Source: an uncultured Ruminococcus sp. (GTDB lineage: Bacteria > Bacillota > Clostridia > Oscillospirales > Ruminococcaceae). From it: a stretch of 32,607 nt of DNA. The stretch lies in assembly GCA_900315755.1 (NCBI GenBank), contig ONAI01000016.1:1-32607 (forward strand). Reading direction: 5' to 3'. Within the stretch, counting starts at the first letter, position 1, and each line of letters starts with the position of its first letter. Positions 1-32,607 of this stretch are shown one piece after another. The notes beneath the pieces are model-generated. The model did no database searches. It was given only the letters and a program-made list of their open reading frames with translations, and was not told the origin of the DNA. Position numbers and translations under genes: made by a program.

Positions 1-1
1 G

Positions 2-193
2 CTGGATTTCATCGCTGCGTGTCGGGCAGGGAAAATTCATGGCTATGACATAGTAGAAGGGCCTATGGCAGATGACACCATTTGGAATTATGTCAACGAT
101 TATATTGCTGGCACAATAAGCAGGCAGGCTTTCTGTTCCTCATCCGCAAGCACTGTTATTGTCGGATTATCACCGCATATGGGACAGTTGTGA
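2..193 (+). pseudogene. 3' remnant of a DUF3990-family gene (partial, fused tail)
   Basis: The frame opens at the window edge and reads LDFIAACRAGK, then YDIVEGPMADDTIWNYVND, then GTISRQAF before stopping. The pattern of hydrophobic start, YDIV.GPMADD and G.IS..AF is the C-terminal half of DUF3990 proteins, often encoded beside a small DUF3791 partner in gut Firmicutes. In the family some 30 more residues normally follow the ISR.AF segment. Here, after about base 130, the DNA becomes the antisense of the last codons of the reversed moeB gene, so the last ~20 residues are not family sequence. It is most simply a gene cut at its 3' end by a rearrangement. The 5' end lies outside the window, so whether a product is made cannot be judged. 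Confidence 0.6.
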
Positions 194-918
194 TTTCTTT
201 CAGGCAGTCTTACTTTTCGCCAGTTCATTTTCAGCCCGTCGAATACAAGCATACTGCCTGTAAGCAGTTCGCCCTGACCTGTGATGTACTTCACGGCTTC
301 AAGAGCCTGCATTGTCCCGATTATACCTGCCATTGCACCTATTACTCCCGCTTCACGGCAGCTTGGTACAGCGTCTTTCGGAGGCGGAGCTTCAAATATA
401 CAGCGGTAACATGGACCTTCGTCGGGCACATAAGTCATCAGCTGTCCCTCAAAGCGTAGAATACCAGCGTGACAGAAAGGCTTGTGTCCAAGTACACAGG
501 CGTCGTTTATCAGAAACTTCGTGGGGAAGTTGTCCGCACCGTCTATGATGAAATCATAATCTGCTATCATAGCCGCGATGTTTTTACTGTTTACGTATTC
601 ACGATATGTGATAACTTCAACATCGGGATTAAGGGCTTTAATTGTCTCAGCAGCGGACTGTACTTTTGTTTTGCCCACATCATTAGTGGCGTGGATTATC
701 TGCCTTTGCAGGTTTGAAAGCTCCACATTATCACAGTCGGCAATGCCGATAGTTCCTAAGCCTGCGGCTGCAAGGTACATAGCGGCAGGTGCGCCGAGAC
801 CTCCTGCACCTATAATGAGTACCTTTGCGGCGAGGAGTTTCTTCTGCCCTCTCACTCCTATTTCTTTTAATGTAATATGTCTCGAATAGCGTTCGAGCTG
901 TTGATCTGTTAAAGCCAT
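100..918 (-). CDS. moeB: MoeB/ThiF-type sulfur-carrier adenylyltransferase
   Basis: This is a cytoplasmic E1-like enzyme that adenylates the C-terminal Gly-Gly of a small sulfur-carrier protein (ThiS/MoaD type) for thiamine or molybdopterin synthesis. The start at 918 (MALTDQQLERYSRHI) has a GGGAGG site 5 bases upstream; the frame stays open further upstream but without family sequence. Visible motifs are the nucleotide loop GAGGLGAP, the DNVELSNLQRQ segment, the DGADNFPTKFLIND segment, and two zinc-type cysteine pairs (CYRC and CPIC). The length of 272 aa is normal. The last residues (about CLLIVPAI) are encoded on the reverse of the DUF3990 remnant, so the natural C-terminus seems replaced. 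A rhodanese gene diverges 25 bp away, and the likely promoter lies beyond it at 1270-1298. Whether the partner is ThiS, MoaD or another carrier cannot be told. Confidence 0.88.
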   Translation of the reverse strand: MALTDQQLERYSRHITLKEIGVRGQKKLLAAKVLIIGAGGLGAPAAMYLAAAGLGTIGIADCDNVELSNLQRQIIHATNDVGKTKVQSAAETIKALNPDVEVITYREYVNSKNIAAMIADYDFIIDGADNFPTKFLINDACVLGHKPFCHAGILRFEGQLMTYVPDEGPCYRCIFEAPPPKDAVPSCREAGVIGAMAGIIGTMQALEAVKYITGQGELLTGSMLVFDGLKMNWRKVRLPERNHNCPICGDNPTITVLADEEQKACLLIVPAI

Positions 919-943
919 TATTGCCTCCCGAAAGGAATTTGAT

Positions 944-1246
944 ATGAAAAGTATAAATGCAGCGGAAATATCTGCTCTTGATACAGAAAAAGTGCTTCTT
1001 CTCGACATAAGAAGCCGCGAAGAATTTAAAAATAACGGAATAAAAGGCTCGGTAAACGTGCCCTTTGACGAAATATCAACGGGGCTTTCAAAGCTGCCGA
1101 TGGACAAGCCCGTTTATGTTCTTTGCAGAACAGGCGACCTCAGCGAAGAAGTCGCCGAAATACTGGAAGACCGCGGATATGATGTATATAATGTAGAGGG
1201 CGGTCACGCCGCATATATCGTGAGTCTTGCAAATGCCAAGCTGTAA
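944..1246 (+). CDS. Single-domain rhodanese-like sulfurtransferase
   Basis: A 100-aa protein made of one rhodanese domain. It has the LLLDIRSREEF entry motif, a NVPFDEI segment, and the active-site loop LCRTGDLSEE, whose cysteine would carry the persulfide. Such stand-alone domains pass sulfur to acceptors, often together with MoeB/ThiF enzymes, which fits the adjacent adenylyltransferase; in many bacteria the two are fused or co-transcribed. Here they diverge with 25 bp between start codons. GAAAGGA ends 7 bases before the ATG. No good forward promoter fits in the gap, so transcription must start within or beyond moeB. The acceptor is unknown. Confidence 0.85.
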   Translation: MKSINAAEISALDTEKVLLLDIRSREEFKNNGIKGSVNVPFDEISTGLSKLPMDKPVYVLCRTGDLSEEVAEILEDRGYDVYNVEGGHAAYIVSLANAKL

Positions 1247-1269
1247 ATGTAATTCCTACTTGTTTAATA

Positions 1270-1298
1270 AGTATAGCATATACACATGAGCTTTTCAA
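1270..1298 (-). promoter_or_regulatory. Sigma-A-type promoter reading towards moeB
   Basis: On the minus strand, TTGAAA (1293-1298) and TATACT (1270-1275) are separated by 17 bp, with an extended -10 TGC just before the TATACT. Transcription would run antisense through the whole rhodanese gene and then into moeB, giving moeB a leader of roughly 340 nt. Confidence 0.6.
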
Positions 1299-1425
1299 GG
1301 GCGTCGGGTATAGATTTTTCCTATAATCCGCAATGAATGGAATTGTTCTTTGTGAATCCGAATTTTGTGTACATCAGAACGCACGAAAGCAGCTCACAAA
1401 AGCGCAGGAAAATGCACAAATCACA

Positions 1426-1454
1426 TTGAAAACGAAGTTTTAATATGCTATAAT
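1426..1454 (+). promoter_or_regulatory. Sigma-A promoter for the TfoX-N gene
   Basis: TTGAAA (1426-1431), a 17-bp spacer and TATAAT (1449-1454), preceded by an extended -10 TGC. It lies about 70 bp before the start of the next gene. The rest of the 280-bp gap 1247-1526 holds the opposing promoter at 1270-1298 and nothing else I recognise. Confidence 0.75.
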
Positions 1455-1526
1455 GTGTAATGAATGATATAACGCATTTTAACCGCAATATCCAGAACAT
1501 TACAATAAAGATCAAGGAGAATTATT

Positions 1527-1850
1527 ATGGCATCCACTAAAGATTACCTTGAATTTGTTTTAGAACAGCTTTCCGGCATTGAAGACATATCGCACCGTGC
1601 AATGATGGGAGAATACATACTTTACTATCATGGCAGAGTATTCGGAGGGATCTACGATAACCGTTTCCTCGTAAAGCCAACCGCCTCGGCAAAAAAGCTT
1701 TTACCTGATGCACCTTTGGAACTTCCTTATGAAGGAGCCAAAGAAATGCTCATGATCGAGGACATCGAGAATAAGGAACTGCTGAAAGAATTGCTCGATT
1801 CAATGCTCGGTGAACTGCCTGCTCCGAAAAAGAAGCCGCAGAAGCAATGA
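1527..1850 (+). CDS. TfoX N-terminal domain protein
   Basis: A 107-aa protein consisting of one TfoX-N domain (Sxy/TfoX family). Recognisable features are the N-terminal helix DYLEFVLEQL, the RAMMGEYILYYHGRVFGGI segment and the FLVKPT strand. In Gamma-proteobacteria TfoX controls competence, but the isolated N-domain proteins common in Clostridia have no established role, so no competence function is implied. The C-terminus is a short Lys/Pro-rich tail. AAGGAG lies 7 bases before the ATG. It has its own promoter, and another promoter follows it, so it is probably monocistronic. Confidence 0.85.
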   Translation: MASTKDYLEFVLEQLSGIEDISHRAMMGEYILYYHGRVFGGIYDNRFLVKPTASAKKLLPDAPLELPYEGAKEMLMIEDIENKELLKELLDSMLGELPAPKKKPQKQ

Positions 1851-1891
1851 CTTCATGATTCAAAACAACAGTACAAAAGCACAAATATTCA

Positions 1892-1920
1892 TTGACACTT
1901 TGACCAAAACATGGTATAAT
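1892..1920 (+). promoter_or_regulatory. Sigma-A promoter of the pectate lyase gene
   Basis: A full consensus TTGACA (1892-1897), a 17-bp spacer and TATAAT (1915-1920), 56 bp before the ATG. This predicts strong basal transcription unless repressed; no obvious operator was seen around it. Confidence 0.85.
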
Positions 1921-1976
1921 ACGGTTGATAAGTTTTAGGCATAAACATATCGCATTAATCAAAGGAGTTGATAGCA

Positions 1977-4430
1977 ATGAACCACCTCTCAAAAAAGTGG
2001 CAGTGTGCGATACTGTCACTGGCAGTTCTTCTGGCGTGTATGCTGCCTCTTTACGGCACATCAGCCCGTATGCTGCAAGCTAATGCTGTTTCAGCCGATT
2101 ATCCGGCGCAGCTTATGAACATCGCATCAAAAGACAACTCTTCCGTTCTTACAGAAAACGGAACAAAAGACAATTCCACGCTCTCTGTAAAAGCTTTAGG
2201 CGGCGATCTTTCAGCAGCGTGGAGGTTCGACAGAGTAAATGCCGATGCTAACGGTACTTTCTTCAAGATAGTCAATGCACAGTCCGGCAGACTTCTCACA
2301 CCTAAGAACTACAATGTCAAAGCCGGAAGCAGCGTAGTCGTATACGGCAGTGAATCTGCCCAGTCTCAGCACTGGTACGCTGTACCTGTAAAGCAGGATC
2401 ATCTGGGCAATGATCTTTACTATAAGATCGTAAACTATTCTGATACCTCCCTCGCACTTACTCAGGGAACCTCCGGAATGACGCTCGAAGCTTTTGAAGG
2501 AAAAGACAATCAGCTCTGGCTTCTCAATTCTGACGGACTTCAGGGCTTCGCCGGCTACTGCAAGAACGATAACACAAACAATATCAAAGCCGGCGATATA
2601 GGCGGTCTCTTTGGTGAGATAGTTGAGGCTTCAACATTCGATGAGCTCAAAAACTATGCAGAGTCGTCTGCACCATACACTATCCTCATTACAAAAAATA
2701 TCAGCATTACTGAACTCAACTTCAACAAAACACGCTATATGTGTACTAAAGGAAGGATCTACGTTCAGGGCAACAAGACTATCATAGGAAGCTATGGTGC
2801 TCACACCCTGTTCAATGTCCAGTTCTGCACAAAGCGCCACTCAACGACAAGCAACAATATCATCATAAAAAACCTTGATATGCAGCACGATGCCGAGTCT
2901 AACAACAACGACTCGATCGTATGCTATTTCAGCGCCGGTGAAAACCTCTGGGTCGACCACGTTACATTTACCGGTCACAGTAACTACGGCTATGCTCCGC
3001 AGACACAGCAGGTAGACGAGGATAAATTCTTCGCCTGCTGCTATGATGCCGACTACTGTACAATTTCCGACTGCTCTTTCGGCGGACACAAATACGGTCT
3101 TATCCTCGGTTATCCTGATGATACAGCAGAGGTCAAGAGCAGCTACGACAACTTCCCGCGTATGACTCTTATCTCGAATAAATTCAATGATACAAATACA
3201 AGAGGTCCGGGACTTATGCGCTGGGGATATTTCCACTCGCTCAATAACTATGTCAATAAGTTCAATATGGCTTATACTGTTCACAGCGGCTGTGACATCT
3301 ATGCCGAAAACTGCTTCTATGAAAACGGCGGCAACGTCATCTGCGACTGGAATCAGATAACCTTCCCGGGCGCTTACTATGAAACAGGCTCAAAATTCAG
3401 CAATTGCCAGAGAACTGTACGCGGTCAGGGAACTCAGAACAATCCGAGCAACTCCGTTGAAAGCTACTGGAGACCTTATAACAACTATGATTACAAGGCG
3501 CTTTCTGCCGATCAGGCTAAGAATTACTGCACCTATAATTCCGGCTGTAAATCAGCTGCAAAGGATATTACATACGTGCGGTTCAGCGCCAATGGCGTTC
3601 CAAGTGCCGGATATACAGAAGCCCCCTCTGAACCGGAATATGTTCCGGCAGTATTCGAGGACGGTTCAGCTTTCCGCTTTAAGAACGTCAATTCCGGACT
3701 TTATATGCAGGTAGAAGGCGGCGTAGCTGCTAACGGTACGAACGTACAGCAGTGGGGCTCGGACGGAGTTTCTCTCCACGATGTATGGAAGCTTATTGAT
3801 GCCGGTGAAGGCTATTACAATATTGCTTCATGTGCCGGTGACGGCTCTGTGACTTATATGCTCGACGTTTCAGGCAAAAAGACCGCCAACGGTACTAACA
3901 TCACCCTTTATCAGCAGAACGGCGGCGATAATCAGCAGTTCATGTTCACTAAGAATGCAGACGGCTCCTACAAGATCCGAACCAAAATCACCGGCGAAGC
4001 TTCGGCTGTTGAAGTCACAAGTGCTCTTATGACTTCCGGTGCTAATGTACAGCAGTGGGAGATCAACGGCGCGAACTGTCAGGACTGGATACTCGAACCG
4101 GCTTCCACAGAGTTGCCAACAGAACCGCCGACAGAACCAGTCACAGAAGAACCAACCGATCCTGTAACAGACGCTCCCGATACTTCTGAGGAAGAACCGG
4201 TCGTTTACGGCGATGCTAATTGCGATACCGAGATCAGTATGCCGGATGTCGTAATTGTTATGCAGTCTTGTCTCAATCCATCAAAATACGGCTTAGGTCA
4301 ACCGGACGGAATTACCGAAAAAGGTCTGAGAAATGCCGATGTTGACGGCGTTGAAGGCGTATCGCCTACCGACGCGCTCGTCATCCAGAGATATACGCTC
4401 TCTCTCATAGACACCCTGCCAGTTAAATAA
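1977..4430 (+). CDS. Secreted PL1 pectate lyase with ricin-type CBM modules and dockerin
   Basis: Secreted enzyme expected to cleave polygalacturonate by beta-elimination and to dock onto a cellulosome scaffoldin. The ATG at 1977 lies 9 bases after AAAGGAG; the TTG at 1968 touches that site and is unlikely. In order: signal peptide (about 1-40), a divergent ricin-like beta-trefoil (about 45-185, with repeated Q.W motifs), a PL1 parallel beta-helix (about 210-520), a second ricin/CBM13-like module (about 560-705), a Thr/Pro/Glu linker, and a type I dockerin (about 745-817). The PL1 part shows LWVDHVTF (about 324-331) and RGPGLMRWG (about 409-417), the usual place of the catalytic arginine. The first dockerin calcium loop is canonical; the second carries two extra residues. 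It has its own promoter and terminator. Exact pectin specificity cannot be read from sequence. Confidence 0.88.
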   Translation: MNHLSKKWQCAILSLAVLLACMLPLYGTSARMLQANAVSADYPAQLMNIASKDNSSVLTENGTKDNSTLSVKALGGDLSAAWRFDRVNADANGTFFKIVNAQSGRLLTPKNYNVKAGSSVVVYGSESAQSQHWYAVPVKQDHLGNDLYYKIVNYSDTSLALTQGTSGMTLEAFEGKDNQLWLLNSDGLQGFAGYCKNDNTNNIKAGDIGGLFGEIVEASTFDELKNYAESSAPYTILITKNISITELNFNKTRYMCTKGRIYVQGNKTIIGSYGAHTLFNVQFCTKRHSTTSNNIIIKNLDMQHDAESNNNDSIVCYFSAGENLWVDHVTFTGHSNYGYAPQTQQVDEDKFFACCYDADYCTISDCSFGGHKYGLILGYPDDTAEVKSSYDNFPRMTLISNKFNDTNTRGPGLMRWGYFHSLNNYVNKFNMAYTVHSGCDIYAENCFYENGGNVICDWNQITFPGAYYETGSKFSNCQRTVRGQGTQNNPSNSVESYWRPYNNYDYKALSADQAKNYCTYNSGCKSAAKDITYVRFSANGVPSAGYTEAPSEPEYVPAVFEDGSAFRFKNVNSGLYMQVEGGVAANGTNVQQWGSDGVSLHDVWKLIDAGEGYYNIASCAGDGSVTYMLDVSGKKTANGTNITLYQQNGGDNQQFMFTKNADGSYKIRTKITGEASAVEVTSALMTSGANVQQWEINGANCQDWILEPASTELPTEPPTEPVTEEPTDPVTDAPDTSEEEPVVYGDANCDTEISMPDVVIVMQSCLNPSKYGLGQPDGITEKGLRNADVDGVEGVSPTDALVIQRYTLSLIDTLPVK

Positions 4431-4457
4431 TAAGTCTCCGATCCATTGAGCGCATAA

Positions 4458-4484
4458 AAAGCCCCACATTTTATGTGGGGCTTT
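4458..4484 (+). terminator. Intrinsic terminator after the pectate lyase
   Basis: A perfect 12-bp stem, AAAGCCCCACAT and its complement, closes a 3-nt TTT loop; the 3' arm ends in TTT and a T-rich stretch follows. Almost the same stem recurs at 7391-7416. Confidence 0.85.
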
Positions 4485-4510
4485 ACTTTATGCCGCATAC
4501 GATAGGCTGT

Positions 4511-4552
4511 GCATATGACGATATATCAATCAATTCTATACGTCATATATGC
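4511..4552. repeat. Inverted repeat upstream of the ECF S-component gene
   Basis: GCATATGACG (4511-4520) faces CGTCATATATGC (4541-4552), complementary apart from a 2-nt bulge, with a 20-nt AT-rich centre. It lies between the pectate lyase terminator and the next promoter. It could be an RNA fold or a protein site; function unknown. Confidence 0.4.
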
Positions 4553-4562
4553 TAAAAACCGC

Positions 4563-4582
4563 AATATCATGTTCGTGATATT
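4563..4582. promoter_or_regulatory. Palindromic operator-like site before the ECF S-component promoter
   Basis: AATATCA (4563-4569) and TGATATT (4576-4582) form a perfect 7-bp inverted repeat around 6 bp, ending 15 bp before the -35 box. Size, symmetry and place fit a dimeric regulator, which I cannot name. Confidence 0.4.
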
Positions 4583-4597
4583 TGTGCTGTTAAACAC

Positions 4598-4626
4598 TTG
4601 CAAATCGGATATTATAGTGCTATAAT
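4598..4626 (+). promoter_or_regulatory. Sigma-A promoter of the ECF S-component gene
   Basis: TTGCAA (4598-4603), a 17-bp spacer and TATAAT (4621-4626), with an extended -10 TGC at 4618-4620. Confidence 0.75.
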
Positions 4627-4666
4627 TAACGCATACAAAACCAATATGAATAAAAGGTGGTTTATC

Positions 4667-5194
4667 ATGACAAGAACTAATCAAAAAGCTAAAATCAGAT
4701 ATATGGTACTCACAGGGCTGTTTTCTGCGCTGATCTACGTTTTCACAGCCTTCCTGCATATCCCGACAGGTGCCGGATATACTCACGCCGGAGATGGTTT
4801 GATATACCTCTCAGCCTCGATCCTCCCCTTCTATTATGCAGCTGCTGCCGGTGCTATCGGAGCGTCACTTGCTGACGGTCTTTCCGGATTTGCAATATGG
4901 ATACCGGCAACACTCATCATAAAAGTCATTACAGCTTCATTCTTTACCAATAAATCAGATAAGATACTCTCCAAACGAAATCTGCTTGCAATACTTCCGT
5001 CATTTGTCCTGTGCGTAGTAGGTTACAGCCTCTACGAAGGCATAGTAATGGCAAAAGGATTTTCAAGTTCAGCAATAATCGCTGCATTCGCCCAAACTCC
5101 CGCTTACTGCGTTCAGATAGCTGCAAGCTCCGCACTTTACATCTTTACAGCATCTGCTCTCGACAGAATGAATTTCAAAAAGAGAATAATGTAA
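4667..5194 (+). CDS. ECF transporter substrate-binding S component
   Basis: A 175-aa membrane protein with about five to six hydrophobic segments. The N-terminal stretch YMVLTGLFSALIYVFTAF, the HAGDGLIYL motif, and the GAIGASLADGLSGFAIWIP and TLIIKV segments are typical of S components of energy-coupling-factor vitamin transporters (PF07155-like; TIGR04002 is the closest group I recall). It would bind a vitamin or precursor and share an EcfA/A'/T module encoded elsewhere. The substrate is not evident; pyridoxine- or thiamine-related compounds are possible by family only. The ATG at 4667 lies 7 bases after AGGTGG; the frame upstream overlaps the promoter and is not used. A palindrome just before the promoter suggests regulation. 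Confidence 0.78.
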   Translation: MTRTNQKAKIRYMVLTGLFSALIYVFTAFLHIPTGAGYTHAGDGLIYLSASILPFYYAAAAGAIGASLADGLSGFAIWIPATLIIKVITASFFTNKSDKILSKRNLLAILPSFVLCVVGYSLYEGIVMAKGFSSSAIIAAFAQTPAYCVQIAASSALYIFTASALDRMNFKKRIM

Positions 5195-5201
5195 CACAAA
5201 A

Positions 5202-5241
5202 AAGTCCCGAAACGATCAGATCAGCGCTTCGGGACTTCGTT
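5202..5241 (+). terminator. Intrinsic terminator after the ECF S-component gene
   Basis: AAGTCCCGAA (5202-5211) pairs with TTCGGGACTT (5228-5237) over a 16-nt loop, followed by CGTTTT. Confidence 0.7.
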
Positions 5242-5268
5242 TTATCATTCGGTTTCTGAGGTCTGATA

Positions 5269-5297
5269 TTGACTTAACAAATCAATTGTGCTATAAT
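5269..5297 (+). promoter_or_regulatory. Sigma-A promoter of the lipoprotein/azlCD stretch
   Basis: TTGACT (5269-5274), a 17-bp spacer and TATAAT (5292-5297) preceded by an extended -10 TGC. No terminator is visible until 7391, so it may drive both lipoproteins and azlCD. Confidence 0.75.
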
Positions 5298-5327
5298 CTA
5301 ATATAGTTAAAAAGGAGGAATTGCCAC

Positions 5328-6155
5328 ATGAAGAAAAAATATGCATTTTTAATGTCACTGATGCTCTTAACTTCAATGTTCGCCACTGCCTGCGGAGACA
5401 GCGATGAATCAAGCAAATCAGCCAAAGCATCTACTACTTCCGCTTCTGAAAAAGAAGACGCATCAGACATTGATGATACTTCCGATGAAGAGACTACAAC
5501 AAAAAAACAGTCTACTACCAAAAACGGTATAAAGCTCCCCGATGCTTCCGATGAAGCTGTTGAGGACGAAACTGTTGATAGTGCAGCTGAGGGTACTGAT
5601 TTCCAAAGCGGTACTATTGAAAACAACGTTTACACAAGCGATTTTGCCGGTATCAGCTTCAAGATCCCGGAAGGCTGGGGCGTAGCAAGCAAAGAACAGC
5701 TCCTCGCTTTAGTAAACTACGGCCTTGACGCAACAGGCAATCAGGATCTTGTTGATAAGGATTCACTTGAAAACAATGCAATATATGACGCTGCTGTTCA
5801 CGGAAGCAACGGCGAAACTATCATGATAGTCTTTGAGAACCTCAAAAAAACTACCTATGATCCCGACAGCGTTACTGAAAAAGTATACCTTGAAGCTATG
5901 AAAACTCAGTTCGATAATATGGTTTCGGGAGTTACTTATTCAAACGTTTCCGGTCCTGAGAAGATAAAGCTCGGCGGCAAGATATTCTATAAGTATTCGC
6001 ATGATGCTACTTATGATGTGCTTGGAGGATACACTGTAAATCAGTGCTACTATTGCCGTAAAATCGGAGATCTGCTGTTATCTGTAATTATGAGTTCCGG
6101 CACAGACGGTGCAGATATGTCTGTATATGAGAGTAATTTCTCTCCCGCAGAATAA
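5328..6155 (+). CDS. Predicted lipoprotein of unknown function
   Basis: A 275-aa exported protein. A Lys-rich start and hydrophobic core lead to FATAC, a plausible lipobox with the lipidated Cys near residue 22. A low-complexity Ser/Thr/Asp/Glu/Lys linker follows to about residue 95, then one globular domain beginning around FAGISFKIPEGWG. That 'F.IPEGW' entry is seen in many small surface-lipoprotein domains of Firmicutes (PsbP-like folds), but I do not recognise a named family. AAGGAGG lies before the ATG. It is followed at 18 bp by a second, very small lipoprotein gene and then azlCD. Function unknown. Confidence 0.75.
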   Translation: MKKKYAFLMSLMLLTSMFATACGDSDESSKSAKASTTSASEKEDASDIDDTSDEETTTKKQSTTKNGIKLPDASDEAVEDETVDSAAEGTDFQSGTIENNVYTSDFAGISFKIPEGWGVASKEQLLALVNYGLDATGNQDLVDKDSLENNAIYDAAVHGSNGETIMIVFENLKKTTYDPDSVTEKVYLEAMKTQFDNMVSGVTYSNVSGPEKIKLGGKIFYKYSHDATYDVLGGYTVNQCYYCRKIGDLLLSVIMSSGTDGADMSVYESNFSPAE

Positions 6156-6173
6156 TTAAAGGAGAAGATCGTT

Positions 6174-6338
6174 ATGAAAAAATTCATATTAGCTATGTTA
6201 TGTATCCTTAGTATCGTTTCAATGGCTTCCTGTAAAAACAGCGGAAGCAGCGATGACAGCAGCAACAGCAGCACTCAGTCTGCAACAGCTGCTACCGGCA
6301 AAAAAAGCAACTTGATAATAGAGGAGGTTACCGACTAA
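6174..6338 (+). CDS. 54-aa mini-lipoprotein
   Basis: A short frame read directly: MKKFILAMLCILSIVSMASC, then a Ser/Asn/Thr/Ala-rich tail ending LIIEEVTD. The cleavage region SMASC is a good lipobox, which would leave a lipid-anchored peptide of about 35 residues. AAAGGAG lies 9 bases before the ATG. It begins 18 bp after the larger lipoprotein and has a similar export signal and Ser-rich stretch, so it may be a shrunken paralogue or a genuine small lipoprotein. The last codons contain a strong GAGGAGG motif with no start codon at the right distance. Confidence 0.6.
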   Translation: MKKFILAMLCILSIVSMASCKNSGSSDDSSNSSTQSATAATGKKSNLIIEEVTD

Positions 6339-6365
6339 ACTGTTTTGCAGTGCTTTCGGTTATGA

Positions 6366-7070
6366 ATGAAGTCTTATTTCGCTAAAGGAATGTATGATGG
6401 CATACCTATCGCTCTCGGATACATTTCTGTCTCATTTGGTTTCGGTATAATGGCTGTACACTCCGGACTTTCTGTCCTCGCAGCTTCAATTATCTCCGCG
6501 ACCAATCTTACTTCCGCCGGACAGGCTGCCGGCGTTGACATCATCGAGGCAAGCGGTACTATCGTGGAAATGATAATGGTACAGTTCGTTATCAATCTCA
6601 GGTATTCGCTTATGGCACTCTCACTTTCGCAAAAACTCGACAGCAGCTTCACTGCTCCGCACAGATTTGCAGCATCCTATGGCATAACTGATGAGATATT
6701 CGCTGTTTGTTCAGCACAGAAAGAGCGCTTGCGTCCGGCTTATATGTACGGTATGATATTCGTGGCATTTGCCGGCTGGGTGAGCGGTACGGCAATGGGT
6801 GCAGCCGCCGGACAGTTATTGCCTTCTGCTGTAAGCAGCGCAATGGGTATCGTGCTTTACGGTATGTTTATTGCAATAATAATACCGCCGGCAAGAAAAC
6901 AGCTCAGCGTTCTGATAGTAGTGCTTTCTGCGGCGGGGCTTAGTATATTGTTCAGGTATGTGATAACATCTGTCTCGGACGGCTTTGCAATAATCATAAG
7001 TGCAATTGCGGCTTCGGTTATAGGAGCTCTTCTGTTCCCGATCGAAGAAGAGGAGGAAGCCTGCGAATGA
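6366..7070 (+). CDS. azlC: AzlC-type branched-chain amino acid exporter, large subunit
   Basis: A 234-aa polytopic membrane protein. The opening FAKGMYDGIPIALGYISVSFGFGI is the AzlC signature; NLRYSLMALSLS and the FAASYGITDEIFA segment are also family landmarks. AzlC and AzlD together export branched-chain amino acids (named from azaleucine resistance in Bacillus). The ATG at 6366 has no clear ribosome-binding site; an internal ATG at 6390 follows AAAGGA too closely and would cut the conserved start. Its stop overlaps azlD by ATGA. It may be read from the lipoprotein promoter at 5269-5297. Confidence 0.9.
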   Translation: MKSYFAKGMYDGIPIALGYISVSFGFGIMAVHSGLSVLAASIISATNLTSAGQAAGVDIIEASGTIVEMIMVQFVINLRYSLMALSLSQKLDSSFTAPHRFAASYGITDEIFAVCSAQKERLRPAYMYGMIFVAFAGWVSGTAMGAAAGQLLPSAVSSAMGIVLYGMFIAIIIPPARKQLSVLIVVLSAAGLSILFRYVITSVSDGFAIIISAIAASVIGALLFPIEEEEEACE

Positions 7071-7366
7071 AACTTATGATATATATCATTGTCATGGCTG
7101 GTGTAACTTATATTATCCGTATGCTGCCGTTTGCGTTTTTCAGGCGGAAGATAAACTCGCAGTTTTTCAGAAGTCTATTGTATTACATTCCATATGCGGT
7201 GTTGAGCGCTATGACTATTCCGGCTATATTTTACAGCACAGGCAGCTATATAACAGCAGCTGTCGGAACTGTTGCAGCTGTTGCACTTGCATATTTCGGA
7301 CTTCCTCTGATAGCTGTCGCACTTACAGCTGCTGCTTCAGCATTTGCCGCCGGATTCTTTATATAA
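7067..7366 (+). CDS. azlD: AzlD-type branched-chain amino acid exporter, small subunit
   Basis: A 99-aa protein with three to four membrane segments. The TYIIRMLPFAFFRRKI motif and the YIPYAVLSAMTIPAIFYSTG segment are typical of AzlD. The start overlaps the azlC stop (ATGA), so the two subunits are translationally coupled. It ends 25 bp before a bidirectional terminator shared with the convergent gene. Confidence 0.9.
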   Translation: MKLMIYIIVMAGVTYIIRMLPFAFFRRKINSQFFRSLLYYIPYAVLSAMTIPAIFYSTGSYITAAVGTVAAVALAYFGLPLIAVALTAAASAFAAGFFI

Positions 7367-7390
7367 GCCCGGCTTACACCAGAATATGAC

Positions 7391-7416
7391 AAAGCCCCAC
7401 ATTACCGTGGGGCTTT
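7391..7416. terminator. Bidirectional terminator between azlD and the TPM gene
   Basis: AAAGCCCCAC (7391-7400) pairs with GTGGGGCTTT (7407-7416) around ATTACC. T-rich DNA follows on the plus strand and the 3' arm ends in TTT on the minus strand, so it can serve both convergent units. Confidence 0.8.
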
Positions 7417-7421
7417 TATAA

Positions 7422-8354
7422 TTATCTGTGTCTGCCGCCGCTTACATGACCGCCGCTGTGATGATGTCCTCCGCCATGGCTGCCGCCGTGACTGCTGGAC
7501 TCGATTTTTGTTTTGGTAGTATAGGTGCGGATAAATGTATCCGATTTTTCACGGAAATTGGTCTTGTCTCTTGCAACGTAGGCACTTGGATTCATAGTGT
7601 TCTTGAACTTATAGTGGCTCTTGGTAGCAAGGAATATTATCATGCCAATAACAGCGCCGGCAAGGAAAGAAACAAGTATCAGTATAAAGCGCTTTCCGGG
7701 CGCTTTTTCCTTTGTCACATAGAATTCATCGCCTGCGTTGAAGAAATAAACGTCAGTAACAGTATCATGTTCGTATGAAAGACTATTCGGTTTGTAATTA
7801 CTGTTATAACGGCTTATTGTCGCACAGAACTGCTTTACCGCCTGTACTATCTTGGCAGGATCTATCTTTGTTCCGGATTTCGGAAGGTATCTTCCGGTAG
7901 AATCAAGAATATCGTCGATATGCTTGCCATAGATCACACCTGCTTTTCCGCTGCACGAAAGCACATCATATGCAGGTCTTTTATTTGAAAAATCAAGATA
8001 GAGGAAAACTCCATCTGTGTATTCCGCGCCCATCATCGAATCATATGTATTGGCTGCAAAATCATGAGTTGCGCTGTCTGAACGCGCGTTTCCAGCCGCA
8101 AATACAATGATATTCATTTTAAGTTCATCTGAATATAGCTTGAGAAGAGAATTTATCTCCTCTGTCTGAGAATCGTCGAACAGCCCCTTTTCATCAACAA
8201 GCTTCGACCTTGAAGTATCGCCGTCAAACGGAACTCTGAGGTTTTCTCCCCTGAAATACGGACGTGTCGCAATAACGAACGAGATCACAATCACTGCCGC
8301 TATAAGTCCTATACATTTAAGAATTGTCAGAAAGACATTTTTTGCTTTGCTCAT
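7422..8354 (-). CDS. TPM-domain membrane protein with His/Gly-rich tail
   Basis: A 310-aa protein: one membrane segment (about 10-30), an extracytoplasmic TPM domain (about 50-175, containing LVDEKGLFDDSQTEEIN and YTDGVFLYLDF), a second membrane segment (about 220-245), and a C-terminal tail of repeated Gly/His/Ser (GGSHGGGHHHSGGHVSGGR). TPM domains occur in YgcG-like and photosystem-repair proteins; some have phosphatase activity, but most bacterial members are uncharacterised. The His-rich end could bind metal; that is inference. Its start overlaps the stop of the upstream zinc-ribbon gene by ATGA, indicating joint expression. Confidence 0.75.
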   Translation of the reverse strand: MSKAKNVFLTILKCIGLIAAVIVISFVIATRPYFRGENLRVPFDGDTSRSKLVDEKGLFDDSQTEEINSLLKLYSDELKMNIIVFAAGNARSDSATHDFAANTYDSMMGAEYTDGVFLYLDFSNKRPAYDVLSCSGKAGVIYGKHIDDILDSTGRYLPKSGTKIDPAKIVQAVKQFCATISRYNSNYKPNSLSYEHDTVTDVYFFNAGDEFYVTKEKAPGKRFILILVSFLAGAVIGMIIFLATKSHYKFKNTMNPSAYVARDKTNFREKSDTFIRTYTTKTKIESSSHGGSHGGGHHHSGGHVSGGRHR

Positions 8355-9418
8355 TTCAGCAGTCCTCCTGTAATAAATGATAATACAGCAGCGACGGCTG
8401 TTCCGATACCGGCACTGAACAACCAGAGCTTCAGCTTATCCAGCGGCGGTGTTCCGGCTATTTTACCGGTCTGACCGTTTATTGCAAATTCGTACATATT
8501 CCCCTTGTATTTGTATGTCATGAACCAAACCGGCAGCATCATATACTGCCAATCGGTTTTAAGAATATCGTATTTCTGAACAGACGGCACTAAAACATTA
8601 TAGTGCTCAATACTCGACTGTATAACGCCCTTTCCTGCTTTCTCTGCTCTGTCGCGTATACGCGGAAATACTTCCGCTTTATCAACATCGTATTTATCTG
8701 CAAAAAATCCGCTGAGATATGACATGGAGAAGTCCTTGAGCTCACTGTAATCAAAAGGCTCGATAGCCTCCATAAGAAGGTCATCTATCTTGCTTTCACC
8801 GTCAGCGGGGATGCCGTCGACTGAAATGTCTGCACGGCGCACTACACGGTATTCCGAAGTCTCTGTGTAGCGATAGCTTCCGGAAGTCCATGTACGAATC
8901 TTCTTGCCGATAGCGCGGTAATCAGCATTTATTGAGCAATCCGCTATCCAGAACGGCACATAGAGCCCTGTAAGCTTTTCAAGCTGTTTACTCGTCTTGA
9001 AATCCTTCGGTATGAACATCCTCTTGCCTACCCACTTTGTAAAGCTGCCATCAGCGGCTTCCTTAGTTATCTTGAATCCGATGACCTTGCTCGGCTTATA
9101 TTTACCCGTCATCTTTCCTGCAAGTATTACAGGATTATGGCAGTAATAACAGAAAAGTGCGGTCTGCTGGTCATCACACATTATATCAGCGCCGCAGCTT
9201 GCACAGTGAAAAAGCTGGGTGTGGTCCTCAAAATCCTGCTGCGACTGCACCTGTGCTTCATCCGGTATACTGTTTTCAGCTGCTGCACATAATTTCTTTA
9301 TTTCCTCGACCGTGAAACTGCTCATACAGTATTCACAGGTCAGTTTTTGCGTTGCCGGATCAAACTTCAGATCGGCATTACAATTAGGACATTTATATTC
9401 AGCTGCATTCAATTCCAT
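8351..9418 (-). CDS. Zinc-ribbon membrane-associated protein
   Basis: A 355-aa protein with two zinc ribbons near the N-terminus: CPNC...CEYC (about residues 10-33) and CASC...CYYC (about 72-93). A mixed domain follows with the LYVPFWIADCSI and YMMLPVWFMTYKY motifs seen in TFIIB-type zinc-ribbon proteins of Firmicutes, and one C-terminal hydrophobic helix (about 330-352). Despite the name such proteins are not transcription factors as far as known. It is paired with the TPM gene by a 4-bp overlap, a recurrent pairing in Clostridia. AAGGAG lies only 3 bases before the ATG. Function unknown. Confidence 0.75.
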   Translation of the reverse strand: MELNAAEYKCPNCNADLKFDPATQKLTCEYCMSSFTVEEIKKLCAAAENSIPDEAQVQSQQDFEDHTQLFHCASCGADIMCDDQQTALFCYYCHNPVILAGKMTGKYKPSKVIGFKITKEAADGSFTKWVGKRMFIPKDFKTSKQLEKLTGLYVPFWIADCSINADYRAIGKKIRTWTSGSYRYTETSEYRVVRRADISVDGIPADGESKIDDLLMEAIEPFDYSELKDFSMSYLSGFFADKYDVDKAEVFPRIRDRAEKAGKGVIQSSIEHYNVLVPSVQKYDILKTDWQYMMLPVWFMTYKYKGNMYEFAINGQTGKIAGTPPLDKLKLWLFSAGIGTAVAAVLSFITGGLLK

Positions 9419-9442
9419 CAGCTCCTTCCTACATATACTACT

Positions 9443-9471
9443 ATATTAACACAAAGACTGATAATTTGCAA
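9443..9471 (-). promoter_or_regulatory. Promoter of the zinc-ribbon/TPM operon
   Basis: On the minus strand, TTGCAA (9466-9471), a 17-bp spacer and TAATAT (9443-9448), 25 bp before the start codon. Confidence 0.55.
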
Positions 9472-9542
9472 TAGTAATTTACAAAATCAGCCGCATTCGC
9501 ACTGCTTTTTGGAGATTCTGACTGCCATTCACCTCATTTTGC

Positions 9543-9571
9543 TTGACAAGTTTGTGAATATGATTTATAAT
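9543..9571 (+). promoter_or_regulatory. Sigma-A promoter of citrate synthase
   Basis: Consensus TTGACA (9543-9548), a 17-bp spacer and TATAAT (9566-9571), 53 bp before the ATG. The gap 9472-9542 holds nothing else recognisable. Confidence 0.85.
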
Positions 9572-9624
9572 ATTAAATATAGCACATACACCATATTATC
9601 AAAAAGGAAAGAGATGATGTTATT

Positions 9625-10992
9625 ATGAAGTACGGTTTCTCCGAAATAACACCGGAGATCAGGAAACTTGCAGATTCCTCGATAGAGGGATACAAGATCG
9701 ATACAAATTTGTATACGCAGTTTGATGTTAAGCGCGGTCTGCGCGATATAAACGGCAACGGAGTCGTAGCCGGACTCACTAACATCAGCACTATAAAAGT
9801 CCTCGAAACAGGCGACGGTATGCCTAATCACGGCGATGGTAAGCTGTATTACCGCGGTATTGATGTCGAGGACATCGTTCAGGGCTTTATAAGTGAAAAG
9901 CGCTTCGGTTTTGAGGAAACAGTCTATCTGCTTCTTTTCGGCAATATGCCCTCGGAACACGAACTTGCTGTGTTCAGGAAAATTCTTGCGGATTTCCGCA
10001 CACTTCCTGCAAGCTTCACAAGAGACGTTATCATGAAATCTCCAAGTGATAATATGATGAATACTCTTGCTAAAAGCGTTCTCGCCCTTTATTCCTATGA
10101 CGATAAAGCAAACGATATTTCTATCCCGAATGTCCTCAGACAGTGTATCGAGCTCATTACGCTGTTCCCTGTTCTCGCAGTTTACGGCTATCACGCCTTC
10201 CGCTATGCAAGACAGAATGACAGCCTTTTTATACACGCTCCGCAGCCGGATCTCTCGATCGCTGAAAACATCCTCTATATGCTCCGCCCGAACAAGAACT
10301 ATACCGAACTCGAAGCGCGTATACTCGATCTCGCTCTCGTGCTTCACGCTGAACACGGCGGCGGCAATAATTCGACCTTTACCGTTCATGTAGTATCCTC
10401 TTCGGGTACAGATACCTATTCCGCTATCGCAGCGGCACTCGGTTCGCTGAAAGGCCCTAAGCACGGCGGCGCTAATATCAAGGTCGCTATGATGTTCGAC
10501 GATATGAAGGAGAATGTCGGAGACTGGACGAACGAGGAAGAAATTAAAAGCTATCTGCGAAAGCTGCTTCACAAGGAAGCTTTCGATCGCTCTGGTCTTA
10601 TATATGGTATGGGACACGCTGTTTATTCTCAGTCCGATCCGCGCGCTAAGGTATTCAAGCAGTTCGTTAAAAAGCTTTCTGCGGAAAAGGGCAGAGAGGA
10701 TGAGTTCCGCCTCTATGAGCTCGTTGAACGCCTTGCACCTGAGGTCATAGCTGAGGAACGCCGTATTTACAAGGGGGTCTGCGCTAATGTGGACTTTTAC
10801 AGCGGATTCGTTTACCGTATGCTCGGTATCCCGGACGAGCTCTTCACACCTCTGTTCGCTACCTCGCGTATCGCAGGCTGGTCGGCACATCGTATAGAGG
10901 AGATAATCAACTCCAATAAGATAATACGTCCGGCTTACAAGGCGGTTTCGCCTATGCGCGAATATACTGATATGGAAAACAGGATGGATTGA
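9625..10992 (+). CDS. gltA: Citrate synthase
   Basis: Condenses oxaloacetate and acetyl-CoA to citrate; in this strict anaerobe type it probably feeds glutamate synthesis through a partial TCA path. The 455-aa length and the long N-terminal extension (about 70 residues before YYRGIDVEDIVQ) match the clostridial class rather than the shorter type II enzyme. Catalytic-site landmarks are ALVLHAEHGGGNNSTF, LKGPKHGGANIKV, GMGHAVYSQSDPRA and the late VDFYSGFVY carrying the aspartate. The ATG at 9625 lies behind AAAGGAAAGA. No terminator is visible before the epimerase gene 60 bp downstream, so the two may share a transcript. No aconitase or isocitrate dehydrogenase is in the window. Confidence 0.92.
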   Translation: MKYGFSEITPEIRKLADSSIEGYKIDTNLYTQFDVKRGLRDINGNGVVAGLTNISTIKVLETGDGMPNHGDGKLYYRGIDVEDIVQGFISEKRFGFEETVYLLLFGNMPSEHELAVFRKILADFRTLPASFTRDVIMKSPSDNMMNTLAKSVLALYSYDDKANDISIPNVLRQCIELITLFPVLAVYGYHAFRYARQNDSLFIHAPQPDLSIAENILYMLRPNKNYTELEARILDLALVLHAEHGGGNNSTFTVHVVSSSGTDTYSAIAAALGSLKGPKHGGANIKVAMMFDDMKENVGDWTNEEEIKSYLRKLLHKEAFDRSGLIYGMGHAVYSQSDPRAKVFKQFVKKLSAEKGREDEFRLYELVERLAPEVIAEERRIYKGVCANVDFYSGFVYRMLGIPDELFTPLFATSRIAGWSAHRIEEIINSNKIIRPAYKAVSPMREYTDMENRMD

Positions 10993-11052
10993 TGCAGTGC
11001 TGCGATCACAGAACTGCCATATAATAGCATCAAATTGAAAGGAATGATATAA

Positions 11053-12063
11053 ATGAAAAATTCTGCACAGCTCATCAACTGGAACGGTACTACCTGCGTT
11101 AAACTCAACGCCGGCGGTTACGAGGCACTTATCGCCTATGAAATAGGCGCAAACGTTATCCGTCTGCGCGATAACAATAAGGGCATGGAGTTCTTCCGCT
11201 ATAATGACAACAATGATGCCGATACCATCAGACAGTCCGCCGAGGTATGGGGACTTCCTACCCTCTATCTCCCGAACCGTTTCGCTGACGGTATCTTAAA
11301 GACCTCGGACAATGTTTACCATCTTCCGGTGAATGAGAAAGCACCTTACAACAATCACATTCATGGCTTCATCCACAAGAGAGTGCATGAGGTCGTTGAG
11401 TACAACGCTGATGACAACTGCGCTTGGCTAAAAACACGCTATGTCTATGACGAGAATGATGAGTTTTTCCAGTTCCTGCCAGTTCCGTTCGTTGCTGAGT
11501 ATACCTTCACACTTTCCGCAAGCGGTCTTGAACAGGACATAAAGTTCACCAACACTTCCGGAAACAAGGTGCTCCCGATGTCGCTTGCTTCCCACACTAC
11601 TATCAACGCTCCGTTTGTTGACGGCGGCAGCGAAAGCGACATACGTCTCACAGTGCCGATCGGAAAGAAGTGCGAACTCAATGAGCGCTGTCTGCCGACT
11701 GAAAAGCTGAATTCCCTCACAATGTGGGATCTTGAATACAAGAGCGGCAATAAGTGTCCGGTGCTTCAGGTATGCGACAACGATATGTATTTCGGTGAAT
11801 ACGCCGATCTCGACCATGAAAAATTCCACGGCATCATAGCTGAAGACATCTCAAGCGGTAAAAAGCTATGCTATGAAGTCTCTGAGGAATACAAGTTCTG
11901 GATAATCTGGAACGACCGCGGCTTCAATCACTATTTCTGTCCGGAACCTATGACAGCAATGATCGACGCTCCTAACCTCAGTCTGCCGGCTGACGTTACA
12001 GGTTACCGTGAGGTTAAGCCCGGCGATACCTTTACTGCTCATCAGAGATTCTTCTCAAAGTAA
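11053..12063 (+). CDS. Aldose 1-epimerase-like protein
   Basis: A 336-aa galactose-mutarotase-like beta-sandwich protein, expected to interconvert the anomers of aldoses in the cytoplasm. The YEIGANVIRLR start, the GLPTLYLPNRFADG substrate loop, NNHIHGFIHKR with its catalytic-type His, and SLASHTTINAPF support the fold. It is divergent from classical GalM, so the sugar is uncertain; YeaD-like or pentose specificity is possible. GAAAGGA precedes the ATG. It follows citrate synthase at 60 bp with no terminator between, and an open in-frame stretch of 39 codons follows its stop. Confidence 0.75.
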   Translation: MKNSAQLINWNGTTCVKLNAGGYEALIAYEIGANVIRLRDNNKGMEFFRYNDNNDADTIRQSAEVWGLPTLYLPNRFADGILKTSDNVYHLPVNEKAPYNNHIHGFIHKRVHEVVEYNADDNCAWLKTRYVYDENDEFFQFLPVPFVAEYTFTLSASGLEQDIKFTNTSGNKVLPMSLASHTTINAPFVDGGSESDIRLTVPIGKKCELNERCLPTEKLNSLTMWDLEYKSGNKCPVLQVCDNDMYFGEYADLDHEKFHGIIAEDISSGKKLCYEVSEEYKFWIIWNDRGFNHYFCPEPMTAMIDAPNLSLPADVTGYREVKPGDTFTAHQRFFSK

Positions 12064-12183
12064 ATATTACTGCTTGTTACATCATTGAATACGTTCGGTC
12101 TCGGCAAATTCAACAACGTTGCCGATGACAACTACTCAACCGTCATTGATAACAGAAGCAGTCATCATGAATCAGTTGACTAA
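12064..12183 (+). other. Open 39-codon stretch after the epimerase stop
   Basis: Directly after the epimerase TAA the same frame stays open for 39 codons and includes a coding-like run (FGLGKFNNVADDNYSTVID) before TAA-TGA. It has no ribosome-binding site or good start codon. It may be a relic of a lost gene or a former C-terminal extension; it could also be chance. Confidence 0.25.
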
Positions 12184-12197
12184 TGATAGCAAAATCG

Positions 12198-12235
12198 AAA
12201 GGGTGTGTTAAATTGCTTTAACACACCCTTTTTTA
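12198..12235. terminator. Strong terminator between the epimerase and GH74 genes
   Basis: A perfect 15-bp stem (AAAGGGTGTGTTAAA and its complement) with a TTGC loop, followed by a run of T on the plus strand. On the minus strand TTTCGATTTT follows, so it may also end the convergent GH74 transcript. Confidence 0.88.
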
Positions 12236-12259
12236 TTCTTCATAAAACGTCTTATGACA

Positions 12260-14977
12260 TCATTTCTTTATAGGCAGTGAAGTTATTATCTTGAGAGTAT
12301 ACTGCTGGATATAAAGTGCATCATTCGCACTCAGACCGTCCTTGAGATCGACATTGCCGTTGATCTCACCCTCCGGTTTAATATGATCTGCACTCGTGCC
12401 ATTTGTACCATACTTCTTTGGATTGAGACAAGCCTGCATTACGATAACAACGTCGGACATATCAATATTGCCGTCACAGTTAGCATCGCCGTAAACTACC
12501 TTAGAAGAAGAGGAAGGCTGAGTTTCCGGTTCACCGTCGCTAAGATAACCGCAGATGATACCGCATCCGACCGTGGACATATATACCTTGCCGAATTCGT
12601 TCATATCACCAACAAGATAGTTGCCGTTGCCGGTACCGCCATAGAGATGGTCAGTGTTGATGCATACCCATGTTTTACCGCCGTCTGTTGAACGGTAAAT
12701 GCCTTCTTCATCATCTGCCCCGGGCTTACCGTACATAAAGAGCGTATTCACATCGCCCTTCTTTTCAGGAGCGCCGTAGCCGATGCACTTGCAGTAGGTA
12801 ACATTATCAAGCTGCTCGACCTTCTCGCCCTTGTCGGAGATAATGTAGATGCCGTGATTAGCGGCAGCCAGAGCAACTGTACCGTTTCCGAGGTAAGCAA
12901 GATCGCCTGTATTCTGGAATTTCCAATCAAGCTCCCAGTTATAAGGGCAGACACGCACCTCCTTAAAGGTCTTGCCGTAATCGGTGCTTATATAGCAGGA
13001 ATAATGTGACTCGTCAAATGTAGGTTCTTTCTTGGTCAGATCAGATGACCAGTATTGATTGTGCTGAGCAGCTGTAACGTATACTATGCTCGGATCCTCG
13101 GGATCAACGAGCGGATAAGCACCATAAGCAGCCTCGATTTCTGAACATTTTGTCCATGTCTTGCCAAGGTCATCGGAATATGCCAAGCCGCTGCCCTTAT
13201 CCTTGCCAGCACCGGTATTGAATATTCTGTATTTGCCCTCGGAAAGCTCTGTGATAGCAAGCTTTCCGCCCCTGAATGCAGCATTGAAAGCAGTCCATGT
13301 CTTGCCGCGGTCAAGAGTGCAATAGCCGCTGCCGTGATTGTTGCCGTCGCCCTCGGCTGTTCTTGCCCATACATCGGTATTCTGCGGGCATACTGCGATA
13401 GCGGAGGTAGAGCCCATATTAGGCTTGTGCTGCTGAGGTATGCCGTCTATTGATTCATGAACGAATCCGTCATAGTCGCCGATAGCGGAGAGATCAAGAC
13501 CGTCTGCTGTACTTACGAAGTCGAGCGAAACTACTTCCTCAACGCCGTCCGGCTGGAAATAGAACTGTACTCCCTCTTCGTCCCATGCGTTATCGCAGGC
13601 GAAAACGCCGTTTCCGGAAGTAAGAAGGATGCGGTCGCCCTCAGTATCACGCGGATCAATAACAATGGTACTGCCCCAGTGGCAGGCTTTGCGGTAGATC
13701 CAGTCATAACCGTTAGTGCTCATAGGATTTGAAACGAAATGCTTCACGGGAGGGCTTACTGTATAGTCAGTAGGTCCTTGACCGGGAGTGATATTCTCCC
13801 ATGTCTTGCCGCCGTCTGTTGAACGGAAGAAGTAATCACCGTCAGCGATAGTACCTTCGTCCTCAAGAGTGGACGGGTCATCCTGAACCCATTCATCGCC
13901 GTACCACTGAGCGGACCATAGACCGCAGGTACGTGCGAACATCTTGTTCGGATCGTTTTTGTCCACTTCGATCATGCCGACAGCTTCATCTGCAACGGAG
14001 AGCTTTTCAGCCTTTCCGGACTTGATATTGTACTTATATGCACCGCCGGCCCCGCCTTTGAAATCAAGACCTGCAATATATGTAAAGAAAAGATTTCCAT
14101 TGTGATCGCTTGTTATGGAAAGCGGATAGTTTGTATTCGGAAGAGCCTCGATAGCTTCAAATTTGTCATCCTTTACGCTTGCTACGTGGATGTTAGCCTG
14201 ACCTGTAACGGAAGTGCCGACATAGACCTTACCGCCTTCGATATAGACGCAGCCGATACCATTCTGCTGGTTATAAAGCTTGCTTGGTTCTGTACCTCTT
14301 ACCATGTGATCTGTCCATGAAGGATATGCAAGTTCGCCTGAGAAAAGTCCAAGCGAATCATAGCCCTCTACCGGCTTCCATGTCTTACCGCCGTCGGTTG
14401 ACTTGATAAGTGCTGAGCTGCCGGCTGTAACATCGCCGCCGGCATAGATAGTATCCGGATCATCGGGATCAACTGCGATAGGCTCGATACATTCACGTCC
14501 GTCGCCGTTTCCGTGTACCTGAATAAGGTCTGTAACGTCAGCGCTGGTAAATGTCTTGCCGCCGTCGGTAGTCTTGAAGATAACCGTCTTAGCATTTGAG
14601 AAGTATGCACATCCGCAGAGGAAATAAGCTGTCATATCATCTGTCGGATCAATAGCGATACCCTTACAGCTGAGGAGTCCTCTGTCATCTTCATTGATGA
14701 ATCCGAAGAGCTGCTCCCACTTCTTCTTATCGTAGTCGTATCTGTACGCGCCGCCAACGTCTGTACGAAGATACATTTCATTCTGACCGGTAACAATTCC
14801 CGAAACGAAGCCGCCTCCGCCTATTCTCAGGGCTTCCCATTTCATGTCTGAGCGAATGTCGCCATCAGCTGCGGCAGCAGTGAAGCCGGTATCCCTGATC
14901 GCATGAGTAACCGGTATGCCCGTAGTACACAGGCATACTGCCAAAAGACCTGCCATAGTCTTTTTTAAAGTATTCAT
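12260..14977 (-). CDS. Secreted GH74 xyloglucanase with dockerin
   Basis: A secreted endo-type glycoside hydrolase of family 74 expected to cut xyloglucan backbones and to join a cellulosome. It has a signal peptide (about 1-37), then two seven-bladed beta-propeller halves (about 45-815) with many BNR/Asp-box repeats of the STDGGKTW type. The N-terminal signature RIGGGGFVSGIV and RTDVGGAYR (Asp near 73) and the later GDYDGF (Asp near 501) match the two catalytic aspartates of the family. A short Ser-rich linker leads to a type I dockerin (about 832-905), whose first loop GDANCDGNIDMSDV is canonical and whose second has two extra residues, as in the pectate lyase. GGAGG precedes the ATG. It has its own promoter and terminator. 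Endo versus exo action was not determined. Confidence 0.9.
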   Translation of the reverse strand: MNTLKKTMAGLLAVCLCTTGIPVTHAIRDTGFTAAAADGDIRSDMKWEALRIGGGGFVSGIVTGQNEMYLRTDVGGAYRYDYDKKKWEQLFGFINEDDRGLLSCKGIAIDPTDDMTAYFLCGCAYFSNAKTVIFKTTDGGKTFTSADVTDLIQVHGNGDGRECIEPIAVDPDDPDTIYAGGDVTAGSSALIKSTDGGKTWKPVEGYDSLGLFSGELAYPSWTDHMVRGTEPSKLYNQQNGIGCVYIEGGKVYVGTSVTGQANIHVASVKDDKFEAIEALPNTNYPLSITSDHNGNLFFTYIAGLDFKGGAGGAYKYNIKSGKAEKLSVADEAVGMIEVDKNDPNKMFARTCGLWSAQWYGDEWVQDDPSTLEDEGTIADGDYFFRSTDGGKTWENITPGQGPTDYTVSPPVKHFVSNPMSTNGYDWIYRKACHWGSTIVIDPRDTEGDRILLTSGNGVFACDNAWDEEGVQFYFQPDGVEEVVSLDFVSTADGLDLSAIGDYDGFVHESIDGIPQQHKPNMGSTSAIAVCPQNTDVWARTAEGDGNNHGSGYCTLDRGKTWTAFNAAFRGGKLAITELSEGKYRIFNTGAGKDKGSGLAYSDDLGKTWTKCSEIEAAYGAYPLVDPEDPSIVYVTAAQHNQYWSSDLTKKEPTFDESHYSCYISTDYGKTFKEVRVCPYNWELDWKFQNTGDLAYLGNGTVALAAANHGIYIISDKGEKVEQLDNVTYCKCIGYGAPEKKGDVNTLFMYGKPGADDEEGIYRSTDGGKTWVCINTDHLYGGTGNGNYLVGDMNEFGKVYMSTVGCGIICGYLSDGEPETQPSSSSKVVYGDANCDGNIDMSDVVIVMQACLNPKKYGTNGTSADHIKPEGEINGNVDLKDGLSANDALYIQQYTLKIITSLPIKK

Positions 14978-15057
14978 TTTTTACCCTCCATTTGTCAGTA
15001 AGCGCTGCGGAACGTGCCTAAAGTCCCAACAGCTTCTGAACATATTTTTGCAATTAT

Positions 15058-15086
15058 ATTGTATCACAAAGAATCGTCTTTGTCAA
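15058..15086 (-). promoter_or_regulatory. Sigma-A promoter of the GH74 gene
   Basis: On the minus strand, TTGACA (15081-15086), a 17-bp spacer and TACAAT (15058-15063), about 80 bp before the start codon. Confidence 0.75.
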
Positions 15087-15163
15087 TAGTTTTTTAGACG
15101 TTTTTGCACCATAATTAGTGAAATCACAGAAATATCAGCTGACATACAAAGCATGGAGCATTA

Positions 15164-15202
15164 CAAAAAAATTACCGGGTCTGTAAATTCAAGCCCGGTA
15201 AT
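15164..15202 (-). terminator. Terminator of the phage-derived operon
   Basis: On the minus strand ATTACCGGG pairs with CCCGGTAAT (arms 15171-15179 and 15194-15202) and is followed by seven T. It lies 50 bp after the last phage-like gene and insulates the GH74 promoter. Confidence 0.85.
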
Positions 15203-15251
15203 CTGCTTTTATATTAAGTTAGTCTTGCTAAATCAGGTCTTATTACTGCGT

Positions 15252-16157
15252 TTACTGATGCGGAAAGCCGTCCTCATACACATCAAGACGAGTAAACATA
15301 CCATTCTGGCTTCCATAGACCGATACGGCAGATATACGCTTTGAAGTTACTCCCGGAAAGCTTACTACATCCGAGAGATCTTCGCCGTTATGTCCGCTGT
15401 AAGTGCAGAACTTGCCGACTGATGCGCGTGAACAGAATTTATCGCGGTAAACAAGTGCATCCTGAGGAGATTGCAGAAACTGCATATCAAGATCAAAGTA
15501 TTTGTGACGTACTATCTTACGTGCTGCAACATCATCGTCCTGAAGATCATAAGTTCCGAAATCACCATTTATATCAGCCATATGAAAATTACTTATAAGA
15601 TTCTGACCAGTTTCTGTCATACCGACAGAGATCAATTGATCGGCTGTATAGGAAGTTACCTGCGGATCAGGATATGGAGTTATCCTTACACAGTTTGTTC
15701 CGCGGATATACGGATATGTTCCGCAAAGCTTGTAAGAAAGGTTTGCAACGCCGTCCCACATTGATGAGTTCTTCTTGACATAGATGTAATTGCTCGCATC
15801 TGAGTTGTTCTCATGCGTAACATATGGCAGTGTGTAGAATCCGTCCATGAGGGAATTGATAGAAACTCCGCTTTTAAGTCCCGGTTCTATCTGATTCTGA
15901 CAAAGCAGCGATGTGAAGCCTTTCGAGGTTATCTTCAATATCGTCCCCTCTCCGGAAGTTTCTGCGGTTATAGAATCAAGAAGCCCGTGATGTACAGCGT
16001 GTCTGTTTATAACAAGCTGTATCTCGGCAGTATCCGGAAAGCTCTGATGATCGGCTGCTATGCTGCATCTGAACATCGTATACGGAACATAGGCATCCTT
16101 CCTGAAAGTAAAATCGAGCAATTTCTCTTCCCTTACATAGTTTCCGGCAGAATCCAT
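15252..16157 (-). CDS. Baseplate-hub / XkdQ-like phage tail protein
   Basis: A 301-aa protein resembling the late-control D / XkdQ group of phage hub proteins: an N-terminal strand-rich part with VPYTMFRCSI and EIQLVINRHAVHHGLLDSI, then ILKITSKGFTSLLCQ, the SSMWDGVANLSYKLCG and TNCVRITPYP segments, and a C-terminal FPGVTSKRISAVSVYG. In phages this hub ends the tail tube and holds the tail tip. The first ATG (16157) lies 29 bases beyond the only good ribosome-binding site (AGGAGGGTG, inside the previous gene's stop). The frame stays open to that site with conserved-looking sequence (LEAYVNI), so the true start is probably a CTG at 16178 or ATT at 16181. Last gene of the operon; no tape measure, tube or sheath gene precedes it. 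Confidence 0.65.
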   Translation of the reverse strand: MDSAGNYVREEKLLDFTFRKDAYVPYTMFRCSIAADHQSFPDTAEIQLVINRHAVHHGLLDSITAETSGEGTILKITSKGFTSLLCQNQIEPGLKSGVSINSLMDGFYTLPYVTHENNSDASNYIYVKKNSSMWDGVANLSYKLCGTYPYIRGTNCVRITPYPDPQVTSYTADQLISVGMTETGQNLISNFHMADINGDFGTYDLQDDDVAARKIVRHKYFDLDMQFLQSPQDALVYRDKFCSRASVGKFCTYSGHNGEDLSDVVSFPGVTSKRISAVSVYGSQNGMFTRLDVYEDGFPHQ

Positions 16158-16182
16158 TATATTTACATAAGCTTCCAGAATA

Positions 16183-16572
16183 TCACCCTCCTACACTTTG
16201 AAACTCTTCAACGGCGAGTGTCAGACTGAAATCAAGATAATTCCTGCCGCTGTCCTCGACTGTAAACGCCGCTACACGACATTTTTTGCAGCTTATCCCA
16301 CGATAAAAGAAATTGAACGTCTGAGAGTTATCCATGAAACCCTTCAGGACACATACAGGCTCCATTGGTGTGGTCTCGTTAAAAGTCCTGCCCTTCAGAA
16401 CAACTCTTGAACACTTCGGATGAATGTTTGTTACGGCGTTTCCGCCGCTGACAGTAGCTCTTTCGGCTATAACTTTAGTATCAGAAACACTGAAGCTGTC
16501 GCAGAAAAGCTGTATGCCGCATATAAGCACCGGAACAGCCTTGCGCTGTTCAAGGATCAGATCACCGTTCAT
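16183..16572 (-). CDS. Small phage-like structural protein of unknown role
   Basis: A 129-aa protein that I do not recognise. It is rich in predicted beta strands (VPVLICGIQLFCDSF, SRVVLKGRTF, SLTLAVEEF) and holds a cysteine pair in GISCKKCRVAAF. By place, between a tail-terminator-like gene and the hub gene, it could be a tail-tube, tail-adaptor or baseplate subunit. Its start overlaps the upstream stop (ATGA) behind AGAGGTG, and its own stop carries the ribosome-binding site of the hub gene, so it is tightly built into the operon. Confidence 0.55.
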   Translation of the reverse strand: MNGDLILEQRKAVPVLICGIQLFCDSFSVSDTKVIAERATVSGGNAVTNIHPKCSRVVLKGRTFNETTPMEPVCVLKGFMDNSQTFNFFYRGISCKKCRVAAFTVEDSGRNYLDFSLTLAVEEFQSVGG

Positions 16573-16979
16573 ATTTCACCTCTTTCGATGCGTGTAACTC
16601 CGCCTGTTGAAAGAACTGCCGACAGGACAAGTCTGCCGATATTGGAATCGAATTTTACAGTCAGCTTTTTCAGCGATGAAGTAAGCCCCATGAATTCATC
16701 AAGAGCATCTGCGACCTTTCCACTGTAATAGTCATACAGCGTTTCAAGCGGCATATCAGGCGGCGCGGTTATCTTTACGCTTACATCCGCCCTGAACGGC
16801 AGATACGCAACATAAGGCGTATAGACAGGCGTAAAGCTTTCAAACGAATCAACACCGACTATCGTGTATATCCCCTTTTCCTTGCGGTCAGTCCTTACAG
16901 CATCAAAAGCACTGTAAACCGGCGAAGCTCCTGCACGGAGAAGTGCTGTTTTCATGGTTTCGATCAATGTATTCAGCAT
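16569..16979 (-). CDS. Tail-terminator / head-tail joining-like protein
   Basis: A 136-aa protein. The N-terminal helix (LNTLIETMKTALLRAG), a middle strand set (YLPFRADVSVKITAP), a helix (MPLETLYDYYSGKVADALDEF) and the final strands fit the fold of small phage tail-terminator or minor capsid-joining proteins. No sequence motif is decisive. It overlaps the connector gene by 7 bp and the next gene by 4 bp. Probable role: closing the neck or tail end of a particle; this rests mainly on gene order. Confidence 0.5.
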   Translation of the reverse strand: MLNTLIETMKTALLRAGASPVYSAFDAVRTDRKEKGIYTIVGVDSFESFTPVYTPYVAYLPFRADVSVKITAPPDMPLETLYDYYSGKVADALDEFMGLTSSLKKLTVKFDSNIGRLVLSAVLSTGGVTRIERGEI

Positions 16980-17350
16980 ACCTTCTCCCCTCCTGAAACT
17001 CCTGAAAATACAAATGTTTTCCGCTCTATGATGTCATCGCAAAGCTGGAGATAGTCCCTGAGCAGCGCGGCAGCACCGGAAAGCGGACTCGTTTCGCCTG
17101 CTTTCAGCATTTTTCCGGCATAAGTAGCAGTTGTAAGATCACGAGATGCCTCAGCTTGTCTGAGACGGTAGTTTGCCATTGCTGCCGCAAGGAAACCAAG
17201 CCGGACATCATTAACATCCGCCGCAGGACTGAGCATATTTTCGGTCTCAGCAACTGCAAGCGTGATGAATGGCATAAAATTCGCGGATTCTTCGCCCGAA
17301 AACAGTTCAAACAGACTCTTTACAGAACCAATATCCATATTGCACCTCAT
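16973..17350 (-). CDS. Head-tail connector (gp6-like) protein
   Basis: A 125-aa mostly helical protein of the size and pattern of gp6/XkdH-type connectors: an N-terminal helix (VKSLFELFSGEES), a second (PFITLAVAETENML), a third rich in Ala/Arg (LGFLAAAMANYRLRQAE), and a C-terminal helix. Such proteins form a ring beneath the portal. The start at 17350 overlaps the previous stop by ATGA; the second ATG at 17338 has GAGGTG just before it and may be the true one (121 aa). Position after capsid and protease-like genes supports the call more than sequence does. Confidence 0.55.
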   Translation of the reverse strand: MRCNMDIGSVKSLFELFSGEESANFMPFITLAVAETENMLSPAADVNDVRLGFLAAAMANYRLRQAEASRDLTTATYAGKMLKAGETSPLSGAAALLRDYLQLCDDIIERKTFVFSGVSGGEKVC

Positions 17351-18177
17351 TTCATTGAAAATACTGCATTATCTTCGGCAGCATCATTCTCGCTTCTTAG
17401 TTCAATCTTTATCCCGTTCCTGCCGCGACGATTTTCAAGTGACTTTTTAAGCGTGATAAGCTGCTGAGTGTTCATACCTCTTGCTGTCAGACCAACAGTT
17501 TTAGCAGCCTCTCTTCCGCCGACAAAGTAAGCAAGGCGGCGTATATCTCTGCGGAGTTCCTCATCAGCAGCGATACTGTCCTCAACAGGAGAAGTAACAA
17601 CATCACCGGATGTATAATGCTTTGTAACTCCGGCATTTACCTGCGCCGGAACTGCCACAAAGCTCCACTCATAAGCGTCGCTGATGCCTTCAAGGATGTC
17701 GTAGCAAAGCTTTTCGCCGTATTTTCTGCCTTTTACGTGGCTGCATGAGCCTTTTGCCCTGTCACAGCCGCATATCGAGCAGATGCGTCTTTCTGCCGAA
17801 CAGGAAATGCTTACCTCCTTTTTGATACCGCCGTCGATCTCGGAAATGAGGTCCTTATTCTCGCCGGTACGCACCATATAGGCACTTGCTTTGAGGTATC
17901 TGTACATTTCGCCGGTCTTGGTGATACGCACATCATCACTTACTATCTCTGTATCAAAAATACGTGCAGTCTGATTGGCAGATGTCGCATTGTGATCAGA
18001 AATACCTGTCTTGCCGACAAATTTATCTTTGAGTTCTTCAAGCGAAGCATCGGAAAAGCGCTCAAAATCGCGGTCGATCTCGTTATCGCAGAGTATCACC
18101 GAAAAAACATACACCTCATCCTCTTTGAGCGGACGGCGTGTGAAACGGTTGATCTTTTCGAGAATATCAGTATTCAT
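17347..18177 (-). CDS. Prohead-protease-like protein with a zinc-knuckle insert
   Basis: A 276-aa protein. The order EIDRDFERFSDASLEEL, GISDHN (His near 62), EVSISC (Ser near 123-125) and YEWSFVAVPAQ (about 169-179) matches the S78/HK97 prohead-protease layout, so it would be expected to cleave scaffold or capsid termini during maturation. Between the serine region and the EWSFVAVPA strand sits a Cys-rich insert, CSICGCDRAKGSCSH (about 133-147), plus a further Cys, probably a zinc site. The C-terminal third is polar and helical and could act as scaffold. AAGGAGG lies 4 bases before the ATG. It follows the capsid gene rather than preceding it, the reverse of the common order. Activity is inferred. 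Confidence 0.65.
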   Translation of the reverse strand: MNTDILEKINRFTRRPLKEDEVYVFSVILCDNEIDRDFERFSDASLEELKDKFVGKTGISDHNATSANQTARIFDTEIVSDDVRITKTGEMYRYLKASAYMVRTGENKDLISEIDGGIKKEVSISCSAERRICSICGCDRAKGSCSHVKGRKYGEKLCYDILEGISDAYEWSFVAVPAQVNAGVTKHYTSGDVVTSPVEDSIAADEELRRDIRRLAYFVGGREAAKTVGLTARGMNTQQLITLKKSLENRRGRNGIKIELRSENDAAEDNAVFSMK

Positions 18178-18214
18178 AGTTCCTCCTTGTAGTTTTGATC
18201 GTATCGGAAATTCA

Positions 18215-18243
18215 GAGGATGCTCTGCAAATCAGAGCATCCTC
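18215..18243 (-). promoter_or_regulatory. 12-bp stem-loop between capsid and protease-like genes
   Basis: A perfect 12-bp inverted repeat (GAGGATGCTCTG and its complement) around 5 nt, starting 11 bp after the capsid stop. No T-run follows, so it is unlikely to be a full terminator; it may protect the capsid mRNA 3' end or give partial termination. Confidence 0.6.
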
Positions 18244-18254
18244 CTCTTGGTCAA

Positions 18255-19226
18255 TTATGAACCGCTCTTGATCTTGAGCACCTTAACGGCATCCGGAGTG
18301 ATCTTCTTGAAGCCGCAATTGATAGAAACTGTGATCTGATCGAGCTGGCGGTCGATGAGCTTATCTGTTTCCATAACAAGATCAGTGCTTGTGATAAATT
18401 CAAGCGCAAAATCACGGTCTATACCGATGATTTTCTTCTCGGGCGCAGCTGAGCACTTAATGAGTTCAGCACCGAGAGGAATGATAAGTCTACCCTGCGA
18501 ATCAGCAGAGCAGTCTTTAAGCTGCTCCATAGCCGCGATAAGAGCAGCATTCTCAGGAGAAGCGATAACGGTAGTCATATCAAATGCACTGAAGCTTCCG
18601 TAAAGATTGGCAATATCAGCATAAGCGAGAGTAGTTGTTGCAGTTTCAACTTCATCAGCACCGGTTACGAGCGCTGTAACAGCCGCATTCACAACAGATG
18701 CAGCAAGTCTCACGCCGATGCTTCTGAGCATGACTCCGAAAACGTCAAGTCTCTGCTGACGCACAGCCTCATATGATGCACTGATAAGTCTGCCGTATTT
18801 TGCAAGTGTAACAGCATTTGCCCCCTCAGTGACAGTAGCCTCAGGAAGAGTTGTACCCTCAGAAGCAGTAGTATAGGTCTCACTGTCATCGAGATCACAG
18901 CCAAGATACTGGCTGGAATTCGCAACGGTCTTAGCAGCACAGATACTGCCAAGAATAGTCTCATCGAAACCCTTTCTGATAGAGCGTGTAACAAACTCAG
19001 GGAAAAGAACTGCTGTTTCAGTAGATGAGAAGAACTTCTCAACGCAGTCGCAGTCCTGACCGCTGATACGGATATTGAATCGCTTCAGCTGACGCTCAAA
19101 TGCATCAAGCTTTTCGAGCGGAGTTCCTGCGTAAGCTGAGGAAGGATCGAGTTCCTCAAGAGCAGCGGTAAATGATCTTCCGCTGAGGTTGTAAAGTCCC
19201 TTTTCAAGTTTAATATCGTTATACAT
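18255..19226 (-). CDS. HK97-like major capsid protein
   Basis: A 323-aa protein with the layout of an HK97-fold capsid subunit: a short N-terminal arm, a segment ending in FPEFVTRSIRKGF, a strand-rich middle (EGANAVTLAKYGRLISASYEAVRQQRLDVF reads as the long spine-helix region), an A domain with VIASPENAALIAAMEQLKD, and a C-terminal strand set (LITSTDLVMETDKLID type). There is no long N-terminal delta/scaffold domain. The ATG at 19226 follows GGAGG by 6 bases; the open frame upstream overlaps the portal gene and is not family-like. It sits 13 bp after the portal stop. A strong hairpin follows it. Confidence 0.7.
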   Translation of the reverse strand: MYNDIKLEKGLYNLSGRSFTAALEELDPSSAYAGTPLEKLDAFERQLKRFNIRISGQDCDCVEKFFSSTETAVLFPEFVTRSIRKGFDETILGSICAAKTVANSSQYLGCDLDDSETYTTASEGTTLPEATVTEGANAVTLAKYGRLISASYEAVRQQRLDVFGVMLRSIGVRLAASVVNAAVTALVTGADEVETATTTLAYADIANLYGSFSAFDMTTVIASPENAALIAAMEQLKDCSADSQGRLIIPLGAELIKCSAAPEKKIIGIDRDFALEFITSTDLVMETDKLIDRQLDQITVSINCGFKKITPDAVKVLKIKSGS

Positions 19227-19239
19227 AATATACCTCCGA

Positions 19240-20385
19240 TTAATTATTATTGTTCGTCTGAGCATCCAGACGAAGTTCGATCTCTCTTGCCTGTGCGTTC
19301 TTGAGACGAGCCTCAGCAAGAGCTGTTTCATCCTGAAGATTGATGTTTTCCCATTCAACACTGCAATCCGCCTCTGCACCTATCGAACTCAGATAAGCAC
19401 CGGCAACATCGCATATCACGGGAGTTATAAGCCGCCTGTAATATTCCAGCTCTGATGTGAGTATATCAGCCTGCTGAGAGGACATCCTCTCCGTTGAACT
19501 CCAGTTGAGTCCAAGCAGGAAAGGCGGTATAGACAGCTTTGCAATAAGCTGTTCCAGTATCTGACGCACCGGAACATTGGTGTCAAACAGCTGATTATCC
19601 GCGCCGATGACCTTTATGTCCACATCTCCGACCGCCACGAAGTCCTTGACCTGACCATAACGCGCAGAATTCATGCCGTCCGCCCACTCATCAGCGATCT
19701 GCTGAGCACGTTCGCGCGAATACACGAAATCATCTGTACCGCTCTGAGGCTTATAGACTACCGCATATCGCACATTTCCTGCGCGGTCGTAGTTCTGACC
19801 GATACATTCGTATATCCTGAGCAGAATACCGCTTAACGCCGGCAGCCCTCTCAGAACAGAGTGTCCGCCAGTCAGCGCGGCATACAGGATATTCTCAGGA
19901 TGCTCGACCTTGTGACATGAACCGTCTTTGCTCCTGACAGTATAAGACCTCGCAAACGGTTCTTTGCCAGCCTGCATACGAACAGCTGAAACATCACCCA
20001 TCCATAGTCCTGCGATAAGCTGGTTTTCGCTGTCCTGAACTATCTCACAGACCGCGCTTCCGTAAGTCAGAAGACTATCAAGAAAATTATCAGCGAAACA
20101 ATTTATTGATTTTCCGCTTAATCCTACCGGAACATTTTCAAGGAAACGATCAAGATCATTCTGATATTCCTCATCGCTGCATACAACTCTGAATCCGCCA
20201 GTTAAACGAATTATTTTCATCAAAGCTGCATCTATGACCGGAACAGCTGCTCTCAGTCTGTCATAGAGCTCCTTTTCAGCAGGCTGTATTACCTGCGGAA
20301 GGCTCATACTCATATCATGAGAACGCGCAGCCGAAATAAGTTCGGGAACATTATGCGAAGCCCCCTTCTTCTTAAATAGCTTCAT
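19240..20385 (-). CDS. Phage portal protein
   Basis: A 381-aa portal, the dodecameric ring at the capsid vertex through which DNA is pumped. Recognisable parts are VIDAALMKIIRLTGGF, FLDSLLTYGSAVCEIV, the WMGDVSAVRM strand, LRGLPALSGILLRIYE, and the late LIAKLSIPPFLLGLNWSSTERMSS stretch with its SE.YRRLI.P helix. It is slightly shorter than many portals. The start chosen at 20385 has a strong AAAGGAGG 5 bases before it. An in-frame ATG at 20451 overlaps the terminase stop by ATGA and would add 22 residues without family features. Confidence 0.82.
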   Translation of the reverse strand: MKLFKKKGASHNVPELISAARSHDMSMSLPQVIQPAEKELYDRLRAAVPVIDAALMKIIRLTGGFRVVCSDEEYQNDLDRFLENVPVGLSGKSINCFADNFLDSLLTYGSAVCEIVQDSENQLIAGLWMGDVSAVRMQAGKEPFARSYTVRSKDGSCHKVEHPENILYAALTGGHSVLRGLPALSGILLRIYECIGQNYDRAGNVRYAVVYKPQSGTDDFVYSRERAQQIADEWADGMNSARYGQVKDFVAVGDVDIKVIGADNQLFDTNVPVRQILEQLIAKLSIPPFLLGLNWSSTERMSSQQADILTSELEYYRRLITPVICDVAGAYLSSIGAEADCSVEWENINLQDETALAEARLKNAQAREIELRLDAQTNNNN

Positions 20386-20447
20386 TTTTCCTCCTTTCGC
20401 GCCTTCCTTAACGGACGGCGCACCGAATGATGAACGGCGGCAGTTAT

Positions 20448-21692
20448 TCATCGTCTTACCGAAAGCGCTACCATATCACTGCCTCTTGAACTAAGAATAT
20501 CGGTAACAAAATACCTCATATCGTCCATAGCGTGATCGTTCTCCTTAACAGGAGCATCGCTGCCGGTCTTTTCGTTCCAGCAATATAGCTGAAATTCGCG
20601 TATGATGTCGCTGCATGATTCATGAAAAAGCAGTTTTCCCTCTCTGAGCATAGTGCTTACGCGGCGTATTCCAGCAACAACGTCATTGTCAGCCTTTACA
20701 ACTCTGAATCTTGAATGTCTGCGGATACACTCGATAAAGCTTGCCGCCGAAGGATCAACTATAACATGACTTATCCTCCTGCTGCCGGCAAGCTCTTCCA
20801 GAGCTGAATAGTGTTCCTCGTCCGTGCGCTGAACTCCCTCTCGTTTTGAGGAATAGTAGTATTCCTTCAGGCGATGCCATACGCCGTTGTGAAGTCCCCA
20901 CAGACCAAATGATGAAGGATTGACAGTGCCGTAATCACATGAAATAATGTAGCGTTCGCAGTCTATCTCACCAGAATAAACGTGCTTTTCCCTGCTGAAC
21001 ATCGGATACACAGCGCCCTGAGCGGCAGTCCACTTTCCGAGCACGAATCTATCATAAAATGTGCCGGTATAAAGACGCTTGTAGCGATCTTTCATCGAAG
21101 CAGTCAGCGAAGGATTATCGTCCATAGTAAAATGGAGATACAGCGCGTGTTTCTCTTCGTGTTTTCTTATCCACTCGTTATAGAACCAGTGCGCCGGAGT
21201 ATCCGGATTGCAGTTGAACCACATTTTCGAGCCGGCAACAGAACATCTCGCCAGAGCTTGTTCCACAAATGAACGCGGCATAAGTGCGACCTCATCGAAA
21301 AAAACTCCGGAAAGCGTCATGCCCTGAATGAGCGAGGCAGAGCCCTCATCCTTGCCGCCGAAAATATAGAAACGGTTAGTCTTTCCGAGAAATGTCGCAT
21401 CGAAGTAGTTTGCGCTCACCTTCTCAATACAGGTGAAACCGTACTGTTTCAAAACAGGCAGAAGCGGCGTTACGACATTCCTGCGCAGCGAAGTAATAGT
21501 CTTGCCACATATCGCAAAAGAACCGCCGCTGAAGCTGCTGCAAGCCCAGAACATAAAGCCGAGCGACATCGAAAGTGTTTTTCCGCTCCTGACCGCACCG
21601 TCACAGATAACAGCGTCCATAGCGCGGTATTCCGGAATAGTCCACCATTTCATAGCAAGCTTCTGTTTGCGCGAGAGTTTACGGATCATCAT
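20448..21692 (-). CDS. terL: PBSX-type terminase large subunit
   Basis: A 414-aa packaging motor: an ATPase that drives DNA into the procapsid plus a nuclease that cuts it. Walker A is GAVRSGKT (about 32-39), Walker B is GVFFDEVALM (Asp-Glu near 133-134), the coupling motif is NCNP (about 160), and the RNase-H-like nuclease shows SCDYGT (Asp near 253), VIVDPSA and a C-terminal HAMDDMRY carrying acidic residues. All catalytic residues I can place are present. It overlaps the small-subunit gene by 14 bp. The match is to the PBSX/SPP1-like Terminase_3 group. Confidence 0.9.
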   Translation of the reverse strand: MMIRKLSRKQKLAMKWWTIPEYRAMDAVICDGAVRSGKTLSMSLGFMFWACSSFSGGSFAICGKTITSLRRNVVTPLLPVLKQYGFTCIEKVSANYFDATFLGKTNRFYIFGGKDEGSASLIQGMTLSGVFFDEVALMPRSFVEQALARCSVAGSKMWFNCNPDTPAHWFYNEWIRKHEEKHALYLHFTMDDNPSLTASMKDRYKRLYTGTFYDRFVLGKWTAAQGAVYPMFSREKHVYSGEIDCERYIISCDYGTVNPSSFGLWGLHNGVWHRLKEYYYSSKREGVQRTDEEHYSALEELAGSRRISHVIVDPSAASFIECIRRHSRFRVVKADNDVVAGIRRVSTMLREGKLLFHESCSDIIREFQLYCWNEKTGSDAPVKENDHAMDDMRYFVTDILSSRGSDMVALSVRR

Positions 21693-22158
21693 TATCCTCG
21701 TCCTCCCCGGAAGAGATCAGTGCCGACATCAGATCAGAAGCTTTATCGCGGTCGGAAAAAGCATTGCTCAGTTCAAAGAGCTTTTCGAGCGCTTTAAGCC
21801 TGTCAAAAAGCTTTACCTCAACACCGCCGCCCTTGACGCGCTTTATCTCAGAAACGTTAAACAGATCAAGCTTGCTTATTACCTCGGCAGGCGGAAGTTC
21901 ATCCGCGAAAACAAGATATACCGCATCCGAGCAGTTTCCAAATGCAAGCCTGTTAAGTCCTGCAACGATGTTTGCACTGTCTGAGATCAGCTGACGCATC
22001 TCTGCGATCTTTTTCCGGCAGCAGTCCGATCTGAGATACTTCATGCCTTCACTTAACGCTGATTCATCTGGCACTCCTGCTTTCGCAGCAGCTTCGGCGA
22101 CATTTCCAAGCATAACATAGTTGCAGCAGAAAGCATCTCTCATTGAATTATCCTTCAA
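21679..22158 (-). CDS. terS: Terminase small subunit
   Basis: A 159-aa DNA-recognition subunit of the packaging motor. The N-terminal helix-turn-helix region (FCCNYVMLGNVAEAAAKAGV, then SEGMKYLRSDCCRKKIAEM) and the C-terminal KLFDRLKALEKLFEL helix are typical of XtmA/Terminase_2 proteins. The longest frame begins with TTG at 22158, 10 bases after AAGGAGG; an ATG at 22143 with GAAGGA 7 bases before it is equally possible. First gene of the operon; a hairpin-forming palindrome lies just before its ribosome-binding site. Confidence 0.8.
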   Translation of the reverse strand: MKDNSMRDAFCCNYVMLGNVAEAAAKAGVPDESALSEGMKYLRSDCCRKKIAEMRQLISDSANIVAGLNRLAFGNCSDAVYLVFADELPPAEVISKLDLFNVSEIKRVKGGGVEVKLFDRLKALEKLFELSNAFSDRDKASDLMSALISSGEDEDNDDP

Positions 22159-22181
22159 AAATAGTTGACCTCCTTTCGTTC

Positions 22182-22200
22182 TGAACGGAACCGCCGTTCA
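22182..22200. repeat. Inverted repeat before the terminase operon
   Basis: TGAACGG (22182-22188) and CCGTTCA (22194-22200) form a perfect 7-bp inverted repeat around 5 bp, just upstream of the AAGGAGG of terS. It may be a repressor operator or a hairpin in the mRNA leader. Confidence 0.5.
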
Positions 22201-22268
22201 CTAAGGGGCAAAAAAACGCCTTTTTTCAATGCAAACCCGTTGAATATTGAAAAAATTATTTTTGAGTT

Positions 22269-22299
22269 TGTATACCTGCACAAGTGCAAGCTTTTACAA
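22269..22299 (-). promoter_or_regulatory. Candidate promoter with operator for the phage-derived operon
   Basis: On the minus strand, TTGTAA (22294-22299) and TATACA (22269-22274) are 19 bp apart, wider than ideal. The spacer holds a palindrome TGCAC-AA-GTGCA (22277-22288), the usual place for a repressor site. Weak evidence. Confidence 0.3.
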
Positions 22300-22329
22300 G
22301 TCTTGCGAATTCAGCATATCACACAAAAG

Positions 22330-22358
22330 TAATATTTTGTCCATCAGCTGCATAAAAT
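22330..22358 (+). promoter_or_regulatory. Sigma-E-type sporulation promoter of yabPQ
   Basis: TAATATT (22330-22336), a 14-bp spacer and CATAAAAT (22351-22358) match the mother-cell sigma-E consensus (-35 KHATATT, -10 CATACANT) with one mismatch in the -10. It lies 29 bp before yabP. In B. subtilis yabP and yabQ are sigma-E-dependent. Confidence 0.65.
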
Positions 22359-22387
22359 GTAATACTATCTTTCAGGAGGGTAAAATC

Positions 22388-22663
22388 ATGCAGGAAAAAA
22401 TCAAACAGAACCACAATCTCATTCTTGAAAACCGAAAAAGTCTCAATATATCCGGAATAACCGATGTTGACAGCTTTGATGACCGCGAAATATGTCTCTA
22501 TACCGAAATCGGCGAACTAACCATTCAGGGACGCGAACTACATATCGACTCGATGAGCGTAGAGACTGGCAACATGACCATAACAGGCGATATATGGGCA
22601 CTTGTCTACGGCGATAAGGATCGCCGCGGACCAATATCCGCAATCGGAAGGCTGTTCCGATGA
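22388..22663 (+). CDS. yabP: Sporulation protein YabP
   Basis: A 91-aa protein of the YabP/YqfC family. NRKSLNISGITDVDSFDDREICLYTEIGELTI and IDSMSVETGNMTITGDI are characteristic. In Bacillus YabP is made in the mother cell and needed for spore cortex/coat development. The ATG at 22388 lies 8 bases after AGGAGG; the frame is open upstream to 22247 but that part crosses the sigma-E-like promoter and is not protein-like. It overlaps yabQ by ATGA. Confidence 0.9.
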   Translation: MQEKIKQNHNLILENRKSLNISGITDVDSFDDREICLYTEIGELTIQGRELHIDSMSVETGNMTITGDIWALVYGDKDRRGPISAIGRLFR

Positions 22664-23307
22664 ATATTCCCGAAACCTTTTTCAGTGTAAACGAGGAAAT
22701 GCGGCTCTTTGGCTATTCGTGTCTGCTCGGAGCTGCTCTCGGACTTTTCTATGATGTATTCCGAACTCTCAGAATGCTTTTTCGTCATAATACTGTACTC
22801 ATCGCCATTGAGGACATAGTGTTCTTTGCAGCATATGCAATAGCCCTCACAGCTTTTGCATCCGCAGCAGCTCGCGGAGAGATGCGTTTTTACTATGTGA
22901 TAGGCAGCGTATCGGGATTTATACTGTATCTCCTTACTTTAGGTCAGTTGATTTCGGCTGTTATAAAGAAGCTGATAGCAGCTTTAAGAGTGGTATTTCA
23001 TGTAATTTTAAGTCCTCTGAGGCGGTTTTATGTACTTTTACGTAAAAAAGCAGTGTGCAAATTTGTGGGAACTTCCAAAGTTTTTGTTCAAAAATTAAAA
23101 AAAGCCTTTTTGCTATTGCTAAAAAGACCGCCTTTGTTGTATAATAAAAAAGAAAATAAAATGAGAAAGAATGGGGATAATTTTGTCAAAAAAACCAAAA
23201 AGGATGGAACGCAGTCTCTTCAACGGTCTGCTCGTAAAACTCGCAGCAGTCACAGTAGCAATAGGCTGCACAGTAATAATCGTATCAACAAACAGAGACT
23301 GCTCTGA
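22660..23307 (+). CDS. yabQ: Sporulation membrane protein YabQ, extended C-terminus
   Basis: A 215-aa membrane protein. The first ~110 residues hold the YabQ core (GYSCLLGAALGLFYDVFRTLRML, IEDIVFFAAYAIALTAFA, FYYVIGSVSGFILYLLTLG), with about four membrane segments, needed for spore cortex formation in Bacillus. After about residue 160 the sequence becomes basic and low-complexity (Lys/Asn/Ser/Arg) and overlaps the divIC gene by 137 bp in another frame. The core is complete; the tail may be a recent extension by stop-codon loss. Confidence 0.85.
   Translation: MNIPETFFSVNEEMRLFGYSCLLGAALGLFYDVFRTLRMLFRHNTVLIAIEDIVFFAAYAIALTAFASAAARGEMRFYYVIGSVSGFILYLLTLGQLISAVIKKLIAALRVVFHVILSPLRRFYVLLRKKAVCKFVGTSKVFVQKLKKAFLLLLKRPPLLYNKKENKMRKNGDNFVKKTKKDGTQSLQRSARKTRSSHSSNRLHSNNRINKQRLL
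23116..23145 (+). promoter_or_regulatory. Sigma-A promoter inside yabQ serving divIC
   Basis: TTGCTA (23116-23121), an 18-bp spacer and TATAAT (23140-23145), 26-38 bp before the possible divIC start codons. It would allow vegetative expression of the division gene independent of sporulation. Confidence 0.6.
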
Positions 23308-23488
23308 TAAAGAAACTGAACTCAGCGAGATCCAGACAAAGATAGATACTCTGGAAGCTAAGAATTCTGAACTCCAGCGTGATCTCAACAGCGATGACAG
23401 ATCAGGATATATCGAAAAGATCGCAATGGAGCAGCACGGCTATGCCTATCCGGATGAACGCCGATTCTACGATACATCAAGAGATTGA
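23171..23488 (+). CDS. divIC: DivIC/FtsB-family septum formation initiator
   Basis: A bitopic division protein of up to 105 aa: basic N-terminus, one membrane helix (LLVKLAAVTVAIGCTVIIVS, about 19-38), a coiled coil (KETELSEIQTKIDTLEAKN and on), and the short C-terminal EKIAMEQHGYAYPDERRFYD motif typical of DivIC/FtsB. It acts with FtsL and DivIB/FtsQ at the septum. The frame opens with ATG at 23171, but a TTG at 23183 has GGGGA 5 bases before it and may be the true start. Place after yabPQ and before yabR is the conserved Firmicutes order. Confidence 0.85.
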   Translation: MGIILSKKPKRMERSLFNGLLVKLAAVTVAIGCTVIIVSTNRDCSDKETELSEIQTKIDTLEAKNSELQRDLNSDDRSGYIEKIAMEQHGYAYPDERRFYDTSRD

Positions 23489-23531
23489 TATAGCACAGGA
23501 CAGTGCTTTTAAGAAGGAGTATTTATAAATT

Positions 23532-23978
23532 ATGCAGCTGGAAATCGGAAATATCTACAACGGCAAGGTCAAGGGAATTACACAGTACGGCGCTTTCATC
23601 GACATTGAAGGCGGCGGCACAGGAATGGTGCATATTTCAGAGATCGCTAATACCTATGTAAACGACATCCACGAACATCTGACAGAGAATCAGGAAGTAA
23701 AAGTTAAGGTCATCGGCATAAATGAAGCTGGTAAAGTAAGCCTTTCTATAAAGAAAGCAACAGATCAGCCAGCACCTCAGCGTCCGCAGAAGCGCAGCGA
23801 TAACGGCAGCCATAACAGCCGCCCGCAGAAGCCTAATATCTGGGAACCTAAAAAACAGACTCCGCCCTCAGAAATGACTTTTGAGGACATGATGTCACGC
23901 TTCAAGCAGACCAGTGAGGAGCGTATGTGCGACCTCAAACGCAGTACCGACCGCAAAAACGGAACTCGCAGAAAATAA
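23532..23978 (+). CDS. yabR: S1-domain RNA-binding protein, YabR type
   Basis: A 148-aa protein: an S1 RNA-binding domain (about 1-75; EIGNIYNGKVKGITQYGAF, GMVHISEIA, VKVKVIGINEAGKVSLSIK), then a Pro/Gln/Lys/Arg-rich linker and a short helix (MTFEDMMSRFKQTSEERM). YabR-like proteins are general RNA-associated proteins; the target is unknown. AAGGAG lies 12 bases before the ATG, longer than usual. It starts 43 bp after divIC and ends before a bidirectional terminator. Confidence 0.85.
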   Translation: MQLEIGNIYNGKVKGITQYGAFIDIEGGGTGMVHISEIANTYVNDIHEHLTENQEVKVKVIGINEAGKVSLSIKKATDQPAPQRPQKRSDNGSHNSRPQKPNIWEPKKQTPPSEMTFEDMMSRFKQTSEERMCDLKRSTDRKNGTRRK

Positions 23979-23991
23979 TAAATAAAAAATT

Positions 23992-24017
23992 AAGGCGTAC
24001 CATTATTGGTACGCCTT
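23992..24017. terminator. Bidirectional terminator between yabR and guaB
   Basis: AAGGCGTACC (23992-24001) pairs with GGTACGCCTT (24008-24017) around ATTATT; T-rich DNA flanks it on both strands, fitting the convergent genes. Confidence 0.8.
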
Positions 24018-24043
24018 TTCTGTTATATTGTCGCTATTCAGCC

Positions 24044-25540
<1,497 letters not shown>

Positions 25541-25552
25541 TTATTAATATTT

Positions 25553-25581
25553 ATGATACTATTTTTTAATGCTTCTGTCAA
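25553..25581 (-). promoter_or_regulatory. Sigma-A promoter of guaB
   Basis: On the minus strand, TTGACA (25576-25581), a 17-bp spacer and TATCAT (25553-25558), about 40 bp before the start codon. No purine-riboswitch-like fold fits in this short leader. Confidence 0.65.
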
Positions 25582-25670
25582 GCCCCTGCGGCAAAGAACA
25601 GGAATAGAAATTTGGTGTTTATATTAGTCTTGTTTTGGCGAAAAAAGCAATATTACGCATTAAAGCGTTA

Positions 25671-26624
25671 TTAATTCTGTCCGCTGGCGTATTGCATCTG
25701 TATTTCGGCACATTTTTTCATTATGCGTGTAGCATCAACAGTAGTAATACGATTATCGTGGTTCATATCGGAATTCTGAAACTGGAGCATAGAAAGCGAC
25801 ATATCATTCCCTCTCTGGGCAAGCTTTGAGCATTCAACAAGTACCCTTGTTGCATCGGAAGTGGTCAGTCTGCCGTTGAGATCAGCATCGCCTTCCATCT
25901 CTCCGTAGTCTCTTTTGAACTTTATCGAATATTGTTCAGCGTAGGTCTGGGCAATGGAATCCGCAAGCCCCGACACTCTGAAACCGGATATAACGGCATT
26001 TGATGAAGAGCGTATGTCATAATGTATGCCGATAGCGTCCGCACCGATGTGCTTTACGTTCGGCGGTATCCTTATACCGCTGACATCGCCGCAGCCGAAA
26101 TAAGCCTCGCTGCCAATGCCGATAACAGAATACGGTATCTCCGCATAGTTAAGCGAAGTACATGAATGGAAGCAGCGTTCCGGAATGGCTTCTATCGTTT
26201 TGCCGAGCGACACTCTTACAAGAGAATTGCACCCCATAAAGCAGCCTTCGCCTATATATTCAGTCTCATCTGCGAGAACAGCTTTTCTCAGCGAAAGGCA
26301 GCCGGAAAACGCATAGCTTCCGATATTTTTTATCTCTGCCGGGAAATAGACCTCAGTAATATCAGTATTACCGAAAAACGCCTTCGTATCCAGTCCCGTG
26401 ATCTTGTAGCCATCAAGCTGAGAAGGAAGATCAACTCTTCCCGAAAGACCTTCTGCCGATAATATCTCAGCAGTCTTTTCGGTATCGCTTATTACCTGAT
26501 AATGATACAGGCATCCGTCATATTCCGCAGCAGGACTGGTATCAGCTCCGGCATTTACAGCCGCCGCCGAGACCGTTTCCGTCATAAGAACAGCCGCCGC
26601 AAGCATTGAAACTATCCTCTTCAT
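25671..26624 (-). CDS. Secreted BspA-like leucine-rich-repeat protein with dockerin
   Basis: A 317-aa secreted protein. It has a signal peptide (about 1-26), five to six LRR_5/BspA-type repeats of the 'I..IG..AF.GC.SL..V.LP' kind (about 60-205; for example NIGSYAFSGCLSLRKAVL), and a C-terminal type I dockerin (about 245-310) with two canonical 12-residue calcium loops (GDADLNGRLTTSDAT, SDMNHDNRITTVDAT). It probably sits on a scaffoldin or cell surface and binds a protein or polysaccharide; the ligand is unknown. Its dockerin differs from those of the pectate lyase and GH74, suggesting another cohesin partner. Its ATG follows the amidohydrolase stop without a gap, so it belongs to the minus-strand operon. 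Confidence 0.82.
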   Translation of the reverse strand: MKRIVSMLAAAVLMTETVSAAAVNAGADTSPAAEYDGCLYHYQVISDTEKTAEILSAEGLSGRVDLPSQLDGYKITGLDTKAFFGNTDITEVYFPAEIKNIGSYAFSGCLSLRKAVLADETEYIGEGCFMGCNSLVRVSLGKTIEAIPERCFHSCTSLNYAEIPYSVIGIGSEAYFGCGDVSGIRIPPNVKHIGADAIGIHYDIRSSSNAVISGFRVSGLADSIAQTYAEQYSIKFKRDYGEMEGDADLNGRLTTSDATRVLVECSKLAQRGNDMSLSMLQFQNSDMNHDNRITTVDATRIMKKCAEIQMQYASGQN

Positions 26625-27794
26625 TTACTTCTCCCTGCGGCAAATATCACCGCTGACCATTACGAATACCGGTTCAGACATAAGGTCAAGCGGATTCTCA
26701 CCTTTACGGTATACCTGAAGGTCAGCGTCCTTGCCTGTTTCAATGCTTCCTGTCGTTTCGTCTATACCGAGTATCTCAGCCGGATTTATGGTGAGAGTTT
26801 TCAGTGCTTCATCGAAACTCAGACCGCCCTTGACAGCAGCCTGTGCAGAAAGAGGAAGATACTGTATCGGTATAACAGTATGGTCGGTACAGATAGCTAT
26901 CTTAACGCCGTTTTCGTGCATAACTGCGGCATTTTTCAGTTCAAGTCCGCGCATTTCCGGCTTGCAGCGGTCACAAATGACCGGTCCGCATATCACAGGT
27001 ATCTCTTCAGCCGCGATAATGTCGGCTATCTTATGTCCCTCAGTACCGTGAATAATGACAGGATCAAGCGAAAACTCCTTAGAGATACGCATAGCAGTAC
27101 ATATATCATCAGCACGATGGCAGTGGAAAAATGCTTTATGCTTGCGGTCAAGAAGCTGTATAAGAGCCTCACATTTTATGTCATATTCCGGAGGATCATA
27201 GTTTTCACTGTCAGAATAGTAGCTGTCCATATCGTGACCGTAACGGCGCGCCTTATAAAGTCCCTCACGGATTATCGCAGCAACAGCCATACGCGTTATC
27301 GGAGCCTCGTCCTTACCGTTGTATACATTCTTAGGATTTTCACCAAGAGCGAATTTTATGCCGCAGGTACGTATCATCATATCGTCAATGCGTCTGCCGT
27401 TGGTTTTTATAGCACATATCTCTCCGCCGCACGGATTAGCGCTTCCGGGACTTGAAGCAACCGCAGTTATACCGCGCATACGTGCTTCTTCAAAGCAACG
27501 GTCGAATGGATTGATACCGTCAACAGCTCTCATCTGCGGTGTGAAAGGATCGGTGGATTCGTTGCAGTCATCGCCCTCAAAATCCAGACCATCCTCAATG
27601 ATACCGAGGTGGGTATGAGCATCAATGAATCCCGGCAGCAGCATACCGCCCTCAGCATTGAAGCTTTCCTCAGGGATAAGGTCAGGAGTACCCTCACCTA
27701 TTTCGGTGATCTTGCCGTCAGTTACGGTGATCCAGCCGCATTGAATAACGTCTTTTGCAGACATTGTGTGTATCTCAGCATTATAAATAAGCAT
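26625..27794 (-). CDS. Imidazolonepropionase-like amidohydrolase
   Basis: A 389-aa metal-dependent hydrolase of the amidohydrolase superfamily. It has the small N-terminal beta domain (MLIYNAEIHTM), metal motif GFIDAHTHLG, later histidines in FHCHRADD and VIIHGTEGHK, the metal Asp in ICTDHTVIP, and the C-terminal TINPAEILGIDETTGSIETGKDADL return to the beta domain. It likely hydrolyses a cyclic amide or imine; the substrate is not evident and no histidine-degradation genes are near. The ATG at 27794 has GGAG 6 bases before it; the ATG at 27806 lacks a site. It lies between aroK and the LRR-dockerin gene. Confidence 0.82.
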   Translation of the reverse strand: MLIYNAEIHTMSAKDVIQCGWITVTDGKITEIGEGTPDLIPEESFNAEGGMLLPGFIDAHTHLGIIEDGLDFEGDDCNESTDPFTPQMRAVDGINPFDRCFEEARMRGITAVASSPGSANPCGGEICAIKTNGRRIDDMMIRTCGIKFALGENPKNVYNGKDEAPITRMAVAAIIREGLYKARRYGHDMDSYYSDSENYDPPEYDIKCEALIQLLDRKHKAFFHCHRADDICTAMRISKEFSLDPVIIHGTEGHKIADIIAAEEIPVICGPVICDRCKPEMRGLELKNAAVMHENGVKIAICTDHTVIPIQYLPLSAQAAVKGGLSFDEALKTLTINPAEILGIDETTGSIETGKDADLQVYRKGENPLDLMSEPVFVMVSGDICRREK

Positions 27795-27817
27795 ATTTTT
27801 CTCCATTAATTATTATA

Positions 27818-27832
27818 AGGGGAAACACCCCT
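27818..27832 (-). other. Small hairpin between aroK and the amidohydrolase gene
   Basis: AGGGG and CCCCT (5-bp stem, 5-nt loop), followed on the minus strand by TATAATAATTA. Too short for a sure terminator; it may cause partial termination or mark an internal promoter (TATAAT without a good -35). Confidence 0.3.
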
Positions 27833-27855
27833 GAAATTTCATATAAACAGCAGTG

Positions 27856-28353
27856 TCATTTCTTTACAGCCGCAGCTATCTGCTCGGCTATCTCCATCGG
27901 ACTATCCGCACATTCTATGCAAAGCGTTGAATGTTTCAGATATACCTCACGGCGGGTATTGAAAAGCTGTTCAAGTTCTTCCTTAGTTGACCGCATAACT
28001 ATCGGACGGTTCGTATCATTTTTGATACGCTCATAGCAAACATCGAACGGAACATCCAGAAATATAACAGCACATCCCGAATCAGAAGCCGCTTTGGCTG
28101 TATCAGGATTAAGCATAGCACCGCCGCCGCAGGCAGCAACGGTTTTCTTTCCGCAGAGCGACTTCACTATCTCAGCCTCCGTTTTACGGAAGAAGGGCTC
28201 TCCCTTCTGCTCAAATATTTCAGGTATCGTCATATCGAGAGTACGCACTATAAGGTCATCAGTATCGCAGAAGCCGCAGCCGAGTTTTTTTGCCGCCAGC
28301 TTTCCGACAGTCGATTTTCCGCAGCCCATAAAGCCGCATAAGAATACAGTCAT
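27856..28353 (-). CDS. aroK: Shikimate kinase
   Basis: Phosphorylates shikimate at O3 using ATP, fifth step of the chorismate pathway. It is 165 aa, normal length. The P-loop is GFMGCGKST (about 7-15), the substrate motif DTDD lies near 31-34, FFRKTE carries the shikimate-binding Arg, GGGAML is the glycine-rich loop (about 76-81), and NRPI forms the lid. AAGGAG lies 6 bases before the ATG. It is two genes downstream of aroE in the same operon. Confidence 0.95.
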   Translation of the reverse strand: MTVFLCGFMGCGKSTVGKLAAKKLGCGFCDTDDLIVRTLDMTIPEIFEQKGEPFFRKTEAEIVKSLCGKKTVAACGGGAMLNPDTAKAASDSGCAVIFLDVPFDVCYERIKNDTNRPIVMRSTKEELEQLFNTRREVYLKHSTLCIECADSPMEIAEQIAAAVKK

Positions 28354-28369
28354 ACATTTCTCCTTCCGT

Positions 28370-28819
28370 TTACTGCGAAGGGATTGCCAGCTTCAGCAGA
28401 GGCACCCATTCGTCCTCGATCATTTTTTCGCCTGTAAGCACAAAGCCGTGTCTTTTATAAAAAGCTATACCGCGCTCGTTGTACTCAAGTGCCCAGAGCC
28501 AGTCCGCATGAAGCTCGTTTACTGCAAAACTGAGCAATTCTGCACCGATACCGCTGTTCTGGAACTGCGGTTCAACATAAAGCTTCACTATCTCTCTGCC
28601 GCTGACTTCTATCATTCCCTTAACAACACCGTCATCATAAACATAGGTGTTAAGAAGTTTTTCCGTCCCCTCAGCGTATTCCGAAGCAGTATCGAGCACA
28701 TTCAGCTCACCGAAATAGAACGGATCGTTGTGAAAAAAGCGGTAAAAGTTCACGCGGTAATTTGTAACTATCATCTCGGCTATCCGCGAAACATCAGCCG
28801 ACAAAGCCTTACGTATCAT
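28370..28819 (-). CDS. GNAT-family N-acetyltransferase
   Basis: A 149-aa acetyltransferase. The VSGREIVKLYVEPQFQNSGIGAELL strand-loop-helix holds the acetyl-CoA pyrophosphate motif Q-N-S-G-I-G, and the C-terminal ALEYNERGIAFYKRHGFVLTGEK is the usual end of the fold. The acceptor is unknown. It is embedded between aroE (14 bp) and aroK (16 bp), so it is co-expressed with shikimate genes, though no direct link is implied. The start codon has only a weak GGGG site. Confidence 0.85.
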   Translation of the reverse strand: MIRKALSADVSRIAEMIVTNYRVNFYRFFHNDPFYFGELNVLDTASEYAEGTEKLLNTYVYDDGVVKGMIEVSGREIVKLYVEPQFQNSGIGAELLSFAVNELHADWLWALEYNERGIAFYKRHGFVLTGEKMIEDEWVPLLKLAIPSQ

Positions 28820-28833
28820 TGTGAGCCCCGATC

Positions 28834-29673
28834 TCAGTTCTTGTTCATCTGGTCAACGTGCTCTTCTACCGAGGTTATTATCTTAGCAACTTCCTCGTCA
28901 TCGAACTTTCCGCCGTACCATATCTCATGGGCTTTCACAGCCTGATATACCAGCATTGCAGCACCGCCGACAGCAGTTTTGCCCATTGAACGTGCTTTAT
29001 TCATAAGAAGAGTTTCTGTTGGGTTGTAAATAACATCGAAAACACTTCCGCAGTCCTCAATGACTTTGTCACTGACAGCACAGGCATCGGTCTTAGGATA
29101 CATTCCGACAGGAGTCGCATTTATCAGAAGATCATATTTTTCGCTTATTGACGATATTTCCTCTATTCTTACACTTGCACCGGCACATTTTGAAAGTATC
29201 TCAGCCATAAGCAGCTGAGCAGTCTTTATGTCCTGAGGAATAACAGCAAGCGTTATCTTAGCACCGTGAAGGGCACATTCAATAGCGATCATGCGTCCGA
29301 CACCGCCGCAGCCGAGTATAACAACATTTCCGCCGATAGGAAGCTCCTTTGCCGAACGCAGGAAGCCGTCACAATCGGTATTGTAACCGGTAAGAGTACC
29401 GTTATCACAGTTGATACAGTTCACTGAATTGTAACGTTCGGCGCTTTCCGCAAGCACATCCACAAGTCTGATAACAGACTGCTTGTGAGGGATAGTAACA
29501 TTAAGTCCGCGGAGACTTTCGATCAGTTGACGGCTCTCAGGAATATTTTCCGGAGCAATGTCGATGAGTTCATAAGAAGCATCCTCAATACCGCTGAGCG
29601 CAAATAATTTTTCATGTATCAGCGGAGACATTGAATGTCCGAGAGGATGACCGATAAGTGCAAATCTGTTCAT
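28834..29673 (-). CDS. aroE: Shikimate dehydrogenase
   Basis: Reduces 3-dehydroshikimate to shikimate with NADPH. It is 279 aa. Substrate-domain motifs are GHPLGHSMSPLIH near the N-terminus, NVTIPHK with the catalytic Lys, and GYNTDCDGF; the nucleotide domain shows LGCGGVGR and NATPVGMYP; DVIYNPTET and GGAAMLVYQA are near the end. The start at 29673 has AAAGGAG 7 bases before it; the longer frame to 29703 adds only ten residues across that site and overlaps the fabD end. Confidence 0.95.
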   Translation of the reverse strand: MNRFALIGHPLGHSMSPLIHEKLFALSGIEDASYELIDIAPENIPESRQLIESLRGLNVTIPHKQSVIRLVDVLAESAERYNSVNCINCDNGTLTGYNTDCDGFLRSAKELPIGGNVVILGCGGVGRMIAIECALHGAKITLAVIPQDIKTAQLLMAEILSKCAGASVRIEEISSISEKYDLLINATPVGMYPKTDACAVSDKVIEDCGSVFDVIYNPTETLLMNKARSMGKTAVGGAAMLVYQAVKAHEIWYGGKFDDEEVAKIITSVEEHVDQMNKN

Positions 29674-29699
29674 TTTGTTTTCTCCTTTGTATTTATATT

Positions 29700-30602
29700 T
29701 CAAAGTGATGCAAGAGTATCAGCATTCTCAACGTTGACAGCTGTAACATCCTTTAGTGTCTTCTTTACAAGACCTGTAAGAGTCTTTCCGGGACCGAATT
29801 CAACAAATCTGTCGGCACCGTCAGCCTGCATAGCAGCCAGTTCAGAGGTAAAACGTACCGGCGAAACGATATGCTTAGCAAGGAGAGAAGCCATATCCGA
29901 AAAATCTGTGAGTTCGCCGCCTGTAACGTTTGAATAATACTTCACCTGCGGAGCAGAGAATCTGACATTCTTTGCAGTTTCATAGAATTTATCTGCGGCA
30001 GACTGCATAAGCTTTGAGTGAAATGCACCTGCAACATTGAGGGTTATAACTCTTGCCTTCATTTCGGCAAATACCGGAGAAACCTCCTCGATACCCTCAG
30101 GAGTTCCGGCGATAACGGTCTGGACCGGCGAATTATAGTTTACAGCGGTAACATAGTTCTCAGCGCCTGAGCATACCTCCTCGACCTTTTCCGGAGCTAT
30201 CTTCATGATAGCAGCCATAGCACCCTTACTTGCCTTAGTAGCCTCTTCCATAGCCTCCGCACGGGCTTTTATAAGAACGAACGCATCTTCAAGTGAGATC
30301 ATTCCCGAAGCGTACATAGCTGCATATTCACCGAGAGAATGTCCTGCAACGCCGGCAAACTCGAAACCCTTTGACTGTGCAGCCCTGAGGCAGACGATAG
30401 AAGTTGCCATTATAGCCGGCTGAGCGTTTATAGTCCGTGCAAGCTCCTCATCCGATGCTGAGAAGCAGATCTCTCTGAGATCTCTGCCCAGTATCTCCGA
30501 GCCCGTATCGTATACCGCACCGAGTTCAGGCATAGAATCAAGAATATCTTTTCCCATGCCGGAATACTGCGACCCCTGTCCGGAAAATAGTGAAATTGTC
30601 AT
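29700..30602 (-). CDS. fabD: Malonyl-CoA:ACP transacylase
   Basis: Loads malonyl groups onto acyl carrier protein for fatty-acid synthesis. It is 300 aa with the LFSGQGSQYSGMG entry, active-site GHSLGEYAA (Ser near 92), the second catalytic His in GAFHSKLM, and FVEFGPGKTL near the end. AAAGGGAG lies 9 bases before the ATG. It heads the minus-strand operon that continues into aroE, and diverges from fabH and fabK, with which it is usually co-transcribed in Firmicutes. Confidence 0.95.
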   Translation of the reverse strand: MTISLFSGQGSQYSGMGKDILDSMPELGAVYDTGSEILGRDLREICFSASDEELARTINAQPAIMATSIVCLRAAQSKGFEFAGVAGHSLGEYAAMYASGMISLEDAFVLIKARAEAMEEATKASKGAMAAIMKIAPEKVEEVCSGAENYVTAVNYNSPVQTVIAGTPEGIEEVSPVFAEMKARVITLNVAGAFHSKLMQSAADKFYETAKNVRFSAPQVKYYSNVTGGELTDFSDMASLLAKHIVSPVRFTSELAAMQADGADRFVEFGPGKTLTGLVKKTLKDVTAVNVENADTLASL

Positions 30603-30666
30603 AATGAAAAACTCCCTTTCTGTATGTTATACACAAACTTTTGGTGAAACCTGCCAAAACATCACT

Positions 30667-30739
30667 GGTTTTTTTGTAAGAATAGACGATATTTTATTTT
30701 TAGCAAAGCAAAGTATGAAAATATCATTGCAAAAAAACC
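30667..30739. repeat. Nested inverted repeats in the fabD-fabH intergenic region
   Basis: GGTTTTTTTG (30667-30676) is matched by CAAAAAAACC (30730-30739), and within it GATATTTT (30688-30695) by AAAATATC (30718-30725), both perfect. They lie in the 294-bp divergent promoter region and could form an imperfect hairpin or hold regulator sites. I saw no clear FapR or FabT box. A TATAAT at 30829-30834 may be the fabH -10, but no good -35 fits. Confidence 0.45.
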
Positions 30740-30896
30740 GGAAATGATTTACAATATATTATGTGTGGATAATTATGTCTGCGTTGCCTGTAATGTGTTT
30801 TGGTGTATAAATAGTTCGGCAACAATATTATAATAACATATAATTCCGTTTTTTACAACCATTATTTATAAATATTTCTTAAAAAGGAGTTTTCTG

Positions 30897-31889
30897 ATGG
30901 GTATCAACATTCTGGCTATGGGTAATTATATTCCCGAACAGAAACTGAAAAACGATGATTTTACCCGCTTTATCGAAACAAACGATGAGTGGATACGCAC
31001 CCGGACAGGTATTGTCGAGCGCCCCATGGCTGGCTGGGAGCCAACATGGTATATGGGAATGAAAGCTGCCGAGGCTGCTGTAAAAAAAGCAGGTATCGAC
31101 GTAAAAGACATTGGTCTTGTTATTTCATGTACGGCGACCTCCGATTTCCTTACCCCAAGTATGTCAAGCGTAATACAGCACAAGATAGGTGCTGTGAATG
31201 CCGGCGCTTTCGATCTGAACGCCGCCTGTACAGGCTTTGTTTATGCCCTTGATACCGCAAGAAGATTCGTCCAGACAGATGAAAATATAAAGTATGTACT
31301 TGTCGTTGCAAACGAATCGCTGTCACGCTTTCTCGATTTCACCGACCGCGGCTCATGTATCCTTTTCGGTGACGGCGCTGCGGCAGCTATCATAGAAAAA
31401 AGCGATAAGATGTATTCCTCTGCTCTCCGTTCGGACGGCAGCGGAGCTGATCTTCTCTGCGCAAGATCACTCAATGTCGCTCCGGAAATCAAGCAGGATG
31501 CACCGGATGACTTTACTGATAATTTTCCGGATATGCCTCTGCACAAGCTTTTCCAGAACGGCAAGGAGGTATACAAGTTCGCAACAAGCGCACTTCCGAA
31601 ATCGTTCACTCTTGCTGCTGAAAAGATCGGCGTGACCAAAGACGACATAGATTGGTTCATACCTCATCAGGCAAACGTAAGAATAATCGAAACTGCCGCA
31701 AAGAAGCTCGGCGTTTCTATGGATAAATTCATTGTAACACTCGATCACTTCGGAAACACATCCAGCGCTTCAATACCGCTCGCACTCAACGAGGGTATCG
31801 AAAAGGGACTCATCAAACGCGGTCAGAAGCTTGCACTGATAGGCTTCGGCGCCGGTCTTACATACGGCGGTATCATTCTTGAATACTGA
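30897..31889 (+). CDS. fabH: 3-oxoacyl-ACP synthase III (KAS III)
   Basis: Starts fatty-acid chains by condensing an acyl-CoA with malonyl-ACP. It is 330 aa: ETNDEWIRTRTGI near the N-terminus, catalytic Cys in NAACTGFVYAL (about 112), His in WFIPHQANVRI and Asn in DHFGNTSSASIP form the triad, and GFGAGLTYGG ends the fold. AAAAAGGAG lies 7 bases before the ATG. It is followed at 23 bp by fabK. It diverges from fabD across a 294-bp region. Confidence 0.95.
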   Translation: MGINILAMGNYIPEQKLKNDDFTRFIETNDEWIRTRTGIVERPMAGWEPTWYMGMKAAEAAVKKAGIDVKDIGLVISCTATSDFLTPSMSSVIQHKIGAVNAGAFDLNAACTGFVYALDTARRFVQTDENIKYVLVVANESLSRFLDFTDRGSCILFGDGAAAAIIEKSDKMYSSALRSDGSGADLLCARSLNVAPEIKQDAPDDFTDNFPDMPLHKLFQNGKEVYKFATSALPKSFTLAAEKIGVTKDDIDWFIPHQANVRIIETAAKKLGVSMDKFIVTLDHFGNTSSASIPLALNEGIEKGLIKRGQKLALIGFGAGLTYGGIILEY

Positions 31890-31912
31890 CGCTTATACAA
31901 AGGAGAATCATT

Positions 31913-32607
31913 ATGAAAACAAGGATAACTGAACTTTTAGGATGCCAGTACCCGATCATTCAGGGCGGTATGGCATGGGTAGCCGAACATACTCTCGCTT
32001 CTGCTGTATCAAATGCAGGCGGTGTTGGTCTCATTGCAGGCGGAAACGCTCCTATCGACTACCTCAGAGAACAGATAAGACTTTGCAAAGAAAAAACAGA
32101 TAAGCCTTTCGGCGTTAACATCATGCTCATGAGCCCTAATGCCGATGATCTCGCTCAGCTTGTCATAGATGAGGGTGTCAAGGTCGTTACAACAGGTGCC
32201 GGAAATCCCGGAAAATACGTTGCTGCATGGAAGGAAGCCGGTATCAAGGTCATTCCGGTAGTTCCGTCTGTTGCACTTGCAAAGAGAATGGAAAGATCAG
32301 GCGCAGATGCTGTCATCGCTGAGGGTACCGAATCCGGCGGACACATCGGCGATAATACGACAATGTGTCTCGTTCCGCAGGTCGTGGACGCTGTTGAGAT
32401 ACCTGTTATCGCTGCCGGCGGTATCGCCGACGGAAGAGGTATGGCAGCCTCATTCATGCTTGGAGCAGAGGGCGTTCAGATAGGAACACGCTTCCTTGCT
32501 TCCGAGGAATGCCAGATACACCCTACATTCAAGGAACTTGTTATCAAAGCAAAGGATACTGACAATATCGTTACAGGACGCTATACAGGTCATCCTTGCA
32601 GAAACAT
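31913..32607 (+). CDS. fabK: Enoyl-ACP reductase II, 3' end outside the window
   Basis: An FMN-dependent enoyl-ACP reductase of the nitronate-monooxygenase-like TIM-barrel family, the last reduction step of each elongation cycle. The visible 231 residues show ELLGCQYPIIQGGMAWVA, NAGGVGLIAGGNAP, PFGVNIML, TTGAGNP, the ESGGHIGD motif, PVIAAGGIADGRG and GAEGVQIGTRFLAS. AAAGGAG lies 9 bases before the ATG. The gene runs off the window; fabH lies just upstream in the same direction. Related nitronate monooxygenases are less likely given the fab context. Confidence 0.9.
   Translation, partial: MKTRITELLGCQYPIIQGGMAWVAEHTLASAVSNAGGVGLIAGGNAPIDYLREQIRLCKEKTDKPFGVNIMLMSPNADDLAQLVIDEGVKVVTTGAGNPGKYVAAWKEAGIKVIPVVPSVALAKRMERSGADAVIAEGTESGGHIGDNTTMCLVPQVVDAVEIPVIAAGGIADGRGMAASFMLGAEGVQIGTRFLASEECQIHPTFKELVIKAKDTDNIVTGRYTGHPCRN

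Follow-up and report, generated by a model that had tools for sequence, protein, structure and literature searches.

RcGTA has a siphovirus-like tail, and its genes need not lie together but may occupy several loci. Capsid-forming PICIs carry head and packaging genes and have no tail module. RcGTA and CcGTA are viriforms of Alphaproteobacteria (PMC9662315). In gut Ruminococcaceae, packaging of chromosomal DNA has been seen in viromes, and chromosomal DNA of Ruminococcus callidus is present in a virome as packaged, capsid-protected pieces of 4.6 kb (PMC12946183). The accessible part of that report describes an operon only for Faecalibacterium (FpGTA I) and names none for R. callidus. FpGTA, described as podovirus-like, is reported from each of the 12 Faecalibacterium genomes of that study, and its particles of approximately 40 nm have no identifiable tail (Borodovich et al. 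2026, PMC12946183). In one strain, FpGTA occupies two loci approximately 125 kb apart, the second of which carries baseplate, fibre, and lysis genes (PMC12946183). Vesicle-borne transfer of DNA of 23–90 kb is reported in Ruminococcus (Klieve et al. 2005, as cited in reviews); vesicle DNA of this size does not fit the 4.6-kb pieces.

Here we describe a block of nine genes in a 32,607-nucleotide stretch of DNA (the window) from an uncultured Ruminococcus sp. (contig ONAI01000016.1). The block is a good candidate for the machinery that packs Ruminococcus' own DNA into small shells. Like FpGTA I and II, which belong to related gut bacteria, it is a compact chromosomal packaging and head operon with no replication genes. 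The two differ in that FpGTA is described as podovirus-like, whereas the block has contractile-tailed relatives. Four FpGTA I-like loci from three Faecalibacterium-like genomes, assigned by genus label, one marker match in genome G402, and gene order rather than by accession, yield no match below 0.01 with eight of the nine profiles of the block, and their match to the TerL profile is marginal (6e-4 to 3e-3). In this comparison, the block shows no homologues of the portal, capsid, and scaffold proteins that mark the FpGTA I family.

Organization of the operon

The nine genes are located on the minus strand from 22158 to 15252, where they form a 6.9-kb operon of intact open reading frames, in agreement with the first-pass annotation of the window. 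Neighbouring genes overlap by 4–14 bases at five of the eight junctions, and the genes at the remaining three are separated by 13 bases (taking the ATG at 19226 as the capsid start), 77 bases, and 25 bases, consistent with the earlier description of most junctions as overlapping or abutting. The arrangement is not due to chance, because the same nine-gene order is repeated in all 29 genus loci that were fetched, a set that leaves out genomes G005 and G017, in which the terL orthologue is on short contigs. Good ribosome-binding sites precede six genes (terS, terL, capsid, protease, g7, and g8), and none is obvious before the portal gene, g6, and g9; the previous statement that nearly all genes have good sites was slightly generous.

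The 5′ leader of the operon (22165..22289, minus strand) contains a box TTGTGCAnnnATACAAA, an A/T-rich tract, a small hairpin, a CCTTATGAACGG core, and the terS ribosome-binding site. It is conserved genus-wide in an alignment of 29 leaders that includes that of the window and excludes a 30th, into which a contig end cuts (L060). The folding z-score is below −3 in 13 of the 29 leaders and about 0 in the leader of the window. A hairpin of five pairs is all that survives in the RNAalifold consensus, covariation is weak, and the fraction of canonical pairs at the best register is 0.66, compared with 0.63 after the rows were shuffled. A leader hairpin occluding the ribosome-binding site, which is striking by eye, was dropped because of the z-score of the window and the weak covariation, and conservation of the leader is all that is retained. 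No part of the window matches Rfam. The operon is closed by an intrinsic-terminator-like hairpin (15165..15201, minus strand; TTACCGGG...CCCGGTAA, then T7) with a perfect 8-bp stem and a 14-nt loop, as had been proposed. Its loop places it outside the hairpin scan, which covers loops of 3–8 nt.

Packaging and head proteins

All genes described below are on the minus strand. The small terminase subunit, TerS (21679..22158, 159 aa, TTG start), matches Pfam Terminase_2 (2.5e-12) and is found in all 29 genus loci. The large terminase subunit, TerL (20448..21692, 414 aa), has a predicted ATPase and a predicted nuclease. It matches the PBSX-family TerL model of NCBIfam (TIGR01547), scoring 212 bits where the cut-off is 105, as well as Pfam Terminase_6N (9e-16), and has solved relatives in 5oe8 (E 9e-176) and 5oea (E 3e-175). 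The ATPase and nuclease motif residues K38, D133, E134, D253, D313, D386, and D390 are identical in 100% of 95 aligned rows, which bears out the motifs read from the sequence in the first-pass annotation. The portal protein (19240..20451, 403 aa) is recognized by PHROG 30703 (portal, 6e-132). Its Pfam match, with 33.1 bits, is under the cut-off of 39.1 bits, whereas the matches of TerS, TerL, and the capsid protein exceed their family cut-offs.

The major capsid protein (18255..19226, 323 aa) matches Pfam Phage_capsid_4 (2.5e-12) and PHROG 3922 (major head protein, 3e-67); the open reading frame listed for it begins upstream in frame, at 19379. The next gene (17347..18177, 276 aa) encodes an S78-like prohead protease that carries a Cys/His cluster and is extended at its C terminus. 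This protein matches PHROG 16951, a family of unknown function, with 7e-91, and its match to the S78 protease XkdF is weak (0.03). Residues His62, Ser123, C126, C133, C136, C145, and H147 are invariant in 94 aligned rows. Encapsulin-type compartments are formed of an HK97-fold shell without a terminase or portal; in the block both are present and conserved.

Proteins of the neck and tail end

Proteins g6 to g9 have no significant family match in Pfam, PHROG, or NCBIfam. The position of g6 (16973..17350, 125 aa) suggests a head–tail connector, and its genus profile matches 47 of 70 wider loci. Protein g7 (16569..16979, 136 aa) is a probable tail terminator, which weakly resembles the terminator of fuller relatives (hhalign against the corresponding gene of other families: probability 52, E 1.5e-4, 119 columns). 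According to their predicted folds, g8 (16183..16572, 129 aa) is a tail-tube-like protein and g9 (15252..16157, 301 aa) is a baseplate central hub with no spike or lysozyme. The fold matches of both were obtained with VIA-align 2, ranking chains preselected by Foldseek. The predicted fold of g8 fits either a tube or a tube initiator. Direct comparison does not support homology between g8 and the LysM-bearing "P-like" protein encoded by fuller relatives (hhalign probability 1.6); in four wider loci (L147, L135, L189, and L191), iterated P-like profiles reach an open reading frame in the position of g8 (3e-5 to 9e-4). Sequence profiles of the portal and of the hub gave no match to a protein of solved structure, and PHROG scans with the hub and g7 alignments returned nothing useful.

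The block resembles the PBSX element of Bacillus subtilis in its TerL, which scores above the PBSX-family cut-off, in the weak XkdF match of its protease, and in its hub, which we take to be of the same fold class as that of PBSX. The differences are that the block is fixed genus-wide and that, of the genes that a PBSX-like contractile element has beside its head genes, those for sheath, tape measure, wedge, and fibres are unmatched among the nine. In Pfam and PHROG searches, none of the nine proteins matched wedge, sheath, fibre, lysis, receptor-binding, or tail-length families.

Distribution and genomic context

The first-pass annotation had named occurrence in one strain only, inside or next to a full prophage, as evidence against domestication; the block is present in nearly all sampled Ruminococcus genomes and sits among host genes. 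A TerL orthologue is encoded in 32 of 36 sampled genomes of the genus, including 22 of the 23 that are at least 90% complete, and its identity across the 31 other genomes is 68–82%. Ruminococcus flavefaciens strains FD-1, ATCC 19208, YAD2003, and Y1 carry all nine genes in the same order, and R. albus 8 has a related gene set. The portal profile matches 67 of 148 genomes of the family and 43 of 295 of the order. The portal is absent from the remaining 81 and 252 genomes, respectively, and is therefore dispensable or often lost. No family or order genome searched contains a second full-length portal match, and there is one block per genome. All eight strong portal matches at the class level are within the order that holds Ruminococcus, and no related sets were found outside the order in the class sample of 391 genomes. 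Outside the order, a genuine phage, Microcystis phage MACPNOA1, has a relative of the portal (28% identity, E 1e-26) and carries a tape measure gene. The search that gave this phage also matched MT838993, a fifth faecal record.

The related sets in part of the order form a reduction series, from head, sheath, tube, and baseplate, through head and baseplate, to the head and hub of Ruminococcus. Two genomes of 0.7–0.9 Mb have terL, portal, and protease–capsid at three places, each full length. Scattering of the genes over loci, as in RcGTA, is found in G126 and G145.

The block is flanked by host genes on both sides, and Pfam searches of the 20 flanking proteins of the window found no integrase or repressor, in line with the earlier statement that mobility genes are missing beside it. 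No integrase was recognized by eye among 14 inspected flank families, each common to at least three genus loci. Replication and integration genes are absent from the nine block proteins, the 20 flanking proteins, and the inspected flank families. The block is not a prophage remnant: the integrase, repressor, replication, and lysis genes and the strain-level presence that characterize temperate prophages were not found. It also differs from capsid-forming PICIs, which are mobile and have an integrase beside their head genes, in having no integrase in the scanned flanks and no mobility pattern.

Selection and inheritance

The block is under purifying selection. The dN/dS ratio (Nei–Gojobori), suggested earlier as a check for terL, portal, and capsid and calculated here for all nine genes against the closest named relative (96.5% identical), is 0.015–0.104, with 1–10 non-synonymous changes per gene behind the values, and is far from neutral; that of terL is 0.045. 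Clearly shortened copies account for one of 261 genes across the 29 genus loci. The portal contains one in-frame stop in five of 67 family genomes (G117, G123, G127, G129, and G160) and a stop in three of 43 order genomes (G244, G377, and G382), and is a fragment in G144. A stop is located within terL of G017, and the capsid gene is mostly gone from locus L024. Some of these stops and fragments may be assembly errors.

The block is transmitted vertically with the host genome in the main. Its tree has 14 of 24 splits in common with the rpoB protein tree of 27 genomes, a number reached by at most three in 1000 label permutations, and the Mantel correlation of block and rpoB is 0.65. Supported block splits contradict four of 13 supported rpoB protein splits and six of 16 supported rpoB nucleotide splits. 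The guaB marker tree, which rpoB followed in the analysis, agrees weakly with the block (five of 20 splits), with 24 conflicting pairs of supported splits. Because of these conflicts, some exchange is possible. TerL and guaB are 2–55 kb apart in all 11 genomes in which a single contig carries the two genes; three of the 11 contigs are 1.4–3.6 Mb long. In 19 of 30 genomes, the two genes are on separate contigs; for at least two of these genomes (G008 and G029), the contig positions require a distance of more than 55 kb. Together with the presence in 32 of 36 genomes and the low dN/dS, the agreement with rpoB upholds the earlier proposal that the head module is domesticated and inherited vertically, the latter for the most part.

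Possible function of the block

We consider the block to be probably a host-domesticated viriform, a GTA-like packaging module derived from a PBSX-type contractile phage, which makes small capsids plugged by a hub. The head module of such a phage would have been captured by an ancestor within the order that holds Ruminococcus, retained as host genes, and in Ruminococcus cut down to the parts that make and fill the capsid. TerL and TerS would load double-stranded DNA through the portal into the capsid, which would be matured by the S78-type protease. The neck would be closed by g6 and g7 and capped directly by g8 and the g9 hub, proteins that belong to the far end of the tail in relatives whose tails are longer. 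The resulting particle would be small, a head filled with DNA and bearing a stub. We infer packaging of DNA by the block from the invariant motif residues of the terminase and protease and from the packaging published for a related species. As with gene transfer agents, the cargo would most likely be DNA of the host chromosome, because no gene for replication or integration accompanies the block, whose behaviour is that of a fixed part of the host genome. The block shares with gene transfer agents the possession of phage-derived genes for head and packaging within a cellular genome, without replication or integration genes of its own. It resembles RcGTA and CcGTA in that phage-derived packaging genes are passed on vertically, and differs from RcGTA in having no tail module and in that transfer by the block is suggested by analogy.

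Tail parts supplied from elsewhere, which the first-pass annotation had expected, are unsupported so far. Since the block holds two proteins predicted to belong to the tail end, the tube-like g8 and the hub g9, it may need no outside parts. We regard it as unlikely that the block is a head factory depending on borrowed tails, its products becoming able to deliver DNA only once a resident prophage or another locus has supplied the tail parts. Wedge, fibre, lysis, and tail-length functions are indeed unmatched among the nine proteins, and FpGTA is divided in one strain between two loci, one of which holds the genes for baseplate, fibre, and lysis (PMC12946183). However, the wedge protein Baseplate_J is encoded in only one of 40 genus genomes, and the block has apparently retained a terminal hub of its own. 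Use of the capsid for something other than DNA, in which the capsid would be a compartment, a decoy, or a device against phages and the terminase a passenger or part of a defence, appears rather improbable. Such a use would agree with the lack of delivery parts recognized by Pfam and PHROG, but not with the invariant TerL motif residues and low terL dN/dS, or with the retention of portal and terminase in reduced genomes in which the operon is broken up; moreover, no PADLOC model matches the nine proteins.

The PBSX-family TerL and the sheath, tube, and baseplate of some relatives in the order would fit a contractile or tailocin-like killing particle. This explanation is very improbable given that the nine proteins match no sheath, wedge, or fibre family and that 39 of the 40 genus genomes are missing the wedge protein. 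Even less is to be said for a PICI-type satellite moving with a helper phage: it would have its own head and packaging genes, and a helper tail is conceivable, but the inspected flanks have no integrase, no genome searched has a second full-length portal, and the gene tree agrees with rpoB in most splits. Least probable is a decaying cryptic prophage. The block is truncated relative to fuller elements, and the L024 capsid remnant and the portal stops are signs of decay, which are outweighed by the rarity of shortened copies, dN/dS far below 1 in nine of nine genes, and retention in nearly every near-complete genus genome.

If the block is a domesticated packaging module, as we favour, a more specific proposal can be made, which is possible and which we put forward with some doubt. 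The block and its relatives could be a tail-reduced GTA family, occurring in part of one order, with structural genes unrelated to those of FpGTA. The particle of Ruminococcus would be a tailless, hub-plugged DNA capsule left after loss of sheath, tube, and baseplate, and it could be the source of the packaging in R. callidus. Release and delivery might proceed without injection, for example if competent cells take up the DNA after its release or if membrane vesicles carry it.

The block offers a specific nine-gene candidate for knock-out in cultured strains, namely the four of R. flavefaciens and, with its related set, R. albus 8. Relatives with more or less of the tail are a natural series for asking what the tail of a GTA does. 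Such genes are listed as phage in virus catalogues, even though they can sit in bacterial chromosomes. The 4.6-kb pieces of R. callidus may be related to the block and are a lead by kinship only. The pieces are shorter than the 6.9-kb operon.

Organization and conservation of the operon

The block is formed of nine intact open reading frames (ORFs) on the minus strand of the window, from 22158 to 15252, in the order terS, terL, portal, capsid, S78-like protease, g6, g7, g8, and g9. The genes overlap at five of the eight junctions. A terminator-like hairpin with a T7 run, identified from the sequence, is positioned after the block (15201–15165, minus strand); it is not on the list of the automated scan, which has a loop limit of 8. 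The GC content of the block is 46.9%, compared to 45.4 and 45.3% in the flanks. No phage, integrase, or repressor protein is present among the 20 flanking proteins scanned, which include pectate lyase, AzlC, AzlD, citrate synthase, aldose epimerase, a BNR-repeat protein, ThiF, YabP, YabQ, DivIC, S1, shikimate enzymes, acyl-transferase and ketoacyl-synthase III enzymes, and others. The YabQ ORF (22660–23307) and the DivIC-like ORF (23171–23488) overlap in different frames.

About 125 bases upstream of terS (22165–22289, minus strand) are kept in 29 leaders from the genus Ruminococcus, that of the window included. The leader contains a box TTGTGCAnnnATACAAA, a small hairpin, and a core CCTTATGAACGG, before terS. 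Hairpins that would cover the terS ribosome-binding site are very stable in the leaders of several species, whereas that of the window lacks such stability; covariation is weak. The leader may be a shared regulatory site.

The TerL search covered 60 genomes, 36 of them in the genus, with the genome of the window counted. An ortholog (68–82% identity) is present in 32 of the 36, and among the 23 genus genomes at least 90% complete it is absent only from G006. Six of the genus genomes encode additional, more divergent TerLs, whose fetched loci lack other block genes. The nine block genes have one order and strand in 29 genus loci (20 and 9 from two fetches). R. flavefaciens FD-1, ATCC 19208, YAD2003, and Y1 each have the nine genes in order, and six were found by tblastn in R. 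albus 8, where the protease precedes the capsid. Only one of the 261 gene copies in the 29 loci is clearly shortened, a 61-residue capsid remnant in locus L024. This remnant and g8 of locus L037, which exists as an ORF, were missed by tblastn alone. The portal–protease interval of L024 (genome G031) has lost most of the capsid gene, through real loss or assembly, both of which are possible. The terL of genome G017 contains a stop.

The neighbors of the block differ between the 29 loci (BNR-repeat protein in 12, AzlC in 10, AzlD in 8). Where TerL and guaB share a contig (11 genomes), they are always 2–55 kb apart; three of the contigs span 1.4–3.6 Mb. The two genes are on separate contigs in 19 of the 30 genomes having both, and at least in G008 and G029 the contig positions force a distance beyond this range.

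Distribution, selection, and descent

The portal profile matched 67 of 148 family, 43 of 295 order, and 9 of 391 class genomes; these sets are samples drawn by the search tool, and some genomes are in more than one. All eight strong matches in the class sample are inside the order holding Ruminococcus, and the ninth is marginal (6e-4, 56 residues). A second full-length portal match was found in no genome of the three samples. One in-frame stop interrupts the portal in 5 of the 67 family and 3 of the 43 order genomes, and genome G144 contains only a fragment, which indicates that the portal is decaying in some lineages or that the assemblies contain errors. A scan of named genomes gave at least 536 relatives, of which the best 80 were returned.

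Six portal relatives are present in the phage collection: five fecal 'Bacteriophage sp.' records and Microcystis phage MACPNOA1 (28% identity), which is a real phage and encodes a tape measure protein. The relative in MACPNOA1 (L314, KY697807, 4440–5555), a free phage outside the order, is within a gene annotated as glycerone kinase. In the four fecal records examined out of the five (L070–L073; MT835508, MT835769, MT835952, and MT836604), translations show bacterial housekeeping genes adjoining the head genes, and MT835508 has a ribosomal-protein operon near them. These records may originate from the virus-like-particle sequencing of feces of Mexican children described in the available text of PMC8361208. 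Nine IMG/VR contigs of 2.8–6.6 kb bear pieces of the block.

Nei-Gojobori dN/dS was calculated with R. flavefaciens SIG534 (L074; block identity 96.5%), the nearest of the named relatives. The values, rough because each gene has 1–10 non-synonymous changes, are 0.037 for terS, 0.045 for terL, 0.103 for portal, 0.015 for capsid, 0.072 for protease, 0.104 for g6, 0.027 for g7, 0.082 for g8, and 0.067 for g9. Three closer IMG/VR contigs gave 0–0.16, except 0.27 for a 77-residue protease piece with four changes. The block tree, built from five proteins, was compared with rpoB trees of the same 27 genomes: 14 of 24 splits are common to it and the rpoB protein tree, and 9 of 24 to it and the rpoB nucleotide tree. 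In 1000 label permutations, neither comparison gave more than three. Among the supported rpoB splits, 4 of 13 in the protein tree and 6 of 16 in the nucleotide tree are contradicted by supported splits of the block tree. The guaB tree agrees less with the block tree, sharing 5 of 20 splits, and supported splits of the two conflict in 24 pairs. The trees suggest that the block descended mostly vertically, with some exchange possible.

The nine-gene block noticed in the first-pass annotation is confirmed. Its proposed nature, a domesticated, inherited head module, is well supported by retention in the genus, dN/dS, and mostly vertical descent. The in-frame stops, the true phage relative, and the conflicting splits speak against it, and left our assessment unchanged.

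Reduction of the tail and dispersal of head genes

Profiles were also run on another 70 loci, a few of which likewise bear the title Ruminococcus. They detected a sheath in 13 and the baseplate wedge in 23 (12 with and 11 without sheath); the other 46 show neither, in some cases because the contig ends. The fullest form, L212 from the same family, encodes terS, terL, portal, protease, capsid, and connectors, followed by a sheath (PHROG 4e-26), a tube-like protein, a hub (PHROG 1e-21), a wedge (5e-64), another tail protein (1e-18), and, by position, a fiber-like protein. Its tube-to-hub interval contains no ORF of the usual tape-measure size, the longest being about 100–230 residues. A gene of this size is also missing, despite sheath and tube, from the other contractile elements L190, L192, L194, L196, L201, L202, L205, L216, L217, L218, and L222. 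The tails of these elements may be very short. The wedge protein was found in 1 of 40 Ruminococcus genomes, and the genus is at the short end of the reduction series. The initial proposal that the module depends on tail parts encoded at other sites has so far found no support in a partial test. Gene fusions occur in forms without sheath: a 261-residue ORF of L185 (8325–9110) matches the tube profile and is also terminator-like, and a 242-residue ORF of L193 (10420–11148) matches the tube and closure profiles.

Two reduced genomes of the same family, G126 (0.7 Mb) and G145 (0.9 Mb), both 97% complete, carry head genes at three places each (loci L307, L313, and L209 in G126; L308, L210, and L312 in G145). 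The portal is alone amid host genes, and terS-terL and protease-capsid occupy one place each. TerL, capsid, and protease are full length in both, with profile matches of 1e-106 or better, and the portals match the genus-only profile at 6e-116 and 1e-115. The terS products are short (107 and 135 residues). In G126, g6, hub, and fiber genes adjoin terL, and the wedge ORF has 203 residues, compared to about 350 elsewhere, and may be broken. In the stretches of G145 that were fetched, neither g6 nor a hub or tail gene was seen. Retention of full length by the separated head genes points to a host function.

Putative function and comparison with FpGTA I

The block is most likely a gene-transfer-agent-like viriform of a new, tail-reduced form. 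The analysis documents its identity, conservation, and selection, its occurrence as a single block in each genome, and its reduction and dispersal; packaging of DNA is likely. The block proteins would assemble a small capsid, which the terminase would load with host DNA and the hub would seal. The available text of Borodovich et al. 2026 (PMC12946183) describes capsid-protected chromosomal DNA of 8.4–8.9 kb from Faecalibacterium and Gemmiger, and also such DNA from CAG-115, R. callidus (4.6 kb), Onthomonas, and Christensenellaceae, and gives a candidate operon only for Faecalibacterium. The packaging in R. callidus is an external lead that, through the kinship of this species, may bear on the function of the block. 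A 4.6-kb capsid would be too small for the 6.9-kb block, which fits the expectation for a gene transfer agent.

Three genomes of genus label g105 (G139, G402, and G462) each have a TerL locus with the order terS, terL, portal, scaffold-like gene, capsid, and further genes, which fits the published FpGTA I. G402 provided the sole match, among 197 family genomes, to a marker protein, and this match marks its genus label g105 as Faecalibacterium-like; no further match came from other g105 genomes possibly within that sample. When the nine block profiles were compared with the g105 FpGTA I-like loci with filters off, only TerL matched below 0.01 (6e-4 to 3e-3), in contrast to the other eight. The portal profile had no match in the three genomes, nor had the TerL profile at 1e-3. 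Because the profiles do not match, except weakly for TerL, the block appears to be a lineage independent of FpGTA I, the FpGTA I identity of the compared loci being our own assignment. The FpGTA I-like operons of these Faecalibacterium-like genomes are loci L268–L271, two of which are in G402.
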